A DNA stretch of 64,000 nucleotides, taken from contig JAFGFM010000009.1 in assembly GCA_016931115.1 (NCBI GenBank), positions 57,562 through 121,561 on the forward strand. Reading direction: 5' to 3'. Under the pieces are notes generated by a model. That model was given only the letters and a program-made list of their open reading frames with translations, was not told where the DNA came from and did not search any database. The stretch is from Deltaproteobacteria bacterium (GTDB taxonomy: Bacteria; Desulfobacterota; DSM-4660; Desulfatiglandales; HGW-15). Of the stretch, positions 1 through 64,000 are shown piece by piece (the first letter of the stretch is position 1; the number at the start of each line of letters is the position of its first letter). Made by a program: the position numbers and the translations under genes.

Positions 1-2
1 AC

Positions 3-95
3 AGACATAAAGCCTTCTGGGTGTTTACTATTCTATTCTTCCCTTTATTAGGGGTAATAGCTCTCTGGATTGTGAATCCTCAAAAGATGTCCTGA
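3..95 (+). CDS. C-terminal fragment of a small membrane protein (partial at window edge)
   Basis: Open frame from the window start: RHKAFWVFTILFFPLLGVIALWIVNPQKMS*, hydrophobic helix. Confidence 0.45.
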   Translation, partial: RHKAFWVFTILFFPLLGVIALWIVNPQKMS

Positions 96-247
96 CAGAT
101 TCCCAGTAGGCCGAATTCAAAACCTATATTGATTCACAGAATTCCATGATGGAAATGAGTGTGCAGTTATTGGGAGGCGCTAATAATCAGGCTGAAAAGG
201 GTCAGTATATTTATTATACCTTAGAGCCATAATTTCAAAAATCGTAG

Positions 248-267
248 AGACAAGGCATGCCTTGTCT
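248..267. repeat. 20-bp perfect palindrome AGACAAGGCATGCCTTGTCT
   Basis: Read directly; intergenic. Confidence 0.7.
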
Positions 268-394
268 ACAGGGATTTAGTTTCTGAACGTCGCTGCACAT
301 TTATTGACACACTCAGTTAAAATTCCTATACTCTTGCCAAAAAAACCGATTACGCTTCATGTCATTTATATTGACCCTGTTATGAGAAAAATGG

Positions 395-1408
395 ATGACC
401 AGACAATATCTCGGACATCTTTCGCCAGAGGACCCTCTGGACAGTTATCTTCGTTATAACATTGCCCCACAGCTGGCACTTCAAGAGGCCCCCGCCGGGT
501 TCCGTGTCTATCAATTCATCTATTCAAGAGATGTATATCTGTATGAAGAGACTAATAATGCATTCCGGGTCGTTGGTAAATTCTTTCCTCCAGGTCGCCG
601 TTTGGCAACGGGACTGGTACGCCCCCCAACAGAGACCGAGTTTCATAATCTTATTTACCTGCATAGTCAGGGATTAAACGGCTCCTGTTTCAAAATCGCA
701 CGCCCACTTGGTTATAACCCCGCGCTTAATAACCTCCTGATACTGGAGTACCTTGATGGAGAGCTGCTTGGTGATGTGATTGGTCATGCAATCCGGCATA
801 ACAGGAGGGACAGACTTTTCAGAAAGCTTTCCGCGCTTGCCGAGTTTCTTGCCGGGCTGCACAACCGGACTGCTGGGGACTGGCGAGTTGATTTCAAAGA
901 CCCTTATGACTATACAGGAAGGCTTATTGAATCCCTTGTCCAGAAACGAGGAATGGTGAGAGGCGAGGCCGATGAGCTATACCAGCTCCGTGAGAACTGG
1001 CAACACCGGCAATATATGTGGGAAGACCGCCGTGTGATCGTGCATGGAGATGCCACACCATCCAACTTCAAGGTGGGTTCTGGCAGGCAGGTAATGGTTT
1101 TTGACCTGGAACGGATGATGTGGGCCGACAGGGTCTTTGAACTTGGCCGTCTGAGCGGAGAACTCAAACATTTTTTTATGCAGATCACAGGCAACCGGTG
1201 GGCAGCCGAACCGTTCATCGGCCACTTCCTGTGGGAATATTGTGGTTTTTTCCCTGACAGGCAGGATGCTTTTAAATCAATAACCAGGCGACTGCCATTT
1301 TACCTGGGCATCACTCTCCTGCGTATTGCTAGAAACACCTGGATCGACTGGAACTACCGGCAACAGCTTATTGATGAGGCCAAACAAAATTTGAGGTCAG
1401 ACCTATGA
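395..1408 (+). CDS. APH/choline-kinase-like phosphotransferase
   Basis: ORF with VIVHGDATPSNFKV (Brenner-type HGD) and VFDLERM motifs. Confidence 0.75.
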   Translation: MTRQYLGHLSPEDPLDSYLRYNIAPQLALQEAPAGFRVYQFIYSRDVYLYEETNNAFRVVGKFFPPGRRLATGLVRPPTETEFHNLIYLHSQGLNGSCFKIARPLGYNPALNNLLILEYLDGELLGDVIGHAIRHNRRDRLFRKLSALAEFLAGLHNRTAGDWRVDFKDPYDYTGRLIESLVQKRGMVRGEADELYQLRENWQHRQYMWEDRRVIVHGDATPSNFKVGSGRQVMVFDLERMMWADRVFELGRLSGELKHFFMQITGNRWAAEPFIGHFLWEYCGFFPDRQDAFKSITRRLPFYLGITLLRIARNTWIDWNYRQQLIDEAKQNLRSDL

Positions 1409-2145
1409 AAATAAAAGGCATTATCTTCGATATCAATGGTACTCTTATAAACATACAAACGGATGAGAGTATGGAGGAGATATACCGGGCTATCAGTCAT
1501 TTCCTTACCTACCATGGCGTCTACCTGCACCGTGGAGAGGTGCGGGAGCAATATTACCGGATAATGGAGGAACAGACTAAAGCCAGTGGCGAGAAGCATC
1601 CTGAGTTTGATGCGGTGGCCCTTTGGCAGGAGTTCCTGTTAAGCAACCTGAATCATGCCAGGATACCTTCTCCTGAAATACTTGAGGTTATGCCCCAATA
1701 CCTGGCTGAGATGTACCGGGGCATTTCCCGCGTTCGGCTTGAGCTGTATCCGGATGTGAAGTTAATCCTGGATAGACTCAAAACCCGCTTTCCCATGGCA
1801 GTGGTGTCAGATGGACAGAGTGCATGGGCATTACCTGAGATGCAGGCTACCGGCATTGACGACTATTTTGGCCCTGTTATAATCTCAGGTGATTATGGAT
1901 TCCGCAAGCCTGACCCCAGATTGTTTCAGGCTGCCCTCGATGGGATAGGGGCAAAGCCTGACGAGGTGCTGTTTGTGGGTAACGATATATACAGGGATGT
2001 GTTCGGTGCCGGCGAAATTGGGATGAAGACAGTATTCTTCCTTTCCAATCAGGGCAGGCAGCATATGGAAGGGGTGAAGCCTGATTACATCATTTACCGC
2101 TTCTCTGAATTACTAAAGGCAATTGATTTTTTTGAGGCACAATAA
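1405..2145 (+). CDS. HAD-superfamily hydrolase
   Basis: GIIFDINGTL, VVSDGQ, KPDPRLF, FVGNDIYRDVFGA; 4-bp overlap with upstream gene. Confidence 0.8.
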   Translation: MKIKGIIFDINGTLINIQTDESMEEIYRAISHFLTYHGVYLHRGEVREQYYRIMEEQTKASGEKHPEFDAVALWQEFLLSNLNHARIPSPEILEVMPQYLAEMYRGISRVRLELYPDVKLILDRLKTRFPMAVVSDGQSAWALPEMQATGIDDYFGPVIISGDYGFRKPDPRLFQAALDGIGAKPDEVLFVGNDIYRDVFGAGEIGMKTVFFLSNQGRQHMEGVKPDYIIYRFSELLKAIDFFEAQ

Positions 2146-2230
2146 AGGTTTTGTATTATTGGATGAACATGTTAATATTTACCCTGTTTCGCGAAACAAC
2201 AAGTGAATAACCATAATCGAGGAGAATATA

Positions 2231-2566
2231 ATGACAAGATATCATGGTATGATTTTATCAGCTATTCTATTTTTTTGCGCCTTTAATGCCGCAGGCGCGG
2301 ATGAAAAACCCGTATATAAGGCACTGAACTGCGGGATATGCCATAAGGCCGATACTGGAAAGACATATCCTTCACTTATTGAAATTACCAAGGCCTATAA
2401 TGGTGATAAAGATATGCTTATAAAATATTTTCAGGGGAAGAGCGAACCGATAATGAATATTGAAAAGGCAAAGAGCATGGAAAAATACCTTGAAAAAACA
2501 AAGGCGCTATCTGAAGATGAATTGAATTCACTTGTTGAATTTATATTAAGCCATGAGGAAGAATAA
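2231..2566 (+). CDS. Exported monohaem c-type cytochrome
   Basis: Signal peptide plus CGICH haem motif. Confidence 0.75.
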   Translation: MTRYHGMILSAILFFCAFNAAGADEKPVYKALNCGICHKADTGKTYPSLIEITKAYNGDKDMLIKYFQGKSEPIMNIEKAKSMEKYLEKTKALSEDELNSLVEFILSHEEE

Positions 2567-2612
2567 CCAGTTCCAACAGGACTATATTAAAGCCTACTCA
2601 ACGGGGGACTAA

Positions 2613-3089
2613 GTGGAGTCTGAAAAAACTATTACTGATGAAGTACAGGCGGCCCTGCCTGTACTTTATCAAAGCTATGGGAAAAGACATGATTCCCTGA
2701 TACCCATACTTCAGGGGATACAGAACAAACTAAAGTACATTCCAAAAGAGGCAATATCTATAATAGCAAAAGAACTCTCCATGTATGAAAGCGATATATA
2801 TGGGGTCATAACCTTTTACACCCAGTTCAGATTAAGCCCTGTTGGCCAGCACATTATAAAACTTTGCAAAGGCACCGCATGCCACGTTGGGGGGGCTGAA
2901 ACTGTAGGAGAGGCGGTCAGCGAAATATTAAAAATCAATGAAAATGAAACCTCAGCAGGCAATAAATTCACCCTTGAGTATGTTGCATGCCTGGGCTGCT
3001 GTTCACTTGCCCCGGTCATGATGATCGATAATAAGGTTTATGCCCATTTAACAAAAGACAAAATAAAAAAGATACTTGAAGAGTATTAA
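2613..3089 (+). CDS. NuoE/HndA-like [2Fe-2S] subunit
   Basis: Thioredoxin-like 2Fe-2S subunit motifs: CKGTACHVGG ... CLGCCSLAPV; GTG start. Confidence 0.85.
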   Translation: MESEKTITDEVQAALPVLYQSYGKRHDSLIPILQGIQNKLKYIPKEAISIIAKELSMYESDIYGVITFYTQFRLSPVGQHIIKLCKGTACHVGGAETVGEAVSEILKINENETSAGNKFTLEYVACLGCCSLAPVMMIDNKVYAHLTKDKIKKILEEY

Positions 3090-3103
3090 CACAGGATACT
3101 GCA

Positions 3104-4876
3104 ATGGGAAAAAGAGAAATAGTTGTACTGATGGGGACATGCGGCAAATCAGCAGGCGCAGACAGGGTTTATGATAAATTTACTTCCGTCCTAAAAGCAA
3201 AAAGTATAACCGGTGTAGAGCTGAAACAATCCGGCTGTGCAGGGCTCTGCTACTCAGAGGTCAATGTCAAGACCTGGCGGGATGGAAAAGAATACATCTA
3301 TGCACAGATAACCGATGATGATGTTGAAAATTTCATAGACTCTGAAATCATTGAAAATAAGGCCTACAGCAAAAAGATCCTTTTTGAGGCAGCCATTGGC
3401 GATGATGCAGCCCTTTTCCCCAAACAGAAAAGGATTGTGCTTAGAAACTGCGGTAAGATTACACCCACCTCAATTGACGATTATATCTCTAAAGATGGTT
3501 ACAAGGCTATTACCAGGGTACTGAAGATGCCGCAGGAATTGGTGGTGCAGGAGATTAAGGATTCAGGGCTCAGGGGCCGCGGCGGGGCCGGGTTTCCTAC
3601 CGGGCTTAAATGGGAGCTTACCAGGAAAAACCCTGCGCCCGAAGGCAGGTACTTTATATGTAATGCTGATGAAGGTGACCCGGGCGCATTTATGGACAGG
3701 AGCGTGCTTGAAGGAGATCCCCACTCGGTAATAGAGGGCATGCTGATAGGCGCTTATGCAATAGGCGCCAATAAAGGGTATATCTATGTCAGGGCAGAAT
3801 ACCCGCTTGCAGTTAAGCACTGCCTTAAGGCAATAGAGGATGCAAAGGCAAGGGGGTTCCTTGGCAAAAATATCATGGACAGCGATTTCTCTTTTGATCT
3901 TAAGACAAAGGAGGGAGCAGGGGCATTTGTGTGCGGAGAAGAGACAGCCCTGATTGCCTCGATAGAAGGGAAAAGGGGCATGCCCAGCTTACGGCCTCCA
4001 TATCCTGCTGAAAAGGGGGTCTTTGGAAAATCAACAGTAATAAATAATGTGGAGACCCTGGCAAACATCCCGTGGATAATCTTGAACGGTGGCAGCAAAT
4101 ATTCTGAGACAGGGTATGAAAAGAGCAGGGGCACCAAGGTATTTGCCCTCGCAGGAAAGATCAAGAAAGGGGGCCTTGTTGAGGTCCCCATGGGAACAAC
4201 CCTTCGCGAGGTCATATATGACATAGGCGGGGGCATGGCAGTACCTGAATATAAATTCAAGGCCGTTCAGCTGGGCGGCCCTTCAGGCGGTTGTATCCCT
4301 GAAAAGCTCCTTGATCTCCCTGTTGACTATGAGAGCCTTGTTAAAACAGGGGCCATAATGGGTTCAGGCGGTATGGTGATTATGGATGAAAGAAGCTGCA
4401 TGGTGGATCTTGCAAGATACTTCCTGAATTTCACACAGAATGAATCATGCGGGAAATGCACCTTCTGCAGGCTCGGCACAAAAAGGATGCTTGAAATACT
4501 CGAGAGGATATGCAATGGGCTTGGTACAATGGAAGAGCTCGATCTGCTTCAGGAGATCGCAAAGAAATGCTCAACCTCCTCTCTGTGTGCGCTTGGCGGC
4601 TCAGCGCCAAACCCGGTACTCACAACCCTTAAATATTTTTACGATGAATACGTTGAACATATTGTAAACAAAAAATGCCCGGCAAAATACTGCAAGAAAC
4701 TATTGACCTACACCATAAGTGATAAATGTGTCGGGTGCACTGCATGCGCAAGAAAATGCCCGGTAAAGGCCATATCCGGAGAAAAAAAGGGAAGGCATAT
4801 AATTGATCAGCAAAAATGCATAAAATGCGGCGTCTGTGTTGCCACATGTAAATTTGATGCAATTGATACAGAGTAA
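3104..4876 (+). CDS. NuoF/HndC-like NADH-binding flavoprotein subunit with C-terminal 2x[4Fe-4S]
   Basis: GLRGRGGAGFPTGLKW, NADEGDPGAFMDR, ESCGKCTFCR, two CxxCxxCxxxCP motifs at the C-terminus. Confidence 0.9.
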   Translation: MGKREIVVLMGTCGKSAGADRVYDKFTSVLKAKSITGVELKQSGCAGLCYSEVNVKTWRDGKEYIYAQITDDDVENFIDSEIIENKAYSKKILFEAAIGDDAALFPKQKRIVLRNCGKITPTSIDDYISKDGYKAITRVLKMPQELVVQEIKDSGLRGRGGAGFPTGLKWELTRKNPAPEGRYFICNADEGDPGAFMDRSVLEGDPHSVIEGMLIGAYAIGANKGYIYVRAEYPLAVKHCLKAIEDAKARGFLGKNIMDSDFSFDLKTKEGAGAFVCGEETALIASIEGKRGMPSLRPPYPAEKGVFGKSTVINNVETLANIPWIILNGGSKYSETGYEKSRGTKVFALAGKIKKGGLVEVPMGTTLREVIYDIGGGMAVPEYKFKAVQLGGPSGGCIPEKLLDLPVDYESLVKTGAIMGSGGMVIMDERSCMVDLARYFLNFTQNESCGKCTFCRLGTKRMLEILERICNGLGTMEELDLLQEIAKKCSTSSLCALGGSAPNPVLTTLKYFYDEYVEHIVNKKCPAKYCKKLLTYTISDKCVGCTACARKCPVKAISGEKKGRHIIDQQKCIKCGVCVATCKFDAIDTE

Positions 4877-4893
4877 ACAGGGGATTTGAATAT

Positions 4894-7584
4894 ATGAAGC
4901 TTACAATTAATGACAGACCCTTTGAAACTGACAGGGATATTACAATACTTGAGGCATGTGAAAGTATCGGTATAGAGATACCAACCCTATGCCATGACCC
5001 GAGACTTATCCCCTTTACATCATGCTTTATATGCGTGGTCGAGGTTGAGGGGGCAAAAGGTTCTGTGCCTGCCTGCGCCACAAAGGTAAGAGAGGGCATG
5101 GTTGTAAGGACAAGTACTGAAAATATCAATGATACAAGAAGGCTTTGCATGGAGCTTCTTTTGTCAGATCACGCAGGGGATTGTATTGCACCGTGCCGCT
5201 TTAACTGCCCTGCTGGCATTGATATCCAGTCATATGTTGCACAGGTCGCGAACAGGGACTTTAAAAGCGCCATTAAGACCATAAAAGATAGAAACCCCCT
5301 GCCCCTTGTATGCGGAAGGGTCTGCCCCAAGCCCTGCGAGGATGCATGCAGAAGGGGGCTTATGGAAGGGCCTGTTGCCATTGATAACATTAAGCGGTTT
5401 GTATCTGATGAAGACCTTAAAGAGCCATTTATCCCTGATGTTAAACCTGCTACAGGTAAAAGGGTAGCAATAGTCGGGGCCGGCCCCGCAGGGCTAAGCT
5501 GCGCCTATTATCTTAAGATAGAGGGGTATGATGTTGAGATCTTTGAAAAATCCGACAGGCCTGGCGGGATGCTTCTCTGGGGTATACCTGAATACAGGCT
5601 GCCTAAAAGTCTTCTGGCCAAAGAGATTGAAATCATAACAAGCCTGGGGGTAAAGATTCATTTTAATAAAACCCTTGGCAAGGATTTCACCCTTAAGGAT
5701 TTGAAGGCAAAGTATGACGCTGTTTTTCTCGCAATAGGTGCGCAGAAAAGCACAGCCATGAGGGTTAAGAATGAAGATGCAAAGGGTGTGTTTGGCGGGA
5801 TAGATTTTTTATACACTGTTGCAAAAGGAAGTAAGGTTGATGTTGGTAACAGCGTTGTGGTTGTAGGCGGAGGTAACACTGCCATTGATGCTGCGAGAAC
5901 TGCTGTGCGTCTGGGCGCAGGGAAGGTCACCATTGTTTACAGAAGAACAAGGGATGAGATGCCTGCTGAGAATATTGAGATTGAAGAGGCAGCACATGAA
6001 GGGGCCATCTTTAATTTCCTGCGGGCACCAACGGAGATACTTACCAGAAATGGAAAGGTAACAGGGATCAAGTGTCAGGTCATGGGGCTTGGCGAGGCAG
6101 ACTCAAGCGGGAGGAGAAGGCCGGTACCGATTGAGGGTGAGTTTGAAACCATTGAAGCGGATACAATAATAGCTGCCATAGGGCAGTATGTTGATCCCTC
6201 AGGCCTTGAGACCCCTGTTGATGGAACAAATGCGGTTACCCTCACAAAATATAACACCATCTCAGCAAACGTGGATGAGAGGACATTTAAGACAAATATC
6301 GAAGGCATCTTCGCCGGAGGTGATGCTGTAACAGGCCCTTCCATTGCCATAAGTGCGATCGCCCATGGCCGGTATGGGGCAGCCTCTATCCATTCCTGGC
6401 TTTCAGGCCAGCCTGTGGTTAAGGATTTCAGGTCTGCATTTAATTTTTCTTTGGGACAGAAACTTTCAGATGTCGATAAAAACTATATCCCCCAGGCTTC
6501 TCACCAGGAGAGAGAAAAATCGGGCTCTTTACCCATTAAGGAGCGGCTTGATAATTTTAATGAGGTAGATTTTACCTACTCTGAGGAGCAGGCGGTTTCC
6601 GAGGCTAAAAGGTGTCTTTCATGCGGCTGCCTTGATGCTGATGAATGTAAGTTAAGGCTCTATGCAGAAAGGTTTAAGATAAATGTGAACCGCATCAGGG
6701 GCAGCATCAGGAAACAGAATATAGACAACTCCTCAGGATATCTTGTGTTTGATTCAACCAAGTGTATCAAGTGCGGTAAATGTATAAGGGTGTGCAGCGA
6801 TCTCAAGGCCATAGGGGCGCTCGGTTTTGCGGGCAGGGGGTTTGAAACAGACATGCTCCCCTCAATGGAAAAGAGGCTCGTTGAGACAAGCTGCGTTGAA
6901 TGCGGCTCATGCGAATCTGTCTGCCCATCCGGGGCAATCATTGATAAATCCCTTGTCCTTGAAAAGATCGCCCAGTTTCAGACAAAGGTAAAGCCATCTA
7001 TCTGCAAGGAGTGCTCAATCGGCTGTGAGATACTCACTGTTTTATATGAGGATAAGATTATAAGGATAATTCCCAAGAACAGGGGCACCCTTGATGAATC
7101 AATGTTATGTAAAACAGGCAGATATGAAAGCCTTTCAAACATTAAACAATCGCAGGCGTTTGATTTTTCAACATATGAAAGGATGCAGCTGTATGATGCT
7201 TCAATTAAAGATATAAAAGAGGCGATCAGCTCTTCAGAGGTAATAATCAACTGGGGTGTGGATATCTTTAATAACTATGCACCTGTAAGCTTTCATTTAA
7301 AAAGGCATCTGGACAAAAACCATGATGCTGCGCAATCTACCTATTTTTATTTTAAAACAGACTTTAATATCTTTGGCTTTAACAATTATCCGATTAACAG
7401 GGTTAAGGCTCAGAGTGAAACGATTATGGATAAAGGGTTACTAAAAGTGATGGAGTCAGGAAAAAGGGTATTGATCTTCCTGGAAGAGACCTCTCTTTCA
7501 AAAACTGAGCTTGAATATTTTATGGGTATAAAGGCAAAAGGAAATATAAAAATTTTAAATCTGGTCAGGAGGCGTAATTTTTAA
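4894..7584 (+). CDS. Chimeric NuoG-type 2Fe-2S / GltD-like FAD-NAD(P) / 4Fe-4S protein with a short FdhA-like C-terminal segment
   Basis: 2Fe-2S N-terminus (PTLCHDPRL), CRFNCPAGIDI, VAIVGAGPAGLSCA, VVVVGGGNTAIDAA, CxxCGxCxxxC clusters, then CKECSIGCEI. Confidence 0.8.
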   Translation: MKLTINDRPFETDRDITILEACESIGIEIPTLCHDPRLIPFTSCFICVVEVEGAKGSVPACATKVREGMVVRTSTENINDTRRLCMELLLSDHAGDCIAPCRFNCPAGIDIQSYVAQVANRDFKSAIKTIKDRNPLPLVCGRVCPKPCEDACRRGLMEGPVAIDNIKRFVSDEDLKEPFIPDVKPATGKRVAIVGAGPAGLSCAYYLKIEGYDVEIFEKSDRPGGMLLWGIPEYRLPKSLLAKEIEIITSLGVKIHFNKTLGKDFTLKDLKAKYDAVFLAIGAQKSTAMRVKNEDAKGVFGGIDFLYTVAKGSKVDVGNSVVVVGGGNTAIDAARTAVRLGAGKVTIVYRRTRDEMPAENIEIEEAAHEGAIFNFLRAPTEILTRNGKVTGIKCQVMGLGEADSSGRRRPVPIEGEFETIEADTIIAAIGQYVDPSGLETPVDGTNAVTLTKYNTISANVDERTFKTNIEGIFAGGDAVTGPSIAISAIAHGRYGAASIHSWLSGQPVVKDFRSAFNFSLGQKLSDVDKNYIPQASHQEREKSGSLPIKERLDNFNEVDFTYSEEQAVSEAKRCLSCGCLDADECKLRLYAERFKINVNRIRGSIRKQNIDNSSGYLVFDSTKCIKCGKCIRVCSDLKAIGALGFAGRGFETDMLPSMEKRLVETSCVECGSCESVCPSGAIIDKSLVLEKIAQFQTKVKPSICKECSIGCEILTVLYEDKIIRIIPKNRGTLDESMLCKTGRYESLSNIKQSQAFDFSTYERMQLYDASIKDIKEAISSSEVIINWGVDIFNNYAPVSFHLKRHLDKNHDAAQSTYFYFKTDFNIFGFNNYPINRVKAQSETIMDKGLLKVMESGKRVLIFLEETSLSKTELEYFMGIKAKGNIKILNLVRRRNF

Positions 7585-7602
7585 TTAAGGAGGATTAGTA
7601 TT

Positions 7603-7936
7603 ATGGATAGACGTGACTTTATTAAGGCAGGAGTTGCAGGATTACCTTGCAAAGAATAAGGATGTCCTGAAAGATAAAATTAAAGGATTCTTCTGTGTTT
7701 GCGGAAATAGAAAGCAACCTACAGGGGCTGAGCAGATAAAAATGCTTATTGATAATCACCTCTCGGTAATTACCGGTGTGTCGGGCGTACCGGGTAAGGT
7801 CTTTAATGGCAGGATTACATTCAGCCTTGTGGAACCTGAATATCTCAATATGGTTAAGGGTTATGGAGAGTATGACTTTATGAAGCGTACTGATTTCCTT
7901 GATTTTGGAAAGACCATACTTGCTTCAATAAAATAA
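7603..7936 (+). pseudogene. Tat-leader / flavodoxin-domain protein with internal deletion and frameshift
   Basis: 7603-7659 encodes MDRRDFIKAGVAGLPCKE* (Tat-like RR motif); the +1 frame (7613-7936) encodes ELQDYLAKNKDVLKDKIKGFFCV...FNGRITF, resembling only the C-terminal half of a flavodoxin/HemG-like domain. Confidence 0.6.
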
Positions 7937-7970
7937 CAACCATTACCGAAAAACATATTATAAAACTGTA

Positions 7971-7998
7971 GGGGCACGGTGACCGTGCCCTTTTCTTT
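7971..7998. terminator. Hairpin GGGCACGG-TGA-CCGTGCCC followed by a T-rich tract
   Basis: Inverted repeat in the convergent intergenic region. Confidence 0.65.
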
Positions 7999-8016
7999 TT
8001 TTCTTAATCGACTTTT

Positions 8017-9317
8017 TCATAACCTCTTTTCAATCAGCTCCTTAACTACCTTTGGATTGGCCTTACCCTGTGAAAGCTTCATAACCTGCCCAACAAGAAA
8101 CCCCTTTGCCTTTTCCAAACCTGACCTCACATCCGCTACAGCATCGGGCTGCTCGGATAACACCTTATCAATAAGGGTTTCAAGAGCGGCCTCATCGGAC
8201 ACCTGCACAAACCCGCGGTTTTTAACAATCTCTTCAGGTGATTCATTGCTCTCAAACATAAAGACAACCACCTCACGCGCTGCATTTGCGTTGATCTCAT
8301 CACGGCCAAGCATCTTAAGGAGTGCCCCTAACTTCTCCGGTGTTACATGAGAATTGTCCAGCTCCTGACCTCTTTCCCTTGCAGCGGGGATAAGCTGTGT
8401 GGTGAGCCAGTGCATGGCGGTTCTGGGCTGAATGCCCTGACCGGTCAGCTCTTCAAAATACCTTGCTGTGGCAGGGTCAGAACTCAGATAAACGGCCTCA
8501 TCACCTGTCAGCTCATACTGTTTTACAAACCTTTCTGCCCTTGCGGAGGGCATCTCAGGGAGTCGTGATCTCATCGCCTCTATCCATTCCCTACGCTTTC
8601 GGTCTGACGTTTTATCTCATAGGCAATGGCGTCACCCACATGCTTAATGGAGTTCATGTTCTTTACCTCCACCTTTGTGTTCAACTCTGTGCTGCCCTTT
8701 GGCCTTATGGATATATTGGCGTCAGCCCGCATGGTACCATTTTCCATGCTGCACTCGGATGAACCCACATAACGAATCTGTGTACGAAGCGCCTTTAAAA
8801 ACTCCATTGCCTCAAAGGGGGTTCGAAAATCGGGTTCTGTAACGATCTCCACAAGGGGTGCGCCTGCCCGGTTGAAGTCAACAAGGCTTATGGGTGTGCG
8901 GCCCTCCATTTCATGAACAAGCTTTGCAACATCCTCCTCCATATGGATATGATGGATGCGCAGCCTTCTGGTAACGCCCTCCTCATTCATGATCTCAATA
9001 CCACCGCCCCTGGAAAGGGGAAGATGCGCCTGTGAAAGCTGATAACCCTTTGGCAGATCGGGGTAATAATATACCTTCTGGTCAAATGCGCTGACGGGCT
9101 GGAGTTCTGCGCCAAACCCCAGGCACAAAAGAGCGGCCTTGTTAAGGGCCTCCTCGCTTAAACGTGGAACAGCGCCCGGAAACCACAGGCAGGTCGGGCA
9201 TGTATTTGCATTGGGTTCATCGCCCGGGTTATTGGGGCAGTCACAAAAGAGCTTGGTGGCACAATTGAGTTCAACATGAATCTCCAAACCTATTACCGCT
9301 TCAAATTCCATAATCAT
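8017..9317 (-). pseudogene. gatB: GatB-like subunit of Asp/Glu-tRNA amidotransferase, disrupted by an internal out-of-frame deletion
   Basis: N-part (8580-9317) VIGLEIHVELNCATKLFCDC...DLPKGYQLSQ...KVEVKNMNSIKHVGDAIAYEIKRQTE; C-part (from about 8590 down to 8017) REWIEAMRSRLPEMPSARAERF...; frames differ and the intervening conserved segment is absent. Confidence 0.8.
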
Positions 9318-10513
9318 TTACCTCCATCACGCCTGCTCAAAATATATTCACCCAGTGTGAGCAATCCCCCATCACTGTTTCTCGGCCCTGCAAGCTGGAA
9401 GCCTGTCTGCCCGGAATCAGAATCTGAAGGGAGACAGAGTACAGGCTGGCCGGTCACATTGGCAAAAAGGGTGAATGTAAACTCTCTGTATATGGATGAT
9501 AGCCCCCCTGTATCATCAGCCCCTGTTGAGTTAATCGCAGGAAACAGAAGGAAATCGGCCTGGGAATAGATTTGATCCATCCCCTTAAGCAGCCTGGCCC
9601 TTATGCGGCAGGCATCTTCAAATGCCCTGTACTGTTCAAACTGGAAATAGGCCCCCTGTATCAGGAAACATTTTAACAGCTCCCCGAATGCTGCGCCGCG
9701 GGATTGAATATACATCTCGTTCCAGTTTTTTGCGCCTGGCGCACGCTCACCATATCGGACAGAATCATATCGGCCTGCGCAGGAGGATGCCTCCACTGAC
9801 CCTGCTATGCTGTGCACCAGGGAAAAGAGATGAAAATCGAGCAGGGAAAACTCCCTGATAATGAATCCCTCATTTTTCAGACTGTTTATTGACCCGGAAA
9901 AGAGCTCCCTCTCTTTTTCAGGCAGCATGTTCAGGGCCTCGGTTATTATACCTATGGTCGTCTTTGCAGGGTGAATCTCTTTTTTTCTTAAATCCGGGAT
10001 ATCTTCATCGGGCATGGAAAAATCAAGGCCATCCTGACCTGCTATAACACCCAGTATGGCCCTTATGCCCTGGATATTTTTTGATATCACCCCGCAGCTC
10101 TCCATGGAAGGGATCAGGCCGATAAGGCCATAACGTGATATAAGACCATATCCGGGCTTGTACCCCGGAACACCCCTTTCTGTTGCTGCAAGCCGTGCCT
10201 CACCCATCATATCAAGAATCAGTTCAGCGTCTGCGGCCCCCTGCTTAACCGCTTCTCCGGCATGGCTTTTATTTAAACCAAAGCCGAACTCACTCATGCG
10301 GGTTGAGCCACCTATATATGCTCCAGCATCTTTGAGCCTTTTAATTACGGTTGAATCCTCCAGTGCAGTATATCCTGACAATGCCCTTGACCCTGCATCA
10401 GATGGCCAGCCCTTTATCTGGATATTCGGCTGGATCGCTATGTTCAAACCCTTTAAAGGTCCATCAACCATTACCTGTGTATCAGGGTTGCGAAAAAAAT
10501 AATCAAATTTCAT
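9314..10513 (-). CDS. GatA-like amidase-family protein lacking the Ser-Ser-Lys catalytic residues
   Basis: LKGLNIAIQPNIQIKGWPSDAGSRAL, GYKPGYGLISRYGLIGLIPSMESCG, EASSCAGRYDSVRYGERAPG; no GGSSGGSA or SDTGGSIR segment. Confidence 0.75.
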   Translation of the reverse strand: MKFDYFFRNPDTQVMVDGPLKGLNIAIQPNIQIKGWPSDAGSRALSGYTALEDSTVIKRLKDAGAYIGGSTRMSEFGFGLNKSHAGEAVKQGAADAELILDMMGEARLAATERGVPGYKPGYGLISRYGLIGLIPSMESCGVISKNIQGIRAILGVIAGQDGLDFSMPDEDIPDLRKKEIHPAKTTIGIITEALNMLPEKERELFSGSINSLKNEGFIIREFSLLDFHLFSLVHSIAGSVEASSCAGRYDSVRYGERAPGAKNWNEMYIQSRGAAFGELLKCFLIQGAYFQFEQYRAFEDACRIRARLLKGMDQIYSQADFLLFPAINSTGADDTGGLSSIYREFTFTLFANVTGQPVLCLPSDSDSGQTGFQLAGPRNSDGGLLTLGEYILSRRDGGK

Positions 10514-10527
10514 TAATATATCTCCTG

Positions 10528-12648
10528 TTATTCAAGGATGGGGGCCACTTTAAAAAAGGTGCCCTTTACTGAAGGGGCGTTTGCGAGAAGCCTGCCTGCC
10601 TGCGATAACTCTGATCTCTCTGCGCTGGCCCCTGGCCTCATCCGATTGGAGAGAGGCACCACCGTGTATGCAGGCTCTTCAGTTCCAGCGTTCTTTGAAG
10701 CTATCCCTGCAAGCCCTTTAGCCTGCGCAAGAACAGCCTGAATCATTGGCCGCTCCTCTTCTTTAATATTGATGCGTGATACCCACGAGACCCTGTCAAG
10801 GAGGTTATCCTGTTTTTCTGCCCCGGGAAGCCTCTCCTTTGCCTCCAGATTGAGCAGGCCAAGATCAGCAAGCTGACCTCTTTTTACCATTGAAGGGGCG
10901 CCTGTAAGCGGGCATGCTGCGCTGCGGTTTTTGGGAAAGGCAATGACCTCGCGAATGGACTGGGTTCTAAGGATCATTGAAACTGCCCTGTCCATACCCA
11001 GTGCCAGCCCACCATGAGGAGGGGCGCCGAAATCAAAGGCGCGCAGGAAAAACCCGAACTTCTGAGCTGTATCCTCTTCTGTAAGTCCAAGGGCCTTGAA
11101 TATCTTTCTCTGAAGGTTGCGGTCATTTATACGAATGCTGCCTCCACCCAGCTCCTCCCCGTTTACCACTAGGTCATAGGCCCTGGAATGCAGGGCAAGG
11201 AGTTCATCGATATTTTCAGGGTCAAAATCCTCTCGGTCGGGTGCTGTAAAGGGGTGGTGACTGGATGTCACGCCGCCATCCTCTGTTGCCTCAAATAAAG
11301 GAAAATCAGTGACCCATACAGGATAAAAACTATCCTCAGGGATCATGCCAAGCCGTTCTGCCAGGTGAAGGCGCAGTTGCCCGAGGGCAGAGACTACAAC
11401 GCTGTATGAGGGGTCTGCCACCATGATTAGAACATCCCCATCCTTCACATCGAACCTTTGCTTGAGCCCCTCAAGCTCTTTATCGCTGAAGTACTGAACA
11501 ATATTGGATTCCAGTTTCCCACCCTCAGCGCGCATCCAGGTCATGCCCTTGGCCCCGAATGAGGGGGCAATCTCTTTTGCGTATTCATTCTGAAGCACAT
11601 TCTTGCTGAGTTTATCTGACTGGCCCTTTATATTGATTCCCTTTATACAGCCACCCCGCTGCATTATCTGGCGGAAGATGGTATAGTTTGTATCCTGAAA
11701 CAGCTCTGTCACATCCTTAAACAGAAGGCCGAAACGCAGATCAGGCTTGTCAGAACCGGTTGTCTCCATTGCCTCCTTATGTGTTATGCGGGGAAATGGC
11801 CGCAAAAGGCTAATCCCGCCCTCGGCAAAGATCCTGACCGTGAGCTCTTCGACCATTTCATAAATGAATTCCTCGTCAATAAAGGATGCCTCCATATCAA
11901 GCTGGGTAAATTCAGGCTGCCTGTTGGGCCGCAGGTCTTCATCACGAAAGCAGCGTGCCAACTGGTAGTAACGCTCCATGCCGCCTATCATCAATAGCTG
12001 TTTAAAAAGCTGCGGTGACTGGGGCAGCGCATAGAAATTTCCCTGGTGAACCCTGCTGGGCACAAGATAATCCCTTGCCCCTTCAGGGGTGCTCATGGTA
12101 AGCACAGGCGTCTCTATCTCTAAAAAACCACGTGAATCCAGGAATTCACGGACGCACTTGAATATGCGGTGCCGGGCAATGATGTTATCTCTTACTGAAG
12201 AGCGTCGAATGTCCAGGTACCTGTACTGAAGACGCAGATCCTCATTTACCTTTTCAGCGCCCAAAGACTGGGCGCCTGAGACCATTGCCTTTTCAGAAAC
12301 AGTGAAGGGAAGCGCATCAGACTCGGAAAGGATTGTAAGCTCTTTGACCATAAGTTCAATGGTGCCTGTTTCTATATTGGGGTTTTCTGTGCCCGCTTCC
12401 CTTTTTCTGACCTCTCCCCGCACTGCAATGCAGTATTCGGCGCGAAGGGTGGCAGCCAGATCACAGACCCCTTTAGACGCTATTTCAGGGTTAAAAACAA
12501 TCTGCATAATGCCGCTTCGGTCGCGCAGATGAATAAAAAGCAGCCCCCCGTGATCCCTGAAGGCATCCACCCAACCGGCCAGGAGTATTGTCCTGCCCTC
12601 GTCACCGGGTTTAATCTGGCCGCAAAAGAGACGTTCTTTAAAATGCAT
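10528..12648 (-). CDS. aspS: Aspartyl-tRNA synthetase with C-terminal GatC-like domain
   Basis: FLEIETPVLTMSTPEGARDYLVPSR, QSPQLFKQLLMIGG, FRDEDLRPNRQPEFTQLDME, GLALGMDRAVSMIL; the final ~100 aa resemble GatC (VPLSNRMRPGAS...LLANAPSVKGTFFKVAPILE). Confidence 0.9.
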   Translation of the reverse strand: MHFKERLFCGQIKPGDEGRTILLAGWVDAFRDHGGLLFIHLRDRSGIMQIVFNPEIASKGVCDLAATLRAEYCIAVRGEVRKREAGTENPNIETGTIELMVKELTILSESDALPFTVSEKAMVSGAQSLGAEKVNEDLRLQYRYLDIRRSSVRDNIIARHRIFKCVREFLDSRGFLEIETPVLTMSTPEGARDYLVPSRVHQGNFYALPQSPQLFKQLLMIGGMERYYQLARCFRDEDLRPNRQPEFTQLDMEASFIDEEFIYEMVEELTVRIFAEGGISLLRPFPRITHKEAMETTGSDKPDLRFGLLFKDVTELFQDTNYTIFRQIMQRGGCIKGINIKGQSDKLSKNVLQNEYAKEIAPSFGAKGMTWMRAEGGKLESNIVQYFSDKELEGLKQRFDVKDGDVLIMVADPSYSVVVSALGQLRLHLAERLGMIPEDSFYPVWVTDFPLFEATEDGGVTSSHHPFTAPDREDFDPENIDELLALHSRAYDLVVNGEELGGGSIRINDRNLQRKIFKALGLTEEDTAQKFGFFLRAFDFGAPPHGGLALGMDRAVSMILRTQSIREVIAFPKNRSAACPLTGAPSMVKRGQLADLGLLNLEAKERLPGAEKQDNLLDRVSWVSRINIKEEERPMIQAVLAQAKGLAGIASKNAGTEEPAYTVVPLSNRMRPGASAERSELSQAGRLLANAPSVKGTFFKVAPILE

Positions 12649-12848
12649 GTTAATAGGTCCTTTCTACTTGTAATGACAAAATAAACAGGAATGCAATATT
12701 CACATTTTTTGGGGGGATGCTATCAGAACACATTCAATATTTCAAGGAGTTATAGCCCTCACCTGATCCATTATTAAATACCAGCCTCCATTTCAACTTA
12801 TACAATACTGGCTTAAAAAGGGTTTTTCTTTTTACTATTGTCCGCTAT

Positions 12849-13946
12849 TTATACATTCAACAGGTCATTTTCCAATTGTGATGCAAGCCTTCCAGCCATC
12901 AGTGTTAATTCCTCCCCATTTTCCAGACCTTCAATAAAACGTTTCGGGATATTGCTCAACCCGACCTGTGCACCTGTGAGTGCGCCGGTAAGAATGGCCC
13001 GTGCCTGATTCTGTCCACCGCCATTTATGGCATGCAGGACTGCCGACTCAAAATCATTATGGAACCAGGCAGAAAGATAATAGGCAGCAGGGAGCTGATG
13101 GTAAATAGCGCAAGGCATGCCATAAACTATAGATACCTTCCAGGCAGGTTCAATGCGGATATCAGGGTCAGCGGCAGCCGCTGCCATATGGGATGGTGTA
13201 ATTAATGCATCAGGTGAGGCAAAGCGCCCGGCCCGCGGTGGATCAGGGTCTCCCGGTTGCGGCGGCTTCATATTGTCGCGCACTACCGAATGAAAAGGGA
13301 GCTTTCCGCTTCTTACCAGGTTCATAAGTTTTCCGGATATGGTTTGGTCGAGCCTGTTCCCCTGCACAAGGAGACCTACCACAGCGCCAAATGCAACAGT
13401 CATGGATACAACCGTGTCATCAATCTGTGTAAGGATGGTGTTGCTCGTGATTGCGGCGGCAAGTTTTGTGGGATTAAGGGCAAAACGTACTGCCAGGGCA
13501 AGGGTTCTTTCTATAGCCTCTGTGGTGTCTGCATGCCCGCCTGTCTTACCCCATGGAAGCTTCTCCTGAACACGTCTGCGCCACGCCTCACGAATACTTT
13601 GACTTGTGTAGAGGCCAGGCCCGCTTACAGGCGTTCCATCAAGTAGAGGGAAAAGCTCCTCATCCATCCGGCGGCAAAAATCCTGTTCATTGTATTCCCC
13701 ATTCTCAACAAGGGAGCAGAGCATAAGCCTGAGGATAAACCCGGCCTGAGAAAGCTGGCCGGCCTTAAGGCCATCATGATAGCGTCCTGGTTTAGGGTCA
13801 GTGTATCCCTCTATCCACGCACCATATTCTTTTCGAAGTTCATTCAGATCATAGTACCAGTGCGGGCCTACTCCAAGGGCATCACCAATAAATGCCCCCA
13901 TTATGGCGCCTGTTGCCCTCTCTTTTAAACCTGAAGAATTTAGCAT
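12849..13946 (-). CDS. ADP-ribosylglycohydrolase-family protein (atypical)
   Basis: GAIMGAFIGDALGVGPHW...; family C-terminus NGGGQNQARAILTGALTGAQVGL. Confidence 0.7.
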   Translation of the reverse strand: MLNSSGLKERATGAIMGAFIGDALGVGPHWYYDLNELRKEYGAWIEGYTDPKPGRYHDGLKAGQLSQAGFILRLMLCSLVENGEYNEQDFCRRMDEELFPLLDGTPVSGPGLYTSQSIREAWRRRVQEKLPWGKTGGHADTTEAIERTLALAVRFALNPTKLAAAITSNTILTQIDDTVVSMTVAFGAVVGLLVQGNRLDQTISGKLMNLVRSGKLPFHSVVRDNMKPPQPGDPDPPRAGRFASPDALITPSHMAAAAADPDIRIEPAWKVSIVYGMPCAIYHQLPAAYYLSAWFHNDFESAVLHAINGGGQNQARAILTGALTGAQVGLSNIPKRFIEGLENGEELTLMAGRLASQLENDLLNV

Positions 13947-13962
13947 TTTTGCTCCTTTATCC

Positions 13963-14682
13963 CTACCGCTCCATAGCCTTTTTTTTAAGCTTGTCAGGCA
14001 TCTTTTCTATTGCATATCTTAATGCCGTCCTGGGCATCGTAGCCTTTCGGTCAAGTACATACTGATATACCTCGTCCATGTATTTATCAGCAGCAACCTT
14101 TAACATCCAGCCGTACCCTTTCTGTACCATATCATCCGTATCAGTCAGGAGAATATCAGCTACCTCAAAGGCATTTTCAAGCTGTTTACCCTTTTTAAGG
14201 GATGGGATGAGTATAACTGCAGATGCGCGCCTGAGCCACCTGTTTTTTGATCTTGCCCAGTTCAGGGTTTTTGTTACAAGATCAGGGTACATAAGGATGA
14301 GTTCACCAAAAAACCCAGCACAGAATGTGTCACATCTGCCCCAGTTATCCACATACTTTTTAAGCCACTCTTCAAACCGGGCAAAATCCGACTCTGTGAA
14401 TTGTTTGCTTATCTTTAAAATCCAGATGGACGCCACCCCTGATTCTCCTGGATTATCGCTCTTATATAACATTTCACAGGTGTCAAGCAGATCATCTTTG
14501 GGGATTTCTTTAACCGGCTTAAATACTTCACCTGCAACCTTTTTTATTATCGGCCCCTTGAATTCAATAGGGTTTTTTAACTCCTCTTTAAACCATCTCT
14601 GATAATCCATCTTGTTTTCAGGTTTATCATATTTTGCGAATTCTTTTCGCAAGACCTGAATAATATCTATATTAACAGTCAT
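13963..14682 (-). CDS. DNA alkylation repair (AlkD-like HEAT repeat) protein
   Basis: WILKISKQFTESDFARFEEWLKKYVDNWGRCDTFC...RAALRY-type AlkD architecture. Confidence 0.65.
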   Translation of the reverse strand: MTVNIDIIQVLRKEFAKYDKPENKMDYQRWFKEELKNPIEFKGPIIKKVAGEVFKPVKEIPKDDLLDTCEMLYKSDNPGESGVASIWILKISKQFTESDFARFEEWLKKYVDNWGRCDTFCAGFFGELILMYPDLVTKTLNWARSKNRWLRRASAVILIPSLKKGKQLENAFEVADILLTDTDDMVQKGYGWMLKVAADKYMDEVYQYVLDRKATMPRTALRYAIEKMPDKLKKKAMER

Positions 14683-14984
14683 ATATTCTCCATATTTTTT
14701 TAGAAGAAGCTTTCAGCGGTCAGCGGTCAGCCAAGTCTTTGTTTTAATACTTTAAGCTGATATCTGAAAGCTGATGGCTGATAGCTTTAAATCTTATACC
14801 CTGGTCTATTTAAGCCTTGATATTCTTGCATCTCAGGAGTGATTTATTTCTGAACATCCCCTGCTCTACACGCTCCTTAATATAAAATGATCATGGTGGT
14901 TTTCATAGGAGCAGGGATGCCTGCTTGTTTACAGGGATTGATCATTTTCTGTGTTCCTGCCCCGGTTTTAATCATCCCGTTTTA

Positions 14985-16001
14985 TCAGCTTTTTAAAATC
15001 CTTTTTTCAAACGCTTCAAGCTCCTTTATATCTTCATCATCATCAGCCAGCGCTTCAGCTAGTTTTCTCTTTTTATCAAACTCATCATATCGTTCTTCCG
15101 CAATCTTTTTAGCGACTTCTGCCTTGACCTTCCCTGCATGGGTAAGTAATTCCTGCTCATTAAATTCCAGAAACGCATCAAGTTTGTCCGACCACTGATC
15201 CATGGTAACTGTTTTTCTCTGCCTGGCCTGGCGTTCAGCATAATCCAGGTACATAGTCACAATTTCATTCAGCTCTTTTATCTCATCCGCATTCAGATAA
15301 TTCTTGGCTATCCCTACATCAAGCTTTCTTACAATAGACCCTCGCCAGGAGGTTAATCCCATATTAGGAGTCCCGGAATCACTTCGGGCTTCAATCAGCT
15401 CTGCCGCGGTCTTTCCGGTAACAGCCCATAACATCTTGTTCTGTACCTTTTTAAAAAAATCCTGTGCCTGTTCGGAATCCTTATCATAATCAATTGCAGT
15501 AGCATAAATATCCCGGATTTTCTGATAAAACCGCTTCTCTGATGCCCTGATATCCCGGATACGAGCGAGCCACTCATCAAAATAGTCCCACCGGTCAGCC
15601 TTTTTGAGCCGCTCATCATCCATGGCAAAGCCTTTTATGATATATTCTTTCAGAATACTGGTAGCCCATATTCTGAACTGGGTGGCCCGCTTTGAATTGA
15701 CCCGATAGCCAACTGCAATGATAGCGTCGAGATTATAGAAGTCCCTGGTCCTGGTTACCTGCCGATTACCTTCCTGTTGAACTGTTTCCATTTTGGAAAT
15801 AGTTGCCTCTCTTTGCAGTTCCCCCTCTTCAAAAATATTGTTTAGGTGTTTGGATATTGCTGGGACATTTACATCAAACAGCTCGCTCATCTGCGCCTGA
15901 GTCAGCCATATAGTTTCATTCTGAAAAATGGTATCTACCTTTATCCGGCCATCGTCAGTTTTATAAAGGATGATTTCGGACTTGTTTGTCTCTTCTTCCA
16001 T
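14985..16001 (-). CDS. RhuM-family (virulence-associated) protein
   Basis: TIWLTQAQMSELFDVNVPAISKHLNNIFEEGEL...RDFYNLDAIIAVGYRVNSKRATQFRIWAT. Confidence 0.85.
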   Translation of the reverse strand: MEEETNKSEIILYKTDDGRIKVDTIFQNETIWLTQAQMSELFDVNVPAISKHLNNIFEEGELQREATISKMETVQQEGNRQVTRTRDFYNLDAIIAVGYRVNSKRATQFRIWATSILKEYIIKGFAMDDERLKKADRWDYFDEWLARIRDIRASEKRFYQKIRDIYATAIDYDKDSEQAQDFFKKVQNKMLWAVTGKTAAELIEARSDSGTPNMGLTSWRGSIVRKLDVGIAKNYLNADEIKELNEIVTMYLDYAERQARQRKTVTMDQWSDKLDAFLEFNEQELLTHAGKVKAEVAKKIAEERYDEFDKKRKLAEALADDDEDIKELEAFEKRILKS

Positions 16002-16062
16002 AATTTCTAGTCCTTAATATTCAAGATAATTAGCCACATACTTTGGAAATATTTCAAATATA

Positions 16063-16779
16063 TTACAATGGTTTTTTCTTTCGTATATCCCTGACAAGGT
16101 AAGAATTTCCCGGCCCCCTCTTAAGCTCAAACAGGTCAATAACCTTAATAAGGCTGCTGAGTTTTTTGAACCCGTAATTCCTGCTGTCAAATGATGTCTT
16201 ATTCGATATATGTGAACCCACAGGGCCAAGGGCTGCCCAGCCATCATCATCCTCATTCGCTTCAATTGCCTGGCGCAGTAAATTAATCAGCTTGGTATCA
16301 AATTTTAAATTTTTAGGTTTTGATTGTGCTGTGCCATTTTGCTTAGGCTCCTCGTCTAAAAATAAAAACTTTGAGCATGCGTTAACAAATGGTGAAGGTG
16401 TTTTCCGCTCGCCGAATCCCAGTACGACCTTACCCTCTGCAAGTGCGCGTGTAACCATAGGTGTAAAATCACAATCGGAAGAGACAAAACACATCACATC
16501 TATATTCCTGGTATACATCACATCCATGGCATCAATAACAAGGGCAATATCCGATGCATTTTTTCCTTTTGTCAGGTCATATTGCTGCACAGGCTGAATG
16601 GCGTATTCATGTAAAAGGTCTTCCCAGGGTTTTAGGGTGGGTGATTTCCAGTTTCCATAGGCTTTTCTTATTGTGACTACACCATATTTGGCGACCTCGC
16701 TAAGTACATCTTCAAACTTATCCGCAGGGGCATTATCCGCATCAATAAATAAAGCTATTTTCTGTTTTAATTCTTCCAT
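16063..16779 (-). CDS. NYN (PIN-like) domain protein with C-terminal LOTUS/OST-HTH-like domain
   Basis: IALFIDADNAP...DIALVIDAMDVMY...SSDCDFTPMV...GERKTPSPFVNAC; C-terminal NYGFKKLSSLIKVIDLFELK. Confidence 0.8.
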   Translation of the reverse strand: MEELKQKIALFIDADNAPADKFEDVLSEVAKYGVVTIRKAYGNWKSPTLKPWEDLLHEYAIQPVQQYDLTKGKNASDIALVIDAMDVMYTRNIDVMCFVSSDCDFTPMVTRALAEGKVVLGFGERKTPSPFVNACSKFLFLDEEPKQNGTAQSKPKNLKFDTKLINLLRQAIEANEDDDGWAALGPVGSHISNKTSFDSRNYGFKKLSSLIKVIDLFELKRGPGNSYLVRDIRKKKPL

Positions 16780-16933
16780 TTTGATCTGAGCCTCCTTATT
16801 TTTTTTAGCCTACAAAGGGTATGAGCTTAAAGCAACCCTTTATGGAAAAGCTGTCAGTCTTTCCGCCCGATAGATCCTGAAAGGTGTTTTGTAAATCCAT
16901 ACATGCGCTTAATCAATATATTAACCTCTAATA

Positions 16934-19900
16934 TTAATGTTGCCTTAAATATATAATTAGTTTCTGATATCGATGGTCTTGCTCTAATTCAGGTGCTACT
17001 TCCACAATAGCCTTCAAACATTCTCCCAACTTCGTAGGTGCCCAAATTTGATTATCAATAATCGCATTCAATAGGCGCAACGAGTCATTGGGAAATTTTT
17101 TTGGAATACCAGATTTTTCTAACATGTGTACAGTATAGTCTGGATATTCTATAGGAAGGAGCCAATCATAAACAGCAGATAACGCTGAAGGGAATTCATT
17201 ACGCGCTGCGATACTTAGTCTTGCCAAAGATACAGAAATGGCATTTGAAGCAAGATTACGTGATTTGGGCCATATATTCCGCCAAAAAGGCTGAATACGA
17301 TTTTTGTAGTATGACTCACGTTGCTCCCCAGAGCTTTCAAGCGCTTGTGCAAGTGCCTGTGCTGTTTCTTGTAATCCTTCTGGGGGTAATGCCTTTAAGG
17401 CATTTTGAAAGTCCTTATTCGAATAACCATCAATATTATTTAATGATACATAAGTTAAAAAAGCTGCATATTGGCTATTATGTTCCCCTAACTCTTTATA
17501 ATATCTTGCAGTATCAAGGAATTGGGGTTTAAATGCTAATAGTAATGGTTGATATATACGAGGTGACCATAAGAAACCTTCCCAAACTGCTTTTGCTTCA
17601 AATTTATCAATATTCCAATCAAATAATGGTAATAGATACTGCTCAGTCCAATTTCGATCAATACGAAATAAGGAAATGAGTCTTGAAGCTAGCAATACTC
17701 GGCCATGCTGGAGTTGCTTTATTTTGGTATCACATATTTTTGTAAATATTGTTTTAATATCCTTCGGTAAAGTTTCATTATCGCTTGGTTTAAGTTTAAA
17801 TAATATATTCAATAAAACCCGGGTTGTATGCCCAATCGGATGATTAAGAGCTTTTGAAAGAGGATCATCTGTCTCAGAATCATCATATTGCATTGCAAGT
17901 ATACGATTGCAAAGGGTAAAAAAAATAGTTTCATGGTGATTGTATGATTTAGATGCAGCTTCTAACCACCAGCTTATACTATGAATTAATTCCTTAAAAA
18001 TTTCATCTGGTAGAGTTGTAACTAAGGGTGCTGCAAATTTCCATGATCGGACAACCATATCTTCTTTACTCCATGCTTGAAAAGCTACTCTCCATCGTTC
18101 TAAAGGCCATATTTTTTCCTGTGCCAAGTCACATAAAGCATAGAGACAATTATAAAAATAGGTAGTGCATGTCTCGCGCCATGTATCTTCATACCCGAAA
18201 GGAAACCGATTTTCAGGCATAGGCTTTTTAAGCCATTTAACTAATGCCTTACGATTTTTGGGTGCAATATCAATTTCACGATTTTCTTCATAGTCAGGAT
18301 CATCTGAGCTACTCATCCAATGTGAAAACTCCTCACTTTCATTTTTGTTCAATTTCCACTTTGGGTATTTTTTTGATAACCGTGCGAATTCAATTGATGC
18401 AACCTTGCCTAATATTCGCCCTCCTTCTTTAATTTTTGCGAGATGTAACCAGATTGATTTATCAACTATATATTTCCAATTTTCTGGATCTATATCATCC
18501 CTATACATTTCTCGTGGAGGGCCAGTTAGAATTGCGGATTCGAGTTTATTTCCATCTCCCTTTGTCAGTTTTGCTCCTTGCGAAACAAGTAACCTCATAG
18601 TCTCTCTTTTTGTTTCACTAGCCCATAGCCACCATCTCTTTTCACTGAGTAGCCATTTTACCCATTGTTTTGGAGAAATGCAGTCATCTTGACTTGCACC
18701 AAACAAAGCTAATCTCTTAAAAGTAGGATAAGGCATATTAAACCAATTAAGAACAATTTGTTTTGCTTTTTCTGGGTTTTGTTTAAAAGTAGCTAACCAT
18801 GCATCCCTCACTAATTCAACAAGAGCAGTCCAATCATGAAAACCACGATTCTGCCAATGTGGGCTGATTGATGGCAGATCCCAGTGTGACCTGTCACCTT
18901 TTTCATTAGCTTCACCCAGATCATGAAATAAATCTAATGCATCACGTAACAATTGCTGTAAATCTTCAAGAAGACAGCTTAATGTCTCATTCCATAGATC
19001 TGAATTATTATCACCTAGTGCTGAATAAACATGATCTGAAGCCAACACAATTTCCCAATCAACCATTTCATTCAAAGTCTTTGGCTCAATTAATCTCTCA
19101 CCTCTTTCACTCAACCTGAAGGGTTTTCTTAAAATTACTTTTGGTGACAGTATTTTTCGTAATTCAAAGCGCAATGCGGCTGTTAATCCATCACGTTTAA
19201 ACCAATCATACCAGTGGTAAAGACTCAATTCCTTCAGCTGTGATTTGATTTGTCCTGAGAGGAATATACGCCATAGAATATACATATTAGGAGAAGGTAT
19301 CGCATCTGGGGCATTTAGGCGAATTTCAGCTAATTCACTAATCTTACCTTCCTGTTCAAGACGATGGTACTTTTCAAGTTGTCTCTCAATCACCCAATGC
19401 AAATGCGGGTGTAGTCTTCCCCCTTTTTCAGCTAGCCAAATGATTAAGTCTGGATTGTTCATGTGTCTCATCAGCCAGTCGGATAGAGAAGACATAACTT
19501 TATCAAATTTGCTGCTTTGAAATTCTCTAGATACTAAAGACATATTTGGCGCAAGCGTATAGGGCGTAGGATGATCCAATAAACTAAATCCTAGGCTAGT
19601 ATCTGGTTTAGTATTTGGCACAATACCGAAACGACACAAGTCCTCATGTTTAAATCTGTACTCAGAAAAAGTAGATAGCCATGTTAAAGAAGGTACAGGA
19701 TTAAAGTCGGCAAAATGTTTTGCAGGTAATCCTGATTCATCGGATAAAGCCCAAAGCATACGACCAACGAAATCATCCTGACGTGTACTTTCGGATGGAT
19801 TAGCAAGAGCATAATTTACTACGATACGTTCTTTACCTAAAATGCCATCACGGTATGTTTCAGCCCAACCCTTTAATGACTTGTGTAAAGATGAATGATC

Positions 19901-20734
19901 ATGAGTGCCCCTTGGTATTTCATATAAGATAGGGATTACACCTTTTGCCTCCCATTCAATCTTTTTCTCTTTATCTTGTCCTGTCTCATATTCACCAAAT
20001 GCATAAGCTCGGGGTGTTTCTTCCCCTAACATTCTATCCGCAGCTAAAGCATCCATCATATAACGCAATACTGGATCATTGATGCTATATCCAACAAAAC
20101 AAACTACATAGTTTCGGAACAACTCGCTTACAAAACGTGCAGCCCATCTTTCAGTTAAATAGGCAAGCCCGAAATCCCCACTTGTAAGTACTAAACGGTT
20201 AAGGGCATTATAATCATTATTAGGAGGTAATGCGCCATGTAAATATACTAGCCCATCCCATCTACTCATTTTAGGGATTGGTAACATAGGCGCTGAATAA
20301 GCATTAACAAAATATTTAGATTTTTTAGCAGCATGCTCGAAGATACGATCGAAATTGGTTGTTACTAACCTTAATGCACATTCACGATTTCGCGCAAGTT
20401 GCAGTAATGATGTGTGGGTTTCAATTGCCCCTTTTTTCCTCAAGTTCGGTTGAAGAACTTTACTCAATGCTCTACGAACTTTTACTCTTTGTCCAGGAAC
20501 ACGCCGTTCTAAAAGATCTAATGTAGCGTCGTACTGATCTCGTTTATATGCCTCTTCTTCAATTGGCTCAAAACTAGTTTCAATTTCCCGATAAATTTCA
20601 TTCACTAAACCTTTAAATCCAGGCAATCCAGCTGGGTATGATATCCCTGCACCACAAAAAAATACGACTTTACCCTCTTCGTGTGCCTGTAAAAGTACAT
20701 CTGATATATCGGGACCATTTTGTATGAACTGCAT
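16934..20734 (-). CDS. Large SIR2-domain protein, candidate antiphage NADase
   Basis: KVVFFCGAGISYPAGLPGF, VTTNFDRIFEHA, YLHGALP near the N-terminus; ~1,000-aa C-terminal region. ORF is open to 20827; start at MQFIQNGPDI (20734) preferred. Confidence 0.75.
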   Translation of the reverse strand: MQFIQNGPDISDVLLQAHEEGKVVFFCGAGISYPAGLPGFKGLVNEIYREIETSFEPIEEEAYKRDQYDATLDLLERRVPGQRVKVRRALSKVLQPNLRKKGAIETHTSLLQLARNRECALRLVTTNFDRIFEHAAKKSKYFVNAYSAPMLPIPKMSRWDGLVYLHGALPPNNDYNALNRLVLTSGDFGLAYLTERWAARFVSELFRNYVVCFVGYSINDPVLRYMMDALAADRMLGEETPRAYAFGEYETGQDKEKKIEWEAKGVIPILYEIPRGTHDHSSLHKSLKGWAETYRDGILGKERIVVNYALANPSESTRQDDFVGRMLWALSDESGLPAKHFADFNPVPSLTWLSTFSEYRFKHEDLCRFGIVPNTKPDTSLGFSLLDHPTPYTLAPNMSLVSREFQSSKFDKVMSSLSDWLMRHMNNPDLIIWLAEKGGRLHPHLHWVIERQLEKYHRLEQEGKISELAEIRLNAPDAIPSPNMYILWRIFLSGQIKSQLKELSLYHWYDWFKRDGLTAALRFELRKILSPKVILRKPFRLSERGERLIEPKTLNEMVDWEIVLASDHVYSALGDNNSDLWNETLSCLLEDLQQLLRDALDLFHDLGEANEKGDRSHWDLPSISPHWQNRGFHDWTALVELVRDAWLATFKQNPEKAKQIVLNWFNMPYPTFKRLALFGASQDDCISPKQWVKWLLSEKRWWLWASETKRETMRLLVSQGAKLTKGDGNKLESAILTGPPREMYRDDIDPENWKYIVDKSIWLHLAKIKEGGRILGKVASIEFARLSKKYPKWKLNKNESEEFSHWMSSSDDPDYEENREIDIAPKNRKALVKWLKKPMPENRFPFGYEDTWRETCTTYFYNCLYALCDLAQEKIWPLERWRVAFQAWSKEDMVVRSWKFAAPLVTTLPDEIFKELIHSISWWLEAASKSYNHHETIFFTLCNRILAMQYDDSETDDPLSKALNHPIGHTTRVLLNILFKLKPSDNETLPKDIKTIFTKICDTKIKQLQHGRVLLASRLISLFRIDRNWTEQYLLPLFDWNIDKFEAKAVWEGFLWSPRIYQPLLLAFKPQFLDTARYYKELGEHNSQYAAFLTYVSLNNIDGYSNKDFQNALKALPPEGLQETAQALAQALESSGEQRESYYKNRIQPFWRNIWPKSRNLASNAISVSLARLSIAARNEFPSALSAVYDWLLPIEYPDYTVHMLEKSGIPKKFPNDSLRLLNAIIDNQIWAPTKLGECLKAIVEVAPELEQDHRYQKLIIYLRQH

Positions 20735-20807
20735 CTTGCAACTCCAATACATGTAGAATTGGGTGTACGTTGGTTTATATTTTTGGATTGATGGTATGGG
20801 TTTACTT

Positions 20808-20899
20808 CTAAGGGGGTTGAAAATCAAGAAGAAAAACAGGCTGTAGCTTTTTAGACTTTAGACTTTTAGCCAAAACATATATAAAAGCCAGAAATCAGA
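20808..20899. repeat. Intergenic repeat R1/R2, copy A
   Basis: CTAAGGGGGTTGAAAATCAAGA at 20808 (3 copies in window) and 67-bp block 20833-20899 identical to 22348-22414. Confidence 0.85.
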
Positions 20900-20984
20900 G
20901 TTAAATAACTTCTAATTAAAGGCAAAGAGAGTGAGCTGAAAGGGGAATTCCAATTATCAATGAACAATTATCAGGGAATAATAA

Positions 20985-21058
20985 ATTCAAGATTTCCGGC
21001 GTCGTTTTACAACTATGCAGTGACAGGTCCGGCGTCGTTAAATGACTTCAGTCTTCAG
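20985..21058. repeat. Intergenic repeat R3, copy 1
   Basis: ATTCAAGATTTCCGGCGTCG...TCCGGCGTCG...CTTCAGTCTTCAGTT; counterpart at 24440. Confidence 0.7.
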
Positions 21059-21113
21059 TTAATTACGCCTCGATAAATCGCCAAGACAAGTTACCTTAAT
21101 AGGAGGTTAAAAT

Positions 21114-21992
21114 TCAATCCAAATTTAATTTTTTAAGCATTTCAACTACACCAAAATCAAACCTTGAGAAAGCAAACCATTTCTTACCTAAATCCTTTAA
21201 TGAAGCTCCCAGGTGGTAGATTTCTTTTTCATCGATGATAATAAAACGATCATGAGCATATTTAAATGTCTTAATAGTTATGGGCGGATATTGTTCATTA
21301 TGTTTTATTAAATCCAGTGCCAGTTGTTTTGATATGGTTTTGGTATAGATAGTGGCAGGAATGCCTGACGTTCGTTTGCTGAGTAATGTTAGGACAGAGT
21401 CATCGACATAGTTATCAATAAGGATCACTGATTTCTCTGCACCTCGGATTAAATCGCAAGCAAAACTGAATGCATCAAATACCTGACCGTTATAAAATAT
21501 CCCCTGTCTGGGTTGGATCTCTTTACTTTCAATTACATCCAGGACCTGATCCAATTTATTATCTGTTTCAATTTGTTTTAGCTCAAGAATATCAATCCGC
21601 TGAAACAAACCTGCATTTGAAATGAGGAATCGGCGCATCGCAACAAAAGCTCTCATAATCTGAATGCCTACTTCTATGGCTCTATCACTTGTTAAAACTG
21701 CTGATAAAGCGCCAACACCCTGTTCAGTAAAAACATATGGAAGCGAACCACCCAAATGCTTCCGTGAAGGTATCGCATTTTGCGATACCATGTAATCTAT
21801 CTCTTCTTCAGTCAATTGAAACATAAAATCAGATGGAAAACGTTTTGCATTTCTTTTTACCTGTTCCCTTAAACGTATAGGCTTAACCTGATAAAAAACG
21901 GCAAGATCTTTATCAAGCATTACCTGGATACCTCGAACAGTATAGATCTTTGATTCTATTAGCTCTAATGATTCAATTTTGTTTTCACCCAT
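21114..21992 (-). CDS. ORF6N-domain protein with C-terminal PLD-like domain
   Basis: TVRGIQVMLDKDLAVFYQVKPIRLREQVKRNAKRFPSDFMFQLT (ORF6N); C-terminal SVILIDNYVDDSVLTLL...HDRFIIIDEKEIYHLGASLKDLGKKW. Confidence 0.8.
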   Translation of the reverse strand: MGENKIESLELIESKIYTVRGIQVMLDKDLAVFYQVKPIRLREQVKRNAKRFPSDFMFQLTEEEIDYMVSQNAIPSRKHLGGSLPYVFTEQGVGALSAVLTSDRAIEVGIQIMRAFVAMRRFLISNAGLFQRIDILELKQIETDNKLDQVLDVIESKEIQPRQGIFYNGQVFDAFSFACDLIRGAEKSVILIDNYVDDSVLTLLSKRTSGIPATIYTKTISKQLALDLIKHNEQYPPITIKTFKYAHDRFIIIDEKEIYHLGASLKDLGKKWFAFSRFDFGVVEMLKKLNLD

Positions 21993-22050
21993 GCCTGGTT
22001 CCTGATTAATATGGTAGATAAACTTTTATTCAATCCAATCTTATCACTTT

Positions 22051-22075
22051 TGGAGGTCACAATTTGTGACCTCCA
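22051..22075. repeat. 25-bp inverted repeat TGGAGGTCACAA-T-TTGTGACCTCCA, copy 1
   Basis: Perfect 12-bp arms; second copy at 23539-23563. Confidence 0.9.
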
Positions 22076-22262
22076 ATTATTCAACTCCTCTTGAAAGCTA
22101 AAATATGGCACAGGATAGTTAGCGTGATAGATGGTGATGCTCTTTAGTCTCTCCTGTCTGATGTAACATCGCTGTTAAAAAATGACTTTTATATCTCACA
22201 CCTCTTTGTAAAGGTGTACTGCATTGATTGATTTCTTTTGGCTTGACGCTAAGGATTTACTG

Positions 22263-22414
22263 CTAAGGGGGTTGAAAATCAAGAAGAAAGAGAGCTGAAA
22301 GGGGAGGATTTGAAAGCAATGAAAAGTGAAAACAAATTCAAAATTGGAAAACAGGCTGTAGCTTTTTAGACTTTAGACTTTTAGCCAAAACATATATAAA
22401 AGCCAGAAATCAGA
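22263..22414. repeat. Intergenic repeat R1/R2, copy B
   Basis: 27-mer at 22263 shared with 20808; 67-bp exact block 22348-22414. Confidence 0.85.
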
Positions 22415-22475
22415 ATGAAATATCTACTCATGAAAGGCAAAGAAATGTCAAAAGATTAATCAGTAAAAACAATCC

Positions 22476-22537
22476 CCCTGTTAAATAAGATTTAAAAAAT
22501 GCCTATTTCAAATCTTTATTTTCGGTGTTTAGCAGCG
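22476..22537. repeat. ~61-bp MITE-like element with inverted ends, copy 1
   Basis: CCCTGTTAAATAAG...GTTTAGCAGCG; homologous to 26187-26247 and 31798-31858. Confidence 0.65.
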
Positions 22538-22560
22538 TAAAGATTCAAGATACTATGCCA

Positions 22561-23085
22561 TTACATGAACTGCTGTCTTATTGAGGAGATGGCCTGTTCC
22601 AATAAAGAGGCTTTAATAAACAGGCTTGATCGTTCGGGCACTTGATACAAAATATCAATAACTTCCTGAGGCGTCAGCAGCTCTCTTCTGACAGCCCGCA
22701 ATAAAAGCCCTATGGTTCCATGAACTTTTATGCCTGCCTTATTTGCAACAAGTCTTGCCGCCGCGTCATCGGTTAGAAAAATATAACCGGGTCTTTGAGA
22801 TATCACCGCCAGGGCATCTGTTTCACCTATATCGAGCGAGAAATTTTTGCAAAGAATTCTGAGTGATTCTTCCATTATAGGAATTTCTCTAATGACCTTT
22901 ATGTTTATATCAAGGGAAAGAGGCGCGTATTTTAGTATTTCATCATGAACCCTGGATGGGATTATTACTTTTTGAAAGTCATTAAAGACATGAAGCACAT
23001 TAAGCTCTGAAAGATGAATTACAGGCCCTGCATCGCAAACAACACAAGTACTGGATTTAATCTTCTCCATGAATTCCCCATTCAA
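22561..23085 (-). CDS. PIN-domain toxin (DUF3368-like)
   Basis: VVCDAGPVIHLSEL, IGETDALAVISQRPGYIFLTDDAAAR, TIGLLLRAVR. Confidence 0.8.
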   Translation of the reverse strand: MNGEFMEKIKSSTCVVCDAGPVIHLSELNVLHVFNDFQKVIIPSRVHDEILKYAPLSLDINIKVIREIPIMEESLRILCKNFSLDIGETDALAVISQRPGYIFLTDDAAARLVANKAGIKVHGTIGLLLRAVRRELLTPQEVIDILYQVPERSSLFIKASLLEQAISSIRQQFM

Positions 23086-23251
23086 TATCTTCGCGGATGA
23101 ATTTGCTCATCAACTCGGATTGATGGGATTCAAGAAATCGGCGGATGGCTTCAAAAAAGACTTCATTCTCATCTTTAAACCATCCCTCTTTTACTAGGAG
23201 GGAAGCTCCTTCAAAAAGTTTTTCCGGAACTTCAGTCTGGATAGTTTTCAT
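23057..23251 (-). CDS. RHH-like antitoxin, overlaps the PIN gene
   Basis: Small ORF overlapping and immediately upstream of the PIN toxin; VPEKLFEGASLLVKEGWFKDENEVFFEAIRRFLESH. Confidence 0.7.
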   Translation of the reverse strand: MKTIQTEVPEKLFEGASLLVKEGWFKDENEVFFEAIRRFLESHQSELMSKFIREDIEWGIHGED

Positions 23252-23538
23252 TGTTTTCTCTTACCTAAATAGATTTTATAAAGTAATTTTTACAACTACC
23301 TGAATAATGGCCATATATTAGATAAAAATTGCTGAACAGTCAAGGACGGCCACATAAAGGAAAGCAAGGTAAAACTGGTTTTTTATTCTCCGAATTTACT
23401 CTATTAGTGAAAGACTGGGGTCTGACATTGACATTGACCAACATTTATTTCACAGCTCCTGTTATTTTAATCAAAGACTACTTTTAATCTTATCCTGTGT
23501 CTTTGGCTACTCAACCTAAAGTTCAATTTATTAAACAA

Positions 23539-23563
23539 TGGAGGTCACAACTTGTGACCTCCA
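23539..23563. repeat. 25-bp inverted repeat TGGAGGTCACAA-C-TTGTGACCTCCA, copy 2
   Basis: Same arms as 22051-22075, with shared downstream flank (TTGAAAGCTnAAATATG). Confidence 0.9.
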
Positions 23564-23684
23564 ATACTCAAATTCCTTTTTTGAAAGCTCAAATATGAAA
23601 TCTGCTGTTTTACAAGATACTGTACCAAGGGAATCAGATGGAAGAAGGTTGTAGGCCTTCAATTACTACTACCCATGGATAATG

Positions 23685-23885
23685 TTATAACATTGTCTCC
23701 ATGTTTTTTATATCCTCTTTGAGGAGAGCGTTTACAACAGCTGATCTATCGATACCCTTTTTCGATGCAATTTTTTCTACAACCTGGGAGATTTGATCTT
23801 CCAGGTAGATAGGAATATTCAGTTTCATATCCCTATTAAAAAACTTGCCCCTCTCACCTTTAGAAAAATCGTATTCTTTTCTCAT
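23685..23885 (-). CDS. BrnA/CopG-like antitoxin
   Basis: Small RHH-like ORF directly downstream of a BrnT-like ORF. Confidence 0.65.
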   Translation of the reverse strand: MRKEYDFSKGERGKFFNRDMKLNIPIYLEDQISQVVEKIASKKGIDRSAVVNALLKEDIKNMETML

Positions 23886-23887
23886 TC

Positions 23888-24196
23888 TTATTCACCATAT
23901 GTTTTAAGCTCTTTTTTTGTCGCCTTTCGTCCGGATATGATTCTGATTTTGACTGAATCATCCCCTTCTTCACGAAAGTTATGTACTACCACCAATAATC
24001 TCCCTTTATCGGATATCCCCAGAGTCAACCATCTTTCTTCATCTTCACTGTGATCAGGATCAAAGATGGAAATAGCCTTTGAATCTTTGAAAACAGTGGC
24101 CGCTTTATCAAAAGTTACACCATGCTTTATCAGGTTTCCACTAGCTTTTTTAAAATCCCATTCAAAATTATAATTGATAGTCATAATAACATCCAT
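23888..24196 (-). CDS. brnT: BrnT-family toxin (DUF497)
   Basis: FEWDFKKASGNLIKHGVTFDKAATVFKD...RWLTLGISDKGRLLVVVH...IRIISGRKATKKE. Confidence 0.85.
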   Translation of the reverse strand: MDVIMTINYNFEWDFKKASGNLIKHGVTFDKAATVFKDSKAISIFDPDHSEDEERWLTLGISDKGRLLVVVHNFREEGDDSVKIRIISGRKATKKELKTYGE

Positions 24197-24362
24197 CCTA
24201 TTTTAAAGCAAAGGCGCAATTTTCCTATTTTATGTCTTTATAATGGAAATATGTATGGTTGTTAAGTCTCATTAATAAGGTTATTGATTTATATATCTCA
24301 TACCTCTTTTAAGAGGTGTAAATTCAATGATATTTTTTCGGATTGACGCTTTGGGTCTACTG

Positions 24363-24384
24363 CTAAGGGGGTTGAAAATCAAGA
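24363..24384. repeat. Intergenic repeat R1, copy C (CTAAGGGGGTTGAAAATCAAGA)
   Basis: Identical 22-mer at 20808 and 22263. Confidence 0.85.
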
Positions 24385-24439
24385 TAATTTAACAATGATC
24401 AGTTCTCAATTAGCAATGATCAATAAAGACAAAATCAAG

Positions 24440-24512
24440 ATTCAAGATTTCCGGCGTCGCCAGTGATATGCCGAGACAAGTCCGGCTTCGTGACAAAACT
24501 TCAGGCTTCAGT
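24440..24512. repeat. Intergenic repeat R3, copy 2
   Basis: ATTCAAGATTTCCGGCGTCG identical to 20985-21004, with similar downstream sequence. Confidence 0.7.
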
Positions 24513-24620
24513 TGTTTACATAAAGGGGTTTGCTGTTGGCTCTTGTTATTTATCTGAAAGAGTCAAAGGCAGCCCCCCTCTTTAATATCACCCGTCATCT
24601 ATTTAAAACCTGCTTACACA

Positions 24621-25589
24621 CTATATCTTGACCGGTATTTTTGACTCACACGGCACTCCTGTCTGACAGAAACCGCAACCATAAGCCTCTTTGGGCAGAC
24701 CGAGTTGTTTTTGTGCGTACGCAGATGTAGCATTGCATTGATTAAGACATGCAGTCTTGTCATGACCGGATTTGGAAACAGCCTTTGCCGGGCAGCGCTT
24801 TATGCACATTCCGCATGTCCCCTTTGCATAGTAGAGGCAATATGCATGATGATCTGTATAAGGCCGTGGAGTGGGCGGGACCTTTATCTGTGCCACCACT
24901 GAGCCACAGCGTATCGCCTTTCCAACCGCGGTTATCAAGCCATCGCACAGCCCAAAGGTACCAAGACCAGCGGCGTAAGCCGCATGCCGTTCGGACCAAT
25001 GTGAAGCCAAGCCATACTTTTTGCTAATTTTTACTGGGCTGTTGGTGGGGGCGACTGCCGGATATCCGGATTTTGTAAGTATATCGGCGATATGCTTATT
25101 TAGTATATCAATAAACTGGCCGCCATAAAACCGTGCCCTTATCCATTTTTCAGATGGAATATCTTTCTTTTTTTTAAGATCCGCCTTGATTGCGTCGGTA
25201 TGAGGCAGAACAAAGGAGATGATAGACAGGTCAGCAGGCGCAACATGGATATCAGGATAGATCATGTTAAATGCCTCAACAGGGGTCCAGTAAAAGGAGC
25301 CTATATCATCCTTGAAGAACTGGAAGATAGGATCATCTCCGCCTGCAAAACCAACAAGCGGCTCATCCCATGCCTTTTCGTTCTCCTTATTCCTGAGGGA
25401 GTTATCAGGCGATGTGGCTACATAATCCTTAATGAGGGAGGTGATCCATACTGCATCTATCTCCTTTTTGGGAGGCTCCGCAGCAATTGAAGTCACACTG
25501 GACATCGGAACCAGACCGGCAAGTCCGGTCACGGCCACACCCTGTGCAGTGACCTTTAAAAATTCACGTCTGTTAAAATTCGTTTTCAT
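24621..25589 (-). CDS. Tat-exported [4Fe-4S] protein resembling QueG / reductive-dehalogenase Fe-S domains
   Basis: NRREFLKVTAQG Tat motif; CGMCIKRCPAKAV and CGFCQTGVPCE motifs. Confidence 0.7.
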   Translation of the reverse strand: MKTNFNRREFLKVTAQGVAVTGLAGLVPMSSVTSIAAEPPKKEIDAVWITSLIKDYVATSPDNSLRNKENEKAWDEPLVGFAGGDDPIFQFFKDDIGSFYWTPVEAFNMIYPDIHVAPADLSIISFVLPHTDAIKADLKKKKDIPSEKWIRARFYGGQFIDILNKHIADILTKSGYPAVAPTNSPVKISKKYGLASHWSERHAAYAAGLGTFGLCDGLITAVGKAIRCGSVVAQIKVPPTPRPYTDHHAYCLYYAKGTCGMCIKRCPAKAVSKSGHDKTACLNQCNATSAYAQKQLGLPKEAYGCGFCQTGVPCESKIPVKI

Positions 25590-25664
25590 TATTTTTCCTC
25601 CATGACTGAAATATTCATGTATTATTTGATCAGAAACATTGTGCTTTATTAAAACACTTGAAAA

Positions 25665-25820
25665 CTAATTCAAAACCTGGACACTTGTAACTGGATGAGT
25701 ATTTATTTTTTCAATAAGGTTAATTACGGAGTTACTTTTATCTTTGCTGTTTTCATCCCGGAGCTTTGCATAAACCAGGATATTAGTATCCAGGAATGGC
25801 TTATCTGGTATGAAGTTCAT
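25665..25820 (-). pseudogene. Truncated VapC-like PIN toxin (in-frame TAG)
   Basis: MNFIPDKPFLDTNILVYAKLRDENSKDKSNSVINLIEKINTHPVTSVQVLN*FSSVLIKHNVSDQIIHEYF; overlaps upstream antitoxin ORF. Confidence 0.7.
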
Positions 25821-26016
25821 CTCTTGTATATTTTTTAATTTTATCTACTTTTATCGGGTCTGATACAAACATTTCCAAAGGGTGTTTGCAGACCTTATTC
25901 TTTTTTTTATTACTGACGGTATGCCTGGCTTTTAAAAACTCATAAAAATCAAGTAGCTCTGCCCTGGCAACCTCTGGTAACTCTGATATGTTTATATTAT
26001 TTTCTCGTTTTCGCAT
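25801..26016 (-). CDS. Antitoxin-like protein (VapB/DUF2281-like)
   Basis: ISELPEVARAELLDFYEFLKAR; overlaps the PIN remnant. Confidence 0.6.
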   Translation of the reverse strand: MRKRENNINISELPEVARAELLDFYEFLKARHTVSNKKKNKVCKHPLEMFVSDPIKVDKIKKYTRDELHTR

Positions 26017-26186
26017 CCATTTCTACAGATGAATACAAATTCAATATCTCTCTGATAAAGTTGAGGTGATAATACCATTATTATACTGACGATAGCAAAT
26101 ATTTCTTAAAAGGGTCCCCTTTGACTAATTATTTATCTGAAAGAGCAGGGTCTCTCCCTGATATTGGATAACATTTAATGCCAGGC

Positions 26187-26247
26187 CCCTGTTAAATAAA
26201 TTTGAAAAATGTTTATTTCACATCTTGCATTTTTTCATTTAACAGGG
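26187..26247. repeat. 61-bp MITE-like element, copy 2
   Basis: Perfect 11-bp inverted ends CCCTGTTAAAT / ATTTAACAGGG. Confidence 0.75.
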
Positions 26248-26460
26248 TAAAGATTTAACTTTACCGGTGTCGTCCTGGGTCTTCCATCATTGCAAGTCCT
26301 TAATGACTCGGCTTTGTTTCAAAAAAACCGCGATTTTCTTTATATAAATGGCAACATATGCCGATATGAATTTCACATATATTTGAAACGAAAAGTCCTG
26401 TTTATATCAAGGATAAATACCGTTAAAATAAAACAATCTAAATAATTAAAAGGTAAAGAA

Positions 26461-26643
26461 GTGGAAGAAAACAAAAGAAGTTCATTAGAAGAACAGCTCA
26501 AAAAAATGATTGAAAGTTCCAACAAGAAAAAAGAAGAAAAAGAGAGGCCCAAAACCAGAACCGGGACCGGTAATATTATCCGCCGCAGGGCCGGTGAAAA
26601 AGATACAAGGTTTTCCACGCCAAAGACCAGTGTATCCGAGTAA
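26461..26643 (+). CDS. Small, highly charged hypothetical protein
   Basis: 60-aa ORF, GTG start. Confidence 0.35.
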   Translation: MEENKRSSLEEQLKKMIESSNKKKEEKERPKTRTGTGNIIRRRAGEKDTRFSTPKTSVSE

Positions 26644-26684
26644 ACAGCCGGTTTGAGCTTGAACAGTACCTGTTTAATATATTA

Positions 26685-28595
26685 TTAATTCTCCCCAGAC
26701 TGCCACTCTTCAAAATAGGGAAAGTCCCCCTGGTTAATGATATATCCAAACTGATACTCAAACCTTCTCCCTACCAGGTGAAAGGATGGGATGCTAAACC
26801 TGATTTCAATGGGCTCTTTATTCCATTGTATCTGCCCGTAAATCATATGAGTATCCTCATGTTTAACAGATGAGTCCTTTCTGTAACGGACAATGAATTG
26901 TAGATTCTCTTGAGGGAGATCCCTGTCCAGTACTGCGCTCAAAATGGTTTCACCCTTTTCTTTGCCGACCACACCGCCGCTCAGCCTGGGCAGTGCCTCA
27001 ATTCTTTTTTCATACTTAATGCTTAAATCGTTTAGCAGCTTAATCCATGTGGCGTTGATTTTTTCCAGATCACAATCTATTGCCTGGAGGGTATCCTGCC
27101 ATAGTAGGTGGCTGCCAAGATTAGTTGGCGCCCCTTCTCTTCCCAGGGCACGCAAGATGTCAGAGAGCGCCTTGTCTCCATAGGTGTTTGAGATCGCCTT
27201 TACCCATAAATGCCCCAGTGTATAAACCAGCGCTTCACTATATTTCTTATTAAAGGATGCCATATCAGCCAGATCATCAAATGTTATTTTATTTCGTTTC
27301 CACGTGATTGCAGAGATGAGATTCTTTGCCTCAAGCCTTTCTTCATCAGGATACAATGCGTAAGATACATATTCAGCCAGCCCTTCATTAAAAAAAAGAG
27401 TACTGTTCCAGTAGTCATTTATTTTTCTGTTTGATTCAAGAATAGCAAAAACATGTGTTGTTTCATGTGCAAATATGCGAAGCCTATCCTCTAACTTTTT
27501 TGTCTTGCGGATATCCATCCTGATCTTGTACAGCGCGGCTATACCATCATGTTCATTACTCTGTTCAGTAAGGTCAGCAGCAATGGGGCCGCTATCCTGA
27601 GCAGAGAGGAAATCCCTTGTCCTTACATATACCTCATCTGCCCTGCCTATGAGTTCATGGGCTGTTTTTCTGAGGTTCTGTGGATAGGTCAAGTTATAGT
27701 GTTCTGTTGAAAAGGTCGCTGTCTGGAATGAGGCATATTGGCCTTTCATAAGATCCTTTTCCACTTCATCTTTCATCAGACGGTCAACAATGGTTACAAA
27801 AAAGATTAAAACTGCAATGGAAGTTGCGATACCAATAATTGTCCCGATACGCTTTTTGAAAAACTGCTGATACCACATTGAAAATTGTTCAGCAGGGGTT
27901 GTCCATAAAAACCCTGCAATAAGTAGAGATATAATCCCAATGCTGGTATTGATAAAAATCAGTTTCCATGGAACCAGCAGGGTCTGACCATAATACTCCA
28001 TTTTTGCTACATTAAGGATGTTCAGGTATTCTAAAAAGGGGAGTTTGTCTTTGAATGAGGATATAAATACCCAGATCATTCCAAGCAGCAGCAGTCCAAA
28101 TCTCCTGAAAAAGGAGAGTAACAGACCGTGGGAGAGCATGATAAAATTGAAGGCTGCCATCAGAAAATAGGCGGTTATAGCAGTCCTTAAATTAAACTGG
28201 TCTCCGGTATATGGCTGACTATTAAATAACTGAAGTAACCACTCAGTTAGGCAGCCCAGCATCAGCGACCCGCATAGAATTAAAAGGGCAGCGATGAATT
28301 TTGATAAAAACACAGCATTACGACTCACAGGGAGTGAATAGAGGTAGTCGATTGTCCTGTCGTCATGCTCGCGGGGAAACAGCGCATATGCGGTCATAAG
28401 ACAGAGGATCATTAAAAAAAGACTTATCGGGAACGGGATATCAGGCTCAAGGTATTCGCATATGACACTCCATGACTTTTCATCCAGCCTTCCGGAAAAA
28501 GGTTCATATATCAACTGTGCAGTAAAAAATAAAATAAGCAGTATTGCTATGGGAAGGAGTTGTCTTATTTCTTTTTTAATTAAGGTATATCTCAT
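26685..28595 (-). CDS. ABC-2-type permease fused to a gluzincin (peptidase MA-like) domain
   Basis: Six or so N-terminal TM helices; C-terminal FAHETTHVF ... FFNEGLAEYVSY (HEXXH plus downstream E). Confidence 0.75.
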   Translation of the reverse strand: MRYTLIKKEIRQLLPIAILLILFFTAQLIYEPFSGRLDEKSWSVICEYLEPDIPFPISLFLMILCLMTAYALFPREHDDRTIDYLYSLPVSRNAVFLSKFIAALLILCGSLMLGCLTEWLLQLFNSQPYTGDQFNLRTAITAYFLMAAFNFIMLSHGLLLSFFRRFGLLLLGMIWVFISSFKDKLPFLEYLNILNVAKMEYYGQTLLVPWKLIFINTSIGIISLLIAGFLWTTPAEQFSMWYQQFFKKRIGTIIGIATSIAVLIFFVTIVDRLMKDEVEKDLMKGQYASFQTATFSTEHYNLTYPQNLRKTAHELIGRADEVYVRTRDFLSAQDSGPIAADLTEQSNEHDGIAALYKIRMDIRKTKKLEDRLRIFAHETTHVFAILESNRKINDYWNSTLFFNEGLAEYVSYALYPDEERLEAKNLISAITWKRNKITFDDLADMASFNKKYSEALVYTLGHLWVKAISNTYGDKALSDILRALGREGAPTNLGSHLLWQDTLQAIDCDLEKINATWIKLLNDLSIKYEKRIEALPRLSGGVVGKEKGETILSAVLDRDLPQENLQFIVRYRKDSSVKHEDTHMIYGQIQWNKEPIEIRFSIPSFHLVGRRFEYQFGYIINQGDFPYFEEWQSGEN

Positions 28596-30508
28596 TCTAT
28601 ATTGATCCGTCTTGATATTATGCGTACCGGAATACCAAGGATATCAGATTCATATTCAAGGGCCAGGAACACCCTCTCACCCGAGTTATACTTGCCGGTA
28701 AGGCTCCTTTGATTAGTTACAGAACCGCTATAAATTCTCTGTTCCTCTTTAAGAAGCTCTTCAGGGTATATACTGGCCTCAAAAGGGGATATCTTCTTAT
28801 GAAGAAGCGAGCATATATACCCTGAAGCAGGTATTTGACTAAAATCATAATCGTAAACAATATTGCGTATATTTCCCTCTTTTTTTAATATATTTATTGA
28901 ACCCTTGAACGCAGGTATTGTTGCAAGCCTTGCCCTGAATTCCGGCTGTGTGGCCATATCTTTTACCCATGCAGTCCATTCAGAGATAAAGGCTTCCCAG
29001 TCTTCTCCGGTTGCCTCCTTAAATACAACAGGCATGGGATGGAACATCTCATAAAGGGTTTCCCTGCTGTCATCAGGGATATCTCTCCCGAAAACAGACT
29101 TAACCAGTTTAATAACAGCTTCATAACCTTTAGCGCTCTGAAGGTAGGCAAGGCCGGAATAGGCAACTGCCTCCGCAGCCGGCTCACCAAAGCGCTCCCG
29201 AAAAACCGGCCACTCTTTTATTGCCTCTGAATTAAGGCCCTGTTCATTAAGGAGATACATGCTCCGAAGCATAAGGGTTTTATGCATATCAGAACCCATT
29301 GTAAAACCACCATAGGCCCACCAGCATGCAAAGCCGTCATGAAGCCATTGCTTTGGGGCGTGTCTGGTGCGATTGCGAGTAATATTATCCAGTATTGCCC
29401 CCGCAAGATAGGCGTTAAACTTGTCAGTACACCAGTTATCAATATCTTTAAAGTTTGCGCGAACAAGGATGCCGTCATTTGATATCAGTTTTGCTGTTTC
29501 AAATTTATCCCTGTCAAGGGATTCTGAATAGGCTATCTTAATGGGTGGGATCTTGCTTACCCCGAGTACTTCCCGTAAATCTGCGATTTTATTTTCAAGA
29601 TATCGATTAAGGGCTGTGGCATCGGGTTTCATATTGTATTCAAGATATAATATCTCTATGGGTTCTTTTCCACTGGCAATTACCGCATCACTGCTGAACC
29701 TGTATGGCTCCTTGACCCTTTTTGATTCGAGCAGTGTAAAGGATAATATGAATCCGATAAAGATTATCCCGATGACCGCTTTTTCTCTCTGGGTCATTGG
29801 TCTGGCAAGGTTCTCTGCGATTGAACCCTCATTAATAAGGGATAGAAAGAGTGAAAGCGCAAGCCAGCCTGAGCCCAGCAAAAAGGTTTGAAACAGTTGC
29901 CTTGCAGGATAGGTGTATCGTTCAAGGGCAAAATCAGACATAACTAAGGCCAGAGGCCCTTCATTTATAATATTCAACTCTGAAGTTATTGATATTACAA
30001 AGAGGAAAAAGGCTAAAATAATGTAAATGGGGATACGAAACCTGCCTGTAAAACCCATTGCAAAAAGGAAGCTCCACACAAAATAACAGAACATGGCGCT
30101 TCTTGATAATAGTATGAAAAAAAATTTCAGGCTGACAGGGTCAGAGCGGTGTGAAAGCCCTGATGATATGAGCAGGGTAAAAACAGCAAAGAATAACAGG
30201 AATGTTAGACCAATAAAATACTTGATCAGTACCATCTCAATTCTTGAAACAGGAAGGGATTCAATAAAAAGCTGAGTCCTGTTGTGGTACTCCTTTACGA
30301 CAAGACGATTCCCGAGCACAATAGCGCTCAGAAAGATAAAAAAACGCAGGAAAGAACTCTCCGCCTCAATAAAGCCCATTGTCCTTGGCGATACGGCTGT
30401 TCCAAGCAACAGGATTCCAAAGATAAATAATATAAACAGTGTCAGAAAAACAAAAACCACTATGTTCTGGCGAAAATCCTTCTCTGTAAGTATTCGAAGA
30501 CGATTCAT
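28592..30508 (-). CDS. ABC-2-type permease with degenerate peptidase-MA-like C-terminal domain
   Basis: Same architecture as the adjacent gene; KQWLHDGFACWW present but no HEXXH. Confidence 0.7.
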   Translation of the reverse strand: MNRLRILTEKDFRQNIVVFVFLTLFILFIFGILLLGTAVSPRTMGFIEAESSFLRFFIFLSAIVLGNRLVVKEYHNRTQLFIESLPVSRIEMVLIKYFIGLTFLLFFAVFTLLISSGLSHRSDPVSLKFFFILLSRSAMFCYFVWSFLFAMGFTGRFRIPIYIILAFFLFVISITSELNIINEGPLALVMSDFALERYTYPARQLFQTFLLGSGWLALSLFLSLINEGSIAENLARPMTQREKAVIGIIFIGFILSFTLLESKRVKEPYRFSSDAVIASGKEPIEILYLEYNMKPDATALNRYLENKIADLREVLGVSKIPPIKIAYSESLDRDKFETAKLISNDGILVRANFKDIDNWCTDKFNAYLAGAILDNITRNRTRHAPKQWLHDGFACWWAYGGFTMGSDMHKTLMLRSMYLLNEQGLNSEAIKEWPVFRERFGEPAAEAVAYSGLAYLQSAKGYEAVIKLVKSVFGRDIPDDSRETLYEMFHPMPVVFKEATGEDWEAFISEWTAWVKDMATQPEFRARLATIPAFKGSINILKKEGNIRNIVYDYDFSQIPASGYICSLLHKKISPFEASIYPEELLKEEQRIYSGSVTNQRSLTGKYNSGERVFLALEYESDILGIPVRIISRRINIE

Positions 30509-30510
30509 GT

Positions 30511-31488
30511 TTACAGTGTCCTTATGGGGTCTCTGACCAGTTCTATGAAGATATCCTCAAGTGACATTTTCTCAACAGACCAGTTTCCTTCCCCATAAAA
30601 CATGGAGGAGAAGATGTCCGGATTCTCTGAGTTTCTTACAACCAGATGTCTTTCGCCATTTAACATCCTGTCCTGGATAATCTTTATCCCATATGACCCT
30701 TCAAGGAGAAAAGAGGGCAGCACTATATCACCGCTGTCAACAGGCGGGTGCTTGAGCAGACGAACGCTGTTTGACAGTTCGGACAGGGCCCCCTGATAAT
30801 ACATCTTTCCCTTTTCAATTATCCCAATACAGTTTGCAGCGGCTTCGACCTCATCTATTAAATGTGATGAGAAGAATATTGTACCTGTCTTGTTTTCTGC
30901 CTGATCACGCACCATCTCAATAAATTCACGGCGTGCGATCGGGTCAAGCCCTGCGGTTGGCTCATCCAGCAATAAAAGTGAAGGCCTGTAGGCCAGTGCA
31001 AGACACAGTGCAAGTTTTGCCCTCATTCCTCCGGAAAAGGTTCGAATCTTGCGGTCTTTGGGCAGATCAAGGCCTTTGAGAAGACGAACATATTCGGCAT
31101 CATCCCAAGTTGGATAAAATCCGCTTACGAAATCTCCAATAGTTTCAGGTGTCATCCATCCATAAAAATTTTGTTCCTGCGCAACATAGCCGACCCTTTG
31201 ACGAAGCTCTATATGGTTTTTGCCCAATGGTTTTCCAAAGAGGTTTACAGTACCCTTTGTTGGTTTTGTTATTCCCATGAGTATGCGAATCGCGGTTGAT
31301 TTGCCCGCGCCGTTCCGGCCAAGAAACCCATACACATCGCCTTCCTTTACAGTAAGGTCAAGCCCGTTCAGAGCCTTCACCTTTCCATAATTTTTTGAAA
31401 GGTTTTTTAATTCAATTACATCAGGAATATTTTCGATAAGTTCAAGCGCAGGCAGCTGAGTCTCCTGTAAACCAAATCCTGTATCCAT
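30511..31488 (-). CDS. ABC transporter ATP-binding protein
   Basis: GFLGRNGAGKSTAIRIL, TFSGGMRAKLALCLAL, LLLLDEPTAGLDP. Confidence 0.95.
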   Translation of the reverse strand: MDTGFGLQETQLPALELIENIPDVIELKNLSKNYGKVKALNGLDLTVKEGDVYGFLGRNGAGKSTAIRILMGITKPTKGTVNLFGKPLGKNHIELRQRVGYVAQEQNFYGWMTPETIGDFVSGFYPTWDDAEYVRLLKGLDLPKDRKIRTFSGGMRAKLALCLALAYRPSLLLLDEPTAGLDPIARREFIEMVRDQAENKTGTIFFSSHLIDEVEAAANCIGIIEKGKMYYQGALSELSNSVRLLKHPPVDSGDIVLPSFLLEGSYGIKIIQDRMLNGERHLVVRNSENPDIFSSMFYGEGNWSVEKMSLEDIFIELVRDPIRTL

Positions 31489-31797
31489 AGATTCATCCTG
31501 TTTTTTGAGGTTAGTTTAAAATTCAGGAATCTACATTGCCTTGTTCCAGGGGATGACCCTCAAGATATCAATCCCCATAGTAACCGGATAAAATCAGTCT
31601 TGTAAAAAATATTAAAACAGTCTCTGATTTAAGATACTTAATTATAAAACCCGCCTGAGGCAGAAAACCTGAAAAGATTTTTATCTGTTCGAGGCGTTTG
31701 TGTGCGGTAAATCAATATGTAAGTCAAAAATAAGATATCATGTTTAATAATTATGGGTTGAAAATGCAAGGGGAAAAATCTGAAAGTATAGGACATA

Positions 31798-31858
31798 CCC
31801 TGTAAAAAAAGATTTAGAAAAGGCTTATATCAAATCTTACCTTCGGTATTTAACAGGG
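31798..31858. repeat. 61-bp MITE-like element, copy 3
   Basis: CCCTGTAAAAA...ATTTAACAGGG; homologous to 26187-26247. Confidence 0.65.
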
Positions 31859-31922
31859 TAATCAATTCAAGAGGTCCGCCTTCCTCATGGTTCCTATCGC
31901 CCTGAATCGAAACACATATATT

Positions 31923-32141
31923 TTATTTAAGCCTCGCCTTAAGCCCTTTTATAAATTTCTTTTTGGCCTCTTCATCCATATTAATATGCTTTTTGACTTC
32001 CTTCCATGCAGCAGGGCAGTTTTTATATTCTACCTCAACCAGCCCGTGGATTGCCTGGTCTATCTCTTTTTTATTATCCTTTGTGACATCTATCCCTGCC
32101 TCTTCAAGGATATCCTTCATGTGCCTCAGATAACATGACAT
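31923..32141 (-). CDS. Small hypothetical protein
   Basis: 72-aa ORF with good coding character. Confidence 0.5.
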   Translation of the reverse strand: MSCYLRHMKDILEEAGIDVTKDNKKEIDQAIHGLVEVEYKNCPAAWKEVKKHINMDEEAKKKFIKGLKARLK

Positions 32142-32357
32142 ATTGAGCCTCTTTAATAAAATTTAAAATTTAACATGACCCTGTCTCATACATGCTGCAT
32201 TATAATACTATCCCGGTTTTAATGGCAATGTATTCATCCTCCTTTACCTTAATTGGAGCAGGATTTTTCCCTTGACAGTGGTATACTGGGATGTCCATAT
32301 TACCCTCATGTCGCTTGATTAGGATAAAATAATTCCGGGGCAGGAGAGAGAGGAGAT

Positions 32358-34415
32358 ATGCAAAAAGAAAAGGCCGCAAAGAAATACTATACAGGGTGTG
32401 CTTTGTGTTACCACAGTTGCGGGGTTGAGGTAACTGTAGAGGATGGAAAGGTTGTCAAGGTTGAGGGGCAGAAGTCGCACCCGGTTAACAAAGGGATGCT
32501 GTGCCCCAAGGGCGAGACCATGATAGAGCACCTTTACCACCCTGAGAGATTGAAGTACCCACTCAAAAAGGTAAATGGCGAATTCAAGAGGATCTCATGG
32601 GAGCAGGCAATCGCTGAGATAGGCGAGAAATTCAACCGGCTCAAGGCCGAATATGGCCCGGCTGCCCTTGCATTTTTCTGTGGCTCCATTGGTGTGGAGA
32701 ACCTTGAGATGGTATCCCTTTCCCACAGGTTCAAGGGGGCATTCGGCTCCCCCAACTTTTTTTCTGTTGAGAGCATCTGTTACAGGATGAGGATCAGGGC
32801 AAGGCAGATCACATTCGGGAAGTACCCTGTTGAGGAGATGGATTCTAAACTCTATCTTTTATGGGGGCACAACCCTGACGCATCGGATTTTCCCCTTTCA
32901 ATGGCCATTGATGAAAACATGAAAAAGGGCGCAAAGGTGATTGTCATAGACCCGAGGCGTATTCCATTGGCCGACGTGGCGGAGATGTATCTCACCATAA
33001 GGCCGGGCACAGACGGCGCCCTTGCACTTGCAATGATGCATGTGATCATTAATGAAAAACTCTATGACAAAGAGTTTATTGACAAGTGGACCTTTGGTTT
33101 TGATAAACTTGTGCCCCATGTACAGCAGTACACCCCTGAATGGGCAGAGAAGATTACATATATCAAGGCGGATGACATAAGGAAACTTGCACGCCGTTTT
33201 GCTACCACAAAGGGGGCGGCCATATTCCACGGCACCTGCACCCAGGATCAGTGTGCAAACGGCACACAGAACGACAGGGCGCTTTCCATTCTTCAGGTAC
33301 TGACCGGAAACATCAATGTTCCAGGCGGATGGGTGATAAGCCCGAGATTAAAGCTTCAGGATGTAAGCCTCCCCTTCCCCGGAAAACCTCTGGGGGCAGA
33401 GGAATATCCCCTTTTCTATGAGCTCTGGGGAAGGACAAGCCCATATGCAGTTATGAATATGGTGCCTGAAAGCGTGCCCTCTAAGATCCGGGCCTTTTTT
33501 GTTGCAGGGGGAAACCCCCTTGTGACCATGCCTGACACCAATGCACTCACTGATGCATTTAAAAAGCTTGATCTCCTTATTGTGTATGACCAGTTCATGA
33601 CAGAGACAGCAGCACTCGCACACTATGTACTACCTGCAAGCAATCAGCTTGAGTTCTGGGGCCTTGCCTACAATTACAATGTGTGCCACTGTGTCCCATA
33701 CCTCATGCTCAGGCAACCGGTTATAGGGCCATATTACGAATGCCGCTCCATGCGGGAGGTATACACTGACCTTGCAAAGGTATGCGGGTTTGCAGACAAG
33801 TTCCCCTGGAAAGAGGATTTTGAGGTGGTTCAAAAGGAGCTTGAGCCATGCTCCCTGAGCTTTGATTTTTTACGTGAACACCCTGAAGGGGCCATATACC
33901 AGGAAAAGGAATATACCCTTGGCGAGCGTTCATTTGCCACACCATCAGGCAAGATAGAGATATACAGCCAGGCATTTAAAGATGCAGGGTGGGAGCCTTT
34001 GCCTGTGTACCGGGAACCCGACAAGAGCCCACAGGGCTCTTTATGGGCAGAGCTGGGAGCGAAATACCCCCTTATCCTTTCAACCGGGACAAGGGATTTC
34101 TATTACAACGGGAGCATGCTGCATAATATGGAGCATCTTAAACAACGATCTCCTTACCCGAAAGCCGAGCTAGGCGCTGAAACCGCAATAAAATATGGGG
34201 TTAAGGATGGCGACGATGTAATAGTTGAGACTGACAGGGGATATGTCAGGATGAAGGCGGGTGTGAGTGACAGGATCATGGAGGGTGTGGTGCTTGTACC
34301 GCACGGTTGGCCGGGTGAGGGTAACTGCAACCGGCTGACCGACTGCAACTGCAGGGAACCCATAATTGGATATCCACAGTGGAAGGGGCTCCTGTGCAGT
34401 ATCAGGAAGGCGTAA
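32358..34415 (+). CDS. Molybdopterin oxidoreductase (formate dehydrogenase/thiosulfate reductase-like)
   Basis: CALCYHSCGVEV...GMLCPKGE, ISWEQAIAEI, SVESICYRMR, C-terminal molydopterin dinucleotide domain VPHGWPGEGNCNRL. Confidence 0.9.
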   Translation: MQKEKAAKKYYTGCALCYHSCGVEVTVEDGKVVKVEGQKSHPVNKGMLCPKGETMIEHLYHPERLKYPLKKVNGEFKRISWEQAIAEIGEKFNRLKAEYGPAALAFFCGSIGVENLEMVSLSHRFKGAFGSPNFFSVESICYRMRIRARQITFGKYPVEEMDSKLYLLWGHNPDASDFPLSMAIDENMKKGAKVIVIDPRRIPLADVAEMYLTIRPGTDGALALAMMHVIINEKLYDKEFIDKWTFGFDKLVPHVQQYTPEWAEKITYIKADDIRKLARRFATTKGAAIFHGTCTQDQCANGTQNDRALSILQVLTGNINVPGGWVISPRLKLQDVSLPFPGKPLGAEEYPLFYELWGRTSPYAVMNMVPESVPSKIRAFFVAGGNPLVTMPDTNALTDAFKKLDLLIVYDQFMTETAALAHYVLPASNQLEFWGLAYNYNVCHCVPYLMLRQPVIGPYYECRSMREVYTDLAKVCGFADKFPWKEDFEVVQKELEPCSLSFDFLREHPEGAIYQEKEYTLGERSFATPSGKIEIYSQAFKDAGWEPLPVYREPDKSPQGSLWAELGAKYPLILSTGTRDFYYNGSMLHNMEHLKQRSPYPKAELGAETAIKYGVKDGDDVIVETDRGYVRMKAGVSDRIMEGVVLVPHGWPGEGNCNRLTDCNCREPIIGYPQWKGLLCSIRKA

Positions 34416-34479
34416 GAATCTCTTTGTGCCATATAGATATTCACAGCACCATTGATGTGCGGTATAAATGGCGCTTAAC

Positions 34480-34670
34480 ATGTCGCCCCGATGGGGCTGA
34501 AAAAATGACGCAAATATAGCGCTATTAATATGCCGCGCCAATGGCGCTATCATTTCTGTATTTCGGTTAATACAAAAAAATCAAAAAATGATTTTAACCC
34601 CGAAGGGGTGGCATGTTAATAGAAAACATATTATCAAACAATACAAGCCCCGAAAGGGGCGATATATAGC
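34480..34670. repeat. REP-like cluster of four short GC palindromes
   Basis: GCCCCGATGGGGC 34485, GCGCCAATGGCGC 34535, ACCCCGAAGGGGT 34597, GCCCCGAAAGGGGC 34647. Confidence 0.8.
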
Positions 34671-34990
34671 CATTGGACAGATAATCACAGACATTAGACC
34701 CCATTTATTTGAAGCCCCTCTTTCGTGTTATTGTTTTTCGGATTTTGCACCCACACCGCAATTTGCTCCTGCCTTATATACAACACAATAAAACTCTAAT
34801 AGCTCAAATATGCTGCATGATAATTGCATTACAGAATATGAAATGTTCATAATGATTTCTAATAATGTAACATGTTGAATTAAAAGATTATTTATTTTCG
34901 ATTAAAAAAGGCCAAGCATAAAAAGGTGTATAAAAAGAATACATTACTGGCCAGTAATCTGTACAGTTAAGATGAAAGGAGCTTGATTCC

Positions 34991-36565
34991 ATGCAGGTTA
35001 AAAATATGAAAAAATGCATATCAAATATTTGGGGCTGTGCCGGATGTTATCTGCTGCCAATGGTTTTTATTACAGGGTTACTCCTGATCAATGGATGTAA
35101 TGGTGGATCAGGGTCATCCGGGGATACCCCGCCTGCTGTTATCAATAATGGTGACCCTGTGCAGGGTGATGAGGATGATGAAACCGATGATGAAGTTGAA
35201 AGCCCTACCCCTGTATATACCTGGGACCCGTCAGCATTCAGCCATGTCTATGATGTTGGGCCGGGTAAACAATATGCTGAACCGGGGGAGGTCCCGTGGG
35301 AGAGCATTGAACCCTCCACCCTTGTGCGCATTTACTATCGCACTACGCCCTATCAGGCCAAATGGGTAATCAATGTCGCGGCAACTGCTCTATCGCCGGT
35401 AGTGGTGCTGGGTATACCTGAAGGGGATCAAAGGCCAATCATAAGCGGTGATGATGCCATAACCCGCACTGAACTAGATTACTGGAACAAGGTGAGGAGT
35501 ATTATCAAGATCGGTGGGTCAAGCATCCCTGATAACCCCGCTGGCCCGTCATATATCTATATACAGGGGCTGGACATAAGAAGTGCAAGGCCAGGTTACC
35601 AGTTCACAGATGACTCAGGCGCGACCCAGGAATACAGCTCCAATTCGGCTGCTATCCATATCGAGGAAGGATCTGATATCACGATCCATGACTGCCTGAT
35701 TCATGATGCGGCAAACGGACTCTTTTCAGGCTCTGCATCTTCACGTGTCAGGGTAAGCGGCAATTATATTTATGATAACGGTATTGAAGGCAGCATCTAT
35801 GAGCACAACTCCTATACTGAAAGCCTTGGTATTGTGTTTGAGTACAATCACTATGGCCCACTTCGGACAGGTTGTCTCGGGAACAACCTCAAGGATCGAT
35901 CCTCCGATACAGTCATCAGGTACAACTGGATAGAAGCAGGTAATCGCCAGCTTGACCTTGTAGAGACAGATTATGATCACATAGCAAACGACCCGGCATA
36001 TGACGAGACCTTTGTATATGGCAATGTGCTTATAGAACCGGATGGGGCAGGCAACAGCCAGATCATGCATTATGGTGGTGATGGAGGGGATACTGATATG
36101 TACCGCAGGGGTACGCTCTATTTTTATCACAACACGGTTGTCTCCACACGCAGCGGTAATACCACGCTCATGCGGCTGAGCACAGTGGATGTAACCGCCC
36201 TTGTATTCAACAATATCATCTACGCATCAGCAGGAGGCGAATACCTTGCCATAACGAGCGGGAATGGTCAGACCGAGCTAGAGCATAACTGGCTCCCGGA
36301 AGATTGGCAACTTACCCATGAATCAGAACTTGATCCTGGTGCAATAGTGGCTGACCTTGGAAACATAGAAGGAAGCACTCCTGGGCTTATCGATTTTAGT
36401 GCGCAGGATTTCCATCTGTTAGCGGGATCACAGGCGCGTGGCAATGCAGGTAGCCTGCCAGCAGAGGTGGTAAACTATCCTGTGGATCATGAGTATGTGC
36501 GGCACCAATCCATTGAGTCGCGTCCTTCAGGTTCTGTTTCTGATATAGGGGCTTTTGGATATTGA
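34991..36565 (+). CDS. Secreted lipoprotein with right-handed beta-helix
   Basis: Lipobox LLLINGC; repeated SNSAAIHIEEGSDITIHDCLIHDAANGLFSG...VSGNYIYDNG pattern. Confidence 0.75.
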   Translation: MQVKNMKKCISNIWGCAGCYLLPMVFITGLLLINGCNGGSGSSGDTPPAVINNGDPVQGDEDDETDDEVESPTPVYTWDPSAFSHVYDVGPGKQYAEPGEVPWESIEPSTLVRIYYRTTPYQAKWVINVAATALSPVVVLGIPEGDQRPIISGDDAITRTELDYWNKVRSIIKIGGSSIPDNPAGPSYIYIQGLDIRSARPGYQFTDDSGATQEYSSNSAAIHIEEGSDITIHDCLIHDAANGLFSGSASSRVRVSGNYIYDNGIEGSIYEHNSYTESLGIVFEYNHYGPLRTGCLGNNLKDRSSDTVIRYNWIEAGNRQLDLVETDYDHIANDPAYDETFVYGNVLIEPDGAGNSQIMHYGGDGGDTDMYRRGTLYFYHNTVVSTRSGNTTLMRLSTVDVTALVFNNIIYASAGGEYLAITSGNGQTELEHNWLPEDWQLTHESELDPGAIVADLGNIEGSTPGLIDFSAQDFHLLAGSQARGNAGSLPAEVVNYPVDHEYVRHQSIESRPSGSVSDIGAFGY

Positions 36566-36715
36566 TTATGAAGCGATCAGCCATCAGCGTTCAGCTATCA
36601 GCAAAAGATATATAAGAAAGGATTTGACTGGTAGCTGATAACTGAATACTGAACGCTTAATCATCATTTTTATTCTTTGTGGATGAACGATCACTATCCT
36701 GGTAAATATTTTTAT

Positions 36716-37702
36716 TTATCTCTTTTCAACCATTATACTGCCGCTGAAACTCTCCAGGGATAATTCAGGGCCGCCATTACCTGCAATACCTTTAATATTT
36801 TTGTTGTCTATCTTGCCTGACAGGGTTATTGCAAAATCAGTATTTATGCTGCCGCTAAAGGTCTTTGCGGTAACACTAAACCCTGAATCAGCCGGGAGTT
36901 CTATCCTTATACCCCCGCTGACCGATTTATATGAATGTACGCCATGGCCCAGTATGTACTTTGCCCTTATGCTGCCACTCACTGTTTCAGCCCTGGCCCC
37001 TTTTACCTCTGAACCTGACATTAAATCTATACCACCGCTCACGGTCTTTGCGGACACAGCACCCATGAGCTCATTCACTGTTATTTTACCTGAAACCGTT
37101 TCAAGGGTTGCATCATCTGCAGCACCTTCAAGATATATGCTGCCGCTGACACTATTTGCTGTTACATCCTTTACAGCGCTGACCACCTTTATCCCACCAC
37201 TTACAGTCTTCGATTTAAGATCACCGCCGATAGAGCTAACCCTGATATCCCCGCTTACTGATTCCAGGGAAATTTCGGCCTTATCCGGTACAATCAATTC
37301 ATAATCAACAGAAGATCTATTACCATCGAAACCGGAGAAGAAGTTAAAATGGAATGATTTATCATATTCGGTATTTATGCTTATGCGGCTGTCATGGGAA
37401 TCTATATCAACATGTATCTTATCAAGCTCTTTTTGGGAATCAGCCCTTTTCCTTGCCTCAATCTTTATCTCATTCTTATCCCATGTTGTAACAGCAATAT
37501 TGCCGGATATGTTTTTTAACCGCACCGCGCCATCCCGTTCAAGGGGATATTGTTTATTGATAACCTCCTCGACATCTGCATAAGCAAAGAGCGAAAATAG
37601 AGCCAATAAAACAAATATTATTGAGATACCAGCCGACCTTACCTTTTTCATCTTATTCTCCTTTTTCTGAATGGATTCATCTCTATTCATGGTGACAATC
37701 AA
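36716..37702 (-). CDS. DUF4097-type putative adhesin
   Basis: Repeated SVSGDIRVSS / TVSGGIKVVS / SVSGSIYLEG units. Confidence 0.8.
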   Translation of the reverse strand: MIVTMNRDESIQKKENKMKKVRSAGISIIFVLLALFSLFAYADVEEVINKQYPLERDGAVRLKNISGNIAVTTWDKNEIKIEARKRADSQKELDKIHVDIDSHDSRISINTEYDKSFHFNFFSGFDGNRSSVDYELIVPDKAEISLESVSGDIRVSSIGGDLKSKTVSGGIKVVSAVKDVTANSVSGSIYLEGAADDATLETVSGKITVNELMGAVSAKTVSGGIDLMSGSEVKGARAETVSGSIRAKYILGHGVHSYKSVSGGIRIELPADSGFSVTAKTFSGSINTDFAITLSGKIDNKNIKGIAGNGGPELSLESFSGSIMVEKR

Positions 37703-37709
37703 TTATTTA

Positions 37710-38072
37710 TCAGTTGATCCAGTATTCCATAACAACACCATCCTTTATCTTGAAAGAGATGGTTTCCTTTGTATCTTCGGAGGTGTTTGAATTGAAGATC
37801 AGGAACAATGAGAAATGTTTTGTCGTATGTTTGTTATTTTCATACACCATGAGCTCTTCACCGTCCGGATACTGCTTTTCTCTGTCAGGCCTTCCAAAGG
37901 TGTCTATTACCCATTCCTTTGTTGTAACCCCTGGTTCAATGCTGTTTATCCTGCTGTTTGATTCTGAATAAACCGATGATGAGTTTGTGGTATGAGACCC
38001 GTGGCTGATCATGCAACCTGTCAGGAACGTACCGGTTGACATGATAATAAATAATAAAAGCGCCTTTTTCAT
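37710..38072 (-). CDS. Small lipoprotein (SmpA/OmlA-like)
   Basis: MKKALLLFIIMSTGTFLTGC lipobox; INSIEPGVTTKEWVIDTFGRPDREKQYPDGEELMVYE; ORF open to 38219. Confidence 0.7.
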   Translation of the reverse strand: MKKALLLFIIMSTGTFLTGCMISHGSHTTNSSSVYSESNSRINSIEPGVTTKEWVIDTFGRPDREKQYPDGEELMVYENNKHTTKHFSLFLIFNSNTSEDTKETISFKIKDGVVMEYWIN

Positions 38073-38461
38073 TTTTCCTTCTCCTTTTTGTTTATATAGT
38101 GGGATTCTGTTAACAGTCCCCTGATATTCTGGCCTTCTATCCCTGCATCCTTTCTGCACAGGGCGGTTTTTATGTGGGGGGGTATACTGTTTCCCGAAAC
38201 ACCTTTTTGCCCTGTTCATCAGAAGCCTGGATAGAAGGCTGAACGGGTGACTAAATAAACGACACCCGCATGATTAAAAAAACTCAAATTATTTTTGAGA
38301 TCCTTGTTCAGATGGTTTGTAGGGAAAGCATAATGTGTGCCATATTCGGCACACATATTTTTTATCTTAAATATCAAAATGTTGTGAGATAAGTGAAATA
38401 AATATAATGGAAAGGGGTTAATATGAAAATGGTTTTTACAGCCACTAAATAGCGGTTCAGG

Positions 38462-38878
38462 TCATTCGCCGATGATCTTTACCAGCACTCGCTTCTTTCT
38501 CCTGCCGTCAAACTCGCCGTAAAAGATCTGCTCCCAGGGGCCGAAATCAAGCCTGCCATCAGTTATTGCTACAACAACTTCCCTGCCCATGATCTGCCTT
38601 TTCATGTGGGCGTCCGCATTGTCCTCGCCGACATTATGCCGGTACTGTGAAACAGGTTCATGGGGTGCAAGTTGTTCAAGCCATTTTTCATAATCATGGT
38701 GCAGGCCTGACTCATCATCGTTTATAAAGACCGATGCGGTTATATGCATAGCATTGCAGAGGAGGAGCCCCTCTCTGACCCCGCTTTCCTTCAGGCACAC
38801 CTCAATATCGGGTGTAATATTGATAAAGGCCCTTCGGGTGGGCACATGAAACCACAGCTCTTTTCTATATGACTTCAT
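38462..38878 (-). CDS. YjbQ-family protein
   Basis: [41 protein letters not shown]. Confidence 0.85.
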
Positions 38879-39342
38879 AAAATCTCCAGCACCTCAAACT
38901 CCTGGAGCCCGCCAGGTGTTTTTACCCTTACCTCATCGCCCACCTCGCTCCCGATAAGGGCCATGCCTATGGGTGATTTTACAGATATCCTCCCCCTGTC
39001 AGGGTCTGATTCATATGGCCCCAGGATCTGGTATTGCACCTCTTCCTCCGTTTCCATGTTGTAGAGCAGTACTGTCCTGCCAAAGACCACCCTGTCTTTT
39101 GGTCCGTTTTCAAAGTCTATAACCTCTGCCTGACCAATGGCCGATTCCAGTTCAATTATCTTGCCTTCAAGAAAAGACTGCTTTTCCTTGGCAGCATGAT
39201 ATTCTGCATTCTCACTCAGGTCCCCATGTTTTCTGGCCTCTTCGATAGCGCGGATATTATCCGGACGCTCAACCTTTTTTATGTGTGCAAGCTCTCCCTT
39301 AATCTTATCAAGACCTTCCTTTGTAAACGGGATCCTCTCCAT
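38875..39342 (-). CDS. greA: Transcription elongation factor GreA
   Basis: [53 protein letters not shown]. Confidence 0.95.
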
Positions 39343-39470
39343 AAATGCTCCTCCATGAAATATTTAGGAAATCAGCTCAGGAAAACCTTAGCCAATGTAT
39401 AATTATTGCTCAATTCATTCTGTCTGTGACCGAGTAATTACCCTGTCATGTTGTTTGTTTATTGCGTGCC

Positions 39471-40133
39471 CTATTTGCCGTTATTCTTCCTGACATAAAC
39501 ATCATCCAGCACTTCAGGATCAATGGCAAGGTCTGTCTCCCCCACCTTGAGTACAAAGGCAGGATAAGTCTGATGAACCTTTACCACCTCACCCGGTGTG
39601 ATTCCAAGGTCTGTGAGCCTGTCAAGGCGTGAATGGTGTTTTGTAGAGACATAAACGATCCTTGCTGTTTCGCCAGACTTTAATCTGTTCAGAGGCATAA
39701 TTACCGGCTGTATGTTCTGCTCAGCCCTTTTACAGCAGGCGCCCGGCGGGATATGCCTGCCGTGAGGGCATTCACGCGGGTGGCCGAGCAGGGTACATAT
39801 GGCGTCCAGTGCCTCATGACTCAGGCAGTGTTCAAGGCTGCATGCGGTTTCTTCCATGGGTTCATCCCCTATTTCCATGACATCTGTAAAGAGCCTTTCA
39901 GCGAGCCTGTGTGCCCTGATGAGTTTTCTGGCAATCTCCTCCCCCTTCTGGGTAAGGTTTATCTCATCTCTGACCTCAAACATGAAATCATCATCTATAA
40001 GCCTGTCAATGACCCTCTCTGTCACCTTCGGGGTCTCTATTTTCAGAAGATCAGATCTTTTTACAGAGCCTATCTCCTTGCCACACCATATGGATTCAAG
40101 CACCTCATCAATCTCTTCTTTTGTCAGCAACAT
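39471..40133 (-). CDS. DtxR/MntR-family regulator fused to a FeoA domain
   Basis: Winged-helix plus dimerisation domain (CSLEHCLSHEALDAICTLLGHPRECPHG) and C-terminal FeoA-like SH3. Confidence 0.85.
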   Translation of the reverse strand: MLLTKEEIDEVLESIWCGKEIGSVKRSDLLKIETPKVTERVIDRLIDDDFMFEVRDEINLTQKGEEIARKLIRAHRLAERLFTDVMEIGDEPMEETACSLEHCLSHEALDAICTLLGHPRECPHGRHIPPGACCKRAEQNIQPVIMPLNRLKSGETARIVYVSTKHHSRLDRLTDLGITPGEVVKVHQTYPAFVLKVGETDLAIDPEVLDDVYVRKNNGK

Positions 40134-40302
40134 CTTTTTCTCCTTTGATTACTCTCTTTATCCAGTCAATGATGCCGGATCTTTCAATTGTGCTGTATCC
40201 GCAGTGCGGGCAGCAGATGCTCCTGCATTTTTTATTAATTGGACACCCCCTGCACTCATTTTTATCAGGGTCAAATTCGTATCCGCACAGGGCGCATTTC
40301 AT
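40108..40302 (-). CDS. Small Cys-rich FeoB-associated protein
   Basis: MKCALCGYEFDPDKNECRGCPINKKCRSICCPHCGYS. Confidence 0.75.
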   Translation of the reverse strand: MKCALCGYEFDPDKNECRGCPINKKCRSICCPHCGYSTIERSGIIDWIKRVIKGEKDVADKRRD

Positions 40303-42356
40303 AGGCTCACCTTTAAGGCGCGAAGCAGAAGATTAAAGAGCCCTCCGAACAAAAAGGCAAAAACAAATATAAAGGATACAATGAGGGAGGCTGTCCTGAT
40401 GCCGCGCTCCTTGATCATTATTAACATATTGGCTATACAGGGCACAAAAAGGGTGATGGTAACAAGGGCCACGAGCATCTGGATCGGATCCAGGTTTCCC
40501 CCCTTTACCACTAGCACTGCCGCATAATCCCTTCTTAAAAAGCCCATTACAAAGGCGCCGGCAATATCCTTTGGAAGCCCGAGGAGATTTACCACAACAG
40601 GGGCAGCCAGGTCCTGTATCAGGGTCAGGGCGCCAAGTTTATCAAGGGTAAAGAGTATGATTGTACCCAGCATGAAAAGGGGCACTGCCTCCTTCAGGTA
40701 CCATTCGATACGTGCAAAGGTCTTTATAATGATATTGGATACCTTTGGTATCCGTATAGGTGGGGTTTCAAGTATGAAGTCGGATTTCTTTCCCGGTATT
40801 ACTATTGATGAAAAAAAGCCAACCACAAGAATAACGAAAATAATGACGGTGGCCCAGATAATGGTGGCCCAGGGGGATATGGTTGATGTCCCGCCAAAGA
40901 TCACACCAAGCTGGGCAGAGCAAGGGACAGCAAGGGCCAGGAGCAGTGTAATAATAATCCTCTCTTTTTTGCTTGGGAGTATCCTTGCTGTAAGGGTTGC
41001 CATGGTCGCGCACCCCAGGCCCAGTACCATGGGTAAAACAGCGGTGCCGTTAAGGCCGATTATTCTGAATATCCTGTTAACCATAATTGCAAGTCTTGGC
41101 ATGTACCCTGAATCTTCCATAAGACCAAAGATCAGAAAAAAGAAGCCGACAATGGGAAGCACTATTGCAATGGCATAGGTGAATGCCATGGTAAAGATAC
41201 CATATTCGCCGATCAGGAAATCTCGTATGAGCGTATTATCTGTTACAGAATGCACAACCCTTGTTAAAAAAGGGTTGATATATTCACCGAACACGATGTT
41301 CTCCATAAAATCAACACAGGTGCCTGCGCCAAATTCACCCACGATCTTGTATGTAATGTAAAGCACTGCAAGCAGGATGGGTATACCCCATACAGGGTGC
41401 ATGGAAAGCCTGCCAAAGGTCTGGGCTATATTGTGATCCCTGGCCCGTTCATCCTTTGTCTGGACCTCCTTCATGATCTCATCCACCTTTGCCATCCTGC
41501 GCTTGTTTATAAGATAGCTCAAGGGTGTGGGGCTCATTGACTGTATGGATGATCTTATCGCAGACACCCTCTCTATCGCCTCTTTACCGTATCTGATTGA
41601 AGACCATTCATCTATGCCATGCTCTCCTTCAAGGAGCATTATGGCAATTAACCTGGATATCTTTTCAGGGAAAAGCCCCTGTATCTGCTTTATTCCCGAT
41701 TCAAGTTTATCACCGTAATCAACTGTTATCTTCGGTTTCGCAGGGTTTGAGATGCCCTTTATAATCCCGCTTATCCCCTCCCTTCGTGTGGCAACAGTGG
41801 GGATAACCTCGGTTCCGAGGATCTGGCCGAGTTTTTTTGTGTCTACATTAATACCCCTGCTCATTGCCTCATCAATCATGTTGATGTCCAGTACAAAGGG
41901 GATCTCCATTTCAGAAAGCTGTATGCTTATGGAAAGGCCTCTTCGCAGGTTTTTTGAATCTGCCACCTGGACAACCATCTGTGCATTTTCGTCAAGGAGT
42001 ATGTCGCGTGTAACCCTTTCATCTTCTGACTGGGGAATGAGGCTGTTGGTGCCAGGGGTATCAATAACCAGGTACTTTTTTTTACCGCCGAAACGAGAGA
42101 ATGCCCTTGATACCTCAACGGTTGTCCCGGGGTAGTTGGAGACCGTTACATATTTACCGGTCAGGAGCCCAAAGATTACACTTTTCCCGACATTGGGGTT
42201 CCCGACAAGTATGATCTTGTCCCTCTCCATGTAATCCAGCTGTTTTTTGGTATCATGACCGCTCGGGCTCAATATTTCCTCCTGAACACCTTTACTCAAT
42301 GAAAAACCGGATCGAAAAGTGATTAACTGATCGATCCGGGTATATTGGTAAAACAA
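40299..42356 (-). CDS. feoB: Ferrous iron transporter FeoB
   Basis: G1 GNPNVGKSVIF, YPGTTVEVS, DTPGTNSL; gate motif region GFFFLIFGLMEDSGYMPRLA. Confidence 0.95.
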   Translation of the reverse strand: MFYQYTRIDQLITFRSGFSLSKGVQEEILSPSGHDTKKQLDYMERDKIILVGNPNVGKSVIFGLLTGKYVTVSNYPGTTVEVSRAFSRFGGKKKYLVIDTPGTNSLIPQSEDERVTRDILLDENAQMVVQVADSKNLRRGLSISIQLSEMEIPFVLDINMIDEAMSRGINVDTKKLGQILGTEVIPTVATRREGISGIIKGISNPAKPKITVDYGDKLESGIKQIQGLFPEKISRLIAIMLLEGEHGIDEWSSIRYGKEAIERVSAIRSSIQSMSPTPLSYLINKRRMAKVDEIMKEVQTKDERARDHNIAQTFGRLSMHPVWGIPILLAVLYITYKIVGEFGAGTCVDFMENIVFGEYINPFLTRVVHSVTDNTLIRDFLIGEYGIFTMAFTYAIAIVLPIVGFFFLIFGLMEDSGYMPRLAIMVNRIFRIIGLNGTAVLPMVLGLGCATMATLTARILPSKKERIIITLLLALAVPCSAQLGVIFGGTSTISPWATIIWATVIIFVILVVGFFSSIVIPGKKSDFILETPPIRIPKVSNIIIKTFARIEWYLKEAVPLFMLGTIILFTLDKLGALTLIQDLAAPVVVNLLGLPKDIAGAFVMGFLRRDYAAVLVVKGGNLDPIQMLVALVTITLFVPCIANMLIMIKERGIRTASLIVSFIFVFAFLFGGLFNLLLRALKVSL

Positions 42357-42483
42357 TAATAGTTAAAAAACGGTTCTGGATTATAGGTGGGTAAACATGC
42401 TATGTCAAGTAATAAGCCCTTGCAGGCCTCGGTATCTTATCATGTTGAAAAACATTTAATAAACAGGGATTAATGTCGGCAGA

Positions 42484-43224
42484 TTACCCGGAAATATCAG
42501 AGTGGGTATGCGGCACCTCTCCATGATCGTGGGTATGGACATGGCTGTGTGCGATTTCCCCCCCCTCTTTTGAAATCCTGCCCTCTATCATGCCGTATAT
42601 TACCCCGGTGGTATGCCTGATAAAATCCATGTCATGCGAGATGATTATAGCTGAAACCGCAATAGATTCAAGGAGATGGATTATTTTATGGGTTGTGTCA
42701 GGGTCAATGCCTGAGGTTGGTTCATCAAGCAGCAGGATATCCGGTTTCATGGCAAGCACTGTTGCAAGTGATACAAGCTTTTTTTCTCCACCCGAGAGTT
42801 TATATGTGATCCTATCCTCAAAATCCCCTATCCCGAGGTCAGAAAGCACCTTCCTGGATATCTCCTTTGCCTCCTGAATGCTTTTCCCCTGATTCAGGGG
42901 GCCGAATGCGACATCGTCAAGCACTGTGGGGCTGAAAAGCTGGTCATCAGGGTCCTGAAAAAGGAGGCCGACCCGCTGTCTTATCGGAAAGAAGTCCTTT
43001 TTATTTGTCATCTCCCTTCCGAAGATTACAAGTCTGCCGCTGTCCGGTCTTAAGAGCCCCATTATCAACCTGAACATGGTGGTCTTTCCGCTTCCGTTTG
43101 GCCCGATCAGGCCTAGCCTCTGCCCCTTTTTAAGGCAAAGGTCAAGATCTTTAATCACCTGCTTACCGGCAGGGTATGAATAGGAGATCTTTTCCAGGGT
43201 TATGAGTGTATCTGTTTCTGTCAT
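42484..43224 (-). CDS. cbiO: CbiO-type ECF transporter ATPase with His-rich C-terminus
   Basis: Walker A GPNGSGKTT, LSGGEKK, LLLDEPTSGIDP; tail HSHVHTHDHGEVPHTHSD. Confidence 0.9.
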   Translation of the reverse strand: MTETDTLITLEKISYSYPAGKQVIKDLDLCLKKGQRLGLIGPNGSGKTTMFRLIMGLLRPDSGRLVIFGREMTNKKDFFPIRQRVGLLFQDPDDQLFSPTVLDDVAFGPLNQGKSIQEAKEISRKVLSDLGIGDFEDRITYKLSGGEKKLVSLATVLAMKPDILLLDEPTSGIDPDTTHKIIHLLESIAVSAIIISHDMDFIRHTTGVIYGMIEGRISKEGGEIAHSHVHTHDHGEVPHTHSDISG

Positions 43225-43976
43225 CTTGCAAAGATAATAGCAGTAAGGGTAAAAAGAAAGATGATAATAAAAATAAAATCCTCACCCGTTATATCAAACC
43301 CGGTAAGGTCATAAAACCTGCCCTGAAAGCCCCTGCAGAGCATGGCGGAATGCACCCGCTCTGCACGGTCATGACTTTTAACAATCAGCATACCTGCCAG
43401 GTAGGCATAGGAACGGTATGTATGCAGGTTTGTACCGGGGCGGAATCCCCTTATCTCCATGGCCTCTTTAAGTTTTCTGTATTCATTCAAGATAGTATGG
43501 ATATATCTGTAGGAAAAGATAAAGAGATTTACTATCTTTGAAGGCAGACCCAGCGCCCCCATTGCCCTGCCCATGGTAAACACAGGCATTGTGGCTGTAA
43601 GTGCAATAAGAACAGTAATTATGGCATTTGATTTTATTGTCAGGCGAAGGCAGTATATGAGCCCCTCCAGTGAAATATCAAGCGGCCCAATATGTATAAG
43701 AACCTCTCCTTTTATGGTGAAGGGGAGAAATAGCCACAAAAACAGGATGAAAATATTTGCATAGAGAATGCGTGTCAGGAATTTTTTAACCTGAAGCCTG
43801 GCCAATGCCGTGATTATAAGCGCGGTAATAAGGCCAAGTAAAACAGGAAGAGGCCTGCTTGAAACTGAGACTACCAGTGAAAAGGCAAATGCAGAGAGTA
43901 TCCTTACCCTGGGATCAAGCCTGTGTATTATGGAACGTCCTTCTGAAAAGCCTTCATTGATATTCATCTTCTGCAA
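43221..43976 (-). CDS. cbiQ: CbiQ-type ECF transporter permease
   Basis: Polytopic; YRYIHTILNEYRKLKEAMEIRGF ... HDRAERVHSAMLCRGF. Confidence 0.9.
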   Translation of the reverse strand: MQKMNINEGFSEGRSIIHRLDPRVRILSAFAFSLVVSVSSRPLPVLLGLITALIITALARLQVKKFLTRILYANIFILFLWLFLPFTIKGEVLIHIGPLDISLEGLIYCLRLTIKSNAIITVLIALTATMPVFTMGRAMGALGLPSKIVNLFIFSYRYIHTILNEYRKLKEAMEIRGFRPGTNLHTYRSYAYLAGMLIVKSHDRAERVHSAMLCRGFQGRFYDLTGFDITGEDFIFIIIFLFTLTAIIFAR

Positions 43977-44008
43977 GCCTTTGATTCTGAGCCCGATGCA
44001 ATTATGTA

Positions 44009-45187
44009 TCAGGATTTCTTTGCCGTAGGCAGCATCACCTGTGGTTCAGTAAGAAGGAAACCCCCTTTTTTAATCCATGTTTTTAATATCTCTGCCACCT
44101 CGACAGCCCTCACATATGAAGAAAGGGGGACTGTAGGGATATCCCTGCCATCGAATTTTATCATGCCGCTTTTAAGCTGGGCATAGCTTACCATGGCAAG
44201 CGGCTTTGACTCGCCGTTCGGATAGTCATTGCCATAGTCAACAACGCGGGTGAAAATATCCTCATCGGCGACACCTGTAAACCTTGCCATATCTTCATTT
44301 AGTATGGGTATAGGCACACCCAGCCCTATGTTAATACTGCATCCATAACCCAGCATGCTTACACCTGCAATCCATTTCGGGTCCATCTGTTTCATGTCAC
44401 CCATTACCATGAGGGTGCCTGCGCCTGAAAGAGGGGTGCCATTTTTTGCCCTCTCTGCGTTAGGGTTATGCTGCGTGCCAGGGCCTATGATATAACCCTG
44501 TGCCCCTCCCAGAAAGATCCTTGTTCCCATACCCAGTGTAAGGTAATAGGGGTCGTTAAATAGAGGGCTTACACAGCCGGCAGTTGCATAGTTTGCATTA
44601 CCGGCCTTTGGTTTCAGGACGCCCATGTATGTATAGATGGTCTTTGCGGTCAGGTTTATTGCGCAGTTATAATTCTGGTATGCATTCCTGGGGTTCAGCA
44701 TGGTTGCATAAGGCAGCTCGGAAAGGGTGATCTTCTTTTCATACTCCTTTCTCGGGTAGCAGTCTGTGCCATATGATGTTGCCCTGAGTGTAACCTTTTT
44801 ACCGGCAATAAGGTCGTGTATGACATGACCTCCGCCATACTTGAACTGACCGGGATACACCCCGTTCAATGGATCATCCTCTGCAACCTCTGTTGCACCG
44901 ATATATGCATCAACCGCAGCTATGCCTCCATAGGCCGGGACATTGTTGAACCACACCTTTGATGCCCTGAGCGCCGGTTTTGTATGTCCAAAGTTTATAA
45001 ATGCCCCGGAAGAACACATTGGAGAAAAGGTCCCTGTTGTGACAACATCTATTTCTGCAGCGGCAGCGCCGGCGCCTCTCTGTTTAACAATCTCTGTCAT
45101 CTCATCTGCCCTGACAACAACTGCCTTTCCTGATCTGATCTTTTTATTTATCTCTTCTATTGTTCTGGTTGTCTTTTTAATGGCCAC
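44009..45187 (-). CDS. DUF39 homocysteine-biosynthesis-type protein
   Basis: TGTFSPMCSSGAFINFGH, GGGHVIHDLIAGK; GTG start with RBS GGAG preferred over 45277. Confidence 0.85.
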   Translation of the reverse strand: MAIKKTTRTIEEINKKIRSGKAVVVRADEMTEIVKQRGAGAAAAEIDVVTTGTFSPMCSSGAFINFGHTKPALRASKVWFNNVPAYGGIAAVDAYIGATEVAEDDPLNGVYPGQFKYGGGHVIHDLIAGKKVTLRATSYGTDCYPRKEYEKKITLSELPYATMLNPRNAYQNYNCAINLTAKTIYTYMGVLKPKAGNANYATAGCVSPLFNDPYYLTLGMGTRIFLGGAQGYIIGPGTQHNPNAERAKNGTPLSGAGTLMVMGDMKQMDPKWIAGVSMLGYGCSINIGLGVPIPILNEDMARFTGVADEDIFTRVVDYGNDYPNGESKPLAMVSYAQLKSGMIKFDGRDIPTVPLSSYVRAVEVAEILKTWIKKGGFLLTEPQVMLPTAKKS

Positions 45188-45421
45188 CTTATAACTCCTC
45201 CGGGTCGTTACTGGTTTATGTCTCTTTTTCAAAATACAGCGGGGAGCAATGATAGTTCCAAAATATAGATAAGACAAGAAAAAGTTTATGCTGAAAAACC
45301 GTGGGGAGCAGTGTCATGTTGTTTGCTTGACATTTATCCACCCTTTTTATAAGCATTAAACCTTTCCCGGCTGAACATTGTTTTCATATGGCGCATCACC
45401 GGGGATTGCCTGTTTAATTTA

Positions 45422-46252
45422 ATGGAGCAGAGTATGGGTAACACAGTATATGCCGGTAACATAAAGATAGATGAAAAAGGGCCTTTTTTTATCATTGCCG
45501 GCCCCTGCGTTATAGAATCGGAAGAGATAACAATGAGGGTGGCCTCTTTTTTAAAGGAGACATCTGAAAAGCTTGATATCCCGATCATATTCAAGACCTC
45601 CTATGACAAGGCAAACAGGACATCGGTTACCTCATACAGGGGGCCCGGGTTAGAAAAGGGCCTTGAGATTATCATTAAGGTAAAGGAGCGGACAGGACTT
45701 CCCGTGCTTTCGGATATCCACAGCCTTGATGAGGTGGAGAGGGCTGCCTCAGTGCTGGATGTGCTCCAGATACCGGCCTTTTTAAGCAGGCAGACAGACC
45801 TCCTTGTAAAGGCAGGGAAATCAGGAAAGACGATTAATATCAAAAAGGGGCAGTTTGTATCACCTGTTGATTTTGAACAGGCGGTCAAAAAGGTGCTCTC
45901 AACCGGTAACAGAAATATCATGCTCACGGAAAGGGGTACATTCTTCGGGTATAATAATCTTGTGGTGGATTTCAGGGGTATCCCCATTATGAAAGGGTTC
46001 GGATTCCCTGTTGTCTTTGACGCCACCCACAGCGTTCAGCTGCCGGGAGGAGATGTCACATGCTCTGGCGGAGAGAGAAAATATGCTGCATATCTCGCCC
46101 GTGCAGCAGTGGCTGCCGGCGCTAACGGGGTATTTATGGAGGTGCACCCTGACCCTGACAACGCACTGTGTGACGGCCCCAACTCCTTGCCTCTTGAAGA
46201 GGTAAAACCGCTTCTGATACTGCTCAAGGATATCCACTCCCTTGTCAACTGA
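45422..46252 (+). CDS. kdsA: 3-deoxy-8-phosphooctulonate synthase
   Basis: FIIAGPCVIESEE, FKTSYDKANRTS, VFDATHSVQLPGG. Confidence 0.95.
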   Translation: MEQSMGNTVYAGNIKIDEKGPFFIIAGPCVIESEEITMRVASFLKETSEKLDIPIIFKTSYDKANRTSVTSYRGPGLEKGLEIIIKVKERTGLPVLSDIHSLDEVERAASVLDVLQIPAFLSRQTDLLVKAGKSGKTINIKKGQFVSPVDFEQAVKKVLSTGNRNIMLTERGTFFGYNNLVVDFRGIPIMKGFGFPVVFDATHSVQLPGGDVTCSGGERKYAAYLARAAVAAGANGVFMEVHPDPDNALCDGPNSLPLEEVKPLLILLKDIHSLVN

Positions 46253-46808
46253 CCCAAAGGAGAAACTGGTAATGATAGAAAACAGGGCAAAGGAAATAGC
46301 GCTCCTTGTACTTGATGTGGATGGCGTAATGACAGATGGCCGCATAGTTATGAATGACCTTGGGCAGGAAATAAAGTATTTTAATGTAAAGGATGGACAC
46401 GGCATAAGGCTTTTACTTCATGCGGGTATTGATGTGGCCATTATTACCGGCAGGGAGTCTGAGACAGTAAGGTTGAGGGCCGCTGACCTGGGGATTACAA
46501 GAGTCTATCAGGGTATCAAAGAGAAGGAAGCAGTATGTAAAAAGATAATGGCTGAAAAGGGTCTTGAAATGGATCAGGTATGCTGCATGGGGGATGATCT
46601 CCCTGATATCCCCATGTTAAGGTGTGCCGGGCTCCCTGTTGCCGTGGCAGATGCCACCATTGAAACCCGTGATGCTGCCCTTTATGTAACAAAGGCCCCG
46701 GGAGGGTTTGGCGCTGTAAGAGAGGTGTGCGAGATCATCCTCAAGGCAAAGGGGAAATGGCCGGAATTTAAGGGGAATAATGAAAAAACCAAATTAGGCT
46801 TTACATAG
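46242..46808 (+). CDS. kdsC: Kdo-8-phosphate phosphatase (HAD)
   Basis: LLVLDVDGVMTDG, FNVKDGHGI, ITGRES, CCMGDDLPDIPML. Confidence 0.95.
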   Translation: MSTDPKEKLVMIENRAKEIALLVLDVDGVMTDGRIVMNDLGQEIKYFNVKDGHGIRLLLHAGIDVAIITGRESETVRLRAADLGITRVYQGIKEKEAVCKKIMAEKGLEMDQVCCMGDDLPDIPMLRCAGLPVAVADATIETRDAALYVTKAPGGFGAVREVCEIILKAKGKWPEFKGNNEKTKLGFT

Positions 46809-46838
46809 TAAAAATGTATCTGGTATAATTATTGCATT

Positions 46839-47417
46839 ATGGCGAGGCTCTCAAAAAAATCGTTGCCATTAATCGGGGTTGTTCTTCTGTTATCTGTTAT
46901 CGGATTTTTTGTAATAAAAACCGATACAAGAGAATCAGAGAAGGAGATACCGGAGGTGACAATCCCAAAGGCGGATATCAGTTCAGAAAATTTTATTGTT
47001 ACTGAGAGTGATCCCGATAAAGGGACAAAACTGATACTTGAGGCTGATGAAGGCAGCTATTCAAATGAAAAGGATGGTGAAATAGGCAGTTTCAAGGGGT
47101 TCAGGATGAAACACCAGACAAAAGAGGCCCTTGATTTTGAACTTGAAGGGGAGAGCGGGGAGATTGACAGGGAAAAAAATGAGATTTACCTCTCCGGCGG
47201 GCTTAAGGGTAAAACAGCAGAGGGGTATCTCATTTACACTGAGCGCATAACGATTCAACAGAATGAAAACTGTATAAAATCCGATGAGGCTGTTACGGTT
47301 GAGGGGCCTTTTTTCAGGATAACAGGCAAGGGGTTGTTTATGGATATGGAAAAGAAAACACTGGAAATACTCAAAGATGTAAATTCGGTCTTTTATAAAA
47401 GGGCCATTGATTTATGA
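46839..47417 (+). CDS. lptC: LPS export protein LptC
   Basis: Position between kdsC and lptA; single N-terminal TM; LptC-type beta-jellyroll. Confidence 0.8.
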   Translation: MARLSKKSLPLIGVVLLLSVIGFFVIKTDTRESEKEIPEVTIPKADISSENFIVTESDPDKGTKLILEADEGSYSNEKDGEIGSFKGFRMKHQTKEALDFELEGESGEIDREKNEIYLSGGLKGKTAEGYLIYTERITIQQNENCIKSDEAVTVEGPFFRITGKGLFMDMEKKTLEILKDVNSVFYKRAIDL

Positions 47418-47980
47418 AACGTATACACAGCATTTTACTGATATTCATATCCTTTTTTATAATGCTTCCCGGTACCTCCCACCCGGAGACAAAAAAGTTT
47501 GAAAATATCTTTGACGCTCAGGACGGGGAGATAAAAATAGAGTCTATCTCCTGGAAATTGGACATGAAAGGGTCAAAGGTAACCTTTAATGGGGATGTAA
47601 AACTTGAGGGTTTGAAGATTGAAGGTGATGAAATTACCATGTCCTGTCAGAGGCTTGAGGTTTATTTTAAAAACACTGATAAGGATACATCCATAGAATC
47701 AGGCAAATACACCATAGAAAAGGTGATAGCGACTGAATCGGTAGTTGTAGAACAGCCTGCCAGTGGCAGCTACGTAACAGCAAAAAAGGCTGAATATTTT
47801 AAGGAATCCGAAAAGATAATCGTTACAGAGGTCCCTTATTTCAAGTATTTCAAGGATGGTAAAATCCATGAAGGGCATGCCCCAAAGATAATAATTGATA
47901 TCAAAGAAGGTACTTACAGCGCTGAAGGTACAAAAGAGGATAAGGCAACATTGTCCCGAACCGGAAAGGATGAAAGGTAA
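47414..47980 (+). CDS. lptA: LptA-like periplasmic protein
   Basis: Signal peptide, OstA-like VTFNGDVKLEG pattern, synteny. Confidence 0.8.
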   Translation: MKRIHSILLIFISFFIMLPGTSHPETKKFENIFDAQDGEIKIESISWKLDMKGSKVTFNGDVKLEGLKIEGDEITMSCQRLEVYFKNTDKDTSIESGKYTIEKVIATESVVVEQPASGSYVTAKKAEYFKESEKIIVTEVPYFKYFKDGKIHEGHAPKIIIDIKEGTYSAEGTKEDKATLSRTGKDER

Positions 47981-47985
47981 CAGGA

Positions 47986-48720
47986 TTGTCTATACCGGTT
48001 GAAAAACTAGAGGCAAGGGATGTTGCCAAGATATATAAGGGTAAAAGGGTAGTTGATAGAATAAATATCAGCATAGAAAGGGGGAGTATTGTAGGCCTCC
48101 TGGGTCCGAATGGCGCAGGAAAGACGACCACCTTCTACATGATGATAGGTCGCGTAAGGCCGGATGAAGGAAGCATCCGGCTCGATGGTAATGATATAAC
48201 AGATGATCCCATGTACATGCGGGCAAGGAAGGGGATAAGCTACCTCCCCCAGGAACCATCTGTTTTTAGAAAACTGACTGTTTATGAGAATATGCTTGCG
48301 GTTGTAGAAGGAAACAATTATTCTTCAACCGAAATCAAAGAGAGGGTCAACAGGTTTCTTGATGAGCTGGATATTAAAGACCTGTCTGGTCAGAAGGCAT
48401 CATCCCTTTCCGGCGGAGAAAGAAGAAGGCTTGAGATCTCAAGGGCGCTTGTATCGGAGCCCAGGTTTATGCTGCTGGATGAACCCTTTGCCGGGATAGA
48501 CCCGCTTATTATTAATGATATAAAACAGATCATTAGAAGGCTTAAAGAAAAGGGGATAGGGATTATTATTACGGATCACAATGTTAGAGAGACCCTTGAT
48601 GTATGTGATTCCGCTTATCTGGTCAAACAGGGGAATATAGTTGAATACGGGTCACCCGAAGATATACTGAACAGCAGGATTGCAAGGGATGTATACCTGG
48701 GTGAAGACTTTAATATGTAA
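47986..48720 (+). CDS. lptB: LPS export ATPase LptB
   Basis: GLLGPNGAGKTTTFYMMIGRV, LSGGERRRLEISRAL, FMLLDEPFAGIDP; TTG start. Confidence 0.95.
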   Translation: MSIPVEKLEARDVAKIYKGKRVVDRINISIERGSIVGLLGPNGAGKTTTFYMMIGRVRPDEGSIRLDGNDITDDPMYMRARKGISYLPQEPSVFRKLTVYENMLAVVEGNNYSSTEIKERVNRFLDELDIKDLSGQKASSLSGGERRRLEISRALVSEPRFMLLDEPFAGIDPLIINDIKQIIRRLKEKGIGIIITDHNVRETLDVCDSAYLVKQGNIVEYGSPEDILNSRIARDVYLGEDFNM

Positions 48721-48752
48721 TGACAACATTAATGGAATAAAAACAAGGTCAA

Positions 48753-50204
48753 ATGGCGCTTCAACTTAAACAATCTCTAAGCCTCTCCCAGCAGCTCATA
48801 ATGACTCCACAGCTGCAGCAGGCTATTAAACTTTTACAGCTATCAAGGCTTGAACTGCTTGAAACCATTACACAGGAAATGGAGACAAACCCCCTCCTTG
48901 ATGAACAGTCACCAGGGGATACAGACGGCGATAATATTGAGATCGTTGAGGATGCCATTGCTTCGCCAGTAGAGCAGCCGGCAAAAGAGGTCACCATAGA
49001 TGAAAATGCCACAAACGATACTGTAGACTGGGAGTCTTATATCTCAGAATACAATACCGGTTGGGCTGATACCCCATACCAGGGAAAGGAGGCCCCTGCC
49101 TTTGAAAATATGAACCAGGAGAAGACAAGCCTCAACTCTCACCTGATGTGGCAGCTTTCCATGAGTCATCTTGATGATAAACATAAAGATATAGGCATTC
49201 AGATCATAGGAAATATAGATGAGGACGGCTATCTCCAGATATCCATTGAAGAGCTTTGCGAGGAAACCGGGTGTGCTGAAGAGGAGGTTTTATCTGCCCT
49301 CAGTGCAATACAGAATTTTGATCCGATCGGGGTTTGCGCAAGGGATACAAGGGAATGCCTGCTTATCCAGGCCAGGTTCCAGAACCTGACTGGAACGATT
49401 GTCGAAAAGATAATCATGGATCATATGGATAACCTGGAAAACAAGAGGTACGACAAGATAGCCAGGGCTCTTTCCATAGGCATGCCAGAGGTCTTTAAGG
49501 CAGTTGAAATAATCACCAATCTTGAACCAAAGCCCGGCAGGCTTTACAGTGAAGAGGATACAATATATATAAGCCCGGATATCTACGTGTTCAAGGTGGG
49601 GGATGATTATGAGATTGTCCTGAATGAAGATGGTCTGCCCAAGCTTAAAATAAACAGCTATTATAAGGAAATACTTAATAATGATAATGGGTCTTCCCCC
49701 GGCAATGACAAGACAAAGGAGTATATACTGGACAAGATGAAATCAGCCGCATGGCTGATAAAAAGCATCCATCAGAGACAGAGAACCATCTATAAAGTAA
49801 CTGAGAGCATAGTTCAGTTTCAGAGGAAATTTTTTGACCACGGAGTTACCCACCTGAAACCACTTGTCTTAAGGGATGTGGCCGAACATATACAGATGCA
49901 TGAGTCTACAATAAGCAGGGTGACCACCAACAAATATGTCCATACCCCTCAGGGGGTGTTTGAACTTAAATACTTTTTTAACAGCGCTATCAACAGCATG
50001 GAAGGTGATTCTATTGCCTCTGAAAGCGTCAAGGAGCACATCAGGAACATTATAAAGTCTGAAAATAAAAGTAACCCATACAGTGACCAGGAGGTTGCTG
50101 ATATGCTTAAAGATCATAATATTGACGTTGCCCGCAGGACAGTGGCAAAATACAGGGAGACCCTTGGAATTTTGCCATCAAGAAAGAGACGGGAACTGTT
50201 TTAG
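48753..50204 (+). CDS. rpoN: RNA polymerase sigma-54 factor
   Basis: N-terminal Q-rich LKQSLSLSQQLIMTPQLQQAIKLLQLSRLEL and RpoN box ARRTVAKYRE. Confidence 0.97.
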   Translation: MALQLKQSLSLSQQLIMTPQLQQAIKLLQLSRLELLETITQEMETNPLLDEQSPGDTDGDNIEIVEDAIASPVEQPAKEVTIDENATNDTVDWESYISEYNTGWADTPYQGKEAPAFENMNQEKTSLNSHLMWQLSMSHLDDKHKDIGIQIIGNIDEDGYLQISIEELCEETGCAEEEVLSALSAIQNFDPIGVCARDTRECLLIQARFQNLTGTIVEKIIMDHMDNLENKRYDKIARALSIGMPEVFKAVEIITNLEPKPGRLYSEEDTIYISPDIYVFKVGDDYEIVLNEDGLPKLKINSYYKEILNNDNGSSPGNDKTKEYILDKMKSAAWLIKSIHQRQRTIYKVTESIVQFQRKFFDHGVTHLKPLVLRDVAEHIQMHESTISRVTTNKYVHTPQGVFELKYFFNSAINSMEGDSIASESVKEHIRNIIKSENKSNPYSDQEVADMLKDHNIDVARRTVAKYRETLGILPSRKRRELF

Positions 50205-50299
50205 TGATTATATTTGTTTAAAACTGATCGGGAACAGGGTGTTTTAAAGTTAATAATTTTCCCGGTGTATTAACAAAAACTCTATACAGGAGGTATTCT

Positions 50300-50830
50300 A
50301 TGGACATCACCGTAACATTCAGACACATCGACTCAACAGAAAGTCTAAAAGAGTACGCAGAAGAAAAATTATCAAAGATCGGTAAGTATTTTGATTTTCC
50401 AGTGGACGCACACGTTGTGCTGACAGCCGAAAAATTCAGAAGAATGGCGGATGTGACTATAAATGTAAACGGCACGGTAATAAAGGCAGAAGAAGAGACA
50501 GAGGATATGTACGCTGCCATAGACCAGGTTATGGATAAAATAGAGACCCAGGTCAAAAAATACAGGGAAAAGACAAGAAACAGACGGGTTAAATCAGAAG
50601 GTCCACTTACTGCTGGACAGGGAGATGAGGCAGGGGAGATAGCAGCGGATGAACCGGATATTATACTGGAAAAGATGGTTGCCAAGCCTATGGATGCAGA
50701 GGAGGCAGCTATGCAACTCACTATTTCCCAGCAGGATTTTCTTGTATTCAGGAATCCACGCTCCGGGGATATAAATGTAATCTACAAAAGAAAGGACGGA
50801 AATCTTGGGTTGATAGAACCGGCAATATAA
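50300..50830 (+). CDS. hpf: Ribosome hibernation promoting factor (long form)
   Basis: S30AE domain plus C-terminal dimerisation domain. Confidence 0.9.
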   Translation: MDITVTFRHIDSTESLKEYAEEKLSKIGKYFDFPVDAHVVLTAEKFRRMADVTINVNGTVIKAEEETEDMYAAIDQVMDKIETQVKKYREKTRNRRVKSEGPLTAGQGDEAGEIAADEPDIILEKMVAKPMDAEEAAMQLTISQQDFLVFRNPRSGDINVIYKRKDGNLGLIEPAI

Positions 50831-50948
50831 CATTTGGTTAATGAACAGTCAGGTTCAGGAGCCTAAAGGGGAAGGGCATACCCTTTAAAAAAAGGGCGGC
50901 CCTTTCCTGTTATATTTGTAATAATAGAATAACCTTTGAAAAATAATT

Positions 50949-51410
50949 ATGAAATTATCAGACCTTTTAGACATAAAAAATATCACTGTTGCCATGAAGG
51001 CAAGGAACAAGAATCTGGCTATTGAAGAGCTGGCAGACTTAATTGTTGAGTGCAATCATTCAATTAAAAAGGATGATCTGATCAAGATCCTGCTTGAAAG
51101 AGAAAGACTGGGCAGCACAGGTATAGGAGACGGGGTTGCCATACCCCATGGAAAGGTTCCCGGGATCACAGAACCGATTATCTCCTTTGGAAAAAGTGAG
51201 TCAGGGCTTGATTTTGATTCCATGGACGGGCAGCCTGTTTACCTGTTTTTTCTCCTTGTTGCGCCTGAAAATTCAGCTAATATACATTTAAAGGCCCTTG
51301 CCAGGATAGCCAAAATATTAAAAAATCAATCACTGCGAAAACAATTACTAGAGGCAAAAACCAGGGAAGATATATATAAAGTAATAATAAATGATGATGA
51401 GGAGCTCTGA
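50949..51410 (+). CDS. ptsN: PTS IIA (PtsN-like)
   Basis: GSTGIGDGVAIPHGKVPGI. Confidence 0.9.
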   Translation: MKLSDLLDIKNITVAMKARNKNLAIEELADLIVECNHSIKKDDLIKILLERERLGSTGIGDGVAIPHGKVPGITEPIISFGKSESGLDFDSMDGQPVYLFFLLVAPENSANIHLKALARIAKILKNQSLRKQLLEAKTREDIYKVIINDDEEL

Positions 51411-51510
51411 TAGACTGCAGCAAAATTACCGGGTAAGGGCATAAAAAGCAGAAGGTCTTTGGCCGGATAATCCTCTTCTTTCATAACTAAACGATCAAAC
51501 AGGACAGAAC

Positions 51511-51906
51511 ATGATAGGGATATTAATCGTTACACATTGTGACCTCGGGAAGGAATTTTTGAATGCTGCCGAGTTTATAGTCGGGAGCGTGCAGGGTGCG
51601 GGTTGTATCTCAATAACCCAGACATCAGATTCAGAGGAGGTACACAGGGCAATAGCCGAAAAGATAAATTCGCTGAATACCGGTGATGGGGTAATAATTT
51701 TAACAGACATGTTCGGGGGTACACCCTCAAATATAAGCCTGTCATTTCTGAAGGATGAGATGGTAGAGGTAATAACAGGCGTCAACCTCCCGATGGTACT
51801 GGCCATTGCACAGAATAGAGAGGGGTGCACCCTGAGTTCTCTGGCAAAAAAGGCGCAGGAGGCGGCAAAAATGGGGATTTCCCTTGCTGGAAATCTCCTT
51901 AAATGA
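51511..51906 (+). CDS. PTS mannose-type IIA component
   Basis: GILIVTHCDLGKEFL, ILTDMFGGTPSNISL. Confidence 0.9.
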   Translation: MIGILIVTHCDLGKEFLNAAEFIVGSVQGAGCISITQTSDSEEVHRAIAEKINSLNTGDGVIILTDMFGGTPSNISLSFLKDEMVEVITGVNLPMVLAIAQNREGCTLSSLAKKAQEAAKMGISLAGNLLK

Positions 51907-52412
51907 CCGGAATGGTTACAGGCGTGTGCAAGGGTTACAGCCTGAAAAAGGAATGGCCTGATTTTAAGGCATATGAGGATCAGGTTATTGAAATTGAAAG
52001 GGCTTCTTTTCCAATGCCATGGAGTGGAAGCTCTTTTGAAGAGGAGATAAACAGGGACATATCAAATCTATGGGCGCTCATATCTGAGCAGAGGATTTAT
52101 GCATATATCTGTTTCTGGATGTTCGATAAAGAGATTCATATTCTGAATTTTGCCGTGCATCCGCAGAAAAGGAGACAGGGCCTTGGAATATGCCTGTTAA
52201 TGATGGTAATTGATACAGGCACTGCACATGGAATAGAAAATATCTGGCTTGAGGTGAGGCCCACAAATGGCGCAGCCCTCTCCATTTATAAAAAATTCGG
52301 GTTTAATGATATGGGCCGCAGGAAGGGCTATTACAGTGATTCACAGGAGGATGCCATTATCATGGCCCTTGATTTAACAGGAAACACTGTTCTCAGTGTA
52401 AGCGGGTCATAA
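51903..52412 (+). CDS. rimI: RimI-like GNAT N-acetyltransferase
   Basis: HPQKRRQGLGICLLM, EVRPTNGAALSIYKKFGF. Confidence 0.85.
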   Translation: MTGMVTGVCKGYSLKKEWPDFKAYEDQVIEIERASFPMPWSGSSFEEEINRDISNLWALISEQRIYAYICFWMFDKEIHILNFAVHPQKRRQGLGICLLMMVIDTGTAHGIENIWLEVRPTNGAALSIYKKFGFNDMGRRKGYYSDSQEDAIIMALDLTGNTVLSVSGS

Positions 52413-52479
52413 TTATGCTGGATCAATCAGATCCTGTTATATTTTTCAGGCTTTGAAGAGGCAGGGCAAAAGTTGCTAA

Positions 52480-53541
<1,062 letters not shown>

Positions 53542-53564
53542 AACAATTAAGAGGGGAGGTTTTT

Positions 53565-54329
53565 ATGCCTGAACGTACACCTATGATCGCTGGAAACTGG
53601 AAGATGAACCTCGGGTTAAAGGAGTCCCGTGATCTGGTAAAATCCATTGCAGAGGGTATAAAGGCGATGGGTGATGTTGACGTGCTTGTTGCCCCGCCAT
53701 TCATCAATATACCGGCAGTTAAAAGCGCTATTGGTAAAAGCAATATCCTTTTGGCGGCCCAGAATATGTATCATGAAAAAAGCGGGGCATATACAGGAGA
53801 GGTTGCACCCCAGATGCTTCTGGAAAACGGCTGCACCCATGTAATACTTGGCCATTCTGAAAGAAGGAGTATTTTTAGCGAGACGAGTGAAATGGTCAAT
53901 AAAAGGGTTGAGGCGGCCATTAAGGCGGGGCTGATACCCATTGTGTGTATCGGTGAAACCATAAAGGAAAGGGAGGCCGGAAAGACCTTTGATATTTTAG
54001 GGGCTCAGCTGGAAGGGTCGCTTGCCTATTTTATTGCAAAGGAAAGCATCTCTTTAAGCGCGATAATTGCCTATGAGCCGGTCTGGGCAATCGGCACAGG
54101 CCTAACCGCTACACCAGAGCAGGCCCAGGAGGTGCATAAATTTATCAGGGCATGGCTGAAGGACAGGTTCGGGGGCGAAAGCTCCGGCACCATACGCATA
54201 CTTTATGGGGGGAGCGTAAAACCGGAAAACGCACCTGATCTTATGTCCATGCCGGATATTGACGGGGCACTGGTCGGGGGGGCAAGCCTTACAGCTGCCT
54301 CATTTCTGGGTATTATCAATTATAAATAG
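53565..54329 (+). CDS. tpiA: Triosephosphate isomerase
   Basis: IAGNWKMN, ILGHSERR, AYEPVWAIGTG. Confidence 0.97.
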   Translation: MPERTPMIAGNWKMNLGLKESRDLVKSIAEGIKAMGDVDVLVAPPFINIPAVKSAIGKSNILLAAQNMYHEKSGAYTGEVAPQMLLENGCTHVILGHSERRSIFSETSEMVNKRVEAAIKAGLIPIVCIGETIKEREAGKTFDILGAQLEGSLAYFIAKESISLSAIIAYEPVWAIGTGLTATPEQAQEVHKFIRAWLKDRFGGESSGTIRILYGGSVKPENAPDLMSMPDIDGALVGGASLTAASFLGIINYK

Positions 54330-54334
54330 CCCTT

Positions 54335-54375
54335 TATACAGAGGGGTGTTTTTAATTAAAACACCCCTCTGTATA
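54335..54375. terminator. Strong intrinsic terminator after tpiA
   Basis: TATACAGAGGGGTGTTTT...AAAACACCCCTCTGTATA near-perfect hairpin. Confidence 0.85.
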
Positions 54376-54501
54376 ACAAACAGATTCTGCAATAAAAATT
54401 TTTATTGATTTTTTTAATTTTTAAACATATATTTCCAAATTCTTTTAGCAAAGGATTTAATAAAAAAGCTCACAATTTCGGGTGAGTATCAGGGATAAAA
54501 A

Positions 54502-54819
54502 ATGATAGTTATCATATTATTACATGTGATTGTTTGTATCGCTCTTATTTTCATAGTCCTTCTCCAGAAGGGAAAGGGCGCAGACATGGGGGCAGCCTTT
54601 GGAGGCTCCAGCCAGGCAGTATTCGGGGGCGCAGGCGCTTCCTCCTTTTTATCAAAGATAACAACAGCTGCTGCCGTTATTTTTATGATAACATCATTGC
54701 TGCTTGCCACCCTTGGAAAGGGTAAAAGCGAATCTATTATGGAAGGTGCGCAGGTTAAGACCCCTGCTGCACAGACTGATAGTGCTACAGCCGGGGATAA
54801 GCAGGCAGAAGAGAAATAA
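54502..54819 (+). CDS. secG: Preprotein translocase subunit SecG
   Basis: LHVIVCIALIFIVLLQKGKGADMGAAFGGSSQAVFG. Confidence 0.95.
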   Translation: MIVIILLHVIVCIALIFIVLLQKGKGADMGAAFGGSSQAVFGGAGASSFLSKITTAAAVIFMITSLLLATLGKGKSESIMEGAQVKTPAAQTDSATAGDKQAEEK

Positions 54820-54830
54820 GGTTTTAAAAT

Positions 54831-54915
54831 GCCGAAGTGGTGGAATTGGTAGACACACTATCTTGAGGGGGTAGCGGGGAGACCCGTGCGGGTTCAAATC
54901 CCGCCTTCGGCACCA
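54831..54915 (+). tRNA. tRNA-Leu(GAG), CCA encoded
   Basis: GCCGAAG acceptor pairs CTTCGGC; anticodon loop TTGAGGG within CTATC/GGTAG stem; GGTTCAAATCC T-arm. Confidence 0.95.
54897..54915. repeat. Left attachment-site core inside tRNA-Leu
   Basis: AATCCCGCCTTCGGCACCA, exact 19-bp match to 62590-62608. Confidence 0.9.
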
Positions 54916-54945
54916 CCATTAAATTTAAGCCATAATCTTAACAGG

Positions 54946-56100
54946 TTATGGCTTTTTTATTTCCACTGGTTGCGGATAGGTTGCGGTTTGTTGCGGAGTA
55001 TCAAGGCGGTTTACAGCACCTCTGTTGCTACTGGGAATTAGATGTCCATATACATCAACTGTAATCTGGATGCTGTGATGTCCCAACTGTTCCTTAACAT
55101 ACACAGGACTTTCCCCCTGGCTTAATAACAGGCTGGCATATGTATGTCTAATGTCGTGAAGCCTCATATTTCTAATTCCAGCAGTTGTTAAAATTCTTTT
55201 GTATATCCTGCGAATGTAATTCTGCTCCATCGGGTTCCCTTTACGGTGGAATACAAACTCCACTGGTGCGCCAAGACCAAGTTTAAGGGCATCCTTCTTC
55301 CGTTCAGTGAGTAATTTTCTTAAAGCACTGAATAACTGGTCTGACATATCTACCCTTCTGACTTTACCATTCTTCGGTTTTTCAAACCGGCCCCGCTTAT
55401 ATGTCCTCTCTACACGGATGAATTTCTGGTTCCAGTCAATGTCTCCCCATTTCAATCCAAGTAATTCACCCAGCCTCATGCCTGTCCTGTAAGCACATAG
55501 AAAAAACTCATAGTGCTCTCTGAAATATGGCTGTTGGCAGGTATCCAGGAATAACTGAACCTCCTGCTCATTTAAGGGTTCTATTTTAACCCTCTTCTCC
55601 CTTTCCAGTTGAAGTCGTTTTAATACACCTGACACTGGATTACCTGGCAGCAGTTCTTCATCAACAGCATACCCCATTGGCCCGCTTATGACATCCCTTA
55701 TGAGACATATCATACTCCTGCCCAGACCTTCACCACTCTTCTGTAAAATTAGATTTTTTATATCCACCTTCTTAATCTGGTCTATTGGTTTCTTACCGAA
55801 CACGGGGAATATATGCCTGTTTAACATATCCCTGTATCGTTCATATGTTGATGACCTCCTTAACGTTTTGATATAATTTTCCAACCAGTAATTAGCATAC
55901 TCTTCAAACAATGGAAGGGTCTCTTCCTTGTCCAGTAAATCGAGGTCTCCAAGTGTCAGCTTTGCTTCTATCTTTTTTGCTATCTGTATTGCCTGCCTCT
56001 TATCCTTACCAACCTTCTTTGCTTTACGCTTACCCTGGTGTTCAATGAACACATAATAAACACCAGACCCTTTCGGTTTCTCTCTTACATTTACACCCAT
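54946..56100 (-). CDS. int: Tyrosine recombinase/phage integrase
   Basis: YRTGMRLGELLGLKW, MRLHDIRHTYASLLLSQG, LGHHSIQITVDVYGHL. Confidence 0.95.
   Translation of the reverse strand: MGVNVREKPKGSGVYYVFIEHQGKRKAKKVGKDKRQAIQIAKKIEAKLTLGDLDLLDKEETLPLFEEYANYWLENYIKTLRRSSTYERYRDMLNRHIFPVFGKKPIDQIKKVDIKNLILQKSGEGLGRSMICLIRDVISGPMGYAVDEELLPGNPVSGVLKRLQLEREKRVKIEPLNEQEVQLFLDTCQQPYFREHYEFFLCAYRTGMRLGELLGLKWGDIDWNQKFIRVERTYKRGRFEKPKNGKVRRVDMSDQLFSALRKLLTERKKDALKLGLGAPVEFVFHRKGNPMEQNYIRRIYKRILTTAGIRNMRLHDIRHTYASLLLSQGESPVYVKEQLGHHSIQITVDVYGHLIPSSNRGAVNRLDTPQQTATYPQPVEIKKP
54967..54985 (+). promoter_or_regulatory. Putative integrase arm-type site, left
   Basis: TGGTTGCGGATAGGTTGCG, 18/19 match to 62499-62517 near the other end. 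Confidence 0.5.
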
Positions 56101-56114
56101 AATAAAACTCCTTT

Positions 56115-56336
56115 TTACATATTAAATTCAGCACAGACCTTATTGACGACACTATTAACCATATCTTCATTTACAGTATACTGGTTCAGAAACTCGTCTA
56201 TATCTGTGTACCTTATCCTGATTGTCCCTGAGGGTAGTTGTGAATGTTTCAATCCCTCCTTCAACCAGTTCCTCATCGTCTTTTCTGACACATCTACATA
56301 TTCACTCGCTTTTTTTACATTTGCCCATCCTTTCAT
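56115..56336 (-). CDS. Excisionase-like HTH protein
   Basis: WANVKKASEYVDVSEKTMRNWLKEGLKHSQLPSGTIRIRYTDIDEFL. Confidence 0.75.
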   Translation of the reverse strand: MKGWANVKKASEYVDVSEKTMRNWLKEGLKHSQLPSGTIRIRYTDIDEFLNQYTVNEDMVNSVVNKVCAEFNM

Positions 56337-56499
56337 TTTTTAAGTTTACCTACCTTCACCAGTGGCTTTTTCAGGCCATAGGTGGAAATTTTTATTTTTT
56401 TGATACTGATTTAATATTTCTGACAATACCTATATCTGCCCCTATAATGATAGATACTGCCTGGACCTGCCGGCAAAAAATTTTGTTGCATCAGCACTG

Positions 56500-57201
56500 T
56501 TAGTCCGCATTCAACAAGTCCCGAAATACCTGCTTCCTTACTGCCAGTCTCCTGTAATATGTTGCTCTGGAAACCCCTAACTCCTTCAACCTGTCCTCTA
56601 TATCTACAAGCCCGATAAGAACCTTTACTTCCTCTGTACCGAATACCTTTACAGCCAATTCCATTGTTTCTTTTGTTATGAGGGATTGTTCAGGATTGTT
56701 ATGGGTGTAGCAGTCCGCAGTTAAACCCTGGTAATCAAGGAAGGAATAAAAATCTAATTTCTCTTCGCCATCATCATTGTTTCTGGATATGCCAATCTGG
56801 CTTATGTCTTTTCTGAATGCCAAATTTGAGGCGTCAGCATATCTTCTGAACTCTCCAACCATTCCATGCTTTTCATATTTCCTTTTCAGATTGTTCAGGT
56901 ATTTATCCACATAAAATGGGATAAAGGTTGTCAGCTTGCTTATCTCTTCATCATATTTCTCTTCATGGTTGAAGGTAGTCCAGTAGTACAAAATGTCATT
57001 AGCTATTTCATCAACGGTTATCCCGAACCGTTCATAAATATATTCCACTTTGTTTTTTATTCTTACTCCTACATCTCCCTTACATTCATTTACCAAACAC
57101 CATTTAACGATGTTTACTACACTATTGAATTCTACATTGCTAAACATCCATTCAAAAACCTCGTTATACTTAAAATATGTATAATGATGTATATTCATCA
57201 T
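56500..57201 (-). CDS. Hypothetical protein with C-terminal HTH
   Basis: ELGVSRATYYRRLAVRKQVF. Confidence 0.5.
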   Translation of the reverse strand: MMNIHHYTYFKYNEVFEWMFSNVEFNSVVNIVKWCLVNECKGDVGVRIKNKVEYIYERFGITVDEIANDILYYWTTFNHEEKYDEEISKLTTFIPFYVDKYLNNLKRKYEKHGMVGEFRRYADASNLAFRKDISQIGISRNNDDGEEKLDFYSFLDYQGLTADCYTHNNPEQSLITKETMELAVKVFGTEEVKVLIGLVDIEDRLKELGVSRATYYRRLAVRKQVFRDLLNAD

Positions 57202-57247
57202 TATTTATGGAGCCGATTAAAACCGGCTCCGCTTACCTCTAATGTCA

Positions 57248-58042
57248 TTAAACATCTAATCCTGCTTCTTCAGGGGCTTCAATGCCCACAACCCTTTTGA
57301 TACTGTCTTTCCACTTAACCAGGGGATTGTCCTTTAACTCCTGATAAATCCTCCAAATGTTCTCATCCCTCTGACCATCTTCAATTACACGGACCGCTTG
57401 TTCAATACCCTCCCCGTCCGACTTTATATTTTTCTTCAAATGGTTCATCTTCCCCAACCAGATACTATTGGTTGTAAACGGTTCTAAATCCTTAACCATG
57501 TCCACGACACCGTAAACATCCAGCATCGGTTCAACACTCACAGATGTCTCAAAACCCGTGTCATAGGCATACTCTAACGAAAGCTTCCTTTCATCATACC
57601 CTGGGGCATTTGGTTCCCAAAATGACAGGACCCTTTCATCACTGGCACCAATGGTAAACCTGAAAATAATTTTATTCTTGTACTTGCTATAACAATCACA
57701 GATAGCACTGATACAATCCAGCCGGGGCTTTGACACTATTAGCAACTCATTACCTGCTGATAATAATTTTCCTATAACGACCATACACGCATCAATATTG
57801 GACGGAGTAATGTCATGGGACGATGGGAACATCACTCGACCGTCATACAACTTCTGTTTTTTATCCACATCTTTTTGTCTAACCCTTTCTAATGGCCACT
57901 CATCCGCTTTTAACTGCTTAAAACGCACTGCCATACCCTTCGCATAACAATACAAACAATCATTGCTACATCCCGAACAACAGTTGACACTGTACTTCGT
58001 CCATTCCTTAAAACCTGTGTTTTTTCTTTTCTTCTCTGGCAT
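57248..58042 (-). CDS. Radical SAM protein
   Basis: CCSGCSNDCLYCYAKG contains CX3CX2C; SPL-like length and composition. Confidence 0.7.
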   Translation of the reverse strand: MPEKKRKNTGFKEWTKYSVNCCSGCSNDCLYCYAKGMAVRFKQLKADEWPLERVRQKDVDKKQKLYDGRVMFPSSHDITPSNIDACMVVIGKLLSAGNELLIVSKPRLDCISAICDCYSKYKNKIIFRFTIGASDERVLSFWEPNAPGYDERKLSLEYAYDTGFETSVSVEPMLDVYGVVDMVKDLEPFTTNSIWLGKMNHLKKNIKSDGEGIEQAVRVIEDGQRDENIWRIYQELKDNPLVKWKDSIKRVVGIEAPEEAGLDV

Positions 58043-58221
58043 AATTCTGTACCTCTATATTTAATAAATTTTCATACGACCGCTTATTTGATTGCTACAC
58101 ACATAGAAAATAACTTTTGTAATTATCAGCAAATATCTCGTAGAACCCATACGTATTTACTTGTACTGTTATTTTGAACTTGTAATAGGCTACAAAGCAT
58201 AGACCTCTCCTTACCGAAGCA

Positions 58222-58292
58222 TCACACAGAAAAATACTGTGAGACGATAGCCTAATGCTTCACAATTTATTTCAAATTGTATCGTCGTGTGA
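58222..58292 (-). ncRNA. Candidate structured leader/cis element upstream of the radical SAM gene
   Basis: Nested complementary segments TCACAC/GTGTGA, GACGAT/ATCGTC, ACAATTT/AAATTGT in a region without ORFs. Confidence 0.3.
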
Positions 58293-58550
58293 GATAGGGT
58301 TTTTCACCTGTCTCTGGTAAACTAAAGGGTGGGAAATAACGATTTGCTCTTTACTGCGGGTACCTCTTTTTCCTTTCCTTTAATTCCTTTCCGGGGCTTA
58401 AATGCCTCCGATGTCTGTTTATATTTTTTCACAATTCCTTTACACCTAATATAATTATAGTACAAAAAGTCAGTTTTGTTAAGTAAGGCATTTGATTTTT
58501 TTTAGCTATGAAACCAAAATTTGCCGCAATCATCAAGCGGGCTATATGTT

Positions 58551-58697
58551 TTAATCATTACCAAATTCCAAATTCTCTTTGTCCAGGTCAAAGACATCCT
58601 CTTCCTGTCCCTGCTTCTTTTCCTCATCTGCCATTTCCTCTGATAGTGTCCCTGCCATAGCCATATCCTGCCAGTCACAGTCATCAAAATCACACAT
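58551..58697 (-). CDS. Small acidic protein MCDFDDCDWQDMAMAG...
   Basis: Short ORF with good RBS-like context; start internal to longer ORF. Confidence 0.5.
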   Translation of the reverse strand: MCDFDDCDWQDMAMAGTLSEEMADEEKKQGQEEDVFDLDKENLEFGND

Positions 58698-58719
58698 AAT
58701 AATCACCCCCTTTAATTGT

Positions 58720-58911
58720 TTAGTGCCCGCACTGCGAACATATAACCTTAAACTCTTTGCCATTGTATATGGTGATGTCATTGCCGAGATAATGTCCGAA
58801 GGTAATATGATGTCCACAATCAAGCTTAAACTTACGCCCCGACAGGGTTTTAATAAGAATATCCTTTAATGCATTAGCCTCCTGATACAAGGCTTTCTGC
58901 TCTTTGGTCAT
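58720..58911 (-). CDS. Small zinc-ribbon-like protein
   Basis: FKLDCGHHITFGH...VICSQCGH. Confidence 0.55.
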   Translation of the reverse strand: MTKEQKALYQEANALKDILIKTLSGRKFKLDCGHHITFGHYLGNDITIYNGKEFKVICSQCGH

Positions 58912-58994
58912 GGTGTGCCTCCATAAAATAAAAACCCCCACAACCTTAAACAGGGCTGTGAGGCGTATTAATTGTTAAATGGTACTGATACTGT

Positions 58995-59789
58995 TTATAC
59001 TGCTAATCGTTCTTCATAACAGTCGCCTTTCAGGATTAGATTTAATATTCCCTCCACATCTTTAATGACCCTTACACAGGCTGATAAAGGAGACCTGTTT
59101 ACCTTGGAGGCATATTCGTGGATATACATATATGAATTGCCGATGTGCTTTTCTCCTGACTTACCTACAAGTGCACACAATGCCAGTGAACATAGTTCAG
59201 CAGTTATCTCCTGCAACGGGTCTTGGCCTTTTTTTAATGACCCCTTCAATATTTCATCTGCACAATGTGAAAGTTCATGGAAAAAAACTACCTCCTCTTT
59301 GCTTGCAAGTGCTATTTCCTTCCGTGGTGATGAATAATACCCATAGTATGAATAGTTTCCAGGCACAGCCTTAACATTGATACCCCATTCAACCGCCCTC
59401 TGTATCAATGGCAGGTCTGGTACTTCAATATTTTCATAATCTAAAGGGTCTCCTTCTGTGTCCTGTACCCTGAACACAGGTTTACAGCCAAAGCCATATA
59501 GTGCCTGTTTCTCCTGCCCCTCTTCATCATCAACAAATTTGATATATGGGATAAGGATGTATACTGCCTTGCTCCCTGCCTTTACATACCTGCCTGCCTG
59601 TCGCCATTGTGCCCAGCCTCTGCAATCCATACTGCCAGCACAGAACATTATAGTCCTGTTTAATAAAGACCAATGGGTGCTGGGTACATTAGGTATGGGA
59701 TACATTGAAAATGCTATTGCCTTTGGGATATCTCCGGTTTTGAACCTGCTTAAAATGTTGAATAGTGTCTGCTTTACATTTGCATTCAT
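58995..59789 (-). CDS. ArdC-like antirestriction protein with HELSH metallopeptidase motif
   Basis: WRQAGRYVKAGSKAVYILIPY; EEVVFFHELSHCADE. Confidence 0.75.
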   Translation of the reverse strand: MNANVKQTLFNILSRFKTGDIPKAIAFSMYPIPNVPSTHWSLLNRTIMFCAGSMDCRGWAQWRQAGRYVKAGSKAVYILIPYIKFVDDEEGQEKQALYGFGCKPVFRVQDTEGDPLDYENIEVPDLPLIQRAVEWGINVKAVPGNYSYYGYYSSPRKEIALASKEEVVFFHELSHCADEILKGSLKKGQDPLQEITAELCSLALCALVGKSGEKHIGNSYMYIHEYASKVNRSPLSACVRVIKDVEGILNLILKGDCYEERLAV

Positions 59790-59914
59790 AATAATCTCCT
59801 TTCGTCGTTTATGGTTAAAATAAGAAAGCCCTATACCTGGTGAGGTATAAGGCTCTACTGGTTATCGTGTGCAGTATGTGAAAACTGATTTACTTCGAAT
59901 ACTTTGAGGTTGTT

Positions 59915-59950
59915 GGACATCGATGTCCTTTTTCTAATCTGATTAGAAAA
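59915..59950. promoter_or_regulatory. Tandem palindromes, candidate operator
   Basis: GGACATCGATGTCC (59915-59928) and TTTTCTAATC-T-GATTAGAAAA (59930-59950). Confidence 0.45.
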
Positions 59951-60512
59951 CGGTTAATGGCGGGGGCTATAACTCCTGACACCAGGAATACCCTCTCATC
60001 ATATATCAGGTAGCCAAAGGCTATAAATTGGCCTAAAATTTAATCTTTGATTATGGTAATATGCATAGGGTTAATGCCGATCATCAATTGTGGACTAAAT
60101 ATTGGCTTCTCACGTATTGTTTTTGTATCTGAAAAGGGCGATTGTAGCCATAGTAATGTAAATCATATAATAGGTAGTATCCCATCATCAATATACACAA
60201 ATACTCTCCAGCTTATTCCAGTACCTGTATCCGTCATACATCCAGCAATTCTCCAGAGCATTCATAAGCATGCCGGTTATTTTGATTTTATAGGACTATG
60301 GGGACTTTGCAGCACATCACCATCATCCTTTTTGAATACCTTTGTTAAGTGTTGCAATCACCCCATTAGAACCAAAAAATAAATTATGTTATGTATTTGA
60401 CCGAATAAATAGAACAAAATCGTGGCCTTTTTTCAGGGTAAAGTATTTTACTTGCCAGAGTGTCAGTCTTTCTGTAACAATATTACATAAAAACTTAAAT
60501 ATAGGGCCTGCC

Positions 60513-60959
60513 ATGAGTCAAGTCATTTGAATACCAGGGATTATTTATAAAAGATTAGAGTCTCATGCTGTTGGATTTGATAGTCCAGGTAGTGTTATTG
60601 AAAGGTTGTTAGACTTTTATGAAACCTATAAAAAGAAGGAAAAAACTATGATTAGTAATGGAGGCAAAAATTCTTTAGGTAGCTTTAATTACCAACCAAG
60701 GCTCTCTCATAGTAAAGAGAGGTATAGCTCTTCAGCATCTGGAAGGTTCACACTTGATTTAAAAAGTAAAACATATACTATTACAAGCCCCCAAGGTATA
60801 TCAAAAACCTTTCAATTACCGGCGGACGATAACAAAACGGGAATAAGAGAGTTAACACACGAAGTTGAAAAATTTGTGAGTGAACAAGGGGGTACAGAGG
60901 GTCAGATTAAAGCTGCTCGCAAAAAGTTGACTGAACATGATTACCATATTACAAAATAA
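60513..60959 (+). pseudogene. RHH/SeqA-N-like small protein with in-frame TGA at codon 6
   Basis: MSQVI*IPGIIYKRLESHAVGFDSPGSVIERLLDFYETYKKKEKTMISNGG... continuous frame to 60959. Confidence 0.45.
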
Positions 60960-61045
60960 TTTTAATAAGATATAATTAAAATGTTTCTATAATAACATCA
61001 TAACTTGAAACCTTGATAGTTCAAGTATGGTGAAAAGAGGTCATT

Positions 61046-61903
61046 ATGAAACAGCTTCATATTATAGCTATCGTCTCATTGTGGATTATAATTATACTCG
61101 TTGATAGGAGGTATGCCGAAGCACAAAATTCGAATTTGGATGCAGTTTTCTATTATAACCAAGGATATGACTTTGAAGAAACAGGACAGTATGATGAAGC
61201 TATCATTTATTACAGCAAGGCCATAGAAATAAATCCGAGGTATGCTGATGCTTACTACAATCGAGGGCTTGTTTATGGTAGAGGAAAAGGCCAATACGAC
61301 ATGGCTATTGCTGACTTCGGAAAGGTCATTGAAATAAACCCGAGATATGCTGACGCTTACATCAACCGCGGAAAGGCATACAACGAAAAAGGTCAATATG
61401 ATAAGGCTATCACTGATTACAACAATGTCATTAAAATAAATCCGAAGAACGCTATGGCTTACTACAATCGTGGCATTGCATATGAGGCAAAAGGTCAGCA
61501 TGAAAAAGCTATCGATGATTATAGTATTTCCATTAATATAAACCCAAAATATACTGAAGCTTATATTAACCGTGGAAAGGCTTATAATGAAAAAGGCCTG
61601 TTAGGTAAGGCTATCGCTGATTTCGATAAGGCCATAGAAATAAATCCGAGGCATGCTAACGCTTACAATAATTTAGGAAATATTTATGATAATAAAGGCC
61701 AATATGATAAGGCTATTTTATATTACACGAAGGCCATAGAAATAAATCCTAAATTTGCTGCAGCTTATAATAATCGTGGAGTTTCTTTTTTTCTTAAAAG
61801 AGAATACGATAAGGCATGGGATGATGTCTATAGCGCTCAAAAATTAGGTTATCAGGTTCACCCTGGATTTCTCAAGGCCCTTCGTGAATCTTCGGGAAAG
61901 TGA
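61046..61903 (+). CDS. Exported TPR-repeat protein
   Basis: N-terminal hydrophobic segment and multiple 34-aa units YDEAIIYYSKAIEINPRYADAYYNRG. Confidence 0.9.
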   Translation: MKQLHIIAIVSLWIIIILVDRRYAEAQNSNLDAVFYYNQGYDFEETGQYDEAIIYYSKAIEINPRYADAYYNRGLVYGRGKGQYDMAIADFGKVIEINPRYADAYINRGKAYNEKGQYDKAITDYNNVIKINPKNAMAYYNRGIAYEAKGQHEKAIDDYSISININPKYTEAYINRGKAYNEKGLLGKAIADFDKAIEINPRHANAYNNLGNIYDNKGQYDKAILYYTKAIEINPKFAAAYNNRGVSFFLKREYDKAWDDVYSAQKLGYQVHPGFLKALRESSGK

Positions 61904-62498
61904 AATTAGGTTATTAGTAATCCAAAACGATTAACATGAATAAAATCTTATTAAATACCGTTTCATCTTTTCAGTATACGATAGTAAAATAGATAGTACC
62001 ATTCCGACATCAAAATAGATATAATACATTTTCATGAGAATTGAATGGAAAATCTGAACAGCAGTATCAGGACACCCACTAAAAAAAATAAAAAAATTTT
62101 CGTTTTATTGTCATGACACTACAAATCAACTGTAATAATTGATGATAAGCAATGGCAGTCGTCTTAACCCATCAAAGGACAATCCGATTTTTTATGCTTT
62201 TCCTGTAATAGACGGAGTGTTTTTAGTACATCCCATATGTGATGTTGTCATTGACGATAATATTCCATGATGAGATGAAATAACAGTTATAGTATTGTAA
62301 TTACTACTATACTCTAATATTATTACACTAAAAAGATACGGTTAACACTGGTGTAATTACACTATTACAGGAGCCAGGCGCACACATTTCATGCTTATGT
62401 AAAAATGCATGTGGCAGGCATTATTTTTTTGAACTGAATTTCACAGATGACCAGGATGTAAAAGGCATAATAATACTGCTATGGTAAATCGTGGTAAT

Positions 62499-62517
62499 TG
62501 GTTGTGGATAGGTTGCG
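62499..62517 (+). promoter_or_regulatory. Putative integrase arm-type site, right
   Basis: TGGTTGTGGATAGGTTGCG. Confidence 0.5.
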
Positions 62518-62589
62518 TTTTATAGTAAAATAATTGAAACAACATCATAAAAGCATCTAATAATATCAATTAGTTATAGCACTCCAAGC

Positions 62590-62608
62590 AATCCCGCCTT
62601 CGGCACCA
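62590..62608. repeat. Right attachment-site core (tRNA-Leu 3' end duplicate)
   Basis: AATCCCGCCTTCGGCACCA. Confidence 0.9.
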
Positions 62609-62620
62609 TAAAAATATAAA

Positions 62621-62652
62621 GGGCCTTAACACAATGTTAAGGCCCTTTTTTT
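62621..62652 (+). terminator. Intrinsic terminator, probably the displaced tRNA-Leu terminator
   Basis: GGGCCTTAAC-acaat-GTTAAGGCCC followed by TTTTTTTA. Confidence 0.8.
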
Positions 62653-62831
62653 ATTTCCAGCAAGCAGGTCTTTTTATTTTTTCGTTTGCTAACTGCTTCA
62701 ACAACAGGAAATAGCATAGTGGCATCACATCCTGACCTTTTTCTAAAACTTAAATTTTAGGAGTGAGGTTGACATAAATTTTATATGTAATTACAATGTG
62801 GCTACGCGTTATTTAAGGAGACAGAGAGTTT

Positions 62832-63089
62832 ATGAGGGCAAATATAATAAAAATAGGGAATTCCCAGGGGGTGCGTATCCCGAAACCATTACTTGACCAA
62901 ACTGGGATTAGAGATGAAGTGGAGTTGGAGGTGGAAAAATCTCAGATTATTATCCGGTCAATCTCAAGTCCGAGGGCTGGATGGGATAATGCCTTCAAGG
63001 CAATGGCTCAAAATAAAGATGATAATCTGTTAGATGGAAATGAAGCAATTTCATACTCCTGGGATGAAGAAGAATGGCAATGGAAATAA
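62832..63089 (+). CDS. mazE: MazE/AbrB-like antitoxin
   Basis: IIKIGNSQGVRIPKPLLDQTGIRDEVELEVEKSQIIIRS...GWDNAF. Confidence 0.85.
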   Translation: MRANIIKIGNSQGVRIPKPLLDQTGIRDEVELEVEKSQIIIRSISSPRAGWDNAFKAMAQNKDDNLLDGNEAISYSWDEEEWQWK

Positions 63090-63229
63090 GGCGTTTCGAT
63101 GTATGCCTGGCAAATCTTGACCTGACCATCACATTAGACAAAACACGATTGATAAAAAACCTTGGAACTATCAGTTCAGATGCCCAGTTAAAAGTCATTT
63201 CCGTCCTGCAACGTCTATTCGCATTCTAA
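63074..63229 (+). pseudogene. mazF: MazF with in-frame internal deletion (51 aa)
   Basis: MAMEIRRFDVCLANLDLTIT joined to LDKTRLIKNLGTISSDAQLKVISVLQRLFAF; overlaps mazE. Confidence 0.75.
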
Positions 63230-63263
63230 AATGCCCTGAAAATTACAGTTCTGTATTCGGCTC

Positions 63264-63298
63264 AAAAGCAGCCTTAACAGCTAGTTAAGGCTGCTTTT
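63264..63298. terminator. Bidirectional terminator
   Basis: AAAAGCAGCCTTAAC-agcta-GTTAAGGCTGCTTTT between convergent genes. Confidence 0.85.
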
Positions 63299-63304
63299 GT
63301 ATAA

Positions 63305-63823
63305 CTATTCCAGCCTTTGAAACACATATTTTACAGCCATATCGCCATAACCCATCTTACCGTCAGCAGAGGGCTTAATAGCCTGCATGCCCGGCATAAC
63401 CATCTTGTCATACTGCGGTTCAAGTATGAGGTTATCACCTTCCATATAGCACTTGAATGTCATTGTCCCTAAGGAAGGGAATGCAGCTATTTTATGATGG
63501 ACAATTATCTCATCACCGGTAAACTCATATGTCCCGGCATCTGCCATGAATGAGCGGTTGGCTGAAGGCGCTGTTTCACCCGGAGCGGCTTTTGGGGTAA
63601 AATCACGGATTGCGCTGTAGTGCTTTTTGGCTATATACACCATAAACTGTGCGTCATCACGGTTTCTTTTGTTTTCACCAACACCCACATCCATGTTTTT
63701 AAGGCTCCACACACCCTGGATTTTGTTTGCATCGGCCTTAATCACCTTTTTGGTCTCTGCTGCCTGGGCAGTTAAAAAGGAAAATACAATAAATAAACAG
63801 AGAAAAAATACAGATCGTTTCAT
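63305..63823 (-). CDS. Exported hypothetical protein (lipocalin-like beta-barrel)
   Basis: Signal peptide; IQGVWSLKNMDV...GTYEFTGDEIIVHHKIA. Confidence 0.6.
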   Translation of the reverse strand: MKRSVFFLCLFIVFSFLTAQAAETKKVIKADANKIQGVWSLKNMDVGVGENKRNRDDAQFMVYIAKKHYSAIRDFTPKAAPGETAPSANRSFMADAGTYEFTGDEIIVHHKIAAFPSLGTMTFKCYMEGDNLILEPQYDKMVMPGMQAIKPSADGKMGYGDMAVKYVFQRLE

Positions 63824-64000
63824 AATAGCTCTCCTTTTAATGAATTAATTCAAAGTTACAACCGCATTATAAGCAAGATGTAATACCACTGCTGAACCAA
63901 GATTGCCAGTTTTTTTAATTATGTTGTCAGTTTATTTATGTTGTGAGGATTTTAATTCTTTTAATTCAAGAGATCTTATACATAATCTTTCCATTTTATT

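Follow-up and report, generated by a model that had tools for sequence, protein, structure and literature searches.

A paralogous AspRS-GatC, GatA and GatB cassette whose GatA lacks the glutaminase site may form a glutamine-independent transamidosome

To our knowledge, all GatCAB-type amidotransferases characterised so far carry their own glutaminase. Yeast GatA has the equivalent Ser-cisSer-Lys triad together with an Asp and an Arg that hold the glutamine, and GatFAB also transamidates with NH4Cl, a use of ammonium that increases when the subunit bracing the glutaminase site is trimmed (PMC4027206). Within a 64,000-nucleotide stretch of DNA from a Deltaproteobacteria bacterium (the window), we analysed three minus-strand genes, referred to here as the cassette, which encode a bacterial-type aspartyl-tRNA synthetase (AspRS) fused to a GatC-like tail, a GatA homologue and a GatB homologue. 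The cassette shares homologous subunits, the GatA fold, the GatB kinase residues and the bacterial AspRS partner with GatCAB and the asparagine transamidosome (S. aureus 2df4, A. aeolicus 3h0l, P. aeruginosa 4wj3). However, its GatA is devoid of the catalytic triad, the glutamine-holding residues and the N-terminus, its GatC is degenerate and fused to AspRS, and its GatB lacks the loop residues 266-268 and belongs to a separate clade.

The fused synthetase by itself already is an annotated family, as judged from its full-length match over 706 aa to NCBIfam NF009460 (PRK12820, 'bifunctional aspartyl-tRNA synthetase/aspartyl/glutamyl-tRNA amidotransferase subunit C'; 1273 bits, below the cut-off of 1379). 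This entry covers the fused synthetase only and contains nothing on a dead GatA partner or on a glutamine-independent set. No description of a glutaminase-dead GatA, of an AspRS-GatC fusion or of such a set was found in the open-access literature, which is weak evidence of novelty. The window genome itself (5.18 Mb, 98.5% complete) harbours, on contig C153, a canonical aspS-gatC/gatA/gatB operon with the same gene order and the same type of AspS-GatC fusion, here cut by the contig end. Unlike the cassette, this operon encodes a GatA with the full triad, a true GatC (TIGR00135, 90.8 bits) and a GatB with the DYRYFPDPD loop, and the two GatA proteins are only 26% identical over residues 83-376.

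The cassette gatA (9314-10513, minus strand) is open over 399 aa, as stated in the initial annotation, and was identified as a GatA homologue by Pfam Amidase (163 bits), by NCBIfam gatA TIGR00132 (210.6 bits, under the curated cut-off of 481.1) and by GatA crystal structures, which match it both by sequence and by fold. An AlphaFold model (pLDDT 88.5, pTM 0.89) found A. aeolicus GatA (3h0l_A) as its best PDB match with a TMq of 0.88, followed by other GatA structures. According to this model, the amidase-signature GatA fold is retained, and the substituted residues are therefore predicted to sit at the old glutamine pocket. Numbered according to S. aureus GatA (Lys79, Ser178, Tyr309, Arg358, Asp425), the alignment confirmed that the AIKDN motif reads AIQPN, so that the catalytic Lys79 is replaced by Gln28 (codon 10430-10432), and that the GGSSGGS loop is absent. 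This cis-Ser loop is deleted together with its flanks (about 22 residues) at codons 84-86 (10256-10264), and the N-terminal approximately 55 residues of GatA are missing as well. The SDTGGSIR segment had initially been described as missing and replaced by an unrelated stretch. Here the alignment gave a different picture: as LDMMGEAR is colinear with SDTGGSIR and retains D174, G177 and R180, with only the cis-Ser loop and the N-terminus being deleted, the stretch is homologous, and the nucleophile Ser178 is replaced by Glu105 (codon 10199-10201). Mapping of the triad thus gave Lys to Gln, a deleted cis-Ser and Ser to Glu. His234 (codon 9812-9814) occupies the position of Tyr309, and the glutamine-holding Arg358 and Asp425 are gone. 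No missing triad was found elsewhere in the protein. An alignment artefact was ruled out, as MAFFT alignment with canonical GatA, the PDB alignments and all relatives agreed.

The same changes recur throughout the family. About 40 relatives were found, and residues were counted over 41 aligned members. Gln replaces Lys79 in 39 of 41, while in all 41 the cis-Ser is deleted, Ser178 is Glu and the Tyr309 of canonical GatA is His. Arg358 is replaced by Tyr, Phe or Leu in every member (mostly Phe or Tyr), and Asp425 is always lost, with Phe at this position in 35. D174, G177, R180 and E316 are invariant. The whole glutaminase apparatus is gone from this family. These findings strongly support the initial view of a long-maintained pseudo-amidase: relatives with the same losses occur across many lineages, and the copy in a congener is intact with 84% identity. 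The ratio of non-synonymous to synonymous substitution (dN/dS) between the two congeners is 0.22, far from the value near 1 with stop codons in relatives that decay would have left. Recent decay of gatA was thus ruled out. The suggestion that the protein acts as a scaffold or regulator of the transamidosome fared less well, as the gene is part of a full paralogous set in which the catalytic residues of AspRS and GatB are intact, and as the old active site has been refurnished with an invariant Glu and His and a near-invariant Gln rather than eroded. A site of this kind is no less compatible with an altered function than with a pure scaffold, and the uniformity of the residues now present in the old glutamine pocket suggests that GatA is more than a holder of the complex.

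Directly adjoining gatA, as noted initially, lies aspS-gatC (10528-12648, minus strand), though not as two genes: both are fused into a single ORF of 706 aa, and its GatC portion is degenerate. The AspRS part has the OB anticodon domain, the GAD domain and the class II core (Pfam), and its class II motifs are nearly invariant, with the catalytic residues fully conserved, in 34 of 34 relatives. The anticodon-binding domain carries a His (36/36) and a Gly (34/36) which, from work on P. aeruginosa and H. pylori, we take to mark non-discriminating AspRS. M. tuberculosis AspRS(Asp/Asn) shares both residues in the PDB alignment, and the stand-alone AspRS of the window genome has Leu at the His position, the marker of the discriminating type. 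The stand-alone AspRSs of the host genomes are mixed, and since many of them carry the same His and Gly, these markers do not set the cassette AspRS apart; they are suggestive of a non-discriminating enzyme. The GatC tail comprises the last approximately 107 codons and the stop (10528-10851). It scores 15.9 bits over the full length of TIGR00135 (cut-off 47.1), and hhalign against canonical GatC tails gave an E of 7e-5 and a probability of 63. From these comparisons, the tail appears as a diverged GatC that is recognisable at its C-terminus. NRMRPG and LLxNAPxVKGxxFKVAxILE are conserved in the tail.

The putative kinase site of the cassette GatB is complete. All ATP/Mg residues named for GatB in PMC4027206, mapped here to S. 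aureus numbering (E10, H12, E125, E150, S/T153, N194 and S196), are kept in 43 of 43 members, as are Lys79 and Lys88. Residues 266-268 (DYR of the DDYRYFPEPD loop) are deleted in 43 of 43, a count over the members that span the site, and this loss may change the tunnel or the site that receives the tRNA end. In the window, gatB is split into two ORFs, a 5' fragment (8580-9317, minus strand; 245 aa, Pfam GatB_N) that holds the kinase/transamidase catalytic domain and overlaps gatA by 4 nt, and a 3' fragment (8017-8574, minus strand; 185 aa) with the GatB_Yqey tail, which is out of frame with the first. By nucleotide alignment with the congener (L176), whose gatB is intact, the break is due to a 130-bp frameshifting deletion with its junction at 8592-8593. 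In the congener, the missing 130 bp lie between imperfect direct repeats (AGTG(T)AATGG), so that both slippage and misassembly are possible. The window gatB therefore appears to be either newly broken or misassembled.

The order aspS-gatC, gatA, gatB is found at nearly every locus, with short spacers and a gatA/gatB overlap of usually 4 nt; exceptions are some contig ends and a Lentisphaerae MAG. In the latter (G108; loci L121 and L066), aspS lies on another contig, unlinked from gatA-gatB, and only here is the operon clearly disrupted. In the congener, all three genes are intact, and its GatA likewise has 399 aa. The carriers are scattered anaerobic bacteria. A scan of named genomes yielded about 30 loci, most with 42-60% GatA identity to the query, compared to 58-78% for GatB. 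These loci come from Smithella and other Desulfobacterota MAGs, from two isolates, Desulforhabdus sp. TSK and Desulfobulbus alkaliphilus DSM 24258, and from MAGs assigned to Verrucomicrobiota, Lentisphaerota, Kiritimatiellota, Planctomycetota, Actinomycetota, Chloroflexota and Acidobacteriota. Some of these phyla may reflect faulty binning, but not all assignments need be errors, as the four members from Actinomycetota group together with support. Within Desulfobacterota, the cassette occurs in 16 of 395 genomes from at least 11 families, including one single-contig genome. Within the order of the window genome, comparable similarity was seen only in its own genus. All cassette GatBs form one clade (100/100) against the canonical GatBs of the same genomes. 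Together with the patchy occurrence, this suggests that the cassette was passed on as a self-contained unit, probably across phyla. As to possible vehicles, viral carriage was dismissed, as tblastn gave no viral relative, and so was plasmid carriage, as the best ten of 29 plasmid matches were all below 30% identity and those annotated were gatA or amidase. Between the two congeners, dN/dS is 0.11 for aspS-gatC and 0.026 and 0.145 for the 5' and 3' parts of gatB, and the canonical gatA and gatB gave 0.094 and 0.061. The cassette GatA is thus under purifying selection, less tight than that on canonical GatA.

A search of the full genome for a second, catalytic gatA found the canonical gene with its full triad on contig C153, where it is accompanied by gatB and the fused aspS-gatC, and the cassette gatA is hence not the sole GatA of the cell. 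The genome also encodes a stand-alone AspS, bringing the AspRS genes to three, as well as AsnS, GlnS and AsnB, which makes the cassette surplus to ordinary translation. A similar picture emerged for the host genomes: as a second aspS and glnS were present in 17 of 17 and a canonical gatA in 26 of 30, the cassette is an extra there, too. asnS was found in 8 of 17 and asnB in 11 of 17. Among 42 tRNAs read in the window genome, one gene for tRNA-Asn(GUU) and one for tRNA-Asp were found; the same numbers were obtained for both genomes that were checked, so that a dedicated extra tRNA(Asn) or tRNA(Asp) for the cassette was discarded for these two. The canonical fused AspRS of the congener (L122) carries the non-discriminating markers.

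As the AspRS and GatB chemistry appears intact and the binding and hydrolysis of glutamine are lost, we tentatively favour glutamine-independent amidation: the fused AspRS-GatC, GatA and GatB of the cassette would form a second, paralogous transamidosome that amidates Asp-tRNA(Asn) with free ammonium. In hosts that already possess the canonical genes, a second set should differ in some respect, and glutamine use is what was lost. A non-discriminating AspRS would charge tRNA(Asn), and also tRNA(Asp), with aspartate. GatB would then use ATP to phosphorylate the side chain of the aspartyl group on Asp-tRNA(Asn), and attack of ammonia on this activated group would yield Asn-tRNA(Asn). GatA would obtain no ammonia from glutamine and would hold the complex together, while its old glutamine pocket (Gln79, Glu178, His309 and aromatic residues at 358/425) would probably admit free ammonium or ammonia to GatB, with Glu178, the aromatic residues and His309 proposed to recruit the ammonium. 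Free ammonium would be the simplest nitrogen donor; its role as nucleophile, the assembly of the complex and the tRNA specificity are inferred. Such cells would contain two sets, a glutamine-dependent canonical GatCAB and an ammonium-dependent cassette, resembling the asparagine synthetases AsnB and AsnA. AsnA depends on ammonia and AsnB on glutamine, and neither is a tRNA-dependent amidase. The analogy is purely functional, in that ammonia and glutamine routes lead to the same amide. Several observations weigh against this reading, namely the loop deletion in GatB, the lack of nitrogen-metabolism neighbours, the sharing of the AspRS markers with many stand-alone enzymes and the frameshifted gatB of the window. 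Sequence data would also fit a nucleophile other than ammonia. In addition, the counts of asnS and asnB indicate that Asn-tRNA(Asn) is often obtainable otherwise.

The operon and the evidence from AspRS and GatB would also be explained if GatA were a structural brace, with ammonia reaching GatB from the solvent or from another amidase and the pocket having no role of its own. The lower conservation of GatA compared to GatB and its higher dN/dS (0.22 versus 0.03-0.15) point in this direction. However, the invariant Glu178 and His309, the Gln79 in 39 of 41 members and the mostly Phe or Tyr residues at 425 and 358 show that these positions are not free, and we consider a mere brace unlikely. The same uniform changes, together with the lost GatB residues 266-268, could instead mean that the subunit that once acted as glutaminase now binds a new ligand and supplies something other than ammonia from glutamine. 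This nucleophile, which may not be ammonia at all and could be a further amine or a sulfur donor, would be passed to the tRNA-bound aspartyl phosphate. The outcome would be a noncanonical aspartate derivative on the tRNA instead of Asn-tRNA, an atypical aminoacyl-tRNA that serves some special product. Several hosts already obtain asparagine through asnS, asnB and canonical GatCAB, which would leave room for such a role. Yet a dedicated tRNA is absent from the two genomes, conserved biosynthetic neighbours are absent as well, and a modified Asp on the sole tRNA(Asn) would enter proteins, all of which makes this joint reading quite unlikely.

The loss of the glutaminase in hosts of which most hold an intact canonical set would also be in line with a regulatory decoy that sequesters tRNA(Asn) or Asp-tRNA(Asn), or competes with the canonical transamidosome, and thereby adjusts the decoding of asparagine under stress, with an idle GatB. 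This we regard as distinctly improbable, given that the GatB kinase residues and the AspRS catalytic motifs are kept throughout and that the 5' part of gatB is under very strong purifying selection. The split gatB of the window might finally indicate a decaying duplicate, the cassette being a pseudogene cluster in this genome. Against this stand the intact gatA and aspS, the congener with all three genes, the purifying selection and the approximately 40 relatives, and the deletion could be an assembly error at the imperfect direct repeat. Decay could account for what is seen in the window genome but not for the family, and it appears very improbable overall.

If the proposed ammonium-dependent transamidosome is correct, tRNA-dependent amidation would run naturally without glutamine, the glutaminase having been discarded and the synthetase and kinase kept. 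Ammonia tunnelling and the evolution of pseudoenzymes would gain a model from nature, and there would be a reason why two GatCAB sets and two or three genes for AspRS occur in some bacteria. 'GatA' annotations derived from the cassette risk being misread when transamidation pathways are inferred.

No conserved neighbours, including biosynthetic or nitrogen-metabolism genes, were found at the cassette loci. Directly upstream of the operon in the window, on the same strand, lies an ADP-ribosylglycohydrolase-family gene (12849-13946), which is not conserved at the other loci. In a subgroup of Smithella loci (L045, 8916-11614; L051, 10680-13380; L072, 6830-9531), glnS and a gene resembling PLP-dependent threonine dehydratase/serine racemase are located downstream on the opposite strand, and the latter gene also occurs near the cassette in two further loci (L058 and L059).
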